64,000 nt of DNA from assembly GCA_022823225.1 (NCBI GenBank), contig JAJDXM010000048.1, positions 1 to 64,000 on the forward strand, given 5' to 3'. Each line of letters starts with the position of its first letter. Within the stretch, counting starts at the first letter, position 1. Origin of the DNA: Gemmatimonadota bacterium. Its GTDB lineage: Bacteria; Gemmatimonadota; Gemmatimonadetes; Longimicrobiales; Gaopeijiaceae. The notes below the pieces were generated by a model. The model had not been told where the DNA came from, searched no databases, and saw only the letters and a list, made by a program, of their open reading frames with translations. Positions 1-64,000 of this stretch are shown here, piece by piece. Made by a program: the position numbers and the translations under genes.

Positions 1-749
1 GCCTTTTTTCGCTGGCGCAACAGGTCCGCCCGCAGCGCCGGGAGTCGGTCAAAGGAAGGGTTGGCCTTGCGGATCGTCCGAAGCCAGAACGGCGGATCGT
101 CACGCCGCGCCGCATGGCACTGCACGAAGTCCGCGCCCCCGCCAAGCCACGTTTGGAACCAATGGCCCCCACCCGCCGGGCGAGTACCAAGCGCGACGAT
201 TTTCGAGCCTTCCACCTTCCCGGCCCCCGTGTCGATTGCGGCCAACATTCGGTCCCGCGTTCCCGGCATCCATTGCGCGGGCTCATCCAACAGCGCCAGC
301 CCGAAGACGCGACCATGCGCCCGGCGCGGATCGCAGGACAGCGCCCGGATAGCTTGCCCGGTTTCCTTGCTCCGCAGCATGGACACGTTGGGATCGTCCC
401 TGAACTGCCAGCGCTTCCGGTCGGTCGGGTTGTGTCCGGCCTCTGTCACCATGCGCACCGCATAGCGGTAGATCACGTCCGCTTGCTCGCGGCTCGCGGC
501 CACGATCACGCACTCCGTATGCCGCCGTTTCCCCAACAGGTAGTCCGCCGCCAACCGCCCGGCCAAGTAGCTTTTCCCGTTCGAGCGGGCCACCGACAGC
601 GCCGCCGTTGTCACCCCCGGACTCGCCAGCCCCCGCAGAAACCGGCGTTGCCATGGCAAGGCGGCCAGATTTTTTTTCTGTGGAGCCGTGACAACCCCCC
701 CGGGCGACGGCCCGCCGCCAGATTGGCCGGTGCCATCGGCGGGTTTCAT
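1..749 (-). CDS. Phage terminase large subunit, partial (runs off left edge)
   Basis: ATP-driven DNA packaging motor of a tailed phage; 249 residues are visible and the C-terminal nuclease half lies beyond the window. The ATPase elements are readable: LPWQRRFL near residues 31-38, a Walker A-type ARSNGKS at 54-60, a Walker B LALLDE at 151-156 and a coupling motif ALGTRP at 186-191. The ATG at 749 is the first ATG in frame. The frame stays open back to a TAG at 881-879, so a non-ATG start further upstream is possible. It is the last of four minus-strand genes in this phage block. Family assignment rests on motifs and is firm at the level of terminase ATPase. Confidence 0.85.
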   Translation of the reverse strand, partial: MKPADGTGQSGGGPSPGGVVTAPQKKNLAALPWQRRFLRGLASPGVTTAALSVARSNGKSYLAGRLAADYLLGKRRHTECVIVAASREQADVIYRYAVRMVTEAGHNPTDRKRWQFRDDPNVSMLRSKETGQAIRALSCDPRRAHGRVFGLALLDEPAQWMPGTRDRMLAAIDTGAGKVEGSKIVALGTRPAGGGHWFQTWLGGGADFVQCHAARRDDPPFWLRTIRKANPSFDRLPALRADLLRQRKK

Positions 750-879
750 GGGCCGGGCCGACAGACTCCCGCGCGCCAGCAGCGCCAGCAGAACCGCGCG
801 GGCGGGTACGGGCGACCGTCCCAAAGGGTCCAGCGCCCGCGACCGGGGAAGATGCGTTGTAGGGCCATACAGGGGAATC

Positions 880-900
880 TAACGCCCCTGCGGCGCGTTA
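880..900. repeat. TAACGC inverted repeat upstream of terminase
   Basis: TAACGC and GCGTTA flank a 9-bp spacer between the 35-residue ORF and the terminase. It shares its core with two palindromes at 1811-1828 and 1938-1953 and with a longer inverted repeat at 2407-2437. It could be an operator or a packaging-related site; nothing in the sequence decides. Confidence 0.45.
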
Positions 901-1005
901 TCGCCTCTTGGCCTCCATGCTGGCGGCGATCCGCTCCAACGCCTTTGCAATCCGTTCGAGCGCGGCCCGCAGCAACTCGCGTTGCCGGAAGTCCGCGCCG
1001 TTCAT
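898..1005 (-). CDS. Small 35-residue phage protein, function unknown
   Basis: A short ORF whose ATG overlaps the TGA of the preceding gene (ATGA at 1005-1002), a sign of translational coupling. The product is almost entirely one amphipathic helix with regularly spaced Leu/Ile/Ala and many Arg, Lys and Glu (for example LERIAKALERIAASMEAKRR at the C-terminus). It ends with TAA just before the terminase region. It could be a small helical packaging or regulatory protein, but no family is recognised. Confidence 0.55.
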   Translation of the reverse strand: MNGADFRQRELLRAALERIAKALERIAASMEAKRR

Positions 1006-1247
1006 GCGTCGATGAGGGGGAACCGGGCCGACGCTTCGCCCGGCGGTATCTGGCGGAGCGTTCGGACGGCGCGGGACACGTCGCGCCCTTCGGAGCGGAG
1101 TAGTAGCCAGTCGTCACCGAAGCGGGCCAGCCTGACCCAACACAGCCCTTCGCCCGCTTCGTCTATTGCGGTGACTTCGCGGGCATGGACGGCCCGCCCG
1201 TATGCCTTCCCGATGATCGGCCCCGCTCCGTTCGGCTTCGTTTCCAT
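1002..1247 (-). CDS. Phage-region hypothetical protein, 81 aa
   Basis: No family recognised. The ATG at 1247 is preferred because AAGGAAAG sits about 6 nt upstream; an in-frame TTG at 1280 would add 11 residues. The sequence is a mixed alpha/beta small domain with a WVRLARFGDDWLLLR core. It lies between the 280-residue phage protein and the coupled 35-residue ORF, in the same direction as the terminase, so it probably belongs to the same phage transcript. Confidence 0.6.
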   Translation of the reverse strand: METKPNGAGPIIGKAYGRAVHAREVTAIDEAGEGLCWVRLARFGDDWLLLRSEGRDVSRAVRTLRQIPPGEASARFPLIDA

Positions 1248-1322
1248 GCGTCTTTCCTTTCCGGTAGTCTTTCCCTCCAACCGAAGTACGGCCCCGGAAC
1301 CCCTGTTAAGTTGTTAAGTCTT

Positions 1323-2165
1323 TCAGGGTCGTCTTGCCGTTCTTGCTGTCGGTGTAGTCGCGCGCTTCGAGTAGCAACCGGCGCGCAGTTCGAAAGCCTT
1401 CGCTTCGGCCTGTTCGGCCCTAGCCAGCGCGGCCTGTTCGGCTTCGGCGTGAGCCTTCACCGTGTCGCGCAACTCCAAGACTTCGCGCTCAAGCTGGCGG
1501 TTCCGGCGTTTGAGCGCGTCCACCTTCGCGGCCCAGGCCTGCAACTCCTCGAACAGGTCGTTTGGCGTCATGATGGGATTCCAGTTGATCCGGTCCAACT
1601 TGGCCTGCTCTTCCGGCGTCCGGTTACGCCGGTTCCGCTCGCGGATCACCGCCAGCGCCTTCCTAACACTACCGGACGGCTTCACGGCCCGCCAGTCTTC
1701 GCGGCCCAACTGTGCGTATGCGTAGATCGTCGAACGCCTCCACTTGCACCGGCCAGACTTCCGCAGGTCCGCTATCAGGCTGTCCACCGGCCAGGCTTCC
1801 CGCTTCGCCGTGTCTAACGCGTTAGACAGCCACCGGCCAGCCTCCCACGTCGCCCGTAGCTTCGCCATGCTGGCCCGGCGGCATTGCCTGTAGTGCTCAA
1901 CGAGCCCGGCCACGAAGTCCGCTTCCGAACCGGGCGAGTCTAACGCGTTAGACAGGGGGTCAATGCGCGCCCCCGCGCGCGCGCGGGCGAGCGGTTCCGG
2001 CGTCCCTTGGTGCTCCGGTCCCGGTTCGGTGGAACCGCATTGCGGACACATCCAACCGGGCATCCCTTCGGGCGAGTTGGGCCACTCCACCATGGGCGCG
2101 CCGCCACAGGTGGGATCGGGAGTTTGACCGGGAGCGGTCGCGGCGTTAGCTTCGTCATGCCTCAT
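1323..2165 (-). CDS. Phage-region protein with CxxC knuckle and coiled coil, 280 aa
   Basis: The ATG at 2165 is chosen because AGAAAGGGG precedes it by a normal distance; an in-frame upstream start at 2207 lacks this. The N-terminal third is Pro/Gly-rich with one CPQCG element near residue 40. A central region (GRWLSNALD to VRKALAVIRERN) resembles the helical DNA-binding style of DUF3102-like plasmid/phage proteins, but this is only a similarity of pattern. The C-terminal part, about residues 190-265, is a Glu/Ala/Arg-rich coiled coil. The motif SNALD occurs twice, and each copy is encoded by a perfect DNA palindrome. It may be a DNA-binding regulator; function is not established. Confidence 0.6.
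   Translation of the reverse strand: MRHDEANAATAPGQTPDPTCGGAPMVEWPNSPEGMPGWMCPQCGSTEPGPEHQGTPEPLARARAGARIDPLSNALDSPGSEADFVAGLVEHYRQCRRASMAKLRATWEAGRWLSNALDTAKREAWPVDSLIADLRKSGRCKWRRSTIYAYAQLGREDWRAVKPSGSVRKALAVIRERNRRNRTPEEQAKLDRINWNPIMTPNDLFEELQAWAAKVDALKRRNRQLEREVLELRDTVKAHAEAEQAALARAEQAEAKAFELRAGCYSKRATTPTARTARRP
1811..1828. repeat. Perfect 18-bp palindrome inside phage gene
   Basis: TGTCTAACGCGTTAGACA reads the same on both strands. A near-identical copy lies 127 bp away at 1938-1953. Both are within coding sequence and encode LSNALD. Confidence 0.8.
1938..1953. repeat. Perfect 16-bp palindrome, second copy
   Basis: GTCTAACGCGTTAGAC, the 16-bp core of the palindrome at 1811-1828. The repeated palindrome suggests a binding site for a dimeric protein such as a phage repressor or partition-type protein. 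A parS site of the usual ParB family would have a different core (TTTCACGTGAAA). Confidence 0.8.
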
Positions 2166-2229
2166 AACGAGCCCCTTTCTCGTTGGGGGTGGCCCCGTCG
2201 AACGCACAGGAACGGCGGGGGATTGGATC

Positions 2230-2261
2230 GAGCCCCGTCACTTGCCGGTGAAGCGGGGCTC
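2230..2261 (+). terminator. Strong hairpin, possible terminator
   Basis: GAGCCCCG pairs with CGGGGCTC across a loop that itself can pair (TCAC with GTGA). A short T-run (TTT) follows on the plus strand. Read in the minus direction it would lie in the leader of the 280-residue phage gene. It may be a boundary terminator or a structured phage leader. Confidence 0.5.
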
Positions 2262-2406
2262 TTTCCGTAGGTGCCTACCGGGCATCGTACAGCCCAACGG
2301 GGGAGTTTGGAAGGGGCGCGCCCCGAATCGGTGCCGATTTCGAGCCTTCGCCCGCGCGGTTCGGTCGCGGATTTTCAGAATGTCGCGCGTTACTTGAAGT
2401 CACCGG

Positions 2407-2437
2407 CCCTAACGCTTTGTACAGCAACGGGTTAGGG
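2407..2437. repeat. Inverted repeat CCCTAAC/GTTAGGG near dif-like site
   Basis: Seven-bp arms CCCTAAC and GTTAGGG are separated by 17 bp that contain TGTACA at the middle. It lies about 30 bp from the dif-like site. The arms resemble the TAACGC palindromes found elsewhere in the phage block and could bind an accessory recombination or regulatory protein. Confidence 0.45.
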
Positions 2438-2467
2438 ATCACCGTAGATAGCCCGAACCTCCGTGCG

Positions 2468-2495
2468 GGTTCGCATAATATGTATTATGTAAAGT
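2468..2495 (+). other. dif: dif-like XerC/XerD recombination site (probable prophage att site)
   Basis: The 28-bp site has a left arm GGTTCGCATAA, a 6-bp centre TATGTA and a right arm TTATGTAAAGT. Known dif sites have a XerC arm like GGTGCGCATAA, a TGTATA-type centre and a XerD arm like TTATGTTAAAT or TTATGTAAACT, so both arms match closely. It is an AT-rich island in a GC-rich sequence and sits where phage genes give way to chromosomal genes. Phages and integrative elements that exploit Xer insert at dif, so this is probably both a chromosome-dimer resolution site and an att junction. Whether the site is functional is inferred. Confidence 0.75.
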
Positions 2496-2580
2496 TGCAG
2501 GATGGGCATTGGAGCCCCGCAAGGTTGATCCTCCAAGCGCGCCGAATAAACGCCCGCCTTCCCTCTCCCCCCTTCCCGGA

Positions 2581-3777
2581 TCAGTCCTGGCGGAACAGCT
2601 CCTCGACCCGCGCCGCCAGTCCGTTGCCCAGCCGCGCCTGCGACAGGTTCGCCACGATGGCGACGATCACCCCGGTGTCGCGGTTCAGGGTCATGACGGT
2701 GATCCCGCCCACCGAGCCTCCGGTATGCGAGACGATCGACTCCCCGTGGTCGTTGGCGGTCGAGCGCCAGCCAATGCCGTAGCCGGTCTCGGACCCGTCG
2801 GCGAGCGTCTGGGGCTCGAAGAGCAGCGCCAGGGTCTCCGCCTCCAGATACCCGGGCACGCTGTGTGCGTTGGCGAAGCGCAGCATGTCCTCCGGCGTCG
2901 ACAGAAACCCCCCGCCCGCCCACTTGTAGCTGTTGTCGACGTAGGGAGCGTTGACCGCGCCCCCGTCCTCGCCCCTCACGTAGAAACGCGTGCGGTGCGG
3001 GATCACCGGACGCACCTCGTCGGCCATGGTGCCACTCATCTCTAGCGGCCCGAACACCACGTCGTCCATGTAGTCCAGGAACGGCTCCCCGCTCGCGCCT
3101 TCGACGACCGCGCTGATCAGGTTCCAGCCATAGGAGGAGTACGAGTACTCGGTGCCGGGCTCGCTGATCAGCGAATCGTCCTGGAAGATTGCAAGCCCCG
3201 AAAGCACGTCCGGATAGGACGCCATCGAGAAGTTCTCCCTCCCCCGGTAGTGGCGCACGCCAGCGATGTGGCCTGCCAGCTGCCGGGTGGTCACCGGCCA
3301 CCGCTTCGCAGGCCACACAGGCACGTACGTCCCGACAGGTGCATCCAGGTCCAGGGCGCCGTCTTCGACGAGGTGCGCGACCGCGGCGGCCGTGAACGGT
3401 TTGGACACGCTCCCGATGCGGAACCTGGTCTCTGGCGTGACTCTAACCTGATGCGTCAGATCGGAGTATCCAAATCCCTCTGACCAAATGACATCCGGCC
3501 CCCGCCCGACGGCCACGGACATCCCTGGGATGCCTTGGGCCTCCATGAGCGAATCGATGAGCGCGCGGGCGGAAGCGATCGCGTCGCCATAGCCCTCGGC
3601 CGCGTGCGTTCCGGGGTTGCGTCCTCCGGCAGGGTCTCCGGCCGGGGCCCCGCAAGCGGCCAGGAGGACGGCGGCGAGCCACGGGACGGCGGATTGCGCG
3701 GTCTTCGGATGGCGTGGCGTCCGACCCGAGCCGCTCCGGTCCGGATCAACTGTAAAGAGAAGATTACAAAATGTCAT
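2581..3777 (-). CDS. Serine hydrolase, beta-lactamase class C / S12 family, probable lipoprotein
   Basis: Family members are periplasmic or membrane-anchored D-Ala peptidases or esterases that act through an acyl-serine. The SxxK motif SVSK, a Tyr-containing motif in YSSYGWN and the C-terminal HTGG triad element are all present in order. A hydrophobic segment ending LLAAC is a lipobox. The start is uncertain. ATG 3777 is used, but it lies inside a promoter-like element, and ATG 3822 overlaps the proline dehydrogenase stop as ATGA. Both give an unusually long stretch before the lipobox, and no ATG/GTG/TTG lies closer in frame. A sequence error near the N-terminus is possible. Confidence 0.85.
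   Translation of the reverse strand: MTFCNLLFTVDPDRSGSGRTPRHPKTAQSAVPWLAAVLLAACGAPAGDPAGGRNPGTHAAEGYGDAIASARALIDSLMEAQGIPGMSVAVGRGPDVIWSEGFGYSDLTHQVRVTPETRFRIGSVSKPFTAAAVAHLVEDGALDLDAPVGTYVPVWPAKRWPVTTRQLAGHIAGVRHYRGRENFSMASYPDVLSGLAIFQDDSLISEPGTEYSYSSYGWNLISAVVEGASGEPFLDYMDDVVFGPLEMSGTMADEVRPVIPHRTRFYVRGEDGGAVNAPYVDNSYKWAGGGFLSTPEDMLRFANAHSVPGYLEAETLALLFEPQTLADGSETGYGIGWRSTANDHGESIVSHTGGSVGGITVMTLNRDTGVIVAIVANLSQARLGNGLAARVEELFRQD
3749..3777 (-). promoter_or_regulatory. Promoter-like element ATGACA-17-TACAGT
   Basis: Minus-strand -35 ATGACA (3777-3772) and -10 TACAGT (3754-3749) with 17-bp spacing. The same two boxes with the same spacing lie in front of fabF. The spacer carries TTACA and TGTAA elements. 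It would drive the serine hydrolase, but the expected transcript start falls inside its reading frame, as discussed for that gene. Confidence 0.5.
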
Positions 3778-3818
3778 GATTACTTTACACTCCCGTGTCC
3801 CAAGGGCACTGCGGCCGT

Positions 3819-4757
3819 TCATCTGCGGCTTGTCGGCAGGAGGTTGCGCATGACGAAGCCGATGTTGGCGGGGCGCTCCGCCAGCCTGCGCACATACCAG
3901 GGGAACCAGTGCGCACCGTAGCTGATCAACACCCTTACGCCCTTCTTCGCGGCAGCGAGCCGGTCCTGTTCCCCGTCGCCGATCCCGTAGAGCATCTGGT
4001 ACTCGTAGGCGTCGCTGTCCACGCCGTTCTCGTCGGCCCACGCGTCGATTCTGCGGATCAGCGCGGTGTCGTGAGTCGCGAATCCGGCACGCAGACCCGC
4101 GCTGCGGGCATCCGGGGCGAGCATCCGGCACGCCAGATCGAAGAACGCCCGGTCCACGTCGGCCTTCGCCGGCAGCGCGACCTCGGCCGGCTCGGCGTAG
4201 GCTCCCTTGACCAGCCGAATGCCGGGGCCCAGCGGCACCAGCGATTCGAGGTCGTCGGGGGTCCTGTGGAGGTATGCCTGCAGGCAGACGCCGAAGTTGG
4301 GATGGTCGGAACGGATGGAACGGTAGAGATCGAGCGTCGGATCGACATACCGGCTGTATTCCATGTCCATCCACACCCAGTTTCCAAGCGCCTCGGCGGC
4401 CTCCGTGATCCGGCGCAGGTTCTCCTCGGCCACGCCGATCCCGAGATCCAGCCCCAGGTGGGTCGGCTTGACCGAGAGTTCCGCGTCAAGTCCCGCCGAA
4501 GCGACCTGCCCCGCCGCGTCCACGTAGTGGTTCGCGACCGCGCGCGCCTCGGCCTGGTCCGCAACGTTCTCGCCGAGGAAGGTGATGAGCGTGGTGATGC
4601 CGCGTCTGCGTTCGAGGATTCCGGCCGCGTCCAGCGCGTGTTCCAGCGTTTCGCCGGGCATGAACCTGCGGGTGGCCCGTTTGACGAAGCCGAGTCTGGG
4701 CAGCGTGTTCTTGCACCAGGAGTTTTCCGAGATCCACAGAAGCGTCGATCGTATCAT
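3819..4757 (-). CDS. Proline dehydrogenase (monofunctional)
   Basis: Oxidises proline to pyrroline-5-carboxylate with FAD and passes electrons to the quinone pool. At 312 residues it has the length of the stand-alone bacterial enzyme rather than bifunctional PutA. The PRODH barrel is recognisable from RLVKGAYAEP, EYQMLYGI and the C-terminal YGAHWFPWYVRRLAERP region with its conserved substrate-binding arginines. The ATG at 4757 opens with MIRSTLLWISENSW; extending the frame upstream gives unlikely Arg/Ser-rich sequence. No P5C dehydrogenase gene lies beside it. The stop is overlapped by a possible serine hydrolase start. Confidence 0.9.
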   Translation of the reverse strand: MIRSTLLWISENSWCKNTLPRLGFVKRATRRFMPGETLEHALDAAGILERRRGITTLITFLGENVADQAEARAVANHYVDAAGQVASAGLDAELSVKPTHLGLDLGIGVAEENLRRITEAAEALGNWVWMDMEYSRYVDPTLDLYRSIRSDHPNFGVCLQAYLHRTPDDLESLVPLGPGIRLVKGAYAEPAEVALPAKADVDRAFFDLACRMLAPDARSAGLRAGFATHDTALIRRIDAWADENGVDSDAYEYQMLYGIGDGEQDRLAAAKKGVRVLISYGAHWFPWYVRRLAERPANIGFVMRNLLPTSRR

Positions 4758-4836
4758 GCCTGGAAAAGTGGTGGGCCGGGATCGTGTGCGCCAGCGGCAG
4801 GGCGACGCCGCGCGGCGCGCGGTCTCCCGGGGACTG

Positions 4837-5562
4837 CTACAGCTTGCCGAACAGGTCCAATATACGGAGCTTCCAGACCCGCCAAACGGCCTCCACAATG
4901 ATGCTCCGGGACATCTTCGATTCGCCGCTGTCCCGCTCGGTGAAGACGATCGGCACCTCCCGCAGCGCGAATCCCGCCCGCCAGGCCCGCAGCTTCAGTT
5001 CGATCTGGAAGCTGTACCCGTTGGACTCGATCCGGTCGAGCCCGATGGCCTCGATGACCTCCCGCCGAAAGGCGTTGAATCCGCCGGTCGCGTCGTTGAC
5101 CGGAAGGCGGGTGATGACGCGGGCATACCAGGATCCGAAGAGACTGATCAGAAGTCGCCTCATCGGCCAGTTCACCACGGTGATGCGACCGTCCACGTAG
5201 CGCGACCCTACCGCAACTCCGGCTTCGTCCAGGGCGGCCACGAGCCCGGGCAGCATGTCGGCCGGGTGCGAGAGGTCCGCGTCCATTTCGATGAGGATGT
5301 CGAAACCCTGTGCGAGTCCGTGGCGGAAGCCGGCCACGTAGGCGCCGCCAAGACCCATCTTGCCCGATCGGTGCAGCACATCCACCCGCTCGTTTCCGGC
5401 GGCGAGCCCGTCCGCCACCCTGCCCGTTCCGTCGGGCGAGTTGTCATCCACGACGAGCACATGGAAGGCGTCCCCCTGCCCCAGGATCAGCGGCACGACG
5501 CGCGGGAGGTTGTCGCGCTCGTTGTAGGTGGGAACGATCACGAGGACCCGGGGGGTGTTCAT
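4837..5562 (-). CDS. Polyprenol-phosphate sugar synthase (GT2, Dpm1-like)
   Basis: Transfers a sugar, usually mannose, from a nucleotide donor to a polyprenyl phosphate at the cytoplasmic face of the membrane. The 241-residue soluble protein has the GT2 fold: VPTYNERDNLP, VVDDNSPDGT, the acidic EMDADLSHP motif and VGSRYV, with the ATGGFNAF and SFQIELKLR elements typical of Dpm1/polyprenol monophosphomannose synthases. It has no C-terminal membrane anchor. The ATG at 5562 overlaps the stop of the upstream fusion gene, so the two are co-translated. The lipid-linked sugar would feed the neighbouring YfhO-like protein (inference). Confidence 0.88.
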   Translation of the reverse strand: MNTPRVLVIVPTYNERDNLPRVVPLILGQGDAFHVLVVDDNSPDGTGRVADGLAAGNERVDVLHRSGKMGLGGAYVAGFRHGLAQGFDILIEMDADLSHPADMLPGLVAALDEAGVAVGSRYVDGRITVVNWPMRRLLISLFGSWYARVITRLPVNDATGGFNAFRREVIEAIGLDRIESNGYSFQIELKLRAWRAGFALREVPIVFTERDSGESKMSRSIIVEAVWRVWKLRILDLFGKL

Positions 5563-7262
5563 GGGGCCTCCGGCTTGACTGCCAGGACGGCGATCCTCCG
5601 CCTCAGCAGGGGCACCCACCTCTGCAGGAGCCGTTCCGCGACAGTGAGGCCCGGCACATGTGATTCGGCGAAGTACGCTCGCTCGATCTCGAATCCGGCG
5701 TCTCCGAGGAGCTGTTTCATCCGTGGCATCGACTTGTAGTCCACATGGCTCACGTCGCGCTTCAGGACAACGTTGTTGTTCTTCAACACCTCGAGGATAT
5801 GGGTGCGGCATGGGGTCCATACCGCGAAGCGTCCACCGGGCTTGAGCACACGGAACGCCTCCCTGGCGACCGCCTCGGAGTCCTCCGGATAGAGGTGTTC
5901 GAAGAGGTCCGCCGCCACGATCGAATCGAACGACGCGGGTGGAAGACGGGTGGCCCGCGCGTCGGCACAAACGAACGATACATTGTCAGGGCCGCCGTGA
6001 CCAAGGCGTCCGGCGCAGCCGGTGACCGCACGCTCGGAGAAGTCGAGGCCGACCACTTCGCGAACTCTGGGACCCAGTGCGAAGCTGATCGTCCCCCACC
6101 CGCAGCCCAGGTCGAGCACCCTGTTCGCCCGGTCAGGCCTGTAAAGCTCCAGGATCTTGGCGACCCGGTAGCGCTGGAAGCGACTGTCGAAGTCCTGCAT
6201 GTGCGTACCGTCCGCAAAGTAGGCCGATTCGTCGTAGTACGACTTGCCGATCCGCTCCGGGACGGGCTCCGCGCTGGCGGCATGGGATCCGCGCAGCAGC
6301 CAGGCACCCGCTGCGGCGGCGACCAGCTCGACCGCGGTGATCCAGACGCGCTGCAGCGCGGCCAGCACCACGCTCGGGCCGGGTCCCAGCAGCGGCGTCA
6401 GCAGGAAGACAAGCGACCCTTCGCGAACGCCTATCCCTGCCGGGAGGAACGAGATGTACCCGGCGAAATAGGCGGCCGCGAAGGCGGTCGTGGCGAACAG
6501 AAACGGTATCGGGAGTCCGAGGCCGGCCGCGAGGCTGGCAAAAGCGGCACCGAACACGATCCAGTTCAGGATGTATCCCGGCACCAGCAGCAACAGACGC
6601 CGGCCGGTGGCCCGGGGCAGTTCGCCGGAGTGGCCGACCCGCTCCAGGGTCCACCGAAGGAGGACTTCGGCGCCGCCAAAGTACAGGAACGCAACCAGTG
6701 CCAGCACCGCGCCCAGGCCCGCCGCGAGCCCCACAGCCCCGTTGGAGCCGTTCATCTGATAGGCGACCCATCCGCCGAGAATCGCCGCGCCGATCAGGTT
6801 GAGGATCTGAGCCACGATCGCGGCGCCGGTGGCGCGCACTCCGGACATCCCCGCACGGCGGGCGAGGACGGCCAGCCCGGCGACCTGGACCACCTTGCCC
6901 GGCACGTATCGGCCCAGGTTGGCGACCAGCAGCATCGCGGTGCCCTGCGCCACCGTCACGGGCTTCTCGCCGAAGGCCGCCAGCACCCTCGACCACAGCG
7001 CGGCGGGAATCACGAACGCCACCAGGAGCAGCGTCGCCGACAGTGCCAGGTACGGCGCGTTGAGGCGCACAATGCTCCAGTCGACATCCCAGGCCTCTGC
7101 GAGCGTCAGGCCGGCACCGCGCAGGATCAGCCAGGTGATCGCTGCGGCCAGCACCAGCTTCAGGGGCAGCATCCACCAGCGGCGCGGGCCGGCGCGGTCG
7201 ATGTCGCCGCCCTGAGGGGAATCAGTGTCGGCGGCGCGCTCCTCCCCTTGACTCGGCGTCAT
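5559..7262 (-). CDS. Flippase-like membrane domain (AglD/LPG-synthase TM type) fused to SAM methyltransferase
   Basis: A two-domain protein of 567 residues. Residues about 30-325 form several membrane helices of the lysylphosphatidylglycerol-synthase/AglD membrane family, with the signatures GRYVPGKV (118-125) and LPAGIGVRE (273-281). A short linker follows, then a class I methyltransferase from about 340: VLDLGCGWG (382-390), LDFSERA, ADLFEHL, and VLKPGGRF for the later strands. The reading frame is continuous through the junction. The start overlaps the yfhO-like stop (ATGA) and the end overlaps the polyprenol-phosphate synthase start, so the three genes form one operon. The membrane domain may move a lipid or lipid-linked sugar and the enzyme part may methylate it; the substrate is unknown. 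Confidence 0.85.
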   Translation of the reverse strand: MTPSQGEERAADTDSPQGGDIDRAGPRRWWMLPLKLVLAAAITWLILRGAGLTLAEAWDVDWSIVRLNAPYLALSATLLLVAFVIPAALWSRVLAAFGEKPVTVAQGTAMLLVANLGRYVPGKVVQVAGLAVLARRAGMSGVRATGAAIVAQILNLIGAAILGGWVAYQMNGSNGAVGLAAGLGAVLALVAFLYFGGAEVLLRWTLERVGHSGELPRATGRRLLLLVPGYILNWIVFGAAFASLAAGLGLPIPFLFATTAFAAAYFAGYISFLPAGIGVREGSLVFLLTPLLGPGPSVVLAALQRVWITAVELVAAAAGAWLLRGSHAASAEPVPERIGKSYYDESAYFADGTHMQDFDSRFQRYRVAKILELYRPDRANRVLDLGCGWGTISFALGPRVREVVGLDFSERAVTGCAGRLGHGGPDNVSFVCADARATRLPPASFDSIVAADLFEHLYPEDSEAVAREAFRVLKPGGRFAVWTPCRTHILEVLKNNNVVLKRDVSHVDYKSMPRMKQLLGDAGFEIERAYFAESHVPGLTVAERLLQRWVPLLRRRIAVLAVKPEAP

Positions 7263-9721
7263 GCGGCGGCGCCCCGGCGCCGCAAACGCCCTGCGAGACC
7301 GCGCAGATACGGCGAGGCCAGCAGCACCAGGACAGCGACCCCCGCGCCCACGCTGATCCAGAGCCCACGGCGGACCGTGGGGGCCGTAAAGCGCATCGTC
7401 ACCGTGTGCTCCCCGGCTGCGGGGATCCGCACGGCCTGCAGCGTGAGGTTGGCCCGGTGGACATCGGCGGGCTCGCCGTCGATCTCGGCCACCCACCCCG
7501 GAAACCAGTTCTCCGAGACGACCAGCAGCGCGGGGCCGGTCGTGCTCACCCGCAGTTCGCGCTCGTCAGGCTCGTAGCTCACCCACTCCACCGGACCCCC
7601 ACCCCCGCCCCCCACCGCCCCGGGGAGCGGCCCCGGCAGGATCGCCTCGCGCGCAGGGTCGAAGTCGCTGGAAAGAATGCGCGCGAGGGCGGCCTCGTCG
7701 TCCTCGATGACGGTGACATCGTCGGCGATCCAGGCGCGGCCGAGACCGTCGTACGCGTAGACGACTTCGGCGCCGTAGCGACCCTGGCCGGTGCTGAGCG
7801 CCTGCGGACCCCCTTCGGCGGGAGCGCCCGAAAGGACCACGTACCTGACGTTCATCATCCGCAGCACGTTGGGGTGCGCGGTGTAGGCGCCTCGCCCCTG
7901 GCTGCCCTGGAGGCCCAGCAGCATGCGGTACCGGGCCAGGTCGTTCGGGTGATGCCCCGCGATGAGGTCCAGGCCGTGCATGGCGAGGCTGACGTTCTGG
8001 TCGTTGCGGAAGTCGCGGCGGAAGTCGGCGACCCGGAACGGGGCCTCCTCCGTGCGGCGGTCCTGCAGAAAGCGCGCATTGGCGGTCGGGGCCGACCACT
8101 CGTGGAAGTCGAGCGTGCGGATGAAGGAGGCGTCGATCCGGCCGAGGTCGACGGCAACGAGCACGGCAAGGGCGGCCAGCGCCGCCGTAGGCGAAACCTT
8201 CCCTTCACGCGCTGCCCAGGTGGCCGTGACGGTGAGCCCGCCCAGAACCAGCGCGATGCCGAAGCCGCGCGTGATGAATGGCGTCGCCCGGGCCAGCGCG
8301 GCAAGCTGGGCATCCGTCATGCCGGATTGCATGGAGCTGGTCCAGATGCTGGTGAGCGCCCCGCTCACCTGCAGCACCAGGCCCAGGAGCAACAGCCCGA
8401 GGAAACCGAGCAGCGCCCGCCCCCTCCTGCTCTTCAGGAACTTCCCCGGCGCCGGCGGCTCGTGCACAAGGTCCGCCACCCCGAGCGTGAAGAGCGTCAC
8501 GACACCGAAGCTCACCAGGAAGGCCGCGATCGCCGGAACGCGGAAGAGCGACATTCCGGGCACGATCTCGTAGAAGACGCGCCAGACCGGCGTATGCGCC
8601 CCCAGAGCGTACAGGAGCCACACCAGGCCAAGTCCCCCCATGAACCACAGGAGCGGCCGTCTCCGGTGCCCCAACAGCCCGAAGAGCGCCAGCGCCAGCA
8701 CCGTGATGCCCAGGTACTCGTGGTTGAGCTTGATCGCGTTCCTTCCCCAGTAGGTGCCCTGCCCCCAGCTCGCGTCGGCGCCCGTGTTGCCGACGAACTC
8801 GGGGACCGCCAGCCCGAGCACCTCCTCCGGGTGGAAGGACCAGGAGGTCGCATAGGCGATTCTCTGTTCGGGCGTCGCGTCGACCGTGGTCGCCACGCGG
8901 CGCGAGTACTCCGCAACGTACCCCGCGGAGGGCAGGAGCTGGAACGCGGTGAGCGCCCCCCCGAGGAGCGAGCTGCCCAGGAAGGCGCCCATGGTGAGCG
9001 TGGCCCGGGAGAGGCGGCGCTTCCGTTCGGCGGCCTCCCCCGCCCTCCACATCAGGACGGTGCGGAAAAGCGCGTACGCCCCCACCGACCCGAAGAGGAA
9101 GTAGCCCGTCTGGAACTGCGTGGTCAGAACGGTCAGCGCCACCGCGCCCGCGAGCCCCGCCGCCGTTCGTCCGGACGGCGCGCGAAGGAGCGACTCGGTA
9201 GCCCAGAAGACCAGCGGCGTCAGCGACGCGACCATGAGCTTCCCGTCGTTGCCACCGAGCGTTAGCGTCACCATCACCGGCGCCATCAGCCACGCCAGTC
9301 CCCCCACTGTCGCCGCGGGCCGCCCGAGGCCCAGGCTCCGCGCCCAGCCGAACATGAAGAAGCCCCCTGCGAGCACGTGCAGCACCAGTTTCCAGCCGAG
9401 CGCCCGGTACGTGTCGGTCAGGAAGTACAGCAGGCTCGTGGGGTAGATGAAGTCGCCCCCCGAAATCGCCTCGACCATGGGGACGCCTCCAAGCAGCCTC
9501 GGTGCCCAAAGGGGGAAATCGCCTCCGGTAATCCGCTCCGCCAGGAAGGCGCGCCCCATGTAGCCCAGTGCAAAGGTGTCCTCTCCATGGAGCATGAGGT
9601 TGGAGAAGATGAACTCGCCGTAGAGGACGATGGTAGCGAGCAGGAACACCCCCGCCGTCAGCCAGAACGGCACTCGAACCACGTCTCCCGAGGGCGGGCC
9701 GGACTTGCCTCGATGCCGCAT
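7259..9721 (-). CDS. YfhO-family multi-pass membrane protein
   Basis: 820 residues with a dozen or so hydrophobic helices followed by an extracytoplasmic C-terminal domain and a final helix near the C-terminus, the layout of YfhO/GT-C-type glycosyltransferases that use polyprenol-linked sugars. Typical elements are an N-terminal helix followed by an acidic loop (LHGEDTFALGYMGR), PLWAPRLLGGVPMVE, the LFRVPAI segment and the beta-rich ENWFPGWVAEIDG near the end. The ATG at 9721 is chosen because GGGAG lies about 10 nt upstream; an upstream in-frame start at 9874 gives unlikely sequence. It is the first gene of the overlapping membrane-sugar operon. The substrate is unknown. Confidence 0.85.
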   Translation of the reverse strand: MRHRGKSGPPSGDVVRVPFWLTAGVFLLATIVLYGEFIFSNLMLHGEDTFALGYMGRAFLAERITGGDFPLWAPRLLGGVPMVEAISGGDFIYPTSLLYFLTDTYRALGWKLVLHVLAGGFFMFGWARSLGLGRPAATVGGLAWLMAPVMVTLTLGGNDGKLMVASLTPLVFWATESLLRAPSGRTAAGLAGAVALTVLTTQFQTGYFLFGSVGAYALFRTVLMWRAGEAAERKRRLSRATLTMGAFLGSSLLGGALTAFQLLPSAGYVAEYSRRVATTVDATPEQRIAYATSWSFHPEEVLGLAVPEFVGNTGADASWGQGTYWGRNAIKLNHEYLGITVLALALFGLLGHRRRPLLWFMGGLGLVWLLYALGAHTPVWRVFYEIVPGMSLFRVPAIAAFLVSFGVVTLFTLGVADLVHEPPAPGKFLKSRRGRALLGFLGLLLLGLVLQVSGALTSIWTSSMQSGMTDAQLAALARATPFITRGFGIALVLGGLTVTATWAAREGKVSPTAALAALAVLVAVDLGRIDASFIRTLDFHEWSAPTANARFLQDRRTEEAPFRVADFRRDFRNDQNVSLAMHGLDLIAGHHPNDLARYRMLLGLQGSQGRGAYTAHPNVLRMMNVRYVVLSGAPAEGGPQALSTGQGRYGAEVVYAYDGLGRAWIADDVTVIEDDEAALARILSSDFDPAREAILPGPLPGAVGGGGGGPVEWVSYEPDERELRVSTTGPALLVVSENWFPGWVAEIDGEPADVHRANLTLQAVRIPAAGEHTVTMRFTAPTVRRGLWISVGAGVAVLVLLASPYLRGLAGRLRRRGAAA
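7596..7621 (-). other. G-quadruplex motif in coding strand of yfhO-like gene
   Basis: The minus strand holds four G runs of 4, 6, 5 and 5 separated by loops of 4, 1 and 1 bases. It encodes the GAVGGGGGG linker. Runs this long with such short loops fit the G-quadruplex pattern and are also prone to slippage. Confidence 0.6.
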
Positions 9722-9978
9722 GGTCTGGTTCTCCCTGCTGTTCCCGGTTGTCCCGAGCCGTGGAAAGGGCCGAGTCTCGTGTGGGCGGGCGCTTTGGCGC
9801 GACGCGAAGGAAGGGGTTGCTCCCGCTTGGGGCGGACGCACGAATACGGTATCCCGGTTGCCGTGCCGATTCAAGCCGGGTCGTGCGCGCCCGTTGTTGC
9901 CGCCGAACGGATTGGATTATCCTTTACCTGACACCCCCACCTCCCGCGCACCCGAGGGCGGACCCGCGACACTGCCGA

Positions 9979-10422
9979 ATGACCCCCAGGTTCCAGGTCG
10001 ATGACCTCCGAACGTCCAGGCTTACCCTGGACGAGAAATCTATGCGGGCGTTCGCGGAATTGTCGGGTGACACGAACCCGATTCACGTCGACGGAGACAG
10101 CGCGCGCAGGTCGGGCTTTCCGAGACGAGTGGCGTACGCGGGGCTCCTTCTCGCGGAGGTCAGCCGGATCATTGGAACCCGGATTCCGGGGCCCGGATCG
10201 CTCTGCGTTTCCTACCAGTTCGACTTCAAGGCACCCGTGCTGGTAGGCGAATCCGTCCTGTTCGAGGTCACCGTCACCCACTATTCGGAGGCGGCGCGCG
10301 TGGCGCTCCTTGGATTCGTCGTTCGCCGGGAGCACGATCGGGAGATTGCGATGGAGGGCTCGGCGACGGTCCGCATACCGGCCGAGGAAGGGTCCGGGGA
10401 ACCGCTGGCCGCCGACCGCTGA
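9979..10422 (+). CDS. MaoC-like hotdog dehydratase/hydratase
   Basis: 147 residues with the single-hotdog R-hydratase pattern: the catalytic Asp/His region AELSGDTNPIHVD near residues 30-42, then RRVAYAGLL and the central strand SLCVSYQFDFKAPVLVGE. These enzymes hydrate or dehydrate acyl-CoA or acyl-ACP thioesters. It is the first gene of the plus-strand set and lies 5 bp before the FkbH-like gene, so it may act on an acyl group carried by the local carrier protein. The exact substrate is not known. Confidence 0.85.
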   Translation: MTPRFQVDDLRTSRLTLDEKSMRAFAELSGDTNPIHVDGDSARRSGFPRRVAYAGLLLAEVSRIIGTRIPGPGSLCVSYQFDFKAPVLVGESVLFEVTVTHYSEAARVALLGFVVRREHDREIAMEGSATVRIPAEEGSGEPLAADR

Positions 10423-10427
10423 AGCAC

Positions 10428-12272
10428 ATGGCTTCTTCGGAATCCGCACGGGTCGCGCACGCAGGGGACTGGAGCGAGCGCCTGCGCAGAACGGCGGCGA
10501 AGCTCGCCTCGGACCCGTCCCATGCGAATGCGCTTGAGGCGTACCATGCCGGCCAGGAAGCGCCGGCCACGGTGGACGGTTTCGTCTCCGTCACCAGCGG
10601 CATTCTGCGAAATGTGACGGTGGAGCCCTGGCTGCCGGAATTGTATGGCTCCCTCCTGCAGCGCGGAATCAAGGCGAGGTTTCTGCTCGGCGACTACGGA
10701 GTCTACGAACGCTATGCGTCCGCTCCCTCCGAGCTGGGGACTCCCGCGCCGGATTGTTTCCTTGTGTACCTGGACGCCGGCCTTCTGGCGGGCGACGCGC
10801 GCCACGATCCGCCGGAAGACCTGGCGGATGCCTTGCTCGGCCGGATCACGGCGATTGTCGGCGGCCTGGTCGAGGGCACCGGCGCGAACGTCTTCGTGAC
10901 CAACCTCGCACCCGATCCGCATCCGCCTCACGCGGTGCATGGGGATCAGGATCCCGGAGGGTGGCCGCACATCCGCCGGACCGTGAACGCGGGGCTGACG
11001 GACGCACTGTCCGCGGACCCGCGGGTTTACATACTGGACATGGACCGGATCGTCGGCGAGTACGGGGCTTTGCGCGCATACGACATGCGGATGTACATGA
11101 CCGCAGCCAGTCCCTTCGCCGTCGACTTCCTGCCGTGTCTTGGGCGCGCGTTTGCAGCGGCGGTCGCCGCCACCGTCCTGCCGCCGAAGAAGTGTGTGGT
11201 TGTCGACTGCGACAATACACTGTGGGGAGGCATCCTGGGCGAAGACGGCCCGGAAGGAGTCGCAATCGGGACTGACTACCCCGGGTCCGCATACCGCGAG
11301 TTTCAGCTGTTCCTTGCCGGGCTCGCGCACAGGGGATTCCTCCTGGCCCTGAACAGCAAGAACAACGAAGGCGACGTGCTGTCGTTCATGGAGGACTCGC
11401 CGGAGATGGTCCTGGGGCCCGCTGACTTCGCGGCCAGCCGGATCAACTGGGATGACAAGGCTGCCAACCTTGCGGGGCTCGCCCGGGAGCTCAACATCGG
11501 ACTCGATGCGATGATCTTCATCGACGACAGCGCCTTCGAGTGTGAGCGCGTGAAATCGGCGCTGCCGGAGGTTCAGGTCGAACAGTTCCCTGCCAATCCC
11601 CTTGATATCCCGCGGTTTGTTTCCGCAATCCGGGGCGTCGAGAGGCTCTGCGTCGGAATGGACGACCTCGCCCGGGCCGAGTCGATTCGCGCGAATGCCA
11701 ACCGCGAGAGGCTCAGGAGGGAGACCCCGGACCTGGATTCATTTCTGCGCAGCCTGTCAATCAGGCTGACGATTGCGCGGCAGGACCGTGCCGCGGTGCG
11801 GCGGGCCAGTGAGCTCTGCCAGCGCACCAACCAGTTCAACCTCACGACCAGACGCCACGGAGTGGGCGATATCGAGCGCTTCCTGGATGAGGGTGTCGTC
11901 TACACCATGAGCATGAGGGACCGATTCTCCGACTACGGAACGATCGGCGTCGCGATAGTGGACAAGGGTTCCGGCGACCGCTGGGAGATCGATTCCTTCA
12001 TGTTGAGTTGCCGGGCATTCGGCCGCGGCGTCGAAGCGGAGTTGCTCCACGCGCTGCTGGAGGATGCGGGCGCGGCGGGTGTGCGGTCGGTCGGAGCATG
12101 CTATGTTCCCACCGGGAAGAACCGAATGACACGCAACTTCTTTCCTGATAACGGTTTCTCGGTGACGGAGCGGCTCGATGGCGAAACCCGGTTCGAGATC
12201 CGGACAGCCGCGGCCAGCGGCGGTCGACCGGAAAGTACCTGCGAGGTGCGAAGAGTGGGGTCTTCAGAATGA
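10428..12272 (+). CDS. FkbH-like HAD-IIIC protein, probable glyceryl-ACP loader
   Basis: FkbH-family enzymes take 1,3-bisphosphoglycerate, remove phosphate and load a glyceryl unit onto an acyl carrier protein. The HAD motif I DCDNTLW (nucleophile Asp about 260, second Asp 262) and motifs LNSKNNE and IFIDDSAFE are clear. The C-terminal 200 residues have the GNAT-like part of FkbH proteins (YTMSMRDRFSDYGTIGVA). The 614-residue length fits the long FkbH form with an N-terminal SGNH-like region. Its TGA overlaps the ATG of an ACP gene, which strongly supports an ACP partner. Best described elsewhere in polyketide methoxymalonyl pathways; here the context is surface polysaccharide. Confidence 0.88.
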   Translation: MASSESARVAHAGDWSERLRRTAAKLASDPSHANALEAYHAGQEAPATVDGFVSVTSGILRNVTVEPWLPELYGSLLQRGIKARFLLGDYGVYERYASAPSELGTPAPDCFLVYLDAGLLAGDARHDPPEDLADALLGRITAIVGGLVEGTGANVFVTNLAPDPHPPHAVHGDQDPGGWPHIRRTVNAGLTDALSADPRVYILDMDRIVGEYGALRAYDMRMYMTAASPFAVDFLPCLGRAFAAAVAATVLPPKKCVVVDCDNTLWGGILGEDGPEGVAIGTDYPGSAYREFQLFLAGLAHRGFLLALNSKNNEGDVLSFMEDSPEMVLGPADFAASRINWDDKAANLAGLARELNIGLDAMIFIDDSAFECERVKSALPEVQVEQFPANPLDIPRFVSAIRGVERLCVGMDDLARAESIRANANRERLRRETPDLDSFLRSLSIRLTIARQDRAAVRRASELCQRTNQFNLTTRRHGVGDIERFLDEGVVYTMSMRDRFSDYGTIGVAIVDKGSGDRWEIDSFMLSCRAFGRGVEAELLHALLEDAGAAGVRSVGACYVPTGKNRMTRNFFPDNGFSVTERLDGETRFEIRTAAASGGRPESTCEVRRVGSSE

Positions 12273-12502
12273 GCGAAAACGTCGAAGCGGCGTTGGAGAG
12301 GATCTTCCGGAGTGTGCTCAGGGTACCTCCGGGCGAGGATGTTTCCTCACTTTCGGTCGAGTCCCATGGCTGGGACTCCGTTGCGCACCTGAACCTGATC
12401 CTCGCTGTCGAACAGGAGTTCCGGTTCATGATGACGCCGGAGGAGGGGTCGGCGGCGAATTCCTTCCAGAGGATGCTGGATCTGGTGAACAGCCGGGGAT
12501 GA
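12269..12502 (+). CDS. Acyl carrier protein of the FkbH module
   Basis: 77 residues with the phosphopantetheine site GWDSVAHLNLI, in which the Ser carries the prosthetic group. It starts inside the FkbH stop (ATGA overlap) and ends 4 bp before the deacetylase. It is distinct from the housekeeping acpP near 39 kb (site [10 protein letters not shown]). It probably holds the glyceryl or derived acyl group for transfer. Confidence 0.9.
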   Translation: MSENVEAALERIFRSVLRVPPGEDVSSLSVESHGWDSVAHLNLILAVEQEFRFMMTPEEGSAANSFQRMLDLVNSRG

Positions 12503-12506
12503 GAGC

Positions 12507-13402
12507 GTGAGCACCGGACGCGCGCGCGGTGTATTCGCGCTCCGCTTCGACGTGGATTCGGTAACCTGCCTGGAGCAGGGCGTCCCCGCCCTGCTGGAAC
12601 TGGGCGAGCGTCGCGGCGTGCGGTTCACTTTCTTCGTCAACATGGGCCGAAGCTTCAGCTGGCGACACACGGTCGGCCGCATGCTCGGGTCGAAGCGCGC
12701 CCCGGCGACGAGCGAAGGCACCACCCCCTCGCCGCCGAACAAGCTGGCTGCAACGGCGAAGCTGGGACGGTCCGGCGTGCTGAAGACCTTGCTGATGAAC
12801 CCTCGGCTGGGCTGGCGGTATCGCCCGGCCCTCGATCGCCTCTTTGAAGAGGGACACGAACTGGGGCTGCACGGAGGCTCCAATCACGCCACATGGCAGT
12901 ACGCCCTCGATGAACTGGGGGAAGAGGGCCTGGAGAGGCACGTTCGCCCGTCCTTCGCGGCCTTCCGGGATCGATACGGGCAGCCGGGCGGCTTCGCCAG
13001 CCCGGGTTTTCGCTACAACGAGGCAGTGCTGAACCTCATGGACGACGAGGGCTTCGAATACGCTTCGGACATGGCCGGGGAGCAGCCCTTCCGGCCTCCA
13101 CGTCCGGCCGGCGGCCGTCACTACACCCACTTCCAGGTTCCGGTCAACGTGATCGGGGAGGACGGTATTCCCGTAATCGAGCAGGGCCTTGCGCTTGGCC
13201 GGTGTCCAGTGCCCGCATCGTGCGCGACGCGGTGGAGCGAGTCCACGGGCGGCGCTTTGCGCTGATGTACGGACATCCGTACGTCGAGGGCGTGCAGTGG
13301 CGCCTCCTCGACGCCATTCTCGCGGAGTTGTCGGATGACTACGAAATCGTCACCGTTGCCGAATATCTGAAGCGCTGGAAGGAGTCGGCCGGACATGGGT
13401 AG
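12507..13402 (+). CDS. Polysaccharide deacetylase, interrupted by a frameshift
   Basis: NodB-fold carbohydrate deacetylase. The first metal motif RFDVD lies near residue 13, followed by ERRGVRFTFFVNMGR, GHELGLHGGSNH with the metal histidines, and the later GGFASPGFRYN. The frame starting at GTG 12507 gives good family sequence to VIEQGLALG near 13198, then turns into unrelated sequence and stops at 13265. The correct continuation (SSARIVRDAVERVHG to WKESAGHG) is in another frame from about 13202 to 13402. One missing base near 13198-13203 explains it; repaired length would be 298 residues. It may be an assembly error or a real inactivating mutation. Confidence 0.8.
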
Positions 13403-13850
13403 GGTCATTCGGTACCTGGCTTCGATGCTGCCGGTCGGCCAGGCATTGCGTGCGCGTCTTTACGGACTCAGCGGTCTCAGGGTCGGAGCGCTGACGATCA
13501 TCGATCGGAATGTGCAGGTCACCCGGCCCGACATGGTAGCGATCGGATCGAGGGTGACGATCTGCAACGCGGTCTCGATCCTGGGCGAAGTGACGGCCGT
13601 ACACTCCCGGCTGGAAGAAGCCTACAGCCTGCGGAAGACGGAACCGGTCGTGATCGAGGACGATGCCTACATCGGTGTCAAGGCGACGATCCTGCCGGGG
13701 GTCCGGATCGGCCGGATGGCCACCGTCGGGGCGAACAGCCTGGTGATCGCCGATGTACCGGACTACGGGGTCGTACTGGGCGTCCCGGGGCGGGTCATGA
13801 TGATCCGTCCCCACGAGGAGGATTCGGCTGCGGAGATCGGCGGCGGTTAG
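13395..13850 (+). CDS. Hexapeptide-repeat (left-handed beta-helix) acyltransferase
   Basis: 151 residues with the isoleucine/valine-spaced turns of trimeric LbH O-acyltransferases: AIGSRVTI, EDDAYIGVKATILPGVRIG, ATVGANSLV and VLGVPGRV. It overlaps the end of the deacetylase by 8 bp. In this setting it may move an acyl or glyceryl group from the neighbouring carrier protein, or acetyl from acetyl-CoA, to a polysaccharide (inference). Confidence 0.85.
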   Translation: MGRVIRYLASMLPVGQALRARLYGLSGLRVGALTIIDRNVQVTRPDMVAIGSRVTICNAVSILGEVTAVHSRLEEAYSLRKTEPVVIEDDAYIGVKATILPGVRIGRMATVGANSLVIADVPDYGVVLGVPGRVMMIRPHEEDSAAEIGGG

Positions 13851-13882
13851 TCCGGCACGCCAGTCCAGACAAGGAGTCAGCA

Positions 13883-14644
13883 ATGTCTTTCGGCAACTTC
13901 CCGCTCGTGGTTTCGGCTGCGGTCCTCGCCACCGCGTGCACGTCGGCAGGGCCGGAGGTCTCGGAGCGTGACGCCCTCGTCGCGCTGTTCGAGAGCACCG
14001 GCGGTTCAGATTGGATAAACCGGGATGGGTGGCTGTCCGACACCGAACCGGGCAACTGGTACGGCGTCGATACCGACAGCGATGGGCATGTCACGCGCAT
14101 CGTGCTCAACGAGAACAACCTTGTCGGTTCAATCCCGTCCGAGATCGGCGTGCTGGTACACCTCAGCCGCCTGAGCCTTCAGCGCAATGGACTCACTGGC
14201 GAGATTCCCCCGGAACTGGGACGACTCGCGAGAATCGATACCCTGGACGTCTACATGAATGGACTCGGCGGACCGATTCCGCGGGAGTTGCTGGGACTCG
14301 AGGAGGTTGCCCTGCTTCTTCTTGGCTTCAATCAGCTCTCGGGTCCAATCCCGCCGGGCCTTGGCTCCATGCCTCGCCTTGAGCGGTTATGGCTGAACCA
14401 CAACAACTTCTCGGGTCCTGTGCCCCCGGAGTTCGGCGAGCTCGGGGCCCGGCTGCAGTGGCTTGACTTTCAGGGAAACGTGGCGCTCGAAGGCGCGCTT
14501 CCGCACGAACTCATGGGTCTGACCGGCCTTCTCAGGTTCGAGTGGGGCGGCACGAGACTGTGTTCGCCGTCGGACGAGTCGTTTCAGGCATGGTTGCGCA
14601 GCGTCCGCAACCGGTATGGTGCCGGCCCGGTCTGCAGTCCGTGA
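13883..14644 (+). CDS. Plant-type leucine-rich-repeat lipoprotein
   Basis: 253 residues with a signal sequence and lipobox (VLATAC at about 14-19), an ALVALFESTGGSDW opening of the LRR N-terminal cap type, and about five tandem plant-like repeats with the pattern SGxIPxELGxLxxLxxLxLxxNxL, for example LTGEIPPELGRLARIDTLDV and LSGPIPPGLGSMPRLERLWL. A C-terminal cap with two Cys (CSPS, VCSP) closes the solenoid. AAGGAGT lies 7-8 nt before the ATG. Such proteins are binding scaffolds exposed at the surface or in the periplasm; the ligand is unknown. Confidence 0.88.
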   Translation: MSFGNFPLVVSAAVLATACTSAGPEVSERDALVALFESTGGSDWINRDGWLSDTEPGNWYGVDTDSDGHVTRIVLNENNLVGSIPSEIGVLVHLSRLSLQRNGLTGEIPPELGRLARIDTLDVYMNGLGGPIPRELLGLEEVALLLLGFNQLSGPIPPGLGSMPRLERLWLNHNNFSGPVPPEFGELGARLQWLDFQGNVALEGALPHELMGLTGLLRFEWGGTRLCSPSDESFQAWLRSVRNRYGAGPVCSP

Positions 14645-14683
14645 TTGTTGACGCCGGGTGCGGCGATTCCCCGCTGGGTGCCA

Positions 14684-15583
14684 CTAAGGGAAACCGACGG
14701 CCAGCCGAGTCCCCTGGATCGCGTGAACTCTCATCTCGTCCGCGAATTGGTCCACGGCTCGGCTGACATCCTCCAGCATTCCATAGTCGTGCCACACGAT
14801 CACTCCTCCAGGCCGCACCGCGCGCAGCGCATTGCGGGTGTCGGCCACGGCGTATTCGTAGGTGTGGCATCCGTCGATCAGGATGAAGTCGAAGGGCGCG
14901 AATTCGTTCCAGTCGAAGTGGGCGGAGTCTCCCCAGAGTTGCCTGACCTTGCCGGCATACCGCGATTCCAGGAACTGCCTTCCCGTATGGTGTCCGGGTG
15001 CGGCGTTGTCGTGAATATCCGGCACCTCCAGCCCGAAGCTCCCGCCCCAGCCGGGGGGCAGATCGAGTGTATACACACGGGCGTTTGCGGGTGCGTTCGC
15101 GGCGAGGTTGACCGTCGTGTTGCCCTCGAAAGTGCCGATCTCGAGTACGCGCTCGGGTTTGAGCGTGCGAACCATCGCTCCGATGGCCATCACTTCGGAC
15201 GGGCTCATCGACAGCAGGGGTTCCCGGTCGAAACAGCTCACAATCCGGACTTCGGTGGACTCGATCCCCGGAAAAACGGCATTCATCGGCTCCCGTTTCA
15301 GCGTCCCGAACGACCAGCGGGCCGACCGGCGGAACTCGGGGTCCGGCGTCCTGGCGGCGAATGGCCCGTACCGCGGCCATAGCATCTTCCAGGCGGTGAT
15401 CGGGTTGCGGGCGCTCTTGGACAGCGCGTTCCTCAGGCGGCGGAGAATCTGGACGACGCGGTTCCCTCCCGTGGCCTTTCGGCCCGACCAGGGGGATCTT
15501 GCCTCACCTGCAGGTCTTTGTGTTGTGTTGCTGGCCACAGGTTCGTTTCCTCTTCTCCGGGCTTGAAGCAGATTGTGGCTCAA
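14684..15583 (-). CDS. SAM-dependent methyltransferase (class I, Methyltransf_24-like)
   Basis: 299 residues. The catalytic half begins near residue 140: VLEIGTFEGNTT (SAM-binding glycine loop), VYTLDLP, FDFILIDGCHTYEY and PGGVIVWHDYG. The TTG start at 15583 is supported by AGGAG 10 nt upstream. A promoter-like element lies about 50 bp upstream at 15639-15668. It is convergent with the LRR gene and downstream of the GT4 gene. The likely substrate is a sugar or lipid-linked sugar, judged only from context. Confidence 0.82.
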   Translation of the reverse strand: MSHNLLQARRRGNEPVASNTTQRPAGEARSPWSGRKATGGNRVVQILRRLRNALSKSARNPITAWKMLWPRYGPFAARTPDPEFRRSARWSFGTLKREPMNAVFPGIESTEVRIVSCFDREPLLSMSPSEVMAIGAMVRTLKPERVLEIGTFEGNTTVNLAANAPANARVYTLDLPPGWGGSFGLEVPDIHDNAAPGHHTGRQFLESRYAGKVRQLWGDSAHFDWNEFAPFDFILIDGCHTYEYAVADTRNALRAVRPGGVIVWHDYGMLEDVSRAVDQFADEMRVHAIQGTRLAVGFP

Positions 15584-15638
15584 TGCCCGACTTCTCCTCG
15601 ACTGAAAAGCGGGGCGGCCATTTTGTTGTGAAATGTCG

Positions 15639-15668
15639 TGTATACATTACAAAATGTAAAGTGGTCAT
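15639..15668 (-). promoter_or_regulatory. Promoter-like element ATGACC-18-TATACA
   Basis: Minus-strand -35 ATGACC (15668-15663) and -10 TATACA (15644-15639). The AT-rich spacer contains CTTTACA and TGTAA, also found in the elements before fabF and the serine hydrolase. It would transcribe the methyltransferase gene with a leader of about 50 nt carrying a Shine-Dalgarno sequence. Confidence 0.5.
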
Positions 15669-15684
15669 TACAGTTGTCCCCCGG

Positions 15685-16788
15685 TCACCCGGCCCCCAAC
15701 CCCCGATACACCGCCAAATGCCGGTCAACCAGCCGCTCGTTGCTCCACTTCGCCACGACGCTTCTGCGGCCCGTGGCGCCGCGCTCGACCAGCCCGCCCG
15801 CCGACACAAGTTCCAGGATCTTCGCCGCAAGCGCCTCCGGATCGCCGGGCGGGAACAGCCCGCCGACCGAGTCGTCGACGATCTGGGGCAGCCCCCCGAC
15901 CGCCGACGCCGCCACTGGAACTCCGCACGCCATGCACTCCAGCGCCGCGACCGAGGTGGCCTCCACGAGCGAGGGGAAGATCGCGAGGTCGGCGGAACAG
16001 AGCAGCCCGGGCATCTCGGCGTGGGGCCGAGCCCCGAGGAACTGGATGTGTTCGGCCACTCCAAGCTCCCGCGCGAGGCCCTGCAGCATCTCGCGGTCCG
16101 GGCCGTCCCCGACTACGATCGCGTCGACATCGGCCCGGGCGGCGATCAGGGGCATCGCACGCACGAAGAACTCGACGCCGTTCTTCGGGAAGAGGCGCCG
16201 TGGGACGACAAGCCGCCACCTGCGTCCGGCGCGCGGGTGCGTGCCGTCGACCGGCCGGAAGATCTCCGTCTCCACGCCGTTGACTAGTGTCTCGACCGAT
16301 ATCGACGGGCCAAGCCCTTCGCCCACATCGGCGATCTCCTTGCTGGCGGCGAAGTTGTAGTCGCTGAGTTCAACCAGTCTGCCAAGCGCGGGTGCGACGA
16401 GCGGGTTCGCGGCGAGCCGCAGGAAGTGCGAAGTGTGGAGAGTGCAGACCAGCGGCGTCGCGCTCCCGGCCAGGGCCAGCGAACACGGCAGAATGGAGGG
16501 GAACGCCTGGGCGTGGACCACGTCCGCCCCCTGCACCACCGCCCGAGTGCGCGGCGTCGACCCGGCCGCGTGGGCGAACCAGCCCCACGGTGTGCGCGAC
16601 GGCAGACGGGTGCGGTGCACATCGATCCCGTCGATCTCCTCCCGCTCGGCGAGGCCCGGCCGGGACAGCGAACTCACCACCGAGACGTCATGCCCGCGTT
16701 TCACGAGCCCCCTGCACAGATAGTGAACGTGGCTCTCCAGCCCCCCGACTTCCGGGGGAAAGTACACGCAGTGCTGGACGATCCTCAC
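15685..16788 (-). CDS. GT4-type glycosyltransferase
   Basis: 367 residues with a GT-B fold. The N-terminal part starts QHCVYFPPEVGGLESHV, the loop for the acceptor. The C-terminal donor-binding part has VVPRRLFPKNG, the VVGDGPDREML strand and the family motif EATSVAALECMACGVPVAAS. The GTG at 16788 overlaps the wecB stop (GTGTGA), so it is co-translated with UDP-GlcNAc 2-epimerase. It probably builds a surface polysaccharide on the membrane; the sugar is unknown. Confidence 0.88.
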   Translation of the reverse strand: MRIVQHCVYFPPEVGGLESHVHYLCRGLVKRGHDVSVVSSLSRPGLAEREEIDGIDVHRTRLPSRTPWGWFAHAAGSTPRTRAVVQGADVVHAQAFPSILPCSLALAGSATPLVCTLHTSHFLRLAANPLVAPALGRLVELSDYNFAASKEIADVGEGLGPSISVETLVNGVETEIFRPVDGTHPRAGRRWRLVVPRRLFPKNGVEFFVRAMPLIAARADVDAIVVGDGPDREMLQGLARELGVAEHIQFLGARPHAEMPGLLCSADLAIFPSLVEATSVAALECMACGVPVAASAVGGLPQIVDDSVGGLFPPGDPEALAAKILELVSAGGLVERGATGRRSVVAKWSNERLVDRHLAVYRGLGAG

Positions 16789-18023
16789 ACTCCCTCCCAG
16801 TCCGAAGTCTCGCGCGGCGATCCCGTCAGTGCGGATATCAGAATGTCGGCAATGCGCCGGCCCGCCCGCCCGTCCCCGTAGGGATTGCGGACCGGCGGGT
16901 TCCCGGTGCCCCCCGCCAGCCGCCGCGTCGCCTCGGCAACGATCCGCGCGGGGTCGGTGCCTACCAGGGTCGCCGCCCCCGCCCGCACGCCCTCGGGCCG
17001 CTCGGTGACCTCGCGGAGCACCAGCGTATGGACCTCGAAGGCGGGCGCCTCCTCCTGGATTCCGCCGGAATCGGTGAGGACCAGGCTGGCGCGCCTCAAC
17101 ACGGCGATCAGGTCGCCGTAGCCCAGGGGGTCGACGAGGTGGATTCGCGGCCGTCCCCCCAAAATACGCCGGGCCGGCTCGCGCACCCGAGGGTTCGGAT
17201 GGACGGGGTAGACGACTTCGACATCGGGGAAGCGCTCCGCGATCTCCGCCACCGCCCCGAAGACGCCCTCGAGCGGGGCGCCGAAGGACTCGCGCCGGTG
17301 TGCGGTGAGCAGGACCACGCGCCGCGCCGTGCCATGCAGCGCCGCCAGCCCGCCCCCCGGCTCGACCGCCCCCGCCCCCGCGCCGCCCCCCAGCCCCGCC
17401 AGCAGCCGCGCCACGCACGCGTTCTCCACCGCCGGCGGGCGGTCGCGAAACTCCATGAGGGCGTCAACGACCGTGTTGCCGGTCACGAAAATGCGTTCCC
17501 GCTCCACCCCCTCGGCCGCAAGGTTCTCTGCCGCCGCGGGCGTCGGCGCGAAGCAGAAGTCCGAGACCGTGTCGGTCATTCGGCGGAGCATCTCCTCCGG
17601 GAACGGCGACCACTTCTGTCGGCTGCGCAACCCGGCTTCGACGTGGGCCAGCCTGCCCTGTTCGAAAAACGTCACCACCCCCGCAAAGAAGACGGTGGCG
17701 GTATCCCCCTGCACGATCGTCACATCCGGCGAGAAGTCCTCATGAACACCCCGCAGGCCGTCCATGCAGGCGTGGCCGATGTCGTAGAGGCTCTGGCCCG
17801 GCTTCATGAGATCGAGGTCGTAGTCGGCCCCGATTCCGAAGATCTGCAGCACCTGGTCGACCATTTCGGTGTGCTGCCCCGTGAGCGCCAGCCGGTGCGT
17901 GCACCCGCCCCTGGCCTGCAGCGCGCGCACCACCGGGGCCATCTTGATGGCCTCCGGCCGCGTGCCGATCACCGAGAGAATGCGGGGTGGCGCCAAGTCA
18001 TGCGACCGCCGTCTACCGGCCAT
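16785..18023 (-). CDS. wecB: UDP-N-acetylglucosamine 2-epimerase
   Basis: Interconverts UDP-GlcNAc and UDP-ManNAc for surface polysaccharide. Family motifs are all present: SVIGTRPEAIKM, QHTEMVDQ, VQGDTATV, HVEAGLRS, FPEEMLRR, VTGNTVVDAL, LLTAHRRES, VYPVHPNP and LTDSGGIQEEAP. At 412 residues it is longer than the usual 370-380, because of a Gly/Ala/Pro-rich insertion before LLTAHRRES that also carries a G-quadruplex motif. The ATG at 18023 overlaps the end of the propeller gene by 11 bp. Confidence 0.93.
   Translation of the reverse strand: MAGRRRSHDLAPPRILSVIGTRPEAIKMAPVVRALQARGGCTHRLALTGQHTEMVDQVLQIFGIGADYDLDLMKPGQSLYDIGHACMDGLRGVHEDFSPDVTIVQGDTATVFFAGVVTFFEQGRLAHVEAGLRSRQKWSPFPEEMLRRMTDTVSDFCFAPTPAAAENLAAEGVERERIFVTGNTVVDALMEFRDRPPAVENACVARLLAGLGGGAGAGAVEPGGGLAALHGTARRVVLLTAHRRESFGAPLEGVFGAVAEIAERFPDVEVVYPVHPNPRVREPARRILGGRPRIHLVDPLGYGDLIAVLRRASLVLTDSGGIQEEAPAFEVHTLVLREVTERPEGVRAGAATLVGTDPARIVAEATRRLAGGTGNPPVRNPYGDGRAGRRIADILISALTGSPRETSDWEGV
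17353..17397 (-). other. G-quadruplex motif in wecB insertion
   Basis: Five G runs of 4 to 6 bases on the coding strand, separated by 1 to 10 bases. It encodes the low-complexity GLGGGAGAGAVEPGGG insertion that is not part of the epimerase core. Confidence 0.5.
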
Positions 18024-19149
18024 CGATCGTGACCCGCCAGACGGCCAGCTGTTCCGTGTCCGGCAACTCACGGTACTGGAGCAGCAGTCCGTCGCCCACA
18101 AAGGCCTCGAAGACCCCTGGCAACCGTGCTCTGGCGACCACCGCGCCCGACTGCAGATCGATGACATCGAGCCTTGATTCGTGGGTCGATTCCTTCGTGC
18201 TGTCCGACCGCCGCCTGATGCCGGTCTGGCCGCCGGGAAGCTCCTGCGGCTCGTAGTGCCGCTCCCAGCCGTCCCGCCTCATGTGGAACAGAACCCACAA
18301 CCTGTCGGCGCCGTCGAAACGAATGGCGATCACCTCATGCGGCGGCGGGTGGTCCGTCAGATTGTATGGAACCGGCCGGACTTCGAACTCGTTGAGACTC
18401 GCCTCATGATGCAAGTCGACCAATCGGCTCACGCCCGAGTCCCACACTTCGATCGAGTAGTCGAATCGCCGAGCGGCCGCGATGACCCCGTCCGGCCTGG
18501 CGGCAACCAGCCGGAGGGACCGGAACGCGTCGTACGGGTCGGTCGCATCGGACACACCGAAGGAGCGCACGACCTCCTCTCCGCGGACGAGGTGCAACGG
18601 CACGCGGATTCCCTCGGGCGACATGACCCAGGCGTTCAGGACATAGTCCCCATTCAGGTCCGCGACACTGTAGACGGACGGGAAACGGCCCGGGAGTCTC
18701 TGCTCCTCGACCAGAGCGAAGTCCGCGTCGATAACGCTCTCGCGGGTGTTCCCCAAATCCAGGACGCGCACACGCCCGTCGGAGTCGGCGTGCGCGAAGA
18801 CCACCCGACCGAACTCTAGCGGGCCTTCTCCCCTTCGGCCCACTTCACGAAGGAACCGTCCGGAAGCGTCGTACACCTTCAGCGATGCGTCCTGCCCTAT
18901 CCAGTAGCGGCCCAGGCTGTCCCGTGTTGCGACGCGGGACCACTCGATGAATCCGTCCCCCGACATGTCGCCCAGAACCGCCAGCTCCTCGAGCCGCGCG
19001 CACGTCGTGCAGAGGTCCTCGGCGTCGCGCACCACCTGGCGGCCGCGACCGTCGCCGGACAGGGCCCGGTTCTGCGGATGCAGCGCCGAGGACGGGACCC
19101 CCACGAACGCCGCGGCCGCCACCGCCATGGCAATGGACCGCCCGCTCAC
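18013..19149 (-). CDS. 6-bladed beta-propeller protein, secreted
   Basis: 378 residues beginning with an alanine-rich secretion signal (GTG start at 19149, overlapping the GT2 stop as GTGA). The body has NHL/6-bladed propeller repeats such as YWIGQDASLKVYDASGRFLREVG, VFAHADSDGRVRVLDLG and AIRFDGADRLWVLF. A CTTC pair lies near the N-terminus. Propellers of this kind are common in environmental diderms and usually act as periplasmic binding or scaffold domains. It sits inside the polysaccharide operon; no enzymatic role can be assigned. Confidence 0.78.
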   Translation of the reverse strand: MSGRSIAMAVAAAAFVGVPSSALHPQNRALSGDGRGRQVVRDAEDLCTTCARLEELAVLGDMSGDGFIEWSRVATRDSLGRYWIGQDASLKVYDASGRFLREVGRRGEGPLEFGRVVFAHADSDGRVRVLDLGNTRESVIDADFALVEEQRLPGRFPSVYSVADLNGDYVLNAWVMSPEGIRVPLHLVRGEEVVRSFGVSDATDPYDAFRSLRLVAARPDGVIAAARRFDYSIEVWDSGVSRLVDLHHEASLNEFEVRPVPYNLTDHPPPHEVIAIRFDGADRLWVLFHMRRDGWERHYEPQELPGGQTGIRRRSDSTKESTHESRLDVIDLQSGAVVARARLPGVFEAFVGDGLLLQYRELPDTEQLAVWRVTIDGR

Positions 19150-20198
19150 GGTGCCCTGCCCTCTCGGCGGCCGGACGACGCCGGGCGTCCCCCGGAGCCG
19201 CGTTCGCGCCGCAGCACGTCGATTTCGTCGTGGACCGACACGATCATCTCGCCCAGCAGTCCCGCCACGAAGCACAGCACGCCGACGGTCACCAGCAGCA
19301 CCACCAGATAGAGGAGCGGCCGGAAGCCCTGGTTCATGGCGAACCGCAGGTAGAGCGCGACGAGTCCCGTGAGGACGCCCAGAGCAGTGAGCAGCAGCCC
19401 CGGCAGCCCGAAGGCCACCATGGGCTTGCGCGAGAACCTGAGCTGGAACCACACGGCCGCCAGATCGAGCACGCCGCCCACCACGCGGCTCTTGCCCGAA
19501 TACTTGGGCTCGCCCGCCCGGCGGGGGTGCAGTTCGATGTCGATCTCGGTCACGCTGAAGCCCCGCTTGTGGGCGAGCACCACGAAAAACCGGTGCCAGT
19601 CGTGACGGAGCCGCACCGCCTGAAGAATGTCGGCGCGAAATGCCTTCATCGAGTTCAGGTCGCTCACCGGAACCCTGAAGATCGCCCTGCTCAGCGCATT
19701 GTAGATCGACGAGACGGCCCGCTTGTCGTACCGCCCCACCTTCCTGCCGGTGACGATGTCCCAGCCGTCCTCGAGTTTGTCCAGGAAGCGCGGAATCTCG
19801 GCGGGAAGATGCTGCAGATCCGCGTCGAAGAGGACCAGGTAGCGCTTGTCAGTCGCCGCGGCGGCCGTCAGGAGCGCCTCCGTCTTGCCCCTGTTGACCC
19901 GGTGCCTGAGCACGCGGAGGCGGTCCCAGCCACCGGCCTGCGCCGCCGCCAGGCCGCCCGTGTCGTCACTCGATCCGTCGTCGACAAGGATGACTTCGCC
20001 TGCTAGCCCGAATTCCTCGAAGGCGGCCTTCAGTTCGGGGATCAGGAAGGGGATATTGGGCGCTTCGTTCCAGGCCGGCACCACCAGCGCGAAGTCGCTG
20101 TACGCCGCTGGGACCGGCGGCGGAGCGGGACCGGCCGACGCCCCCGTTCCAGCCCCCCGCTCCGCTCCCGCTCCGTCCCCTGGGGCACCGCTAGACAC
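19146..20198 (-). CDS. GT2 glycosyltransferase with two C-terminal membrane helices (DPM1/GtrB-like)
   Basis: 350 residues. After a low-complexity Gly/Ala/Pro N-terminus, the catalytic domain shows VVPAWNEAPNIP, VILVDDGSSDDT, FDADLQHLP and NSMKAFRADIL. Two hydrophobic helices near residues 265-330 place it with GtrB/ArnC-type polyprenyl-phosphate glycosyltransferases. The GTG at 20198 overlaps the rpoN end by 8 bp. It probably makes a polyprenyl-phosphate sugar for the cell envelope. Confidence 0.87.
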   Translation of the reverse strand: MSSGAPGDGAGAERGAGTGASAGPAPPPVPAAYSDFALVVPAWNEAPNIPFLIPELKAAFEEFGLAGEVILVDDGSSDDTGGLAAAQAGGWDRLRVLRHRVNRGKTEALLTAAAATDKRYLVLFDADLQHLPAEIPRFLDKLEDGWDIVTGRKVGRYDKRAVSSIYNALSRAIFRVPVSDLNSMKAFRADILQAVRLRHDWHRFFVVLAHKRGFSVTEIDIELHPRRAGEPKYSGKSRVVGGVLDLAAVWFQLRFSRKPMVAFGLPGLLLTALGVLTGLVALYLRFAMNQGFRPLLYLVVLLVTVGVLCFVAGLLGEMIVSVHDEIDVLRRERGSGGRPASSGRREGRAP

Positions 20199-21693
20199 GC
20201 TTTCGCATCCTGGCCGGGACGATCCCGAGCTGGTCGCGGTACTTCGCGACCGTGCGCCGCGCAATCTTGACCCCTTCGCTCTTCAGCAGGTTCACGATGG
20301 CCTGGTCCGTCAGCGGCTTGCGGGGATCCTCGCTGTCCACCAGGCTCTTGACCTTGGCCTGAACCCCCCGCGTGGACACGTCGCCGCCGGTCACCGTGGG
20401 CAGCCCGCCCGAGAAGAAGAACTTGAGCGGATACACGCCAGTCGGCGTCTGCACGTATTTCTCGTTGGTGACCCGCGAGACGGTGGATTCCGCCATGCCG
20501 ATGTGCTCCGCCACCTCCTTCAGCGTCAGCGGCCTGAGATGCTGCACGCCCCGTTCGAAGAAGCGCTGCTGCCTGGCCACGATATACCGCATCACCCGGA
20601 GCATCGTCTGGCGCCTCTGCTCGATCATCTGAATCAGCCACTGCGCGGCGCTGAGCCTGCTGGTGATGAACTCCTTGTTCCTGCCGTCGTACTTGGAGCG
20701 GTCCGCCGCCACCTCCCGGTAGGTCCTCGAGAGACGGAGCCGGGGGAGGCCCGTGTCGTTCACGAACACCATGTACTCGCCGCCGACGCGATCGACGATC
20801 AGGTCCGGGACAACGTACTCATCGGGTGTCGCCGCGTATTGCCGTCCGGGCCTGGGGTCGAGCCGCGCAACATCGTCCGCCGCCTCCTGCACCTCGGCGA
20901 CCGGTATCCCGAGTTCGCGGGCGATCTCCGCCCATCTGTGGTTGAGAAGGTCGTCGAGGTGATCGCCCACGATTCGGAAGGTCAGCGAGTCCTCCCCCCC
21001 CTCCCGGGTCATCTGGATCATCAGGCATTCGCGCAGATCGCGCGCTCCCACCCCCGGCGGATCCAGCGACTGGACCACCCTCAGGACCCGGTGCACCTCA
21101 TCCGGTTCGTGCGGAGCGAAGAGCCGTTCCACCTCGTCCACCTCCTCGCGCCGCGCCTCCGGGTCCTCCATTCGGCGTGCCTGTCGCAAGGCGGTGTCGA
21201 GCAGGGTCTCCCTGGACGCGTTGAGGCTGTCGGCCACGTCCTGGAGCGAGCAGGAGAGCAGGCCGTCGTCGTCGATGTTGCCGATGATCTCTGCGGCGAT
21301 CCAGGCCTCGCGGTCGTCGAGGTCGAGCAGGCCGATCTGGTCCGCCAGAAGGTCGTGCAGGTGGCGAATCTCGACGGCGGGAGGCTGGTAGAACTCCCTT
21401 GGCTCATAGCGCTCCCGCGTTCCGCCGGCGTCGAAACCGTCCAGGAGGATTTCGTCCCAGTCCATCTCGTCTTCGGTCTCTTCGCGGCCTTCCTCGTCCA
21501 CCTGGAGGTCCTCGTCGTCGTCCGGCTCCGACAGTTCGAGGAACGGGTTCTCGGAAAGCTCCTGCTCCATCCGGGCCTGCAGTTCCAGCAGCGGCATGTA
21601 GATCAGGTCCATCGCCTGGTAGAGGCGCGGATTGGTCTTCATCTCCTGGCGCAGCTTGGCGCCCTGGTACATGCCCGTCCTGATCTTGCTCAC
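20191..21693 (-). CDS. rpoN: RNA polymerase sigma-54 factor
   Basis: 500 residues with the sigma-54 layout: an N-terminal activator-interacting region (LRQEMKTNPRLYQAMDLIYMPLLEL), an acidic linker with EDEMDWDEILLDGF, the core-binding region, and the C-terminal DNA-binding part ending with the RpoN box ARRTVAKYRDQLGI. The N-terminal region has fewer Gln than the textbook protein. It lies 8 bp after lptB, as in many diderms. No enhancer-binding activator gene is in this window. Confidence 0.95.
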   Translation of the reverse strand: MSKIRTGMYQGAKLRQEMKTNPRLYQAMDLIYMPLLELQARMEQELSENPFLELSEPDDDEDLQVDEEGREETEDEMDWDEILLDGFDAGGTRERYEPREFYQPPAVEIRHLHDLLADQIGLLDLDDREAWIAAEIIGNIDDDGLLSCSLQDVADSLNASRETLLDTALRQARRMEDPEARREEVDEVERLFAPHEPDEVHRVLRVVQSLDPPGVGARDLRECLMIQMTREGGEDSLTFRIVGDHLDDLLNHRWAEIARELGIPVAEVQEAADDVARLDPRPGRQYAATPDEYVVPDLIVDRVGGEYMVFVNDTGLPRLRLSRTYREVAADRSKYDGRNKEFITSRLSAAQWLIQMIEQRRQTMLRVMRYIVARQQRFFERGVQHLRPLTLKEVAEHIGMAESTVSRVTNEKYVQTPTGVYPLKFFFSGGLPTVTGGDVSTRGVQAKVKSLVDSEDPRKPLTDQAIVNLLKSEGVKIARRTVAKYRDQLGIVPARMRKRV

Positions 21694-21700
21694 GAGCCGG

Positions 21701-22462
21701 TCATCCTTCGGGCGGCGGGAACCGCGACCGCATGCGGGCCGTCAGGGTCCGGCCAAGGTACAGGTGGGCGACTTCATCGTTCCACACGAGCTCGGGAACC
21801 GTCCCGGAGACGCGGATCAGGCCGTCGTGCATGATGCATGCCCGATCGACGATCTCCAGCGTCTGCTCCACGTTGTGATCCGAAATGATGACGCCGATGT
21901 TCCTGGTCCCGAGCTGGGACACGATCTCCTGGATGTCCTGAACGGCGATGGGGTCGATTCCGGCGAAGGGCTCGTCGAGGAGCATGAATTTCGGCCGCTG
22001 CACCATGGCCCGGGTGATCTCCAGCCTGCGACGCTCTCCGCCGGACAGCGAGAAGGCCTTGTTGTTGCGCAGGTGGCCGATCGACAGTTCGCCGAGGAGT
22101 TCGTCGAGCCGCTCCTTTCGCTCCCTGCGGCTCAGGTCCAGTGTTTCCAGGATCGCCATGACGTTCTGCGCCACCGTCAGCTTGCGGAACACGGAGGGTT
22201 CCTGGGCGAGGTATCCCACGCCCATCCTGGCGCGCCTGTACATCGGCACGCTGGTCAGTTCGGCCTCGTCCAGGTAGACCCTGCCCTCATCCGCGGCGAT
22301 CAACCCGACGAGCATGTAGAAGGTGGTCGTCTTCCCCGCCCCGTTCGGTCCCAGGAGGCCGACGATCTCTCCCTGGCGCACCTCGATGTCCGCATCCGAG
22401 ACCACGCGCCGCCGCTTGTAGATCTTGGTGAGTCCCTCGCCTCGCAGCACCGAATGGGTCAT
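21701..22462 (-). CDS. lptB: LPS export ABC transporter ATPase LptB
   Basis: 253 residues that power lipopolysaccharide extraction from the inner membrane. Walker A GPNGAGKTT, Q-loop YLAQEPSVF, signature LSGGERRRLEI, Walker B FMLLDEPFAGID and switch His in ISDHNVEQTL are as in LptB. The ATG at 22462 overlaps the stop of the LptA-like gene. The genes for LptF/LptG are not in the window. Confidence 0.95.
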   Translation of the reverse strand: MTHSVLRGEGLTKIYKRRRVVSDADIEVRQGEIVGLLGPNGAGKTTTFYMLVGLIAADEGRVYLDEAELTSVPMYRRARMGVGYLAQEPSVFRKLTVAQNVMAILETLDLSRRERKERLDELLGELSIGHLRNNKAFSLSGGERRRLEITRAMVQRPKFMLLDEPFAGIDPIAVQDIQEIVSQLGTRNIGVIISDHNVEQTLEIVDRACIMHDGLIRVSGTVPELVWNDEVAHLYLGRTLTARMRSRFPPPEG

Positions 22463-24363
22463 TGTGCGAGCCTGGCCGGCAATCGTCGCTTCGGCACGGG
22501 CGCCCTCGGGCGGCGGAACCACGCCGGGGTGCCGGACTCGGCGGGAACCGCGGATGTGGCGGCGCGCTGCGGCGGCGGGCCGGACACCCGCAGGGTATCC
22601 GGGGGGCGCACGGTGTCGGGCGGCACCATCGAATCGGGATTGGTCCGCATCGTGTCCGAAGCCAGCGAATCGGGCGCGGCCGGCAACGGATCGAAGTGCC
22701 ATCCCTCCGTCTCGCCGTCGACATCCATTCCCACGACTTCCTGCCCCTCCAGGTGAATTGTGATTTCGGCCCCGCTCACTAAGTGTAAAGCAGGACGCCG
22801 GTCCGTGCCGACCTCGGCGGTGTCTTCCGGGAACACCCTGTAGAAGCTGCGGGCATTGCCGGTGGCGGTCAGCGTTTCGAGGCGACCCGTGGTGTCGCCG
22901 GGTGTTCGGGTGACTTCGGCCGTGCTGTCGCCCGGCTCGCCCGTTCCGAACCGGGCCACGATCCTGTCTCCGGTCAGCCAGTCCTGGCGGAGCGCCTCCG
23001 GGAGGTCCGCGCCGCGAAGCGTGTCCTGTCCCACTCCCTCGGCCCGCGCATCTCCCACCGCGACAACGCTGTCCAGACGCTGGTCCGGAGAAAACACCTC
23101 GATGGAGTCTCCGCTGAGCTGGAAGTCCCGCGCCAGCACGACGGGTCGGGGGAGTGAATCCTCGAGCGGTTCGGTCTCCGTTTCCTCCCCCCGGGCCCGC
23201 GAAAGCGCTCTCAGGCGCTCCGCATCGCCGGGAGAGAGCCCGGAGGTGTCGATCTCCCCATCGCCGCCAGGCTGTGGAGGCACGCCCGGAAGGGCGACGA
23301 TACGGTCCACGTTCCCGCCGTCCACGAATAGCCGGATGGCGGGAGCGGCCATTTCCATCTGTTCTCCGCTCAGCCGGGCATTCTCTCGCGCCAGGACCAC
23401 CTCATTGCGCGGGCCGGCCGGCGTCACCGATACAGAGACGCCAACGAGGGTATAGGCCTGCCCCTCGAAGCGCGCCCCGCCGGTCACCACCATTTCGCCC
23501 ACCTCCTGGTCGTAGCGAAGCGAGTCCCCGAAGGCCGTGAGCGAGTCCCGTCGGATCTCCACCTGCCCGAACGCGCGGAAATACCTGCGCCCCTCGAGTT
23601 GGAACCGGTCGGCGTCGACCTCCCAGGGAACGGGCGGCAGCGTATCGGCGGGCTGGGCCTCCGCTGCCTCCCCGGCCGGGACCTGCCCACTGTCGGCTTC
23701 CGGAGGCTCCGCTTCGACCTGCCCGCTGTCGGCTTCCGGCGGCTCCGCTTCGACCTGCCCACTGTCGGCTTCCGGCGGCTCTTCCGGCGCCGCCGGGGCC
23801 GTGGGCGCAACAAAAAACGTTGCGTGCGGCTCGCCACCCTCGACCGTGATGAGATCAAGGGCCCGGAACTCGGAGGCCTGGTCGTATGTCAGGAAGTCCC
23901 CTTGGATCACGGCATCGCTGATTCGATCCGTGACCTGCACATTGGACCACGCGTGCAGCCTCCGGAGGTTGCTGAAGTAGAAGGCGGAGTCCGCCCGCAA
24001 CTCGGTTTCCGGGTCCTGGAACACGACGCTTCCATACAGTTGGACCTGATTGTCGGACTCGTACACGATTGCGGAATCGGCGAGGACCCTGGTTCCGTCG
24101 GAGCAGCGATAGTCCACGCCGCCGGACGCGTAGTGCCTGTAGGTCGCGGGACCGGACGCAAAGACGGAGCGCATGCTTCTGGTGTGGCCGCCCACGCTGA
24201 CCAGGCGGCAATCCGGTTCCTGCACGGCCGCGATCGCGGGCTGGAGCGCGAGAGCCACAACCAGCCCTCGCCCCAGCACCTGCGGGACGAAACGCCGCCG
24301 AACCGGAGGTCGGGCCACCAGGTGTGCCTGCTCACCCCTATGCCCCGGGCGGCCGGGGGTCAC
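22459..24363 (-). CDS. LptA/OstA-like periplasmic LPS transport protein, extended
   Basis: 634 residues with two OstA-type beta-jellyroll regions: YRCSDGTRVLADSAIVYESDNQVQLYG early on and LEGRRYFRAFGQVEIRRDSL later, with further jellyroll-like strands in the C-terminal half. They flank a Pro/Glu-rich linker containing a 12-residue tandem repeat (ADSGQVEAEPPE type). This is far longer than LptA of enteric bacteria. The GTG at 24363 overlaps the lptC stop as GTGA and is followed by a weak signal sequence; an ATG at 24375 is also possible. It probably forms part of the periplasmic bridge between LptC and the outer membrane. Confidence 0.82.
   Translation of the reverse strand: MTPGRPGHRGEQAHLVARPPVRRRFVPQVLGRGLVVALALQPAIAAVQEPDCRLVSVGGHTRSMRSVFASGPATYRHYASGGVDYRCSDGTRVLADSAIVYESDNQVQLYGSVVFQDPETELRADSAFYFSNLRRLHAWSNVQVTDRISDAVIQGDFLTYDQASEFRALDLITVEGGEPHATFFVAPTAPAAPEEPPEADSGQVEAEPPEADSGQVEAEPPEADSGQVPAGEAAEAQPADTLPPVPWEVDADRFQLEGRRYFRAFGQVEIRRDSLTAFGDSLRYDQEVGEMVVTGGARFEGQAYTLVGVSVSVTPAGPRNEVVLARENARLSGEQMEMAAPAIRLFVDGGNVDRIVALPGVPPQPGGDGEIDTSGLSPGDAERLRALSRARGEETETEPLEDSLPRPVVLARDFQLSGDSIEVFSPDQRLDSVVAVGDARAEGVGQDTLRGADLPEALRQDWLTGDRIVARFGTGEPGDSTAEVTRTPGDTTGRLETLTATGNARSFYRVFPEDTAEVGTDRRPALHLVSGAEITIHLEGQEVVGMDVDGETEGWHFDPLPAAPDSLASDTMRTNPDSMVPPDTVRPPDTLRVSGPPPQRAATSAVPAESGTPAWFRRPRAPVPKRRLPARLAQ
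23681..23785. repeat. 36-bp tandem repeat, about 2.9 copies, inside the LptA-like gene
   Basis: Units start at 23681, 23717 and 23753 and differ at only a few positions. Each encodes 12 residues of an acidic Pro-rich linker. Copy number could vary between strains by slippage without breaking the frame. Confidence 0.9.
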
Positions 24364-24989
24364 GGCTCGGAACATCCGCCGTCCCTGGGCGCCTCGATCG
24401 TCAGGTTGTTGAAGGAGAGATCGGAGTCGAAGCCGTCCCCGAGGACCTGGCAGTCGCCCCGCTGCATGCGCACGGGCACTCCGGTCCAGATCCGTTCGCC
24501 ATCGAGGTCGAAGAACAATTCGTCGGCGAAGATGTCGCGGGCCTCGCTCAGTTCGTCCGCGGGAACGCTCAGCAGCGCGTTGCCGTATGCCCAAAGCTCG
24601 CGGGCGACATCGCTCAGCCTCCCGCCTTCGGCCGTGACCCTGCCCTTCTCGCGGCCCCGCTCGTCGTAGAGCAGGACGCGGAGTCCGAAGATACGAACGT
24701 GGGTCGAGTCGTCCCACATGTAGATGCTGTCCGCCTCGAGCAGCCCCTCCTGGACCCCGCCCCTGGTGAGGCTCTGCGCCGTGCCATAGAGGATCTGATC
24801 CGCGGTCACCTCTTCCAGCTCCGTGATCGGTCCCTCCCCGGTGTCGCCGGTGCAGGCGGCAGCCAGCAGGAGCAGGCACGGCAGCAGTCCGTGGATAAAG
24901 CCCCGCGATCGAATGCCGTGGGGATTCCGTCCACGGGCTGCCAGGGCGACGGACCGGATTGCGGTCGGTGTATTCGCCGGTGTTTCCAT
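24360..24989 (-). CDS. lptC: LptC-like LPS transport lipoprotein
   Basis: 209 residues with one N-terminal hydrophobic segment that ends LLAAAC, a lipobox-like site, then an OstA-fold domain (YMWDDSTHVRIFGLRVLLYDERG, GGRLSDVARELWAYGNA). LptC normally keeps its helix as a membrane anchor and links LptB2FG to LptA. A lipoprotein form is seen in several non-enteric groups. Position between kdsD and the LptA-like gene supports the call. Confidence 0.82.
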   Translation of the reverse strand: METPANTPTAIRSVALAARGRNPHGIRSRGFIHGLLPCLLLLAAACTGDTGEGPITELEEVTADQILYGTAQSLTRGGVQEGLLEADSIYMWDDSTHVRIFGLRVLLYDERGREKGRVTAEGGRLSDVARELWAYGNALLSVPADELSEARDIFADELFFDLDGERIWTGVPVRMQRGDCQVLGDGFDSDLSFNNLTIEAPRDGGCSEP

Positions 24990-25994
24990 TCAAACGACTC
25001 CAGCACGCAGAAGGTCATGAAGGTGAACGATGCCCTCGAGGCCGGCGTCGCCGACCACGGGCAGCGCCATTACCCCGTGGCGCTCCATGCGCCGGACCGC
25101 GGTGACCCCGAGCTCGTCGGCCCGCGCGGTCCTGGGGGTGCGCGTCATGAAGGTGGACAGGCCCAGGCCGAGAAAGTCCTCCGTCTGCTCCATGAGCCGG
25201 GCCACGTCGCCGGCCGTCACGATGCCGACAAGCCTGTTGTCCGGATCGATGACCGGCACCGTTCCCCGCATGCGCGCAAGCGGGACGATGATCTCCCGCA
25301 CGGTGGCGTCCTCCGGCACGGCGGGGTAGTCCTCGGCGACCATCACGTCGCGTACGCGCAGCGTCAGGCGCCGCCCAAGGGAGCCGCCGGGGTGGAGGCG
25401 GGCGAAATCCACGGCGCGGAACCCGCGGCGGCGCAGCAGCGCGACCGCCAGCGCGTCGCCCATCGCGAGGGTCGCCGTCGTGGAGGACGTCGGGGCCAGG
25501 TCCATCGGGCAGGCCTCGACCGCGACGCCGCAATCGAGCACCGCGGCGGCCCGCCGGGCCAGCGAGGACCCGGTGTCGCCCACCAGCGCGATCACCGGCA
25601 TGTCCCGCGCCTCGGCGAAGGCGACCAGGCCGTCTAGTTCGTCCGTGGCGCCGCTCCTCGAGAGAACGATCACCGCGTTGCCGGGACTCGCGATCCCCAG
25701 GTCGCCGTGCAGTCCGTCGACAGGGTGCATGTAGACGGCCGGAGTTCCGGTGGAGGTCAGTGTGGCGGCAACCTTGCGGGCGATCAGCCCCGACTTCCCC
25801 AGCCCCGAGACAACGACCATCCCGTCGGTGGCGGAGATGAGCTCCACCGCGCGCACGAAGCCGTCTCCGAGACGCTCGCCAAGGGCGGCTACGGCCTCCG
25901 CTTCCATCCGGAAAACCCGGCGGGCCTCGGCCAGAACCTCCCCGCTGTCGGCGGCGGGAGGCGCGTCAGCCGCTGCGTTTGCGACAGTACTCAT
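24990..25994 (-). CDS. kdsD: Arabinose-5-phosphate isomerase
   Basis: Converts ribulose-5-phosphate to arabinose-5-phosphate, the first step to Kdo. The 334-residue protein has the SIS domain (GLGKSGLIARKVAATL, HPVDGLHGDLG, SRSGATDEL and the LAPTSSTTATLAMGDALA signature) followed by two CBS domains. Its 3' end lies directly before lptC and its 5' part overlaps kdsC by 29 bp. Confidence 0.94.
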   Translation of the reverse strand: MSTVANAAADAPPAADSGEVLAEARRVFRMEAEAVAALGERLGDGFVRAVELISATDGMVVVSGLGKSGLIARKVAATLTSTGTPAVYMHPVDGLHGDLGIASPGNAVIVLSRSGATDELDGLVAFAEARDMPVIALVGDTGSSLARRAAAVLDCGVAVEACPMDLAPTSSTTATLAMGDALAVALLRRRGFRAVDFARLHPGGSLGRRLTLRVRDVMVAEDYPAVPEDATVREIIVPLARMRGTVPVIDPDNRLVGIVTAGDVARLMEQTEDFLGLGLSTFMTRTPRTARADELGVTAVRRMERHGVMALPVVGDAGLEGIVHLHDLLRAGVV

Positions 25995-26517
25995 CGACCA
26001 GTCCAGTCCATTCCCCGCGGGCGCGCAGAAGCGCCTCGACAAACTCGCGCACGGCACCGTGCCCACCGCGGCGCGTACTCTGCCAGGCAGCGACGCGCAA
26101 CACCTCCGGCGCCGCGTCCGCCACCGTGGCCGGCAACCCCACCCGCCTGAGCACGGGCAGGTCGGCCAGGTCGTCTCCCAGCAGCGCGACCGCGGACCAA
26201 TCCAGTCCCCTGGCATCCAGCAGCTTCTGAAGGACGGGAATCTTCCGGGCCCCGGCGTCCTGAAAAACGTCGCGCACCCCCAGCTCGGCCGCACGGATGC
26301 GCGTGGACTCCGAAACCCTGCCGGAAAGGAGCGCAACCTGCAGGTTCGCCGCCTGCAGAAACTTGATCCCGAGTCCGTCCTGCACGTTGAATCGCTTCAG
26401 TTCCAAGGGCTTCCCGCCACCGGCTGCTCCCATGTATATCCCGCCGTCCGTCATGACGCCATCCACGTCGAATACGACCAATCGTATCTGCCGGGCGGTT
26501 GTCTCCGGAATGTCCAT
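25966..26517 (-). CDS. kdsC: Kdo-8-phosphate phosphatase
   Basis: 183-residue HAD phosphatase. Motif I VFDVDGVMTDG, the KRFNVQDGLGIK substrate segment, LLSGR and the late GDDLADLPVL Mg-binding motif match KdsC. It starts inside the kdsA stop (TGATG overlap) and overlaps kdsD. Confidence 0.94.
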   Translation of the reverse strand: MDIPETTARQIRLVVFDVDGVMTDGGIYMGAAGGGKPLELKRFNVQDGLGIKFLQAANLQVALLSGRVSESTRIRAAELGVRDVFQDAGARKIPVLQKLLDARGLDWSAVALLGDDLADLPVLRRVGLPATVADAAPEVLRVAAWQSTRRGGHGAVREFVEALLRARGEWTGLVDEYCRKRSG

Positions 26518-27338
26518 CAGACGCGCTCCGAGGCGGCAGGGCGCGCGCTCAGGGCCTCGCGAATCGCTGAGACCTCCCGCAGCAGGGAGGCCAGATCTCC
26601 CAGCGGCAGCATGTTCGAACCGTCCGAGGGGGCCGATGCCGGGTCCGGGTGCGCCTCCAGAAAGAGGCCGTCGCAACCGGCGGCCACCGCTCCCAGCACC
26701 AGCGCCCGGGTGTGCTCGGGCGAGCCCCCGGTCGATCCGTCGGGTGACGTGCCCGGCGTCTGCACGGAGTGGGTTCCGTCGAAGATCACGGGCACGCCGG
26801 CGACCTCCCTGATGCGTGCGAAGTTGCGCATGTCCACGACCAGGTCACCGTATCCGAAGGTCGTGCCCCTCTCTGTCACGGTGACCTTCGAAGCGCCCCC
26901 GGAGCGCACCTTCTCGACCGCTCCGGCCATCGCTCCCGGGCTCATCCACTGGCCCTTCTTCACATTCACCGCCCTGCCCGTCTTCCCCGCCGCCACCAGA
27001 AGCGAGGTCTGACGGCAGAGGAAGGCCGGGATCTGAAGCACATCGGCCACCTCGGCGACCGGGCCGGCCTGCGATGCTTCGTGGATGTCTGTCAGGACGG
27101 GGAGTCCGGTTGCCGCACGCACGGCGGCGAGCAGCTCGAGTCCCCGCTCCATCCCGGGACCCCGAGCCGAGCCCAGCCGGGACCGGTTGGCCTTGTCGAA
27201 GGAGGCCTTGAAGACGACGGGCAGCCCCGCGTGTCCGGCAGCGGACGCGACACCGCGGGCCACGGCCAGGTTGAGTCCCTCGTCCTCCAGGACGCACGGA
27301 CCCGCGAACAGCGTAAAGGTCTCGAGATCCGGCAACAT
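26517..27338 (-). CDS. kdsA: 3-deoxy-8-phosphooctulonate synthase
   Basis: Condenses phosphoenolpyruvate with arabinose-5-phosphate to Kdo-8-phosphate. The 273-residue barrel shows AGPCVLE, FKASFDKANRS, TDIHE, NVKKGQWMSPG, VTERGTTFGYGDLVVDMR and the FDGTHSVQTPG motif. The Asn in NVKKGQ region and the missing metal Cys pattern cannot by themselves decide between metal-free and metal-dependent classes. Adjacent genes kdsC, kdsD and kdsB complete the pathway. Confidence 0.95.
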   Translation of the reverse strand: MLPDLETFTLFAGPCVLEDEGLNLAVARGVASAAGHAGLPVVFKASFDKANRSRLGSARGPGMERGLELLAAVRAATGLPVLTDIHEASQAGPVAEVADVLQIPAFLCRQTSLLVAAGKTGRAVNVKKGQWMSPGAMAGAVEKVRSGGASKVTVTERGTTFGYGDLVVDMRNFARIREVAGVPVIFDGTHSVQTPGTSPDGSTGGSPEHTRALVLGAVAAGCDGLFLEAHPDPASAPSDGSNMLPLGDLASLLREVSAIREALSARPAASERV

Positions 27339-27407
27339 CAGCCTGCCCGGGAATCCGTGGAACGAACCATCGCTGCCTCCGGCCGGCGAACCGCCCGTGC
27401 CGGACTG

Positions 27408-29917
<2,510 letters not shown>

Positions 29918-30039
29918 GAGAGCACCCCGGGAAGGGTGCGGCAACGCGAAGGCACTGTGACTTTCACGGACCTGAAGCTACCTCTGAACAACATCGTTGG
30001 CAAGACGCGGGGAGGCCGTGATTCGCCCCTCAGCGCGGG

Positions 30040-30666
30040 TTACCGGCCCGGTTCGGCCCCGCTCACGGTGCTCGTGGGGCCTTGTCCACGGACGGCCAGG
30101 GCCAGAAAGTTCGCCAGGAGCCGCTTTCCCCCTTCGGTGAACCAGGATTCGGGGTGAAACTGGACGCCCCAGACGGGGTGCCTCCGATGGCGCATGGCCT
30201 GGATTTCACCGTGCTCTTCCTCGTCGGTGCTCCAGGCGATCGCAACCAGTTCCTCCGGCAGCCGGGGAGAGGTCACCAGCGAGTGGTAGCGGGTGACGCG
30301 CATGGGCGACGCGATTCCGGCAAAGATCGGATCACCGTCGTGAACGACCATCGAGGTCTTTCCGTGAACGGTGCGGGTGGCTCGGATCGTCTTCCCCCCG
30401 TAGGCTTCTCCGATGGCCTGGTGGCCAAGGCACACTCCCAGCGTGGGCACGGCGGGAGCGAGTTCGCGAATCGCATCCACGCTGATCCCGGCTTCGGCGG
30501 GAGTACACGGTCCCGGCGACACGACCAGCCGCGTGATCCCGGCGCCTAGAAGTTCGTCGGTGGTGACCTCGTCGTTGCGGTAGACGCGCGGTCGTTCTCC
30601 GAGTTCGCCCAGGATCTGCACAAGATTCCAGGTGAATGAATCGTAGTTGTCTATGACTGCAAGCAT
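30040..30666 (-). CDS. Glutamine amidotransferase of anthranilate/aminodeoxychorismate synthase
   Basis: 208-residue class I amidotransferase (TrpG/PabA type) that supplies ammonia to a chorismate-using partner. IDNYDSFTWNLVQ, VVSPGPCTPAEAG, GVCLGHQAIGEAYGG (nucleophile Cys), TRYHSL and VQFHPES (His/Glu) are present. The ATG at 30666 is the first residue of MLAVIDNYDSF. No TrpE/PabB gene is near, so TrpG and PabA cannot be told apart. Confidence 0.93.
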   Translation of the reverse strand: MLAVIDNYDSFTWNLVQILGELGERPRVYRNDEVTTDELLGAGITRLVVSPGPCTPAEAGISVDAIRELAPAVPTLGVCLGHQAIGEAYGGKTIRATRTVHGKTSMVVHDGDPIFAGIASPMRVTRYHSLVTSPRLPEELVAIAWSTDEEEHGEIQAMRHRRHPVWGVQFHPESWFTEGGKRLLANFLALAVRGQGPTSTVSGAEPGR

Positions 30667-30754
30667 CTGCGCCCAGGCGGCGGTCGCTTCGAGTGGCGGC
30701 CCGGGGCGCCGGTGTGCGCCCAGGACCCGTTCGCTGTAATATGGCCGGCAAACC

Positions 30755-31780
30755 ATGAGCATGTACAGGAAATGTCTCGTCTGCGACCACGAGTTCGTTG
30801 CGAACGAAGCGCTCGAGCACCTCGACCGGGGGCGCAAGGTCGCCTTCGACCCGGAAAAGGGCCGCCTGTGGCTGATCTGCCGCGCCTGCTCGCGCTGGTC
30901 GCTCGTGCCGATGGAGTCGCGCTGGGAGGCGCTGGAAGAGCTGGAGAAGCTCGTCCGGGACCAGGCTCGGGTGCTGTCGCGGACGGACAATGTCGCGCTC
31001 CTCCGCGCCGGACCTCTGGAGATCGTGCGGGTGGGCCGGGCCCAGCTGCGCGAGGAGGCGTGGTGGCGCTACGGGAGGGAGCTGCGCCAGCGCCGCGAAC
31101 GCTTCAGGAAGTTGTCGGCGGCCGGGACCATCGGTGCAGTGGCGGCGATCGCCGGTTCCTGGACGACGGGCGGTCTGGGCTTCGTGGGCGCGTGGCTCGT
31201 CTGGGACCGGGCTCCGGCGCTGGTGACCGGGGGAGCCCGCTGGCTCCGATTCGGAAACACGGCCTGGCGTGGCGAGGGAGAGTGCATTCGTTGCGGTCGC
31301 CCCATCGAACGCCTCCCCTACTCCGAACGCAGCAGCCTGATTCTCACTCCGGACGAGGGTTCGCCCGGAGTAATCGTGTCATGCCCGGACTGCGAACGGG
31401 CCCGGGAGAGCGGGTTGCTGCTGCAAGGACAGGAAGCCGCCCGGACGCTGCGCAGGGTCCTCGGGTTTCACCACTTCTCCGGTGCCTCCGGGGGGCGGGT
31501 CGACCAGGCCGTGCGGCTGATCGAGGCGTCGGGCGGGCCCGAGAGGCTGCCCAACCGCATTCTCAAGCGGGGGAAGCCGCTGGGCGCGGTAGGCAAGGTG
31601 GGCCGATTCGCGCTGGAGATCGCGGTTCACGAAGAGACCGAGCGCAGCCTGCTGGCAATGGAATTGGCCGAGTTGGAGGCGCATTGGCGCCGAGAGGAGG
31701 AACTGGCGCGGATCATGGACGGCGAACTGACCCCTCTGCCCCTGCTGGAGAGCTTTCGGCGCCGGCTGGCGGGAGGGTAG
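30755..31780 (+). CDS. Conserved-looking protein with four CxxC motifs around a hydrophobic core
   Basis: No family recognised. 341 residues with C7-x2-C10, C42-x2-C45, C177-x2-C180 and C210-x2-C213, which could bind one or two zinc ions each side of the central segment. Residues about 122-150 (AAGTIGAVAAIAGSW to GAWLVWD) are hydrophobic enough for one or two membrane helices. The rest is Arg/Glu-rich helix. It is divergent from the amidotransferase gene and convergent with nadE. A zinc-ribbon membrane-associated protein is the most that can be said. Confidence 0.75.
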   Translation: MSMYRKCLVCDHEFVANEALEHLDRGRKVAFDPEKGRLWLICRACSRWSLVPMESRWEALEELEKLVRDQARVLSRTDNVALLRAGPLEIVRVGRAQLREEAWWRYGRELRQRRERFRKLSAAGTIGAVAAIAGSWTTGGLGFVGAWLVWDRAPALVTGGARWLRFGNTAWRGEGECIRCGRPIERLPYSERSSLILTPDEGSPGVIVSCPDCERARESGLLLQGQEAARTLRRVLGFHHFSGASGGRVDQAVRLIEASGGPERLPNRILKRGKPLGAVGKVGRFALEIAVHEETERSLLAMELAELEAHWRREEELARIMDGELTPLPLLESFRRRLAGG

Positions 31781-31801
31781 CCGCGGGATGCAGGGCCCGG
31801 G

Positions 31802-33652
31802 TCAATAGTCGACCGGCCGCAGATACGACTCCCCGATCGCGGTGTCCGAAAGAAGTGCGACCGTGGGCAGGCGCCTCTTCCAATGCGTGGACGACAGGCG
31901 CTTCCACACGATCGCGACCTCGGTCCCGCAGAACCCCAGCCGCGCCAGCGACGCGGGATCGTGGCCCTTCAGCAGGTGGTGGAGGATCGGGTCCGCGCGG
32001 TGGTAGGAGATTCCCAGCTCATCCTCATCGTGGACGCCGCGGATCAGGTCCGCGCTGGCGGGTTTGTCGACAATCTCGGCGGGGACCCCGAGGTGGCGAG
32101 CCAGCGTCCATACCTGGGTCTTGAAGAGATCCCCCAGCGGGTTGATCGGGGGGGAGTCGTCGCCATGCCAGGTGTAGTAGCCGAGCAGGCGCTCGCTCTT
32201 GTTTCCCGTCCCCAGCGGGAGGGCGTCCAGCTTCGCCGACTGGTCGAAGAGTATGGCCGACCGCATCCGGGCGGCGAGGTTGCCCCGCCGGGTCGGCGTC
32301 ACATCGGGTTCGTGCTCCGAGACGTACGCATCCACCGCCGCGGTGATCGACACCGTGTGCTCCCGGGCGCCCGCCGCGGCGATCGCAATCTTCGCGTGAG
32401 CCAGGCTGTCCGCGCTCGATGTCGCATAGGGCAGCCGGAAGCCATGGACATTCGCGGGTCCGAGCGCCTTGCACGCCAGCAGGAGCGACACAGCGGAATC
32501 CACCCCGCCCGAAACCCCGATAACGACGCGCTCAAAGCCCCGCCGGCGCGTCACCTCGTCCCGGATGAACTCGACCAGCGCCAACTCCACGAGCTTCGGA
32601 TCGATGTCGATCGTCTCCCGGTCGGCGGCGTCGGGCCGCGTCGGCTGCGGCGCCGCGGGCGACGTGGGACGCGGGCGCGCAGGCCCCGTTTCGGCTTTGC
32701 GCGAAGGGGCCGCGAGTCGGGCGTCCGAAGTCCTGCGGCCATCGGGATCCCTGTCGCTGCCCTGGCCGGCGGGAGACCACGGTGGCCCGTCACCCGACCA
32801 CGCCCGGTCCAGCGAAGCGCGCAGGCGCGGAAGCGCCGTGCTCAGATCGGCGAGGAAGGGCGACTCCTGCCGGGCCCTGAGGATCTCCCCGATGTCCACC
32901 GTCACGATCGTCCGTCCATCCGCGAAGAGCGGTCCCCTCGCCAGCAGGGCACCATCGGGTCCCCAGGCGGTGGAACCGCCGGCAAACAGTTTCCCGCCCT
33001 CGGACCCGGACAGATGCGCAAGGAGGAGGAAGATGCCGTGCTCCGTGGCGGTCCGTGCGGCGATCCGGTCCCATTCGGCCAGGTTGGCTGGAAGCGGCGA
33101 AGACCGGCTGTAGCCGCGCGCTGGCGACGCGCATCCGCTCAGGATGAGCTCCGCCCCGTCGAGCGCGAGGATCGACGGAGTGAGCGAGTGCCAGAGATCC
33201 TCGCAGATCAGCATGCCCATCCGGCCGAAGCGGGTGTCGAAGGCACGCACCTCGCGCCCCGGCTCCACGAAGCGCCTCTCCTCGAACAGGCCGTATGTCG
33301 GAAGGAAGACCTTGCGATGCACATGAACGATCTCGTAGCGGTCACCGGCCGGGGCAAGGTATGCGCTGCTGTTGTAGATCCCCCGGCGTCCCTTCTCATA
33401 GAACCCGAGCACCAGGTCGCAGCCGCGCCCATCCGGGGGCCGCCCCAGCGACTTGACCAGGTCGCCCCCGGTGAGCGCGACCTCCCGCGCCGCGCCTTCG
33501 ACGAAGTACCCGCTGAGAACGGTCTCCGGGAACACCGCGAGGTCCGCGTCCGGGGGGAGCGCTTCCCGCACCAGAGCGACGTTGGCGCTCACGTCGCCTT
33601 TCTTCGGCTTTACCTGACAGAGGGCGACCTGGAGGGTCGGACCGGTACCCAT
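31802..33652 (-). CDS. nadE: Glutamine-dependent NAD+ synthetase
   Basis: 616 residues in two enzymes joined. The N-terminal nitrilase-type glutaminase has the Glu43-Lys114-Cys150 triad (FPETVLSGYF, VHVHRKVFLP, LICEDLWHS). The C-terminal ATP pyrophosphatase has VIGVSGGVDSAVSLLL and GTGNKSE. Between them lies an unusual Pro/Arg/Ser-rich linker of about 65 residues (roughly 300-365). The ATG at 33652 has GGAGAG about 7 nt upstream. It is divergent from the S41 protease gene. Confidence 0.94.
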   Translation of the reverse strand: MGTGPTLQVALCQVKPKKGDVSANVALVREALPPDADLAVFPETVLSGYFVEGAAREVALTGGDLVKSLGRPPDGRGCDLVLGFYEKGRRGIYNSSAYLAPAGDRYEIVHVHRKVFLPTYGLFEERRFVEPGREVRAFDTRFGRMGMLICEDLWHSLTPSILALDGAELILSGCASPARGYSRSSPLPANLAEWDRIAARTATEHGIFLLLAHLSGSEGGKLFAGGSTAWGPDGALLARGPLFADGRTIVTVDIGEILRARQESPFLADLSTALPRLRASLDRAWSGDGPPWSPAGQGSDRDPDGRRTSDARLAAPSRKAETGPARPRPTSPAAPQPTRPDAADRETIDIDPKLVELALVEFIRDEVTRRRGFERVVIGVSGGVDSAVSLLLACKALGPANVHGFRLPYATSSADSLAHAKIAIAAAGAREHTVSITAAVDAYVSEHEPDVTPTRRGNLAARMRSAILFDQSAKLDALPLGTGNKSERLLGYYTWHGDDSPPINPLGDLFKTQVWTLARHLGVPAEIVDKPASADLIRGVHDEDELGISYHRADPILHHLLKGHDPASLARLGFCGTEVAIVWKRLSSTHWKRRLPTVALLSDTAIGESYLRPVDY

Positions 33653-33753
33653 GCAGCTCTCTCCATCGTTGGAACAACGGGCAGGGGTGGCCCCGAGGGT
33701 GGACTTCGTTCCATTATCTTGAAGGTACCGCAAATCCGAAAGAGCAGATTCAC

Positions 33754-35343
33754 ATGCCCAGAATACTCCGAACCGGTTCGTTCATCGCACTCCTGATCAC
33801 CACGGCGCTACCGCTCGCAGCCCAGACACGCGCCGGATCCCGGGCGGTCGACACCGACAGCGACGGGGCGCAGGTCTTTCTGCATGCGCTCAGCCGAATC
33901 TCCCTCCATCACGCGTCGGCATTGGAAGATTCCGCGTTGTGGGAAAAGGCCATCGACGGCCTGATCGAGCAGCTGGACGACCCCTACGCGACGGTCTTTA
34001 CCCCGGACGAATTCGGCCAGTTCACCGAGACGAACACGGGCAACTATGCCGGGATCGGGGTCCAGATCAGCCGCCTCGGCTCCAGGGTGACCGTCACGGC
34101 CGTGTTCCGCGATACGCCTGCCGACGGCGTGGGCATGCTCGTAGGTGACCGAATCGTGTGGGTCGAGGGTCACGACGCGCGCGAATGGTCGATCGACCAG
34201 GCGCGCGACTCGATTCGTGGCGAGCCGGGGTCGGTTGTCAACATCAGGGTGGCGAGGGACGGCTTTGCCGAACCGATCCCCCTGTCGATCGTCCGGGACA
34301 ACGTCCATGTGTCGGCCGTGGCCTCGGCCTGGGCCGAACAGGGGATCATCGCACATTTCCGGATCGACCGGATCGCCCGCGGCGTCGCCGACGAGTTGAA
34401 CGAGGCGCTGCTCGAGTATGCCGGCGCCCGTGCCGTGATCATCGACCTGCGCGGGAATCCCGGCGGCTACCTGGATGAGTCCCTGCGCGTCGTGGACCTC
34501 CTCCTCGCTCCGGGGCAGGCGCTGTTGAGCGCCGACACCAGAGGGCCGGGTGGCGAAGTCGACGAACAGACCTGGCGGGCCCGCAGCCCGGAGCGCCTCT
34601 CGGAAACGCCCATCATTGTTCTGGTGGACGGCTTCACGGCCTCGGCCGCCGAGATCATCTCCGGAGCGCTTCAGGACCATGACCGGGCAGTGGTGATCGG
34701 AGATCGCACCTTCGGAAAGGGGGTGGTCCAGACCGTCTACCCGCTTCCGGCCGGCCGCCAGCTGAGAATCACGACCGGGTCGTGGTACACGCCGCTGGGA
34801 CGCTCGCTTCACCGCGCGCGCAACCGTGACGGGACGCCCAGGCCCGAAGATGCGGAAACCGGATGGGTCGAGACCGCGGCCGGCCGGCGGCTGCAGACGG
34901 GTGGTGGCGTGTTTCCGGATGTGGCGGTGTCCCAGGAGCCTCCCAGGCCCGAGGAACTCGCCCTCATGAACCACGCGGCCGAGGCCGGGGTCCCGATCGG
35001 CGTGATGGTTCAGGAGTACTCCCTCGAGCTCGCCAAGGAGGCGCTCCGTTCGGGCAGCATCGCACGCCTTCCGCCGTCGGCCTTCGACGCCCTGGCGCAA
35101 GACCTCGTCGAGGCGGGCATGGACGCGGAGATCGTCGGCGATCCGGTCGCGAGGGCATACCTGGACCAGTGGGCCCAGCTCCGCTACCTGTACCGGGCCG
35201 ATGCGCGCGCGCTGGGGATTGAAGTGGCCGCCGAAGAGGATCCGGTGCTCGCGGAGGCCCTGCGACTTGCACGCGCCGCGCGCACTCCGGGCGAGTTGTT
35301 CGCACTGGTGGACCAGGCGGGGCCGAGGAGGTCGGGTTCGTAG
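33754..35343 (+). CDS. S41 family C-terminal processing peptidase (CtpA-like)
   Basis: 529 residues with a signal peptide (cleavage likely after LPLAAQ, about residue 24), a PDZ domain near 97-170 (GIGVQISRLG to VARDGF) and the protease domain with VIIDLRGNPGGYLDES, the catalytic Ser297 in DGFTASAAEI and Lys322 in GDRTFGKGVVQT. The last 150 residues extend beyond the usual core and are helical and acidic. It acts in the periplasm on protein C-termini. Confidence 0.93.
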   Translation: MPRILRTGSFIALLITTALPLAAQTRAGSRAVDTDSDGAQVFLHALSRISLHHASALEDSALWEKAIDGLIEQLDDPYATVFTPDEFGQFTETNTGNYAGIGVQISRLGSRVTVTAVFRDTPADGVGMLVGDRIVWVEGHDAREWSIDQARDSIRGEPGSVVNIRVARDGFAEPIPLSIVRDNVHVSAVASAWAEQGIIAHFRIDRIARGVADELNEALLEYAGARAVIIDLRGNPGGYLDESLRVVDLLLAPGQALLSADTRGPGGEVDEQTWRARSPERLSETPIIVLVDGFTASAAEIISGALQDHDRAVVIGDRTFGKGVVQTVYPLPAGRQLRITTGSWYTPLGRSLHRARNRDGTPRPEDAETGWVETAAGRRLQTGGGVFPDVAVSQEPPRPEELALMNHAAEAGVPIGVMVQEYSLELAKEALRSGSIARLPPSAFDALAQDLVEAGMDAEIVGDPVARAYLDQWAQLRYLYRADARALGIEVAAEEDPVLAEALRLARAARTPGELFALVDQAGPRRSGS

Positions 35344-35375
35344 TTCGGCGCCCGAGCGCCCGAATTCAGCGGAAC

Positions 35376-36296
35376 CTACCGCGCGGGATCCGGCCCCCCG
35401 CTTCGCGGATGGAAGCGTCGGTGGGTCTCGCGCAGGTACTCCCGGTCGAGGTGCGTGTAGATCTGGGTGGTGGAGATGTCCGCGTGGCCGAGCATCTCCT
35501 GCACGGCGACGAGATCCGCGCCGCCCTCCAGCATGTGCGTGGCACAGGAATGCCTGAGCGTGTGCGGTGAAACCCGCCGCATGATCCCCGCGCGCTCCGC
35601 GCCGCGCGCGACGATCGTCCAGACCGACATCCTGCCCAGCCGCGTGCCACGCTGGTTGAGGAAGAGTGCTCCACCGCCCCGTCCGCGGTCCAGCTCCGGG
35701 CGCACTCCCGCGAGATACCGCGCGACGACCCGCAGCGCTGCGGCGCCGACGGGCACGATCCGTTCCTTGCCTCCCTTCCCGAAGACCATGCAGCACTCAT
35801 GCTCCGGGTCCAGATCGGCCAGCGACAGCGCGGTCAGCTCGCTCACCCGCATGCCGGTGGCGTACAGGAGTTCGAGGATGGCGCGGTCTCGCCAATAGAC
35901 CCTGGAGTCGGGGTCCACCGCCTCGACGACCCGCGCGGCCTCGTCCCGACTCAGGAATTCCGGCAGCTTCCTGGTTGCGGCGGGACGGTCCATGCGGTCG
36001 GCGGGATTCTCCCTCACGATCCCTTCGCCCGCGAGAAACTCGAAGAAGGCCCGCAGCGCGGACTGGGTCCGGCGGATCGAGACCGGTGCCCTTCCCCGAT
36101 TGCGCAGATGCACAACGTAGTCCCGCAGGACGAGGTGGTCGATTTCGTCCGGAGAATCAACGTCGCCACGCTCGTCCAGGTACCCGAGGAACCGTCTCAG
36201 GTCGCTCCGGTACGCGTCGCAGGTACGGGGGCGCAGACCCCTTTCGAGCGCGAGATAGTCCAGGAAGGGCTCGACATGGTACCGCCGCTCCAGCAT
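35376..36296 (-). CDS. xerD: Tyrosine recombinase XerD
   Basis: Resolves chromosome dimers at dif with XerC. The 306-residue protein has the SAM-like N-terminal domain (FLDYLALERGLRPRTCDAY) and the catalytic domain with Arg150 (ATGMRVSEL), Lys177, His245 and Arg248 (HTLRHSCATH), His271 and Tyr280 (GHADISTTQIYTH). Length and the NPAD and LPEFLSRDEA segments fit XerD rather than a phage integrase. ATG 36296 places the start as in known XerD; ATG 36320 is an alternative. It matters here because a dif-like site with phage genes lies at 2.47 kb. Confidence 0.92.
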   Translation of the reverse strand: MLERRYHVEPFLDYLALERGLRPRTCDAYRSDLRRFLGYLDERGDVDSPDEIDHLVLRDYVVHLRNRGRAPVSIRRTQSALRAFFEFLAGEGIVRENPADRMDRPAATRKLPEFLSRDEAARVVEAVDPDSRVYWRDRAILELLYATGMRVSELTALSLADLDPEHECCMVFGKGGKERIVPVGAAALRVVARYLAGVRPELDRGRGGGALFLNQRGTRLGRMSVWTIVARGAERAGIMRRVSPHTLRHSCATHMLEGGADLVAVQEMLGHADISTTQIYTHLDREYLRETHRRFHPRSGGPDPAR

Positions 36297-36328
36297 GCCG
36301 CCCTTCGCCTCCCGGGTCATCCGCGCCG

Positions 36329-36940
36329 CTACCCGGCTCCGGGTCGGCGGCCTCGCCACCACAGCCAGGCCACAAGCAGGGCGAGCACGACCGACACCGC
36401 CAGCAGCATGCGTTGTGTTCGTGCCATCGCCGCGACCACCGCATCCAGATTGTCCCCCGCGATGAAACCCAGCCACACGAGGACGCCGTACCAGATCGCG
36501 GAAGCGGCCAGCAGCGGGGGGACGACCCTGGCCGGCCCAAGTCCCGCCGCGCCGGCGAACACCGGGACGAGGGCCCGGAAGCCCGGAAGGAATCGTCCGG
36601 CGAAGATCGCCGCCACGCCCCAGCGCTTGTAGAAGGCTTCCAGCCGGCCCCATTGATGATCCGGGATCAGCCGCCGGCCGCGTCCCGTGCGGAAGAAGTC
36701 ACGCCCGTAGCGTCTGCCCAGAACGTATACCCCAAAAGCGCCTGCCACGTTGAATGACCAGACGACGGCGAAAGCCGCTCCGGCGTTCAGCGTTCCCAGA
36801 CCGGCGATGAATCCGCCGACCAGGATGAAGGTGTCGGCCGGGATGGCGGGAACGATGTTCTCGACCGTCGCCCCGAACGCAAGGACGACATACACTGCGA
36901 GAGGCGGCAGCTCCGTCAGCAGCTCAAGCGCATCGTCCAC
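36329..36940 (-). CDS. DedA/VTT-family membrane protein
   Basis: 203 residues with the DedA pattern: VLAFGATVENIVPAIPADTFILVGGF with its conserved Glu and Pro, then the F.GRFLPGFRALVPVFAGAAGL signature (split by FYKRWGVAAIFA) and three C-terminal helices. DedA proteins move phospholipid head groups or undecaprenyl phosphate across the inner membrane. It lies 32 bp upstream of xerD in the same direction. Confidence 0.9.
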   Translation of the reverse strand: MDDALELLTELPPLAVYVVLAFGATVENIVPAIPADTFILVGGFIAGLGTLNAGAAFAVVWSFNVAGAFGVYVLGRRYGRDFFRTGRGRRLIPDHQWGRLEAFYKRWGVAAIFAGRFLPGFRALVPVFAGAAGLGPARVVPPLLAASAIWYGVLVWLGFIAGDNLDAVVAAMARTQRMLLAVSVVLALLVAWLWWRGRRPGAG

Positions 36941-36960
36941 GGGTCGGCCTCCGCAGGCAC

Positions 36961-37458
36961 TCAGCCGTCCCCGCTCCGCAGTGCGGCGACCGCAACGACG
37001 GCGATCCCCTCACCCCGCCCGATCCAGCCCATGCCCTCGTTGCTCTTGCCCTTCACGGAGACCGCATCGGGCGCGACTCCCATTCGTGCCGACAGGCGCT
37101 CGCGCATCTCGGTCGCCCGGGGCCCTACCCGGGGCTTCTCGCAGATCACAGTGATGTCCACGTTGCCGACGCGCCACCCGGCGCCCTGGATGAGTGCCAC
37201 GGCGCGCGAGAGCAATTCCATCGAATCGGCGTCCCGCCAAGCGTCTTCGCCGGGAGGGAAGTGGGTCCCGATGTCTCCCAGACATGCCGCGCCGAGCAGC
37301 GCGTCGATCACCGCGTGGGCCACGGCGTCCGCATCCGAGAAGCCCACAAGTCCCGGAGAACCCGGGAAGCGCACACCACCGAGCACGAGGGCACGGTCGG
37401 CGCCGAATCGGTGGGAATCGTATCCGACACCGACTCGGACGGCGGGCCGCTCTCCCAT
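36961..37458 (-). CDS. ispF: 2-C-methyl-D-erythritol 2,4-cyclodiphosphate synthase
   Basis: 165-residue MEP-pathway enzyme for isoprenoid precursors. GVGYDSHRF holds the metal-binding Asp and His, and SDADAVAHAVIDALLGAACLGDIG and KSNEGMGWIGRGEGI complete the family. The fused IspD domain seen in some groups is absent. Confidence 0.95.
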   Translation of the reverse strand: MGERPAVRVGVGYDSHRFGADRALVLGGVRFPGSPGLVGFSDADAVAHAVIDALLGAACLGDIGTHFPPGEDAWRDADSMELLSRAVALIQGAGWRVGNVDITVICEKPRVGPRATEMRERLSARMGVAPDAVSVKGKSNEGMGWIGRGEGIAVVAVAALRSGDG

Positions 37459-37509
37459 CTCAGCGACCTGAACCGGTGAAGCGACACGCCCGGCGCGGAT
37501 GCATCGCCG

Positions 37510-38772
37510 CTACTCCTCGTACCTTGTGATTGCCAGGCAGGCGTTGTGGCCGCCGAAACCGAAAGAGTTGGTCAGGGCGACCCGAACCGGGCGTCGCACG
37601 GCACCGTCCGATGCGTAGTCGAGGTCGCAGTCCTCGTCCGGCGTCGCGAGGTTGATGGTGGGCGGAATCTCGCCGGTGCGGCAGACCTGAACGCAGATGA
37701 CCGACTCCACTCCCCCGGCCGCGCCCAGCAGGTGGCCCGTCATCGACTTGGTGGACCCGACGACGATGTCGTAGGCGCGGCGCCCGAGCAGCTCCTTGAT
37801 CGCGCCCGTCTCCGCCCTGTCGTTGAGCGGGGTCGAGGTGCCGTGTGCATTGATGTAGTCGACCTCGCCAGGCGTGAGCCCCGCATCCTCCAGAGCGACT
37901 TCCATGGCGCGCACGGCGCCGGCGCCTTCGGGGTGCGGCGCGGTCATGTGGTGCGCGTCCGCGGTGGGCCCGTATCCGGCCACCTCGCCCAGGATTTCGG
38001 CGCCCCGGGCGCGGGCCCGGTCCATCTCCTCGAGCACCAGGCAACCGGCCCCCTCGCCGATCACGAAGCCGTCGCGCGTGGCGTCGAACGGGCGGCTGGC
38101 ACCTTCCGGGTCGTCGTTGCGGGCGGACAGCGCCTTCATCGCCGCGAAGCCGGCCACCGAGATCGGCGCGATGGCCGCCTCGGCGCCTCCGGCCAGCATC
38201 AGTTCGGCCGAGCCGCTGCGGATGTAACGGGCCGCGTCCCCGATCGCGTGTGCGCTGGAGGCACAAGCCGACACGGTGGCGTAGTTGGGACCCCGCAAGC
38301 CATAGCGTATCGACACCAGGCCAGCGGCGATATCGGGGATCAGCATCGGAATCAGAAAGGGACTTACCCGCCGCGGACCCCGGTCGAACATGGTCCTGCA
38401 GTTCTTTTCCAGCGTGGCGATTCCGCCGATGCCGCTGCCGATCAGGACGCCGAAGGCACTTGGATCACATCCGGGCGGCGGACCCGACAATCCCGCCGAT
38501 TCCATGGCCTGCACCGCCGCGGCAATGCCGAAATGCGCATACCTGTCGCATCGGCGCGCTTCCTTGCGGCTCATGTAGTCGACAGGGTCGAATCCCCTGA
38601 CCTCGCACGCAATGCGTGTGGGAAACCCCTCAGGATCGAAGAGCGAAATCGGCGCCCCCCCGGGCTTCCCGGCGAGCAGCGCTTCCCAGCTCGACTTCAC
38701 GTCCAGCCCCAACGGTGTCGCCATTCCCATCCCGGTGATGGCGACTCGTCGCTTCCCGTTTCGGATGCTCAC
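37510..38772 (-). CDS. fabF: Beta-ketoacyl-ACP synthase II
   Basis: Elongates acyl-ACP in fatty-acid synthesis. VSACASSAHAIGDA holds the nucleophile Cys, and NAHGTSTPLNDRAE and STKSMTGHLLGAAG carry the two catalytic His; NSFGFGGHNA closes the fold. GTG at 38772 is chosen because it lies exactly where the promoter at 38779-38807 would start transcription, giving a leaderless mRNA. An in-frame GTG at 38778 would overlap the promoter's downstream edge. It is separated from acpP by its own promoter instead of an overlap. Confidence 0.94.
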   Translation of the reverse strand: MSIRNGKRRVAITGMGMATPLGLDVKSSWEALLAGKPGGAPISLFDPEGFPTRIACEVRGFDPVDYMSRKEARRCDRYAHFGIAAAVQAMESAGLSGPPPGCDPSAFGVLIGSGIGGIATLEKNCRTMFDRGPRRVSPFLIPMLIPDIAAGLVSIRYGLRGPNYATVSACASSAHAIGDAARYIRSGSAELMLAGGAEAAIAPISVAGFAAMKALSARNDDPEGASRPFDATRDGFVIGEGAGCLVLEEMDRARARGAEILGEVAGYGPTADAHHMTAPHPEGAGAVRAMEVALEDAGLTPGEVDYINAHGTSTPLNDRAETGAIKELLGRRAYDIVVGSTKSMTGHLLGAAGGVESVICVQVCRTGEIPPTINLATPDEDCDLDYASDGAVRRPVRVALTNSFGFGGHNACLAITRYEE

Positions 38773-38778
38773 GACCAC

Positions 38779-38807
38779 ACTGTAAAGAGAACTTTACACG
38801 ATGTCAT
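38779..38807 (-). promoter_or_regulatory. fabF promoter with TGTAAAG/CTTTACA palindrome
   Basis: Minus-strand -35 ATGACA (38807-38802), 17-bp spacer and -10 TACAGT (38784-38779). TGTAAAG and CTTTACA form a perfect inverted repeat with a 4-bp gap at 38781-38798, covering the spacer and most of the -10. That layout fits a repressor site. The same -35/-10 pair with 17-bp spacing is before the serine hydrolase at 3749-3777. Confidence 0.6.
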
Positions 38808-38856
38808 GTCTACCGTACTGTCCGGCCACTCGGCGCCAGCGCGTCAGGCCCGGGCG

Positions 38857-39099
38857 CTACCCTTCCGAGTTCTGCTCGATGTAGGAAATGGCGTCCCCGA
38901 CGGTTCGCATCTGTTCGGCGTCCTCGTCCGGGATGTCGATGCCGAACTCCTCCTCGAACGCCATGACGAGCTCAACCGTGTCCAGAGAGTCGGCACCGAG
39001 GTCGTCGACGAACGATGCATCCGAGGTAACCTTGTCGGCTTCCACACCGAGTTCGTCGATGATGATTTCCTTGACCCTCGCTTCCGCGGTGTCGGACAT
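38857..39099 (-). CDS. acpP: Acyl carrier protein
   Basis: 80-residue housekeeping ACP with the phosphopantetheine site [27 protein letters not shown] lies about 8 nt upstream of the ATG. It sits between fabG and fabF as in the common fab cluster. Confidence 0.97.
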
Positions 39100-39199
39100 T
39101 CTTTCTTCTCCGTGAGGTGTTTGCTGCTGGTTCGTCTGGGGGGCGCGGGCACCGATTGCGTCAAGCGGGGACCGGCCCGGGGAGCCCGTCTCGACCGGA

Positions 39200-39946
39200 C
39201 TACATCGCCATGCCCCCGTCTACCGCGATGATCTGGCCGGTAATATAACGCGCCTCGGGTCCCGCCAGAAACCGCACGACGTCGGCCACGTCGCCGGGCT
39301 CGCCCAGGCGCGACAGCGGAATCCGCTTTTTCAGCTCTTCCGTGACCTCCTCTCCCAACTCCGCGGTCATGTCCGTGGTGATGAAGCCGGGAGCGACCGC
39401 GTTGCACCGCACCCCCCGCGACGCGAGTTCCCGGGCGACGGACCGGGTCAGCCCGTGCAGGCCCGCCTTGGACGCCGCGTAGTTGGCCTGTCCCGGGTTG
39501 CCGATGAGCCCGATGACCGAAGATATGTTGACGATCGACCCGTGCCGCCGTTTCATCATGCCGCGTGAAACCGCCCGGGTCATGTTGAAGGCGCCGCCGA
39601 GGTTGGTCGAGACGACCTCGGACCATTCGTCGTCGCGCATGCGCAACAGGATGTTGTCGCGGGTGATTCCCGCGTTGTTGACCAGAATGGATACCGGCCC
39701 CAGCGTCTTCTCCACCGTCCGGACCGTGCGCTTGCAGGCCCCCGGATCGGCGACGTCGCACGGGAACGCGGCGTGGCCTTCCCCGGCGAGGCCGGCCGCC
39801 GCGGCCGCCGCCCGCTCTTCGTCGAGGGCCAGCACCGCCACCGTTGCCCCGGCCCTCGCCAGCGCGCCCGCGACTGCCAGCCCGATTCCGCGCGACCCGC
39901 CTGTGACGATCGCCACCTGCCCTCCCAGTTCTCCGGCTTCCTTCAT
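39200..39946 (-). CDS. fabG: 3-oxoacyl-ACP reductase
   Basis: 248-residue short-chain dehydrogenase: [20 protein letters not shown] (nucleotide site), [25 protein letters not shown] with catalytic Ser, and the YAASKAG Tyr/Lys pair. Start overlaps the fabD stop by 4 bp. Confidence 0.96.
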
Positions 39947-40878
39947 CTTTCCGACTCCATGGATTCAATGGACTCCGCGGTGCCCAGGGCAACCGTCGGG
40001 ACTCCCCTCGCGTTCCGGCGGTTCAGCCCGGTGAGGACTCTGCCGGGACCAAGCTCGGCGAATTGCTTCACCCCCATCTCCCGCATCCGCGCGATGCACT
40101 CGATCCACCGCACCGGCGCTGTGAGCTGGCGCACCAGCAGCCGCCGGATCCGGTCCGGGTTGGTCACCGGCGCCGCGGTGACGTTGGACACCACGGGGAA
40201 CTCCGGGCTCCGGAAGGGAATGCCCTCCAGCACCTCGCGAAAGGCGTCGGCGGCCGAAGCCATGAGGGGCGAATGGAACGCTGCCGAAACGGTGAGCTCG
40301 ATCACGCGCTTCGCACCCATCCTCCTGGCGGCGCCGGAGATCCACTCGATGGCGCGGAGTTCGCCGCTGACCACCACCTGGCCCGGTGCGTTGAGGTTCG
40401 CGGGCACCAGGGTCATCCCGGCGGCAGCCGCATCGTCGCAGAGCGTCGCGATCGCACCGTCGCCGAGGCCGAGCAGCGCCGCCATCGAACCGGGGGCGGT
40501 GTCGCCGGCCCGCGCCATGAGTTCGCCGCGGCGACGGACCGCACGGAGCCCGTCCGCGAAGGTGAAGGTCCCCGCCGCCCCATGGGCCGACAGCTCTCCC
40601 AGCGAGTGACCCGCGGCCGCCGCGATGGGACCGAGCCGTTCGCGGACCACCCTGTGGACCGCCAGGGAGTGGACGTAGAGCGCGGGCTGGGCGTTCTCCG
40701 TAGCGGTGAGAACCTCCGGCGGACCATTCCATGCGATCCCGGAGAGCGCCATGCCCAGCGTGTCGTCGGCCTCCTCCCAGGCTCTTCGCGCCTCGGGGAA
40801 GCGCCCCGCGAGGGTGTGCCCCATGCCGGGGTGCTGCGATCCCTGCCCGGGAAAGAGCAGGCCACCAGGTTCGTCCAC
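39943..40878 (-). CDS. fabD: Malonyl-CoA:ACP transacylase
   Basis: 311 residues. FPGQGSQHPGMG, the catalytic GHSLGELSA and the later His in SAAFHSPLM fit FabD. It lies 19 bp after fabH and overlaps fabG. Confidence 0.95.
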   Translation of the reverse strand: MDEPGGLLFPGQGSQHPGMGHTLAGRFPEARRAWEEADDTLGMALSGIAWNGPPEVLTATENAQPALYVHSLAVHRVVRERLGPIAAAAGHSLGELSAHGAAGTFTFADGLRAVRRRGELMARAGDTAPGSMAALLGLGDGAIATLCDDAAAAGMTLVPANLNAPGQVVVSGELRAIEWISGAARRMGAKRVIELTVSAAFHSPLMASAADAFREVLEGIPFRSPEFPVVSNVTAAPVTNPDRIRRLLVRQLTAPVRWIECIARMREMGVKQFAELGPGRVLTGLNRRNARGVPTVALGTAESIESMESER

Positions 40879-40897
40879 GCAGGGCCGGGCCGCGCGC

Positions 40898-41890
40898 CTA
40901 CCAGCGCATGATCGTGGCGCCCCAGGTGAGACCGGCGCCGAATGCGGTCATCAGCACCACCGAGCCAGGCCCGATCCGCCCCTCCTCGATCGCTTCATCC
41001 AGTCCGACCGGGATCGTGGCGGAGGAGATGTTCCCGTAGTGCTGCAGGTTGACGAACACCCGGTCCATGGGGATCCGGGCGTAGCGGGCGGTGGATTCGA
41101 TGATCCGGATGTTCGCCTGGTGCGGGACCATGATGTCGACGTCGTCCGCGCACATACCGGCGTCCTTCATGACCTTGGACCCCGCCTTCGCCATCGACTT
41201 CACGGCCGCCTTGAAGATCTCCGGACCGGACATCTGCAGCATGTGCTCCTGGTTGCGGAGCCGTTCCTCGTTCAGGGGCAGTCGCCCGCCCCCGGCAGGC
41301 CGCTGCAACAGCGATGCCAGGTCGCCGTTCGAGCTGTGGTGGCTCGACAGCACCCCTTCCCCGTTCAGCGAGGGTTGAACCACCACCGCACCCGCGCCGT
41401 CGCCGAAGAGGACACAGGAGGCCCGGTCCTCCCAGTTGGTGATCACGGACATCTTCTCGGTGGCAACGACCAGGACCGTTTCCGCCTGCCGGGCCGCGAT
41501 ATGCCCCTCGGCGCACGACAGCGCGTACAGGAACCCCGTGCAGGCCGCCTGCAGGTCATAGGCGAAACACCGGGAAGCTCCGATGGCCGACTGGACCTCG
41601 CAGGCCGTGGAGGGAAGCAGCCGATCCGGCGTCGCGGTCGTCACGATCAGGATATCGACATCGGAGGGGGACAGCCCGGCCTTCTCGAGAGCGGCGTTGG
41701 CGGCGCGCTCTCCCATCTGGACCGCGCCCATCTCGGGCGGCGCGATGCGCCGCTCCCGAATGCCGGTGCGCTCGCGAATCCACGCGTCGCTGGTGTCGAC
41801 CATGCGCTCGAGATCGGCGTTCGTCATGATCTGGTCGGGCAGAAACCGGGATGTCGCGGAGATTCGCGCAACGGCCTTCCTGTTGTTCAT
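40898..41890 (-). CDS. fabH: Beta-ketoacyl-ACP synthase III
   Basis: 330 residues that start fatty-acid synthesis from acetyl-CoA and malonyl-ACP. The Cys-His-Asn triad is seen in LQAACTGFLYAL, VPHQANIRII and LQHYGNISSAT. The ATG at 41890 overlaps the plsX stop as ATGA. Confidence 0.96.
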   Translation of the reverse strand: MNNRKAVARISATSRFLPDQIMTNADLERMVDTSDAWIRERTGIRERRIAPPEMGAVQMGERAANAALEKAGLSPSDVDILIVTTATPDRLLPSTACEVQSAIGASRCFAYDLQAACTGFLYALSCAEGHIAARQAETVLVVATEKMSVITNWEDRASCVLFGDGAGAVVVQPSLNGEGVLSSHHSSNGDLASLLQRPAGGGRLPLNEERLRNQEHMLQMSGPEIFKAAVKSMAKAGSKVMKDAGMCADDVDIMVPHQANIRIIESTARYARIPMDRVFVNLQHYGNISSATIPVGLDEAIEEGRIGPGSVVLMTAFGAGLTWGATIMRW

Positions 41891-42867
41891 CCGTTGTTGT
41901 CCTGTCCGGCCGCCAGTTCTCTGGCCATGTGGGAAACCATTCGACTGTCGACTGCGCGCCGTGCCACGCCGACCGCTTCCCTGATCGCTTTTGCGGACGA
42001 CGCGCCGTGGCACACGATGCTGACGCCGTTCACGCCGAGGAGGGGCACCCCGCCGTATTCGGCGTAGTCGAGGCCGCGAAGCAGTTCGTCCAGGCCCGGC
42101 TCAAGGTAGTGTTCCGCGAGCTGCGAGCGAACCCGGGTCACGAGAAACCCCGCCAGCGATTCGTAGAACTTCAGGAGAATGTTGCCGATGAAACCGTCAC
42201 AGACAAGAACGTCGCAGCCGTGGTGCACGACATCGCGGCCCTCGACGTTGCCTGTGAAGTTGAGGTTGCTGTCCGCCAGCAGGACATGTGCCGCCTGCAC
42301 GGCTCCCGTACCCTTCCGGGCCTCGCCGCCGATGTTGAGCAGCCCGACCGAGGGTCGTTCGATTCCCGCCACGTCCCTCATGTAGACCGTGCCGAGCCGG
42401 GCGAACTGAACGAGCTGGTGCGGCTTGCAGTCGACGTTGGCGCCGGAGTCCACCACGAGTGTCGTGCCGCGAGTGGTCGGGAAAGGCGTTCCGAGGGTGG
42501 GGCGGTCGACCCCGTCGAGCGAGCGCAACGTCAGCTGGGAAGCCGCCATTACGGCGCCCGTCGAGCCCGCTGAAACGAAGGCATTCGCCTTCCCCTCCCG
42601 GTGCAGTTCGAGTCCGACGTGGATGGAGGAACGTGGGTTGCGCCTCAGCGCGGACACGGGGGAATCTCCAGGGGCGATGCGGTCGGGCGCGTGGACGACG
42701 TCGATGCGGTCACGCGGGAAGGAGCGGCCGAGGCATCCGGCGATCAGTTCCCGGTCACCCACGAGTATGATGTCGAGGTCGGGATTCTGCTCGACGGCCG
42801 CGATGGCGCCGGCCACCTCGCTTTCCGGGGCGCGATCGGTCCCCATCGCGTCCAGTGCGATCCTCAT
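41887..42867 (-). CDS. plsX: Phosphate acyltransferase PlsX
   Basis: Makes acyl-phosphate from acyl-ACP for phospholipid synthesis. RIALDAMGTDRAP, SAGSTGAVMAA and CDGFIGNILLKFYES are family motifs. ATG 42867 begins MRIALDAMG as is usual; a TTG at 42876 is less likely. It follows rpmF by 33 bp. Confidence 0.95.
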   Translation of the reverse strand: MRIALDAMGTDRAPESEVAGAIAAVEQNPDLDIILVGDRELIAGCLGRSFPRDRIDVVHAPDRIAPGDSPVSALRRNPRSSIHVGLELHREGKANAFVSAGSTGAVMAASQLTLRSLDGVDRPTLGTPFPTTRGTTLVVDSGANVDCKPHQLVQFARLGTVYMRDVAGIERPSVGLLNIGGEARKGTGAVQAAHVLLADSNLNFTGNVEGRDVVHHGCDVLVCDGFIGNILLKFYESLAGFLVTRVRSQLAEHYLEPGLDELLRGLDYAEYGGVPLLGVNGVSIVCHGASSAKAIREAVGVARRAVDSRMVSHMARELAAGQDNNG

Positions 42868-42900
42868 CGGCGCCAACCCATTTTACGTGCGGGCGCTGCG

Positions 42901-43083
42901 CTACTCTTCCTCGACTTCGTAGATCAGCTCTCCTCTGTACATCCCGGAGGTCGGGCACACCCTGTGGCGGACCTGCGGGTCGCCCGTGCGGGAGCAGGTG
43001 CCGAGCGTGGGACGCGTAGCCTTGTAGTGCGTGCGGCGCTTCCGCTTGCGCTGCCTGGAAACCCTCTTCTTGGGGACCGCCAT
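42901..43083 (-). CDS. rpmF: 50S ribosomal protein L32
   Basis: 60 residues beginning AVPKKRVSRQRKRKRR, the L32 N-terminus, with only two Cys (C30 and C43) so the four-Cys zinc site of many L32 proteins is incomplete. It lies between yceD and plsX, the standard order. Confidence 0.96.
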   Translation of the reverse strand: MAVPKKRVSRQRKRKRRTHYKATRPTLGTCSRTGDPQVRHRVCPTSGMYRGELIYEVEEE

Positions 43084-43093
43084 TCGTCTCTTC

Positions 43094-43606
43094 CTAGTCT
43101 GTTCGCAGGGCCCGCAGCGCCGACCAGCGAGGATCGACCTCGCCGTCCGCTTCCGCCGGCCCGCTTTTGAATCTGTCTGTCGGGTCGCCGCAACGCACGC
43201 AGCGGCCGCTCTCTTCGGCTGCGGTGTAGTACCGCGGCGCCTCCAGCAGGATCTCCTCCCGGATCGCGTCTTCCAGGTCCAGCAAAGTGTCGTGGTCGCC
43301 TATGGGGCGGACATCCGGGTCGGAGCCCTCCCATTCGCCGGCAGGCACGAACACCAGAGCAAGCGGCTTTTCGACCGCAACCTGCAGTTCGTCCAGACAG
43401 CGACCGCACTCGTACAGGAGCGGAGCCTTCCACGCACCCTGAACGATCACCCCGCCCCCTGCCGTAAGCGCCGCGGTTCCGGTCACCTCGACCGCGCCCG
43501 AGAACTTCAACCCGGAGCCGGCCCAGATCTCGGAATCCTGACCGACCGACCCTGTCAAGGCGAGCGTTCGGGATTGCCGCAAGCGCAGCAGGTTTATCTG
43601 CACCAT
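43094..43606 (-). CDS. yceD: YceD/DUF177 family protein (large ribosomal RNA accumulation protein)
   Basis: 170 residues. The central CGRCLDELQ and C-terminal CVRCGDPTDRF pairs are the DUF177 signature. The protein is tied to 23S rRNA accumulation in other bacteria. The ATG at 43606 lies 8 bases past the -10 box, so the mRNA would be leaderless or nearly so. First gene of the rpmF-plsX-fabHDG-acpP transcript. Confidence 0.9.
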   Translation of the reverse strand: MVQINLLRLRQSRTLALTGSVGQDSEIWAGSGLKFSGAVEVTGTAALTAGGGVIVQGAWKAPLLYECGRCLDELQVAVEKPLALVFVPAGEWEGSDPDVRPIGDHDTLLDLEDAIREEILLEAPRYYTAAEESGRCVRCGDPTDRFKSGPAEADGEVDPRWSALRALRTD

Positions 43607-43614
43607 GGATCCCT

Positions 43615-43644
43615 ACGTTACCGAAACATGTGTAGTCATGTCAA
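43615..43644 (-). promoter_or_regulatory. Promoter of yceD-rpmF-plsX-fab operon
   Basis: Minus-strand -35 TTGACA (43644-43639), perfect to consensus, 18-bp spacer and -10 TAACGT (43620-43615). Predicted transcript start is at or within a base or two of the yceD ATG. Confidence 0.6.
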
Positions 43645-43664
43645 TGACCGCGACTGCCTTTCAT

Positions 43665-43687
43665 GGGGGGTCGGACCACTTGCCCCC
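43665..43687 (-). terminator. GC hairpin after ndk, possible terminator
   Basis: A five-pair G/C stem (GGGGG with CCCCC) downstream of the ndk stop and upstream of the next promoter. It lacks a T-run, so any terminator role is weakly supported. Confidence 0.3.
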
Positions 43688-43697
43688 TCGGCCCCGG

Positions 43698-44114
43698 CTA
43701 TCGCGCCAGTTCGGCTTCCGTGAAGAAGAAACCGATCTCCCGGCGCGCGTTGTCGTCCGAGTCGGATCCGTGGATCGCGTTGCGTTCCCTGGACTCGGCG
43801 TACAGCCGACGCACGGTTCCCTCGGCCGCCTCGGCCGGGTCGGTGGCGCCGATGGTCTGCCGCAGTCTCATGACGGCGTCCGGCGCCTCGAGAACGATGG
43901 GAATGCATGGACCCGAGGTCATGAACGAGACCAGGGAGTCGTAGAAGGGCCGCTCCCGGTGGACCGCGTAGAAGGATCGGGCCTGTTGGGTTGTCATCGT
44001 CAGCATCCTCAGGCTGCGGACGGTGAAGCCGGTGGCCTCGAGGTGTGCGACGATCCTGCCCACCGCGCCGCTGCCGGTCGCGTCGGGCTTGATGATGGCC
44101 AGTGTCAGGTTCAT
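43698..44114 (-). CDS. ndk: Nucleoside diphosphate kinase
   Basis: 138 residues. LAIIKPDA at the N-terminus and the phosphohistidine loop RNAIHGSDSDDNARREI mark the enzyme, which balances NTP pools. ATG 44114 gives MNLTLAIIKPDA as in the family. Confidence 0.96.
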   Translation of the reverse strand: MNLTLAIIKPDATGSGAVGRIVAHLEATGFTVRSLRMLTMTTQQARSFYAVHRERPFYDSLVSFMTSGPCIPIVLEAPDAVMRLRQTIGATDPAEAAEGTVRRLYAESRERNAIHGSDSDDNARREIGFFFTEAELAR

Positions 44115-44197
44115 GGCGTCGAGTTTCGGTTGGGGACACGGGGGAGAACGCGTTTGACGCGCGTCATTCGTAACGGAAGGAAGAGAAGTTCCAGGAG

Positions 44198-45052
44198 TCA
44201 ACCTGTCGCGGGTGAAGCGGCCACCAGGGTGTCGGCGAAGGCGCGCAGCACCGTCTCCCGGTCGAGGAACCCGACGAGCTTCCCCTCGCGCACGACGGGA
44301 AGTTGTGCGACATCGCGCCCGATGATCGCGCGGCTCGCTTCCGCAAGGCTCTCGTGTTCGGATACGCAGAGTACCGACCGCTTCATGATGTCGCGGGCCA
44401 CCGCCCGGCTCCGTTCCGCGGGCCCGTGACCACCGGGCAGCGTGTGCGCGAGCACCTCGTGGACGCCGATCACGCCAAGCATCTCATGCTCCGCGCCGAC
44501 CACCGGCACGAAGGAGATGCCGCGTCGCATCATGAGGTGCTGCACTTCGCTGACAGGTGTATCCGGGTAGATCCGATACGTGAGCCGGCGGAAGACGTCC
44601 TCCACACGGACCAGTGTTCTTATCTCCATGTCTGAAAACAACCTGGAATCCATGATCCGAAGCAGTTTCTCATGGTCCGGGTCGTCGCCCGCGGCAGCCG
44701 AAACGCCAATCAGCGCGGGGCCCAGAAACAGGTTGACCGCGGGGCGCGACAGGCTCCAGACCACCCATGTTCCCCAGTGGGCCGGCCGTCTGGCGGCGCC
44801 GCCGGGGTGCAACAGAAGGAGAAGCCCCCCTTCTCCGGGGGAGTCGCCCAGGTTGAGAAGGCCCACTCGCGCGGTGAGCGAAACGGACTTCGGCGCGTAG
44901 CCGGGCCGGGACGCTCTCCCGGCCGCGGAGAAGACCGCATGACCCTCGGGCAGCGGCAGCGTGCCGCTCGCCAGACAGTCCCACGCGCCGGTCTCCGTGC
45001 CCGCCACCACCCGGGGCTCGGCAACCAGCTGTCCGAGCTTCACCGAGCCCAT
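44198..45052 (-). CDS. CBS-domain protein with degenerate PTS-EIIA-like N-terminus
   Basis: 284 residues. The C-terminal half holds two CBS domains (YRIYPDTPVSEVQHLMMRRG and MKRSVLCVSEHESLAEASRAII, each ending with a VGFLD or LGVIG type turn), which usually bind adenine nucleotides. Residues 1-150 show the strand pattern of PTS EIIA(Ntr)-like domains (LGQLV, PLPEGHAVFSAAG, VGLLNLG, LLRIMDSRL) but no phosphorylatable His is clear. It may sense nucleotide state; target unknown. It lies between ndk and sucD. Confidence 0.72.
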   Translation of the reverse strand: MGSVKLGQLVAEPRVVAGTETGAWDCLASGTLPLPEGHAVFSAAGRASRPGYAPKSVSLTARVGLLNLGDSPGEGGLLLLLHPGGAARRPAHWGTWVVWSLSRPAVNLFLGPALIGVSAAAGDDPDHEKLLRIMDSRLFSDMEIRTLVRVEDVFRRLTYRIYPDTPVSEVQHLMMRRGISFVPVVGAEHEMLGVIGVHEVLAHTLPGGHGPAERSRAVARDIMKRSVLCVSEHESLAEASRAIIGRDVAQLPVVREGKLVGFLDRETVLRAFADTLVAASPATG

Positions 45053-45139
45053 GGCGCGATCAGTCCGTGGATGAAGCCCCGCGAGCACCGGGGGCGGCCG
45101 GGGCGTGGATGGACGCCGCGTCGTGGCGGAGAGGAGCCG

Positions 45140-46027
45140 TCAGCGCCCAAGCGCGGCTGCGACCAGAGCGGAGATCTCCACGGGGCGTTTGGCGACCTTG
45201 ATCCCATTGTCCTCGAAGGCCCTGGTCTTTTCGGCGGCGGTTCCGGACGACCCGCTAATGATAGCACCCGCATGCCCCATCCGCGTCCCCGGAGGCGCGG
45301 TGCGTCCGGCGATGAACCCCACGACCGGAATGTCCAGATTCGCGCCGACCCAATCGGCTGCTTCCTGCTCCGCGGTGCCACCGATTTCGCCGATCATCAC
45401 CACTGCTTCCGTGTCGGAGTCCGCGGCGAACGCCGCCAGGCAATCCGTGAAGCTGGTTCCGACAAGCGGATCGCCGCCGATCCCGACGCAGGCGGTCTGG
45501 CCGAGGCCGTCCCGGGTGAGGTGGTGCACGGCCTCGTAGGTGAGCGTCCCGGACCGCGAGATCAGTCCCACCGGCCCCGGGGTGACGATTCGCCCCGGTA
45601 TGATTCCCAGGTTTGTTCTGCCGGGACAGATGATCCCCGGACAGTTCGGGCCGAGCACCCTGCTGCCACGGTCTCGCGCGAGTGCGTGGGCTCGCGTCAT
45701 GTCCAGGACAGGCACCCCCTCCGTTACGCACACGATGAAGGCCACCTCCGAGTCGGCCGCCTCCATGATCGCACCGGCGGCGAAGGCCGGCGGTACGTAG
45801 ACCACCGAGGCGTTCGCGCCGGTTTCCGCCACGGCGTCGGCCACCGTGTCGAACACCGGCACCGCGGTTCCGTCCGGACCGTCGAAGGAACGACCCCCCT
45901 TCCCCGGGGTGACACCCGCAACGACCTGCGTCCCGTACGCCATCATCTGCCGGGTGTGGAAGGAGCCGTCCCGGCCGGTGATGCCCTGGACGATCACACG
46001 GGTGGTCTCGTCAACGAAGATCGACAT
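45140..46027 (-). CDS. sucD: Succinyl-CoA synthetase alpha subunit
   Basis: 295 residues. CoA-binding domain with [26 protein letters not shown], and the active-site His in [14 protein letters not shown]. Overlaps the sucC 3' end by 17 bp. Confidence 0.97.
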
Positions 46028-47162
46028 GATCGCCTCCCGCCAGCCGCACGGCTTCCCGCACCACATCGTCCATCGAGGTGACCGCCGCCATTCCGGCATC
46101 GGCCAGCATTTCGCGCGCCAGTTCCTCGTTGGTGCCCGTAAGACGAATCACCAGGGGAACCCCCATGTCCATCCTTTCGACCGCCTCCAGGATTCCCCGG
46201 GCCACGTCGTCGCAACGGGTGATGCCGCCGAAGATGTTGAACAGGATCACCTTCACACCCCGGTCGGCGGTAATGATCTCCAGCGCGGCCACCACCTTGT
46301 CCGGATTCGAGGACCCGCCGATGTCGAGGAAGTTGGCGGGTTCGCCGCCGTAGTACTTGACCAGATCCATCGTCGCCATGGCCAGCCCCGCACCGTTCAC
46401 GCAGCAGCCCACACTGCCTTCGAGCTTGACGAAGCTGAGGCCCGCCGCGCGGGCCTTCGCGTCGGCCGCGGACTCGGAGGCCGGGTCACGCATTCCGGCG
46501 ATCGCCGGGCGTCGGAAGAGTTCGTTGTCGTCGATGCTGACCTTGGCGTCGATCGCCTTGACTTCGCCCGCCGCGGTGGAGATCAGGGGGTTGATCTCGG
46601 CCATGGACGCGCCGTTGCCGACGAATGCGTCGTAGAGCTGCGAGATGATGCGCGCCGCCTGCCGGGCCAGCCCCGCGTCGCCATGGAGCCGGGTGGCGAG
46701 CGTCCAGGCCTGGTGGGGCATGATCCCGTACCGGGGGTCGACAGGGAGCTTGTGAATCGCTTCCGGATTGGTCGCGGCCACCTCCTCGATGTCCACCCCC
46801 CCCTCGGCCGAGACCATGATGACCGGGCACTGGGCTTCGCGGTCCACCAACACCCCGACGTAAGCCTCCGTCGCGATGTCCTCGGTCGGTGAGACCAGCA
46901 CCCGCTCCACGGCGAGGCCCCGGATCTCCATGCCCAGGATCGCCGCGGCGTGCTGCTCGGCCTCGGCTGCGGTTGAGGCAAGCCTGACCCCGCCCGCCTT
47001 GCCGCGCCCGCCCGAGTGAACCTGCGCCTTGACCACCACCCTGCCGCCGTACCGCTCCGCCACCGCGCGCGCACCAGGGGGGTCGTCGGCCACTTCGCCC
47101 GGGTTGACGGCCATTCCGGCGGCGCGGAACAGCTCCTTGGCCTGGTATTCGTGAAGGTTCAT
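46011..47162 (-). CDS. sucC: Succinyl-CoA synthetase beta subunit
   Basis: 383 residues with an ATP-grasp domain: [41 protein letters not shown] and [13 protein letters not shown]. Works as the TCA-cycle partner of SucD. Confidence 0.97.
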
Positions 47163-47256
47163 GGCAGCCGTGAAGTTATGGGGAAACCCGCTCGCATCAA
47201 GCGCCGACGCGGCGCGGTCCTATCATATTACAGAGTAACCCCAGCCAGAAGGACCC

Positions 47257-48426
47257 GTGCACCGCATCCGAGACCCGATCTACCTCGATCACGCCGCCAC
47301 TACTCCCGTGCGCCCCGAAGTCGCCCGGGTCATGGCCCGGTGTCTGGCGGACGACTTCGGGAATCCGTCGAGCGGACACCGCTGGGGCCGTCGCGCCAGG
47401 GCCCGGCTCGAGGACGCCAGGGCCACGGTCGCCGACGCGTTGGGCGCGGAGCCGGCCACCGTGTTCTTTACTCGGGGCGGCACCGAATCCGACAACCTTG
47501 CCGTGCTGGGCAGCGTGCGCGGGGCCGGCCCGCGGGTCGGCGGCACTGCCCGCGGGGCCCACGTGGTCACCTCCGCGGTCGAACACCCGGCCGTTTCGGC
47601 GGCCGCGGCGAAGGCGGTGGAGGAGGGGGCGCGGCACACGGTGATCGGTCTTGTGGAGGGCGTCTTCGATCTGGAAGCCCTTCGCGTCGCGCTGGAGCAG
47701 GGTGCCGATGTGGTCTCCTGCATGTGGGTCAACAACGAGACCGGCCTCCGGCTCCCGATTCCGGAAATCGCGGCCGAGTGCCGCCGGTACGGGGCCCCGC
47801 TACACAGCGACGCGGTGCAGGCGGTCGGAAAGATCCCGCTTTCGCTCGCGGAGGTCCCCCTCGACATGGTCACCGTGACCGGGCACAAGATATACGGCCC
47901 CAAGGGAACGGGCGCGCTGGTGGTCCGCACTCCGGAGCTGATCCGGCCGCTCCATTTCGGCGGCGGCCAGGAGGGAGGGCTGAGGCCGGGAACGGAAGAC
48001 GTGGCCGGCGCGCTCGGGCTGGCCGAGGCGGTGCGCCTGGCCACCAGGGAGGAGTCCGAAGAGTCGAGGCGGCTGGCGGAACTGCGGGACGTGGTGGAGG
48101 CGCGGGTCATGGAGCGGATCGATGGTGTCCGGGTGAACGCCGGAGGCCTGGAGCGAGCGCCCCACATCCTTTCCCTGGCCGTCCCGCGGGTGGATCCGGA
48201 CACGCTGCTCGCGGCCCTGGACGCCGACGGCATCGCCGCATCCGGCGGCTCCGCCTGCGCGAGCGGGTCCATGGGGCCCAGTCCTTCGCTGGCCGCGCTC
48301 TACCCGGGAGACGCCTCCGCGTCGCTGCGGCTCAGCTTCGGACGCCTCAACGACGAAAGCCAGGCGGAGCGGATCGCAGCTTCAGTGGCGGACGCCGTCA
48401 CACGGATCCGGGAGCTCAGGGGATGA
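47257..48426 (+). CDS. Cysteine desulfurase (IscS/NifS-like)
   Basis: 389 residues. YLDHAATTPVRPEV at the N-terminus, FTRGGTESDNLAV, the pyridoxal-phosphate Lys in VTGHKIYGPKGTG and the persulfide Cys in SGGSACASG. GTG start with AGAAGGA upstream. Its stop overlaps the mnmA start, so its sulfur most likely goes to MnmA for tRNA thiolation. That would make it an IscS-type enzyme; a role in Fe-S assembly is also possible. Confidence 0.93.
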   Translation: MHRIRDPIYLDHAATTPVRPEVARVMARCLADDFGNPSSGHRWGRRARARLEDARATVADALGAEPATVFFTRGGTESDNLAVLGSVRGAGPRVGGTARGAHVVTSAVEHPAVSAAAAKAVEEGARHTVIGLVEGVFDLEALRVALEQGADVVSCMWVNNETGLRLPIPEIAAECRRYGAPLHSDAVQAVGKIPLSLAEVPLDMVTVTGHKIYGPKGTGALVVRTPELIRPLHFGGGQEGGLRPGTEDVAGALGLAEAVRLATREESEESRRLAELRDVVEARVMERIDGVRVNAGGLERAPHILSLAVPRVDPDTLLAALDADGIAASGGSACASGSMGPSPSLAALYPGDASASLRLSFGRLNDESQAERIAASVADAVTRIRELRG

Positions 48427-49562
48427 TGAACGGCTCCCCGGCGCGTCCCCGGCGCATCCTGGTCGCAATGTCGGGAGGCGTCGATTCCTCCGTCGCGGCT
48501 GCGATGCTTGTCGACGCCGGCCACGACGTCGTCGGCGCCACCATGAAGACCTTCTGCTACAGCGACGACGACGCCCACGCCGACAGGAAGACCTGTTGCG
48601 GGCTCGACGGCATCCGGGATGCGCGCCGGGTAGCCGACAGGCTCGGGATCGCCCACTACGTCTTCGATGTCGAGCGGGAATTCACCCGCGACGTGATCGA
48701 CGACTTCGTCGAGGAATACGGGCAGGGCCGCACCCCGAATCCATGCGTGCGCTGCAATTCCAACACGAAGTTCCGGGACCTCTTCAGGCGGGGACGCGTG
48801 CTGGGCTGTGACGGAGTCGCATCGGGGCACTACGTCAGGTTGGACCGTTCGCGCGGGGAACCCTGCCTGCTGCGGGGGATGGACCGTTCCAAGGACCAGT
48901 CGTACTTCCTGTGGGGACTGCCGGCCGATCTGCTGGAGCTGCTCCACTTTCCGCTCGGGGAGCTGACCAAGCCGGAGGTGCGGGAACGGGCGCGCGCCCT
49001 CGGACTCGTGACGGCGGAAAAGCCCGAGTCCCAGGAGATCTGCTTCGTGCCCACCGGCAACTACCGCGATTTCCTCGAAAAGAGGCTCCTGCCGACGCAC
49101 CCCGCCCTCTCGCCCGGCGCCATTGTTGATCCCGCCGGACGCATTCTTGGCCGGCACGACGGCTACTGCCGGTTCACGGTCGGACAGCGCAAGGGGCTCG
49201 GCGGCGGTCTCCCCGAGCGTCACTACGTTCTGGAGATCCGGCCCGGCACCCGCCAGGTGGTCGTGGGGCCCGGACACCTTCTCGAAGTGCGCGGTGTGCT
49301 GGTCGGAGACCTGAACTGGCTCTCCGGGCCGCCCTCGCCCGGCACCCGTCTCGCGGTCCAGATCCGGTACCGCTCTCCGGTGATCCCCTGCACCGTGGTG
49401 GCCTGCGACGACGATTCGCTCGAGTTGCGCTTCGAGGAACCGGCCCGCGCGGTCACGCCGGGCCAGTCGAGCGTCTTCTTCGCTGGCGACCGGGTCCTGG
49501 GAGGCGGGCGGATTCGCCGGGTGGCCGGGCAGCCCGGGAGTCCGGGGACCGCCGGGCACTGA
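48423..49562 (+). CDS. mnmA: tRNA 2-thiouridylase MnmA
   Basis: 379 residues. ATP pyrophosphatase motif VAMSGGVDSSVAAA, the first catalytic Cys in TPNPCVRCNSNTKF and the second in ESQEICFVP. It installs s2U34 in tRNA for Glu, Gln and Lys. The ATG at 48423 overlaps the desulfurase stop (ATGA). Confidence 0.96.
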   Translation: MMNGSPARPRRILVAMSGGVDSSVAAAMLVDAGHDVVGATMKTFCYSDDDAHADRKTCCGLDGIRDARRVADRLGIAHYVFDVEREFTRDVIDDFVEEYGQGRTPNPCVRCNSNTKFRDLFRRGRVLGCDGVASGHYVRLDRSRGEPCLLRGMDRSKDQSYFLWGLPADLLELLHFPLGELTKPEVRERARALGLVTAEKPESQEICFVPTGNYRDFLEKRLLPTHPALSPGAIVDPAGRILGRHDGYCRFTVGQRKGLGGGLPERHYVLEIRPGTRQVVVGPGHLLEVRGVLVGDLNWLSGPPSPGTRLAVQIRYRSPVIPCTVVACDDDSLELRFEEPARAVTPGQSSVFFAGDRVLGGGRIRRVAGQPGSPGTAGH

Positions 49563-50669
49563 TCACCACTTGAGTCCGGCGGCGTCGGCAAAGTCCCGAA
49601 TCTGCTGCTCCTGTTCTTCGGTCAGCGAGTCCGGGACTTCGACCTTCACCTCCACGTACTGGTCCCCCTTCCTGCCCTCCCGTTCGATCCCCTGCCCCTT
49701 GATCCTGAAGCGCGTCCCGGGCTGCGTGCCGGGCGGGATGCGAAGCACCACCTTCCTGCCCGAGATCGTGCCGACCCGGATCCGGGATCCCAGCGCCGCC
49801 TGCGCGAGATTGAGCGGCACGGTGACGATGATGTCGTTGCCCTCGCGCGCGAAGAAGCGATGCGGGAGGATCTTGAAGGTGATGATCAGGTCACCGGGAG
49901 CGCCGCCCTTCTGTCCGCGTTCACCTTGTCCCGTCAGGCGCACTTTGGCCCCCGGGTTCACCCCCGCCGGCACGGACACCTGGATTTTCCGGTTCTGGTG
50001 GACCTTTCCGGTGCCGGCGCAGGCGCCGCACACCTTGTCGGCAGCCTCGCCGCGCCCCATGCAGGCGGGACAGGGACGGTTCACCGCAAAGCCTCCCTGG
50101 CCAAACGAGACGCTCCCCTTGCCCCTGCACTCGGCGCACGTCTTCCAGGCCGAGCCGGGCGCGCCGCCCGACCCCCTGCAGGTCGCGCACTCCTCGTTGA
50201 AGGGCACCGAGATCGAGATCTTGCCGCCCGTTGCCGCCACCATGAAGGGAACTTCCGCCGTGTAGTCCACATTGGCGCCCTTCGCCGGGCCGGCCGGCTT
50301 GCGGGCCTGTCCCTTCCTTCCCCTGTCGAAGAGCGAGGAGAAGATGTCGGAGAAGCCCCCCAGGCCGCCGAGGTCCTCGAACGAGAAACTCGACGACGTT
50401 TGAGCTCCCGGCCGCGATCCGGGGCGGGCACCCCGGAAGCCGAAGGCGCCCAGCTTCCGCATCTGGTCGTACTTCTTGCGTCTGGCCGGGTCGGAGAGGA
50501 TGCCGTTCGCCTCGCCGATCTCCTTGAATCGCTCCGCCGCCCGGGGACTGTCGGGGTTGGCGTCCGGGTGATACTTCTTGGCAAGACGGCGGTACGCCTT
50601 CTTGATGGCGTCGTCGTCGGCCTTGGGGTCGACTCCGAGGATCGCGTAGTAGTCCTTGTCCGTCGTCAT
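49563..50669 (-). CDS. dnaJ: Chaperone DnaJ
   Basis: 368 residues: J domain with HPD (KKYHPDANPD), a Gly/Phe region, four zinc repeats (CATCRGSG, CAECRGKG, CPACMGRG, CGACAGTG) and the C-terminal substrate-binding domains. It is directly convergent with mnmA with no intergenic base. Partner grpE is 16 bp upstream; dnaK is not in the window. Confidence 0.96.
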   Translation of the reverse strand: MTTDKDYYAILGVDPKADDDAIKKAYRRLAKKYHPDANPDSPRAAERFKEIGEANGILSDPARRKKYDQMRKLGAFGFRGARPGSRPGAQTSSSFSFEDLGGLGGFSDIFSSLFDRGRKGQARKPAGPAKGANVDYTAEVPFMVAATGGKISISVPFNEECATCRGSGGAPGSAWKTCAECRGKGSVSFGQGGFAVNRPCPACMGRGEAADKVCGACAGTGKVHQNRKIQVSVPAGVNPGAKVRLTGQGERGQKGGAPGDLIITFKILPHRFFAREGNDIIVTVPLNLAQAALGSRIRVGTISGRKVVLRIPPGTQPGTRFRIKGQGIEREGRKGDQYVEVKVEVPDSLTEEQEQQIRDFADAAGLKW

Positions 50670-50685
50670 CGCCTGGGCGGGTGCG

Positions 50686-51348
50686 CTACTCGGCCTTGAA
50701 GACGCTCACCCGGGCCGGGCGAATGAGGATTCCCTTCATGGTGTATCCCCTCTGAAACACCTGGGCCACGGTATCGTCGTCGGCTTCCTTGTCCGTCGCC
50801 ATGCGCATCATCGCCTCCATCGTGTTGGGATCGAAGCGCTCGCCCTCCGGATCCACCACCTCGACTCCGGCCTCCTCCAGGGCGCGGAAGAACTTGCGCT
50901 CCACCAGGTCGACACCTTCCACGATCGCATCGACAGAAGCCGTGCTCTCGGGCTCGAGGGCCGTGACCCTGCGCAGGTCGTCGAGTGGATCGAGGAGCCG
51001 CCCCACCAGATCGGCCTGCGCCCGGTTCCAGCGCTGGCGGAGCCTGTCCTCGGTGCGCCTCCGGTAGTTGCCGAAATCGGCGGCCAGGCGGAGATGCTGG
51101 TCCTTGAGGTGGTCGCGCTCCTCCTCGAGAAGCTCCACCGGGTCCGGTTCGTGCACCCCGTCCCCGGCGGCGGTATCCCCGGGGCCGTCCTCCGCACCCG
51201 ACTCGCCGGCGGCGGACGCCCGGTCGCCGGAGGAAGCCGCGGCGTCTTCCTCGACACCCTCGGCCCCATCATCCCCGATACCGGCCTCGGGCTCCGCTTC
51301 GGCCTTCCGGACCTCTTCTTCCAGGACTTCGTTCTCGGGCGCGTTCAT
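50686..51348 (-). CDS. grpE: Nucleotide exchange factor GrpE
   Basis: 220 residues: a long acidic N-terminal tail, a coiled coil (ERDHLKDQHLRLAADFGNYRRRTED) and the beta-wing with VEVVDPEGERFDPNTMEAMM and VAQVFQRGYTMKGILIRPARVSV. It works with DnaJ/DnaK. Overlaps the cinA stop. Confidence 0.94.
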   Translation of the reverse strand: MNAPENEVLEEEVRKAEAEPEAGIGDDGAEGVEEDAAASSGDRASAAGESGAEDGPGDTAAGDGVHEPDPVELLEEERDHLKDQHLRLAADFGNYRRRTEDRLRQRWNRAQADLVGRLLDPLDDLRRVTALEPESTASVDAIVEGVDLVERKFFRALEEAGVEVVDPEGERFDPNTMEAMMRMATDKEADDDTVAQVFQRGYTMKGILIRPARVSVFKAE

Positions 51349-51986
51349 CTCCTCGCTCGCTGATCGATCGGCGAACCTGCCACCCGCTCCTCGGGCGCGG
51401 CCGGCCGGGCATGTTCCGTTCCGTGTGTTTCACAAGCTGACCAATCGCCGCCTTCCGGTCCATACGTGGCAGCCTCCGCCGCCATCTCCAGGACGGTGGC
51501 CACGCTCATCCTGCGAACCGCCCCACGGTCGCCTTCAAACCGTTCGAGCCGGGCCCGGGCGGTTCCGTCCGGGGCGGCCACGGCCATCCAGACGGTTCCC
51601 ACCGGCTTCTCCGGCGTGCCGCCGTCCGGTCCCGCGATTCCAGTCACCGCCATGGCCAGATCCGCTCCGAAGCGGCGAGCCGCGCCGGCGGCCATCTCCA
51701 GCGCCACGACCCTGGAGACCGCCCCGTATTCCTCCAGGCTGGCACGGTCGACGCAGAGGTGGGCGACCTTGACGTCGTCCGCGTAGGCGATCACCCCGCC
51801 CACGAAGTACGCCGACGCGCCAGGGAGATCGGTGATGGTCTTGGCGAGCAGGCCACCGGTGCAGCTCTCGGCGGTTGCGACCCGAATGCCCCGCCGGGCG
51901 GCGGCCATGGCCAGCGCCCTCGCGCTCGCAGCGACCCTGCCGCCGCCCCGGGGCGCCCTGTAGGGATCGTCCACGGACCCCTTCAC
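51345..51986 (-). CDS. CinA C-terminal-type nicotinamide-nucleotide amidase
   Basis: 213 residues with the PncC/CinA amidase domain: ATAESCTGGLLAKTITDLPG with the catalytic Ser, GVIAYADDVKV, GIAGPDGGTPEKPVGTVW. The MocF-like N-terminal domain of full CinA is missing. GTG 51986 overlaps the pgsA stop as GTGA. It recycles nicotinamide mononucleotide. An extra C-terminal tail of about 40 residues is not typical. Confidence 0.87.
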   Translation of the reverse strand: MKGSVDDPYRAPRGGGRVAASARALAMAAARRGIRVATAESCTGGLLAKTITDLPGASAYFVGGVIAYADDVKVAHLCVDRASLEEYGAVSRVVALEMAAGAARRFGADLAMAVTGIAGPDGGTPEKPVGTVWMAVAAPDGTARARLERFEGDRGAVRRMSVATVLEMAAEAATYGPEGGDWSACETHGTEHARPAAPEERVAGSPIDQRARR

Positions 51987-52615
51987 CGCGTCCGCACGAA
52001 CACGGAGCGGTGCCGCCACATATAGTCGCCCAGCGAAAACACGCTCAGCGCGATGGCCGCTCCCAGCGTGACCGTGATCACCGCGCCGTGGAAGCCGCTC
52101 CATATGCCCCGTGCCATCCCCCCGCCCCGGCCCCGCTCCGCCGCCGACTGCGCGAGCGGAAACCAGAGCAGCGCGGCACCGCAGAAGATGCTGAGCGCCA
52201 GGGTCTTGTACTTGCCGGACTTCCCGGCCGCGATCACGACTCCCTTCCGCACCGCGTACCACCTGAGCAATGTCACGAGGACTTCCCGCGCGAAGATCAC
52301 GATAATCACCCAGAGCGGCAGTGTTCCCCACCAGGGAAGCGCGTTGAACTCTTCCGGCCGATGACTGATCAGGTAGATGGGTACGCAGGTGCACGCCAGC
52401 AGCAGCTTGTCCGCGATCGGATCGAGGAGCTTGCCCAGATCGGTGACCAGGTCATGCTTGCGCGCCAGTCGGCCGTCCCAGATGTCCGTAAGCGCTGCCG
52501 CCAGGAAGAGGATGAACGCGCCAAGGCGGACTTCGGTGTCTTCCGACAGGGCCAGGACCAGGATCACCGGACAGAGCGCGATCCGCAGGGAGGTGATCAG
52601 GTTGGGGAGGTTCAA
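51983..52615 (-). CDS. pgsA: CDP-diacylglycerol-glycerol-3-phosphate phosphatidyltransferase
   Basis: 210-residue integral membrane enzyme for phosphatidylglycerol. The CDP-alcohol transferase motif DIWDGRLARKH to LDPIADK is intact, with about five hydrophobic helices. TTG 52615 overlaps the stop of the small upstream gene (TTGA) and begins LNLPNLITSLRI, the normal PgsA start. Confidence 0.93.
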   Translation of the reverse strand: MNLPNLITSLRIALCPVILVLALSEDTEVRLGAFILFLAAALTDIWDGRLARKHDLVTDLGKLLDPIADKLLLACTCVPIYLISHRPEEFNALPWWGTLPLWVIIVIFAREVLVTLLRWYAVRKGVVIAAGKSGKYKTLALSIFCGAALLWFPLAQSAAERGRGGGMARGIWSGFHGAVITVTLGAAIALSVFSLGDYMWRHRSVFVRTR

Positions 52616-52899
52616 TCGGCTTCCACCTTGCGTCCGAGTTCGTCTTCCATGCGCGCCAGGATCGACGCGGCACGGTTTCGCAGGAGGCGCTTGGGCTCCC
52701 ACGCGTGGAAGTCGCGCAACACCGACACCGCCCCGACGCTTGCCGGTTCGCCGGCCATGTGCCCCAGCGCGGCCAGACGGCGAAAGGCGTTCGCGCTGAA
52801 CAGCTCACGGCGGTTGCTCTCCACCTGGCTGCGGATCACGAGCGCAGCCACCGCGGCCACAGCGCCTGCGCCCAGCAGGAACATCCCGATCCTGCGCAT
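52612..52899 (-). CDS. Small membrane-anchored protein, 95 aa, unknown
   Basis: One N-terminal hydrophobic helix (FLLGAGAVAAVAALVI), then a charged helix with HAWEPKRLLRNRAASI and a Lys/Glu-rich end. ATG 52899 is used; a TTG at 52911 overlaps the recR stop (TTGA) and would add four residues. It lies between recR and pgsA in an unbroken chain of overlapping genes. No family recognised. Confidence 0.65.
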   Translation of the reverse strand: MRRIGMFLLGAGAVAAVAALVIRSQVESNRRELFSANAFRRLAALGHMAGEPASVGAVSVLRDFHAWEPKRLLRNRAASILARMEDELGRKVEAD

Positions 52900-52907
52900 G
52901 CGCCTGC

Positions 52908-53510
52908 TCAACGCGCTTCCATCTCCCGCCGTCCCGCGAGCGCTTCGGCGATGGTGGTACCGTCGATGTATTCGAGATCGCTGCCCACGGGGATCCCGCG
53001 GGCCAACCGGGTGACCCGCAGCGGGTAGCCGCGCAGCACGCCTTCCAAATAGACGGCGGTCGCTTCGCCTTCGACACTTGCATTGGTCGCCAGGATGACT
53101 TCCCCGACGCTGGCGCCGGGATCCTCGATGCGCCCGATCAACCCGCCGATGTTGAGGTCGTCCGGCCCGATGCCGTCGAGCGGGGAGAGACGGCCGCCGA
53201 GTACATGAAACAGGCCCCGGAACCGGGCGGCGCGCTCGATGGCCCCGACCTCGAAGGCCTCTTCGACCACGCAGATCACCGATTGGTCCCTGCGGGGGTC
53301 CTCGCAAACCGAACAGACGGCCGTGGCACAGTAGTTCCCGCAAACCGGACAGGGATGGATTCGGTCGGCCACCTCGATGAGCGCCCTCGCCAGGCGCCGC
53401 ACGTTCTCCTTCGGGCCCTTCACCAGATGATAGGCAAGGCGCAGCGCCGTCTTGGCGCCGACCCCCGGGAGTCTGCCCAGCTCGCGTGTCAGTCTCTCGA
53501 TCGGCGACAA
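52908..53510 (-). CDS. recR: Recombination protein RecR
   Basis: 200 residues. Helix-hairpin-helix start (LPGVGAKTALRLAYHLV), the four-Cys zinc finger (CPVCGNYCATAVCSVC) and the Toprim domain (CVVEEAFEVGAIE and NASVEGEATAVYL). It works in gap repair with RecF/O. Next to ybaB and dnaX, the classic order. Confidence 0.96.
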   Translation of the reverse strand: MSPIERLTRELGRLPGVGAKTALRLAYHLVKGPKENVRRLARALIEVADRIHPCPVCGNYCATAVCSVCEDPRRDQSVICVVEEAFEVGAIERAARFRGLFHVLGGRLSPLDGIGPDDLNIGGLIGRIEDPGASVGEVILATNASVEGEATAVYLEGVLRGYPLRVTRLARGIPVGSDLEYIDGTTIAEALAGRREMEAR

Positions 53511-53525
53511 GGGGGGCCGCGCCTG

Positions 53526-53843
53526 CTAGAAGAGTCCGGGAAGCTGCATCGGGAGGCCTCCGGCGGCTCCGCGCATGCGCTCTTCCGAAAACGCGCGGGC
53601 CCGGTTCTGCGCCTCCGCCACCGCCGCGACCACCAGGTCCTCGAGCATCTCCGGATCCTCCGGATCGATCACCTCGCGGTCGATCGAGAGGCTCTTCAGA
53701 TCACCCTTCCCATTCACCAAGGCGGTCACCATGCCTCCGCCCGCGGATGCCTCCAACTCCTCTGCGCTCAGGCTGTCCTGCAGCTCCTGGACCCTTGCCT
53801 GGAGCTGCTGGCCCATCTTCATCAGCTGCTGAATGTTCTTCAT
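53526..53843 (-). CDS. ybaB: YbaB/EbfC nucleoid-associated protein
   Basis: 105 residues with NIQQLMKMGQQLQARVQELQDSL and the central beta-sheet MVTALVNGKGDLKSLSIDREVIDPED. Dimeric DNA-binding protein always found between dnaX and recR in many bacteria, as here. Confidence 0.95.
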   Translation of the reverse strand: MKNIQQLMKMGQQLQARVQELQDSLSAEELEASAGGGMVTALVNGKGDLKSLSIDREVIDPEDPEMLEDLVVAAVAEAQNRARAFSEERMRGAAGGLPMQLPGLF

Positions 53844-53880
53844 GCTCTCCGTCCGGTTCCTCCGCTCGCTCGACTCGCTT

Positions 53881-55599
53881 CTAGTCCACCAGATCGAGTT
53901 CCAGCTCCTCGATGGCGCGCTTCAGCTGCGGGGCGTGCCTCACCAACTCCTGCAGCCGGGTCTCCCGGACGGTTTCCGGTGTCACCCTGCCGCCACCCCC
54001 GCCATCCGAATCCCGGCGCTCGACCACTGAAATCTTGGCAGAATCGCGTCCGGCATGAAGGGCCAGCGCCTCTTCCAGCTCCCGAAGCACCTGCTGGCTG
54101 CGCCACCGGGCCGCTTCCAGACCGGGTGGGACCTCCAGCAGAAGTTCACCGTCGGCCTCCCGCGGGTCGGCTGCCTTCAGGAACGTCCAGAGCCCGGGGG
54201 CGACCGCCCGGACCCGCGTCCTGTCCTCCATGAGGGACTTCCAGGCGGCCTGGAGATCCCTCCGCGTGACGATGTCGCGTGCGGGTGCGGCGGCGGGGTC
54301 CGTTGCGCGCGTGTCCGCCGGCGTGCCCTCCCCACCGCGGTCCCGGCCGGCACTCCCGGTCGCCCTCTGGGGCCGAGTCTCGGGGGACTGCGGGTGCGGT
54401 GTAGGCGGCAGAGGTGGGGCCGTGGCGGGCGCCGGCGTGCGCGCCGGTGCGCCTCCGAGGGTCCGGATGACCTCCTCAAGCTCAACGGTGCGGTCCAGGT
54501 AGCTCATCCGCAGCAGCAACATCTCGACCATCACACGGGGGCGCCCGGTGCGCCGAAGACTGCCGTCCGACTCCAGCGCCGAAGCCATGGAGAGCATGCG
54601 GACGAGGTCGCCTGGCGCGAACGACTCGGCGCGGCGCGCGTAGTCCTCCAAGTACGCGCCCGCCATTTCGGCAGGTGGTTTGCCCGGATCCAGCGCAAGG
54701 CGCAGCAGCAGGCGCAACCGCTCTGCAAGACCATGGTAGAACTCGACCAGGTCGTGCCCCTCGTCAAGGAGTTCCTCGACAAAGTCGAAGACGGCGCCAT
54801 GGCTTCGCGAGATGATCACGTCGAAGATCTGGAGATACCGCTCCTCGGCGACTACCCCGAGCACGCGCACCACCGCCCCGATTCCCACTTCGCTGTCGGA
54901 GAGCGCCAACACCTGGTCGAGCAGCGACAACCCGTCCCGCATTCCCCCGTTCGCCTTTCGGGCGATGGCTCGCAGCGCTTCCCCGTCGAACGGGATCTGC
55001 TCGGCGTCCAGGACCTCGGCAAGCCGCCCCATGATGTCGTCGGTGCCGATCCGCCGGAAATCGAAGCGCTGGCAGCGCGAGAGGATCGGCGAGGCGCTCT
55101 GCTGGATCCTGCGCGCCTCGGTGGTTGCGAAGCAGAAGATCACCCGTGGCGGGGGTTCCTCGAGGATCTTCAGAAGCGCGTTCCACGCTTCGCGGGTGAG
55201 CATGTGCGCCTCGTCGAGGATATAGACCTTGTGGCGGTGCTCGTCGGAGGGGGCGAGCATCGCCCGCGCGCGCAGTTCGCGCGCGTCGTCGACGCCCCGG
55301 TTCGACGCCGCGTCGATCTCCACCACGTCCAGCGAGGTGTGGCCGCCCCAGATGTGCTCGCAGTTGTCACAGATCCCGCACGGCTCTCCCTCGGCGGTGC
55401 GCGCGGGGCAGTTCAGCGCCATGGCGAGGATCCGGGCCAACGTGGTCTTGCCGACGCCGCGAGGTCCGCAGAACAGGTACGCGTGACCCACCCGGCCCCC
55501 GGCGACGGCTCGTCTCAGGGTCTCGGAGACGTGTTCCTGCGTTGCCACCTCGCCGAACCGGCGGGGCCGATACTTCCGGGCTAGGGCGAGATAGGACAA
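53881..55599 (-). CDS. dnaX: DNA polymerase III subunits gamma and tau
   Basis: 572 residues counted from TTG 55599, which opens LSYLALARKYRPRRF just like known DnaX. Walker A GPRGVGKTT lies at 45-53, the zinc Cys are C64, C74, C77, C80 and the sensor SPILSRCQRFDFRR follows. A long Pro/Ala/Thr-rich linker near 400-450 precedes the tau-type C-terminal domain. No obvious slippery heptamer was found, so a separate gamma form is not supported. The SRP RNA gene lies 45 bp upstream. Confidence 0.93.
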   Translation of the reverse strand: MSYLALARKYRPRRFGEVATQEHVSETLRRAVAGGRVGHAYLFCGPRGVGKTTLARILAMALNCPARTAEGEPCGICDNCEHIWGGHTSLDVVEIDAASNRGVDDARELRARAMLAPSDEHRHKVYILDEAHMLTREAWNALLKILEEPPPRVIFCFATTEARRIQQSASPILSRCQRFDFRRIGTDDIMGRLAEVLDAEQIPFDGEALRAIARKANGGMRDGLSLLDQVLALSDSEVGIGAVVRVLGVVAEERYLQIFDVIISRSHGAVFDFVEELLDEGHDLVEFYHGLAERLRLLLRLALDPGKPPAEMAGAYLEDYARRAESFAPGDLVRMLSMASALESDGSLRRTGRPRVMVEMLLLRMSYLDRTVELEEVIRTLGGAPARTPAPATAPPLPPTPHPQSPETRPQRATGSAGRDRGGEGTPADTRATDPAAAPARDIVTRRDLQAAWKSLMEDRTRVRAVAPGLWTFLKAADPREADGELLLEVPPGLEAARWRSQQVLRELEEALALHAGRDSAKISVVERRDSDGGGGGRVTPETVRETRLQELVRHAPQLKRAIEELELDLVD

Positions 55600-55644
55600 A
55601 ATGCTTGCTTGCGGGGCGTCAGGACTGGCCGTGCGAGGTGCCGG

Positions 55645-55748
55645 AGGTGCCCCAGGCACTCCGCGGCGACGATTGCCGCACTTACCGCTGCTACCTGCGG
55701 GGTCCTGACGGGGTTCATGGGCGCCCGCCCCGCGGACCTGGGGCACCC
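55645..55748 (-). ncRNA. ffs: Signal recognition particle RNA (small bacterial type)
   Basis: About 104 nt. The 5' end GGGTGCCCCAGG pairs with the 3' end CCTGGGGCACCT. The conserved Ffh-binding core is readable: GTCAGG on the 5' side, AGCAGC followed by GGTAAG on the 3' side. The apical loop reads ACC-CCGCA-GGT where a GGAA tetraloop is usual. Position directly upstream of dnaX matches B. subtilis scr. A promoter lies immediately upstream at 55752-55781. Confidence 0.85.
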
Positions 55749-55751
55749 GAA

Positions 55752-55781
55752 AAGCTACGCGGTTGGTGGAGGACGCGTCAA
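55752..55781 (-). promoter_or_regulatory. Promoter of SRP RNA
   Basis: -35 TTGACG (55781-55776), 18-bp spacer and -10 TAGCTT (55757-55752) on the minus strand, only a few bases before the predicted RNA 5' end. Confidence 0.55.
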
Positions 55782-55810
55782 CGGACGCGGATGCGGCGCC
55801 GGGCCGTTCC

Positions 55811-56173
55811 TCACGGACGCCAGGCGTCCGGAAGGTGCTCGATCACGACCCTGTCCCCCCGCAGTTCCACGCCAATGGCGTCGAACCGGTACACGCAGCC
55901 GCGCCTCCCGTTCTCGTGGATCCAGCGGCGGGCGGCAGCCACCACGGCCCGCTGCTTCAGCCCTCGAATCGGCTCTAGCGCCGCACCCCCCGTCCGGGTG
56001 GCGCGCGTCTTCACCTCCACGAAGGCGACCACACCGTCCCGGGCAGCGACGATGTCGATCTCCCGGGGCCCGGCCCGGTAGTTGCGCGCGAGTACGCGCC
56101 AGCCCCGCTCGGCGAGGTATTCCGCCGCGAGTCCTTCACCCCTGCGCCCCACATCATGCCGTGTGTCCTCCAT
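55811..56173 (-). CDS. yraN: YraN/UPF0102 family endonuclease-like protein
   Basis: 120 residues with the restriction-nuclease-like fold: GEGLAAEYLAERGWRVLARNYR, then GPREIDIVAARDGVVAFVEVKTR (D-E-x-K type active site). ATG 56173 is chosen; the frame upstream is low-quality. Its function in the family is not settled, probably Holliday-junction or nuclease related. Confidence 0.9.
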   Translation of the reverse strand: MEDTRHDVGRRGEGLAAEYLAERGWRVLARNYRAGPREIDIVAARDGVVAFVEVKTRATRTGGAALEPIRGLKQRAVVAAARRWIHENGRRGCVYRFDAIGVELRGDRVVIEHLPDAWRP

Positions 56174-56249
56174 GTGAAGAGTGTGGCGCGGGCGGGCGGG
56201 CGCCGGAATGGGCGAACGGGACGCTGTGCGCGCGCCCGGCACTTCACGC

Positions 56250-57278
56250 TCAGGGAAGCGCTGCCAGCGACCTCCCGATGACCCCGGCGATGGGTGCACA
56301 CTGACCGACAAGTTCCTCGAACTGGTGCGGATAGAGGCTCTGCGCGCCGTCGGACAGCGCCTTGGCCGGGTCGGGGTGAACCTCGACGATGATCCCGTCG
56401 GCGCCCGCCGCGACCGCGGCCCTGGCCATCGGGGTGACCTTGTCGCGCACTCCGGTGCCGTGGCTGGGGTCCGCGATGATCGGCAGGTGCGTCAGCGACT
56501 TGGCCACCGGAATGGCCGTCAGGTCGAGAAGGTTGCGGGTCTGCTGGTCGAAGCTCCGAACTCCGCGCTCACAGAGGATCACGTTCGGATTGCCCGCACT
56601 CAGCAGGTATTCGGCGGCGAGGAGCATCTCGTTGATCTTCGCCGACATGCCCCGCTTGAGCAGCACCGGCTTGCCGGAGCGGCCCGCCCGCTTGAGGAGC
56701 GGGTAGTTCTGCATGTTGCGGGCCCCGATCTGGATCACATCCGCGTACTCCGCAACCAGTTCGACACCCTCCGCATCCACTGCCTCGGTGACGACCGCCA
56801 GACCGGTTCGCTCGCGCGCCTCAGCCAGGAGTTGGAGCCCCTCCAGCCCGAGTCCCTGGAAGGAATAGGGCGAGGTGCGCGGCTTGAACGCCCCGCCTCT
56901 GAGCGCGCAAGCGCCCGATCCCCGCAACTGTTCCGCAATCCCCATGATCTGTCCGCGGCTCTCCACGGCGCACGGACCTGCGATCAGGACGACTTCGTCA
57001 CCGCCCACGGTGACGCCGTTCCCCAGGTCCACGACCGTGTCCTCGTCCCGCCACTCCCGGGACACCAGCTTGTACGGCTTGCTGACCCGGATCAGCTCCC
57101 GCACTCCGGGCAGCCCGGACAGCCGCGCTTCCTCGACCCGGCCGTCGTTGCCGACGAGCCCGATCGCGGTGCGCTGGCGTCCGGGCATCGCCTTGGCGCC
57201 GTACCCCATCTCCTCGATGGTGTCGACGACCCGCCGTATCTCCTCGGGCGTCGCCCGGTGATCCATGACTATGAGCAC
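56250..57278 (-). CDS. 3-deoxy-7-phosphoheptulonate synthase (DAHP synthase, ACT-like N-terminus)
   Basis: 342 residues. First step of the shikimate pathway. A ferredoxin-like regulatory domain (residues 1-70, [18 protein letters not shown]) precedes the barrel with [43 protein letters not shown] and [10 protein letters not shown]. This is the aroF/AroG type common in Gram-positives and many environmental diderms. It overlaps the downstream-strand neighbour at 57269 by 10 bp. Confidence 0.93.
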
Positions 57279-58048
57279 GGGTCCCCCTGTTCCCCGATTC
57301 TGAACTCTTGCCCGTCGCGGGCGCAGACGACGCGCCCGGTGAACCCGGCATCCCGCACCAGGCCGGGCACCGCAGCCGCATCAAGAGGCGGATACAGGTG
57401 GGTGAGCACCAGGGTGTCCGGTCGGGCGGCGCGGGCCACGGCCGCTACGGAAGCTGGCGAAAGATGGTTCGGCATGACAGGCGGGTCGGGCTCGGCGCAC
57501 TCGCTGATCAGGAGCCGGCAGCCTCGAAAAAAGTCTCCCAGCGCCGCTTCCGGGCCGGTGTCTCCGGTGTAGCCGACTGCGCAGTCTCCCATTTCCACAC
57601 GCACGGCCACGGAATGATCGGTGTGGGGCGTGGGCGCGAACCGCAGCGTGACCAAGCCGTCCGTCCAGCTTCCGTCGCGCGCGACCTCATGGTAGGCGAG
57701 AGGGAATCCGGGGATCAGGATGAACTCGCCGTGTGCGACGGCGAGCGCCTCGATCCGGGTGCGCAGGCCGGGCGGGCCGATCACGGCGAGCGGCCGCGAG
57801 CGCGGCGATGGAGCCGCCCATTTGAGTGCGAAGAGGAGGTGCGGGAGGTCGCCGAAATGGTCGGTGTGGAAATGTGTGAGCACAAGGTGGGTGACATCCT
57901 GCCAGGGCTTGCCATGCCGGGCCATTCCATGCACGGCTCCGGGGCCCGCGTCAAGGAGCAGCACCACATCCCCGGCCTCGAGGAGGTGACAGGGAGAGGA
58001 CCGCCGGGCCGAAGGGACCAGTGTACCGGATCCGATGACCGTCAGCAT
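57269..58048 (-). CDS. Metallo-beta-lactamase-fold hydrolase, RNase Z-like
   Basis: 259 residues with the metal motif [17 protein letters not shown] before it, and later metal ligands in GDTGPEAAL (Asp) and HLSP/HLYPP (His). ATG 58048 gives [13 protein letters not shown], the usual RNase Z-like start. Lacks clear exosite arm of tRNase Z, so it may be a related phosphodiesterase. Confidence 0.85.
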
Positions 58049-58112
58049 GGGCCGAGCCCGCCGCTCCACGAGAGCCGGATCGCCTCCCACCTGTCGCGCC
58101 GCCCAGCAGGAG

Positions 58113-61100
58113 TCAGCGAGCGACTTCCGCGTGCGCGGACTCCAGGCGCACCCCGACCACGGACGACACGCCCGGCTCTTCCATCGTCACCCCGTAGATC
58201 CAGTCGGCCGATTCGATGGTGCGGGGATTGTGGGTGATCACCACGAACTGGGTCCGCGCCTTGAAGCCCTCCAGCAACCGGATGAAGCGGGTGATGTTCG
58301 CGTCGTCCAGCGGGGCGTCCACCTCGTCCAGCACGCAGAATGGACTCGGCTTGACCAGGTAGATCCCGAAGAGCAGCGACAGCGCGGTCAGCGCCCGCTC
58401 CCCACCGGAGAGCTGGTCGATCCGCTGCGTTCGCTTGCCGCGGGGCGACGCGTGAATCTCGATTCGGGACTCGAGCGGATTGTCGGGTTCCGAGAGCCAG
58501 AGCTGTGCCTCGCCGCCGTTGAAAAGATGCCGGAAGGTCTCGAGGAAGTGTTCGCGAATCGCGTCGAAGGTTGTCATGAAACGCTCGGTGGCGGTGGCGT
58601 TGATCCGGCGGATCGCGGCCCGGAGGTCGTTCCTGGCCGAAACCAGGTCCTCGCGCTGACCCACAAGGAAGTCCAGCCGCGCGCTTTCTTCGGCGTGTTC
58701 CTCGACGGCGAGCATGTTCACCGGCCCGATTCGCGACAGCGCATCCACGATCGTCTCCAGTTCGGCTCGAAGCTCGTCCGGACGGCCGTCCAGCGCCTCT
58801 GCCTCTTTCAGCAACTCGTCAACCGGACGATTCCACTCAGCCTCCAGCCGTTCGGTGATCCGCGCCGCCTGGTTTCTGATTTCCTGCGACTCCATCTCCA
58901 GTTGGTGCCTGTTTCCCACCGCCTCCCGTTCGGCATCGCGGATCCGGCGGACGGCGCGCTCCGCCTCCTGCACGGCTTCGCCCGCGGAACCCACCGTCCG
59001 GTCCTGCTCGGCGGCCACCCGGCGAAGCTCGTCGCGTCCGGCAAAGAGGCGCTCCAGCGCGTCACGCCCCTCGCTGCGCGCCGAGCGGACCGTCACCAGA
59101 TTCTCGCTCAGTTCCGCGGCTTCGTTTTCCAGCTCTTCCAGCCGCCCGGCGGCGCGCTCGACGCCGTCCCGGGCATTCCGGATACGGCTGGCCAGCCGCT
59201 CAACCTCGCTCTCCATGCGCGCGGCGTGGATCGACGCTTCGGCCTCGGCCTCGCGCGCCTGCTCCCACTCGCTTTCCACGGTCGCCAGCGTGTTCCGTTC
59301 GGCCTCCTCCGCGGCCCTCTGCGCCTCCTCCCTCTCCACCAGTCCCGACCCCTCCGACTCGGCCGAGCGGGCACGCTGCACCGCTCCGTCACGGGCGGCG
59401 CGCATAGCCTCCAGCCGACGCGCGATCTCGTCCTGCCGACGGAGCAGCCGCTCGCGCCGGTCGCTCTGCGCCGCGGCGCTGGCCTCGGCCGCGCGTGCCT
59501 CGTCCCGGGTGGCCAGTAGCCACTCCGAAGCGGAGTCCACCGCGGCCTCGGCTGCCTGCAGTTCCCGTTCCATGGCGGTTGCGGTCCTGCCGGCATCTTC
59601 CATCTCCTTCCGCGCCGACCGAATCAATGCGGTCAACCGGTCGAGGCGCTCACGCCTCTCCAGCCGCCCCTCCAACCCCGCCCTTCCCTCCCGGTCGGCA
59701 CGCGGAATCAGGTGCACGGCTCCGCGCGCATCCGTCCAGCCGCTGTCGCGTGCTCCCGCACCGCCGAGCAGCGCCCGCACCCACGCCGCGCCTTCACCGA
59801 CAGCCTCCACGCCGTCGGGGAGCTCGCCCCCGGGCGCCGGCGCCCAGCCGGCGGGCAGGATGAGCAGCGCCGTGGTTGCACCGGACTCCTCCCGGTACCA
59901 CCGCGCGATGCGTTCAACATCCTCGCCGCCCCCAGCGACCAGCGCCTCGGCGTAGCGCCCCAGAACCTCGTCGACGCCGTGCGCGCAGCCTTCCGCGACC
60001 CTGACGAAGTCCGACAGCGGCCCCAGCACGCAATCGGGCAGGGCCGCCGCGGCAGCGACCGCGACGTCTTCCGCGGCATCCGCCGCCTCCAGCCGCTCCA
60101 GTGCGTCCCGCTCCGCCTCCAGCGAGGACAGGCGAGCCTCGGTGTCCACCCGGGCGTCACCGGCATCGCCCAGGCGCTCCCGAACGCCGGCAAGGCCCCG
60201 CCGCGCCTCCTCAAAGGCGTGAACGGCCTCCTCCGCCCTGCTCGCCGCGTCGGCGCTCCGGTTCGAGAAGAGGTCCCCCTGAGACTCCAGTTCGCGCAGC
60301 TCCCCGGCCACCTTCCGCCCGTCGCCTGCGAGGCGTTCGACCCTGCGCTCGAGTTCCTCCGCCTGGAGCATCGCGCCGTAGCGATTGCCCTCGGCGCGCC
60401 GGGCCTTGTCGGCCAGGTCCCGGCCGCTGGCCTCCAGCTCGCGCACCCGCTGCCGCACGCCTCCGAGCCTCTCGCGGATTGTGGTGGCGGTCCCCTTGCG
60501 AGATGTCAGGTTCGCTTGTAAACCTGTAAAGTCAACTTTACATTTCTCGTATTCCTCGGTCAGGTTCCTGCGTTCGTCCTCGGATTGGGCCCGCAGCCTG
60601 GACTGCGCGCCCCGTTCCTCTCCGATCTGGAGTAGACGGCGCTTCCAGTTGGTGATCCGCTCGTCCGCGACGGCCACGTCCCGCTCGGTGCGCGACAACC
60701 GGGCTGCCAGTTCGTCCAGCCGGCTCGCCGTCCGGGACCGGCCGCGCTCCGCCTCCACCTGTTCCACGCGGGCGCGCTCCAGCCCGGTCTCCGCCGTCGA
60801 GAGCCGGGCGGCCATTCCGGCCGCATCCTCCCGGTCGGTCCGGAGCCCCGCATCCACTTCTTCAAGCCGAATTCGGAGAGTCTCCAACTCGGTCCTGACC
60901 ACGGCGGCCTCAACCGCCAGGCGGCGGCTGCGCAGTGCGCGGTAGCGTTGCGCCTTCCCCTTCTGGCGCGCCAGGGATCGTACCTTGGACCGCACCTCGC
61001 CGATCACGTCCTCGACGCGCTGAAGGTCGACCTCGGATGTCTCCAGGCGGAGGAGCGCCGCGCGCCGGCGGTCCTTGTACCTGCCGATTCCCGCCGCCTC

Positions 61101-61586
61101 CTCGAAGAGGGAGCGGCGTTCGTCCGTCCGCTCCGACAAGATCGCGTCGATCATGCGGATCTCGATGATCGAGTAGGCGTTCGCCCCGAGGCCGGTGTCC
61201 CTGCAGAGATCCACGATGTCGCGCAGCCGGCACGAAGCACGGTTGAGGCGGTAGTCGCTTCCTCCGTCCCGATAGACCGTCCGTCCGATCTCGACCTCCT
61301 GGAAGGGCGTCGCGAGGGCGCCGTCCTCGTTCGCCACGATCATGGACACCGACCCGCGGTTCACCGACCGGCGGGCAACGGTGCCCTGGAAGATCACCTC
61401 CTCCATCTTCGCGCCGCGGATCGCGGTTGGCCGCTGCTCTCCGAGCACCCAGCGGATGGCGTCGCCGATGTTGGACTTGCCGCAGCCGTTCGGGCCGACG
61501 ATCGCCGTGATGCCCTGGTGGAATTCGAGCGTAACGGGGTCCGGGAAGGACTTGAAGCCGTGCAGTCGCACGGACCTGAGCTTCAT
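58113..61586 (-). CDS. smc: Chromosome segregation protein SMC
   Basis: 1157 residues with full SMC layout: Walker A GPNGCGKS (31-38), a long coiled coil, a hinge in the middle (PDCVLGPLSDFV to IPRADREG, about 510-660), a second coiled coil, then signature LSGGERALTALSLLFG and Walker B FCVLDEVDAPLDD. The ATG 61586 overlaps the rsfS stop. An AT-rich 50-bp patch with an 18-bp palindrome lies inside the first coiled coil. scpA and scpB are not in the window. Confidence 0.95.
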   Translation of the reverse strand: MKLRSVRLHGFKSFPDPVTLEFHQGITAIVGPNGCGKSNIGDAIRWVLGEQRPTAIRGAKMEEVIFQGTVARRSVNRGSVSMIVANEDGALATPFQEVEIGRTVYRDGGSDYRLNRASCRLRDIVDLCRDTGLGANAYSIIEIRMIDAILSERTDERRSLFEEAAGIGRYKDRRRAALLRLETSEVDLQRVEDVIGEVRSKVRSLARQKGKAQRYRALRSRRLAVEAAVVRTELETLRIRLEEVDAGLRTDREDAAGMAARLSTAETGLERARVEQVEAERGRSRTASRLDELAARLSRTERDVAVADERITNWKRRLLQIGEERGAQSRLRAQSEDERRNLTEEYEKCKVDFTGLQANLTSRKGTATTIRERLGGVRQRVRELEASGRDLADKARRAEGNRYGAMLQAEELERRVERLAGDGRKVAGELRELESQGDLFSNRSADAASRAEEAVHAFEEARRGLAGVRERLGDAGDARVDTEARLSSLEAERDALERLEAADAAEDVAVAAAAALPDCVLGPLSDFVRVAEGCAHGVDEVLGRYAEALVAGGGEDVERIARWYREESGATTALLILPAGWAPAPGGELPDGVEAVGEGAAWVRALLGGAGARDSGWTDARGAVHLIPRADREGRAGLEGRLERRERLDRLTALIRSARKEMEDAGRTATAMERELQAAEAAVDSASEWLLATRDEARAAEASAAAQSDRRERLLRRQDEIARRLEAMRAARDGAVQRARSAESEGSGLVEREEAQRAAEEAERNTLATVESEWEQAREAEAEASIHAARMESEVERLASRIRNARDGVERAAGRLEELENEAAELSENLVTVRSARSEGRDALERLFAGRDELRRVAAEQDRTVGSAGEAVQEAERAVRRIRDAEREAVGNRHQLEMESQEIRNQAARITERLEAEWNRPVDELLKEAEALDGRPDELRAELETIVDALSRIGPVNMLAVEEHAEESARLDFLVGQREDLVSARNDLRAAIRRINATATERFMTTFDAIREHFLETFRHLFNGGEAQLWLSEPDNPLESRIEIHASPRGKRTQRIDQLSGGERALTALSLLFGIYLVKPSPFCVLDEVDAPLDDANITRFIRLLEGFKARTQFVVITHNPRTIESADWIYGVTMEEPGVSSVVGVRLESAHAEVAR
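60525..60542. repeat. 18-bp palindrome TGTAAAGTCAACTTTACA inside smc
   Basis: Seven-bp arms TGTAAAG and CTTTACA with a 4-bp centre, the same layout as the palindrome at fabF (38781-38798). It lies in an AT-rich patch that encodes KVDFTGLQANL with codons unlike the neighbours. Confidence 0.7.
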
Positions 61587-61945
61587 GGCCGGTCCGGTTC
61601 GGCGAAGGTGAAGGACGGCGCGTCGCCCCACAGCACCTCGAGGCGGTAGAAGTCACGCACCGCCGGGTGGAAGATGTGGACAACGTAGTCGATGTAGTCG
61701 AGCAGCACCCAGCGGCCCTGGTCCATCCCCTCAACGTGTTCGGGACGGTTCCCCTCCCCCTTGGCCGAGTCGAGCACGTGCTCGGCGATTGCCCGCACAT
61801 GCAGGTCGGATCTCCCGGTGGCGATCACGAAGTAGTCGGTTGCCGCCGCCGAGACGGGGCGCAGGTCGAGCACGGTCACGTCTTCGCCCTTCCGGTCCAG
61901 AGCGTAGCCGACCGCCCGACGCACCTCCGCCGGCATGGAAGTCAA
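61583..61945 (-). CDS. rsfS: Ribosome silencing factor RsfS (Iojap)
   Basis: 120 residues. AVGYALDRKGEDVTVLDLRPVS, DYFVIATGRSDLHVRAIAEHV and GRWVLLDYIDYVVHIFHPAVRDFYRLEVLWGDA match the family. TTG 61945 overlaps the rplI stop (TTGA); an internal ATG at 61936 is also possible. Blocks subunit joining in starvation by binding L14. Confidence 0.93.
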   Translation of the reverse strand: MTSMPAEVRRAVGYALDRKGEDVTVLDLRPVSAAATDYFVIATGRSDLHVRAIAEHVLDSAKGEGNRPEHVEGMDQGRWVLLDYIDYVVHIFHPAVRDFYRLEVLWGDAPSFTFAEPDRP

Positions 61946-62397
61946 TCCGCTTCGGCCTCCACGATCACCCGAACCTCCGTCTCCACACCCGCGGGAAGCC
62001 GCACCTGGACCACATGCTCCCCCAGCGACTTGATCGGTTCGTCGAGCTCGATGGACCGCTTGTCGAGATCGAAGCCCAGCTCCGCCTCCTCGGCACGCTC
62101 CAGGATATCCCGGGCCGTGACCGACCCGAAGAGAGTCCCCTCCTCGCTCGCACGGGCCGTGAAGTGAAGGGTCACCCCTTCCAGCCGCGATGCCTGCCGG
62201 TTGGCCTCCAGATAGGCCCTGCGTGCCTGTTCCTCGCGGATGCGCCGCTCTTCCTCGATCCGGCGCACGTTGGCTTCCGTGGCCCTGTAGGCGAGTCCCT
62301 GCGGGATCAGGTAGTTGCGGGCGTAGCCGGGCTTGACCCTCACGAGATCGCCGGGCCGCCCGAGATGCTCAACAGCCTCGCGCAAGATAAGTCTCAT
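61942..62397 (-). CDS. rplI: 50S ribosomal protein L9
   Basis: 151 residues. MRLILREAVEHLGRPGDLVRVKPGYARNYLIPQGLA is the N-terminal L9 domain, followed by the long connecting helix and the C-terminal domain (LFGSVTARDI to LPAGVETEVRV). It follows the S6-S18 ORF in the usual rpsF-rpsR-rplI order. Confidence 0.96.
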   Translation of the reverse strand: MRLILREAVEHLGRPGDLVRVKPGYARNYLIPQGLAYRATEANVRRIEEERRIREEQARRAYLEANRQASRLEGVTLHFTARASEEGTLFGSVTARDILERAEEAELGFDLDKRSIELDEPIKSLGEHVVQVRLPAGVETEVRVIVEAEAD

Positions 62398-62403
62398 GTT
62401 TCC

Positions 62404-63123
62404 CTAGCCTTCGTGGTCCCTGATGTACGGGAGAAGTGCGAGGTGCCGCGCCCGCTTAACCGCGGTGCCCAGCTGCCGCTGGAAGCGCGCCGTGACCTTG
62501 GTGGTGCGCTTGGGCAGAATCTTGCCCTGCTCGGTAAGGAAGCGGGACAGCGTCGTCACGTCCTTGTAGTTCAGAAGGACGATGCGGGGGCCCTCGTGGC
62601 GGCGGCGCCTTCCGCGCGCCCCGCTGAAGATCGGCGGTCCCGAACCTGCCGGCTCGTCGCTGTCGCCGCCGCCCTCGCCATCGCCGTCGGCCATCGCGGT
62701 TTCGTCGACCTCTGTCGCGTCGTCCTCCTCGGCCTCCCCGTCCTGGGCCGCTTCTTCTTCGCCCTGTTCCTCCTCGCCCTCCGCCTCCGGGTCCGCGGCC
62801 GCGGCCGCCGGAGGATCGGCGAGGACCGAGGCGCCCGACGTGGGCTGTCCCTCGTTGAGGACCAGAAGGTAGCGCATGGTTTCCTCGTCGAGCCGGAGCA
62901 GCCGTTCGTACTCGGGAAGCGCGGCCGGGTCGGCCGTCACCTGGACAATCACATAGTAGCCGGTTTTGGCCTTGCCGATCGGATAGGCAAGTTGACGGAC
63001 GCCCCAGTGGTCGACGGCCGTGATCTCGCCGCCAAGCGCCTTGTGGAAGGTCTCCAGTTTGGCGTCGACGGCGGCCTGACCGAGGGCGCCGTCGAGGATA
63101 TAGACAACCTCGTATGTTCTCAT
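62404..63123 (-). CDS. rpsF-rpsR: Ribosomal proteins S6 and S18 in one continuous ORF
   Basis: 239 residues. 1-95 is S6 ([49 protein letters not shown]). Residues about 96-165 are an acidic Glu/Asp/Ala/Gly linker. 172-239 is S18 ([55 protein letters not shown]), including its basic RNA-binding end. There is no stop and no frame change between them. GGGGAG lies about 10 nt before the ATG. An internal ATG at 62694 could start a separate S18 of 96 residues, but has no good Shine-Dalgarno nearby. The two proteins bind next to each other in the 30S subunit, so a fusion is sterically reasonable. Confidence 0.9.
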
Positions 63124-63251
63124 ATCGCGGGAACTCCCCTGGACCGCGGTGGGTGACGGGCTCCGCTTCCCGGGCGGAGCGGGTATATATAATTGTTACA
63201 GGTCGAAATATAGCGAAAACGGTTCCGACACAAGAGAGGACTGGGTCCGCC

Positions 63252-64000
63252 ATGGACTTCACATTCTTCGGCAAGGCCGGCAGCGGGCCCTTCCGGTGGT
63301 TTTCCGAGGGACTCCGGGAGGTGATGGAGTCGGAGGGGCACCGGTATGTCGATGACCCCGCCGCGGCCAAGCTGGTCTTCAACTTCTTTCCCGAGGGAAG
63401 ACCGCGCCCATTCCGCCGAAGCGCCCAGGCGATCTTTGTCTGCGCGGTAACCGAATTCCCGAATCCCTTCACCGATCATATCGCGCAGGGGTACCCGGTC
63501 CTTCCCCGCGCACTCGCCAATCTGGCCGTCGGGCTGGTCCCTTCCGGGAACGGAGATCCGGCGGCCCACTTCATCACGATGGAACAGGGCCACTACGTGA
63601 TCCCGGGCAACTCCAGCCGCGCGGAGTACTTCCGGCAGGTGTACTCCCGGATCGAGCCGATGGCGTCGTCGACGCTGGTCATCGACAACTTCTTCGAGCC
63701 CGATCTTCCGGAGGCGCTCCGGAACGGCGACGAGATCACCGCGTCGATCGTGCGCGCGGGCAGGAAACTCGATCAGCTCGACCTCCTGCCGGCGCCCTTC
63801 CCGATGGACGAACTCCTGTCACCGAGGGACTTCCGGCACATCAAGCGCCTCTTCGGGATCGGCGGACTCAGCTACGGCAACATCTCCGCCCGGTACGACG
63901 CCGACTGGTTCTGGATGAGCGCGAGCGGAGTCGACAAGTCGAAGCTCGGGAGGATCGGCGAGGATGTCCTGATGGTGAAGGGCTACGACCCCGACAGGAA
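63252..64000 (+). CDS. Class II aldolase/adducin-like protein, partial (runs off right edge)
   Basis: 249 residues visible. The C-terminal visible part, KRLFGIGGLSYGNISARYDADWFWMSASGVDKSKLG, is the class II aldolase/adducin N-terminal signature (GNxSxR, SGxxK type). Preceding it is an unusual 200-residue N-terminal domain (FFGKAGSGPFRWFSEGLREVM, VFNFFPEGRPRPF, VIDNFFEPDLPEAL) that is not a known aldolase part. ATG 63252 has AGAGAGG upstream. Function and ending are unknown from this window. Confidence 0.78.
   Translation, partial: MDFTFFGKAGSGPFRWFSEGLREVMESEGHRYVDDPAAAKLVFNFFPEGRPRPFRRSAQAIFVCAVTEFPNPFTDHIAQGYPVLPRALANLAVGLVPSGNGDPAAHFITMEQGHYVIPGNSSRAEYFRQVYSRIEPMASSTLVIDNFFEPDLPEALRNGDEITASIVRAGRKLDQLDLLPAPFPMDELLSPRDFRHIKRLFGIGGLSYGNISARYDADWFWMSASGVDKSKLGRIGEDVLMVKGYDPDR

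Follow-up and report, generated by a model that had tools for sequence, protein, structure and literature searches.

A capsid-forming, satellite-like element in the dif site of a Gemmatimonadota genome that probably exploits the Xer recombinases of its host

How did a block of phage genes that lacks an integrase come to lie directly beside a dif site in a sponge-associated member of the Gemmatimonadota? The question arises at the left end of a 64,000-nucleotide stretch (hereafter the window) that forms the start of contig C8 in the assembly of genome G000. Here, a 28-bp sequence consisting of a XerC arm, a 6-bp centre, and a XerD arm, which the original prediction had recognized as dif-like, separates phage genes on its left, among them that of the large terminase (TerL; phrog_9, E 4.8e-21), from chromosomal genes on its right. 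The sequence, GGTTCGCATAA-TATGTA-TTATGTAAAGT, occupies exactly positions 2468-2495 and is followed by two conserved genes:

2468..2495, plus strand: dif as restored at the element's right end (attR), with the XerC arm at 2468-2478, the centre at 2479-2484, and the XerD arm at 2485-2495
2581..3777, minus strand: chromosomal gene of the serine beta-lactamase family, conserved right neighbour of dif (PF00144, 5.8e-69)
3819..4757, minus strand: chromosomal proline dehydrogenase gene, next conserved neighbour, syntenic in relatives (PF01619, 7.9e-30)

Judged from its sequence context, the 28-mer is the chromosomal dif site, as indicated by a single copy per genome, conserved neighbours, and a switch of GC skew in two complete relatives. 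It has only one match in the 4.19-Mb assembly (up to three mismatches allowed) and is absent from shuffled window sequences, which means that it is not expected by chance. With the same tolerance, it is present in 20 of 148 relatives (the own genome counted), always as one copy, and other members of the genus possess dif in the same place with four to eight mismatches. The site is typically flanked by C0 (a YfgM-like TPR gene) and the PF00144 beta-lactamase gene, the latter followed by proline dehydrogenase; the beta-lactamase-family genes that adjoin dif in nine relatives are 65-79% identical. About 17 further genomes of the genus have dif beside C0 and free of such an insertion; wherever C0 could be placed, the distance between the two is no more than about 250 bp. 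Phage-free relatives carry the 28-mer at the chromosome terminus, the opposite of what would have refuted the original prediction, and the predicted change in GC skew is seen in two single-contig relatives, where the sampled skew switches sign around dif. In G001 (dif at 2,229,587), a positive skew at 2.10 Mb has turned negative by 2.31 Mb; in G022 (dif at 3,700,489), the skew is above zero at 3.53 Mb and below zero at 3.76 Mb.

A longer gap between C0 and dif than in the other relatives is found in G009 and G015. In the latter (C129:1942-2818; locus L065), it comprises 877 extra bp with stretches that look like inverted repeats, which are possibly the remnant of another dif insertion.

Because the window (base 1 of C8) opens inside the TerL gene, the other end of the element had to be traced outside C8. 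The key was the displaced C0, which G000 carries on C50, a second contig of the assembly, and which led to a hybrid dif site beside it (C50:6817-6844, minus strand), GGTTCGCATAA-TATGTA-TTATTCCCAAC (GGTTCGCATAATATGTATTATTCCCAAC). Its XerC arm and centre are like those of dif, whereas its XerD arm is degenerate, so that the second dif copy expected at the far end does exist but is a hybrid; a second full dif is absent from the assembly. The combination of XerC arm and centre occurs at only two places in G000, the window's dif and C50:6826-6842, which are the two ends of the element. The stretch between C50:1 and C50:6816 contains the remaining element genes, starting with the 3' part of TerL, and the whole element spans about 9.5 kb over the two contigs.

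An alignment of the TerL halves with the homologue in L081, the element of genome G015, places about 70 residues (about 210 bp) in the gap between C50 and C8. There is also a change of frame near the end of the C50 part of TerL (about C50:430; locus L055), which may stem from an error of assembly or reflect a genuine defect. Because of the split over two contigs, the missing 210 bp, and the frameshift, the G000 copy may be defective or misassembled, and it is possible that tandem copies of the element lie between C50 and C8. The parts of the element next to the contig break and dif are:

C50:2-733: 3' part of the TerL gene (both halves align to TerL of L081)
3..824, minus strand: 5' part of the TerL gene, cut by the contig start (phrog_9, E 4.8e-21; PF03237 above cut-off)
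1002..1247, minus strand: small element gene encoding 81 aa (gene call; no family match)
1323..2207, minus strand: 294-aa coiled-coil protein encoded at the start of the head operon (open reading frame; no family match)
2208..2467, no strand: non-coding right end of the element, adjoining the XerC arm (no gene called)

Leftwards from dif, the genes encode the 294-aa and 81-aa proteins, TerL, an HNH nuclease, a 162-aa protein, the major capsid protein, an S78 prohead protease, a connector-like protein of 105 aa, and the portal, which are followed by a zinc-finger-like protein, a 75-aa protein, and two small opposite-strand genes that adjoin the hybrid site. The protease (PF04586) scores above cut-off, the portal matches PF04860 (E 2e-8), and the capsid protein has weak matches to phrog_264 and PF05065; several of the head-gene matches are below curated cut-offs and are consistent in synteny. 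The 294-aa protein shows a weak local match to a protein of the G015 element (E 7e-4 in a single comparison); its position and architecture make it, as a guess, a candidate small terminase. In a comparison with a phage collection, the capsid protein has no match, and TerL has only distant ones (28.5% to HK97-type terminases).

Searches of the approximately 9.5 kb for family and profile matches recognized neither tail nor lysis genes, and the element has no detected gene for Stl or replication. The claim that no integrase lies between the phage genes and dif holds for the entire element, which is devoid of PF00589 genes, with about 70 codons of TerL falling into the assembly gap. The proposed tailed phage, by contrast, is not what the genes describe, as the element comprises head and packaging genes only and its relatives are equally compact.

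The host possesses candidates for both Xer recombinases, and the distance of 33 kb originally given for xerD is correct:

35376..36365, minus strand: host xerD (TIGR02225, 332.7 bits with a cut-off of 329.6; best PF00589 match in the genome)

The best candidate for XerC, which scores below the curated cut-off (310 vs. 335), is encoded on C42 beside a gene that reads as hslV. In total, the G000 assembly is rich in tyrosine recombinases, with 34 PF00589 matches, several of them in tandem (C6, C39, and C50:21141-22197).

A search with the capsid protein recovered relatives in 11 of 295 genomes; ten aligned capsid proteins proved too divergent to serve as a joint query. One of them, a Gemmatimonadetes MAG of another species of the genus (G010; JAJDUP010000026.1), harbours a complete element of 10,395 bp at dif, on a single contig of 370 kb and with the same architecture as in G000; these two are the only dif elements known here. 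The G010 element is bounded by a hybrid site with the XerD arm TTCTCGCCAGC on one side and by a full dif on the other. The degenerate XerD arms, TTATTCCCAAC in G000 and TTCTCGCCAGC in G010, contrast with the dif XerD arms TTATGTAAAGT and TTATGTCAAGT. The left flank is almost identical to the empty site of G006 as far as the centre and breaks off in the XerD arm. At the right end, the XerC arm, ACTTCGTATAA, is supplied by the element and equals the dif XerC arm of other species in the genus. As in G000, XerC arm and centre occur exactly twice, at the element ends only. Terminase, major capsid protein, protease, and portal are intact, and the complete element contains no PF00589 gene. It does encode a neck protein and a 539-aa tape-measure-like protein (L090:10056-11675), and no major tail protein was recognized; the complete lack of tail genes therefore applies to G000 only.

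The two elements have in common the two small genes that adjoin the hybrid site (E 9e-14 and 9e-8). Among 395 genomes sampled from the phylum, a profile of the second gene matches only G000 and G010. The two gene products (RHH1 and RHH2) are possibly RHH-like, judging from sequence pattern and a weak Pfam match below cut-off (PF21983, E 0.0022), and the second may contain a zinc motif. Single-sequence structure models of the RHH-like proteins reach a mean pLDDT of 67-68. Viral contigs contained neither RHH1 nor RHH2, nor the G000 dif sequence.

Compact elements with the genes TerL-MCP-protease-connector-portal are present in many MAGs (L091-L126 among them) of Gemmatimonadota, Pseudomonadota, Latescibacterota, Binatota, Chloroflexota, Nitrospinota, and other phyla. 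We read several of these MAGs as sponge-derived from the names or series of their records, and the occurrence of one head-only family in MAGs of several phyla, many of these MAGs from sponge-type series, hints at a cross-phylum spread of satellites in one habitat. All 17 related elements outside dif for which both flanks are visible encode a tyrosine integrase, and neither of the two dif elements does (Fisher's test, 1/171, ignoring relatedness); because several of the 17 are closely related, the count does not represent 17 independent events. None of the loci of the non-dif elements contains dif. In the trees of TerL, MCP, portal, and protease, G000 is the sister of the integrase-bearing G015 (bootstrap 99-100), whereas G010 is placed elsewhere, and no bootstrap tree joins the two dif elements. 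As their head genes belong to different lineages, yet both share the two small genes and lack an integrase, an exchange of the integration module is the best explanation.

The genes on either side of the G015 element (L081; G015:C149, 3639-12858), which has a tyrosine integrase, look like those for pyruvate dehydrogenase E2 and E1-beta. A partial element in G008 (L084) also adjoins an E2 gene, which suggests that this locus is a common hot spot of integration. In a Binatia MAG, a VapE-like gene (L112:10907-12196; PF05272, 2.2e-52) adjoins a related element. VapE-like genes are typical of phage satellites.

Both junctions, the gene content, the lack of an integrase, the empty sites, the second occurrence, and the shared module are directly visible in the genomes. 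We consider it likely (probability about 0.8) that the locus represents a capsid-forming, satellite-like element in dif whose integrase module was replaced by one that exploits Xer; the use of XerCD, the role of the RHH-like pair, the satellite life style, and the dependence on a helper are inferred parts of this reading. The element would bring a dif-like attP with a XerC arm and a 6-bp centre that match dif and a degenerate XerD arm, and the putative recombination of this attP with dif by XerC and XerD of the host would yield a complete dif at the beta-lactamase side (XerC arm of the element and XerD arm of the chromosome) and, next to C0, a hybrid site. With a complete dif left after the insertion, the resolution of chromosome dimers would be retained. 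Integration would be reversible and mediated by XerCD, with the gene pair as a presumed helper; the RHH-like pair would take the place of the integrase/excisionase module of related elements. Upon induction, presumably by a helper phage, the element would be excised and packaged in its own heads, to which borrowed tails are added.

The best of the alternatives, which we nevertheless regard as unlikely, is the remnant of a tailed prophage that integrated at dif with its own integrase and subsequently lost its tail, lysis, and integrase genes. Such decay agrees with the frameshift in TerL of G000 and the neck and tape-measure-like genes kept in G010, but the same compact gene set recurs at many loci in several phyla, and the terminase, MCP, protease, and portal genes of G010 show no damage. 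Moreover, two dif elements of different head lineages would have lost their integrases and nevertheless have one module in common, and the exact hybrid dif at both junctions also argues against a remnant. Slightly less probable is that a different host tyrosine recombinase carried out the insertion, or a helper-phage integrase that recognizes dif by chance; in favour, the 34 PF00589 matches, several in tandem, and the existence of Vibrio prophages at dif with integrase genes (PMC11630473) could be cited. Against it stand the lack of an integrase in the element, an attP with an authentic XerC arm and a 6-bp centre identical to dif, and the XerC arm ACTTCGTATAA supplied by the G010 element, which is identical to that found in dif of other species. 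The least probable case is a chimeric assembly in which the ends of C50 and C8 stem from different elements and the size of 9.5 kb is spurious: both contigs stop inside TerL with about 210 bp missing, but the TerL halves are similarly identical to one homologue, that of L081 (73% and 66%), dif lies between C0 and the beta-lactamase gene in relatives, and the whole arrangement lies on one contig in G010.

If the element in G000 is indeed a capsid-forming satellite that exploits Xer, its integration resembles that of IMEX (integrative mobile elements exploiting Xer). TLCphi, CTXphi, VGJphi, GGI, and LME-1 likewise reside at dif, have no integrase, and restore dif at one end while leaving a modified site at the other, as documented for GGI and LME-1 (PMC9765430). 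The nearest parallel in mechanism is not CTXphi, which had originally been invoked, but TLCphi, whose attP has a XerC site and centre that match dif and a degenerate XerD site, and whose integration needs both recombinases, with XerD acting first (PMC4246890). The same layout of attP is found in G000 and G010. For TLCphi, a later report (cited in PMC9765430) names an activator encoded by the element, XafT. The RHH-like pair at the att end of the dif elements is a candidate for a similar role and probably helps XerCD on the poor XerD arm or sets the direction. The listed IMEX comprise filamentous phages or satellites of such phages, one genomic island, and, from Legionella, a phage-like element, whereas the elements described here encode an HK97-type head, portal, and terminase, and their hosts are Gemmatimonadota. 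They agree with IMEX in having a dif-like attP at dif and no integrase of their own; catalysis by XerC and XerD is predicted from the presence of genes for both.

In gene content, the elements resemble cf-PICI, defined by terminase, HNH, portal, protease, major capsid, and connectors in the absence of tails (as cited in PMC10690885), and cf-PISP, which have the same kind of gene set (PMC13230959). G000 shares with them the head and packaging genes without tails, to which G010 adds the tape-measure-like gene. Unlike cf-PICI and cf-PISP, the dif elements have no integrase and no detected Stl or replication gene. Their genes are in the order TerL-MCP-protease-connector-portal, and they reside at the chromosomal dif instead of an integrase site or a plasmid; the small terminase of cf-PICI has only a positional candidate, the 294-aa protein. 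Since an integrase belongs to the definition of cf-PICI, the element is not filed there; it is IMEX-like in integration and cf-PICI-like in gene content, with a predicted use of helper tails.

Other systems share single traits. The tailless dsDNA prophages at the dif sites of Vibrio (Asemoviridae NO16 and Autolykivirus-like), for which XerCD has been proposed (PMC9966536), are also non-filamentous, but they regularly carry integrase genes (PMC11630473) and have double jelly-roll capsids, whereas the elements described here are of the HK97 type with TerL and portal. The Mulch/Flayer satellites of Streptomyces have their own capsid and packaging genes, and one of them lacks an integration module (PMC10690885); this MiniFlayer appears not to integrate at all, whereas the integrase of the dif elements appears to be replaced by the exploitation of Xer. 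In the open-licence literature, we found no terminase-bearing, capsid-forming element at dif that lacks an integrase, and as far as found, the Xer route into dif is apparently new for capsid-forming satellites.

The odds are about even that capsid-forming satellites gave up their integrase at least twice by means of a portable module that takes over host XerCD and consists of the RHH-like pair and a dif-like attP whose XerD arm is defective, and that the pair represents a novel type of factor that activates Xer or sets its direction. The two candidate Xer accessory proteins are directly testable, and G000 and G015, with sister head genes and different integration, offer a natural comparison. 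Searches for satellites that demand an integrase gene would miss such elements. While most of the Xer-exploiting elements found in the literature are filamentous phages with their satellites, or else tailless phages and islands, those described here have heads of the tailed-phage type, and within a family that otherwise bears integrases, the exploitation of Xer looks like a module that can be swapped.
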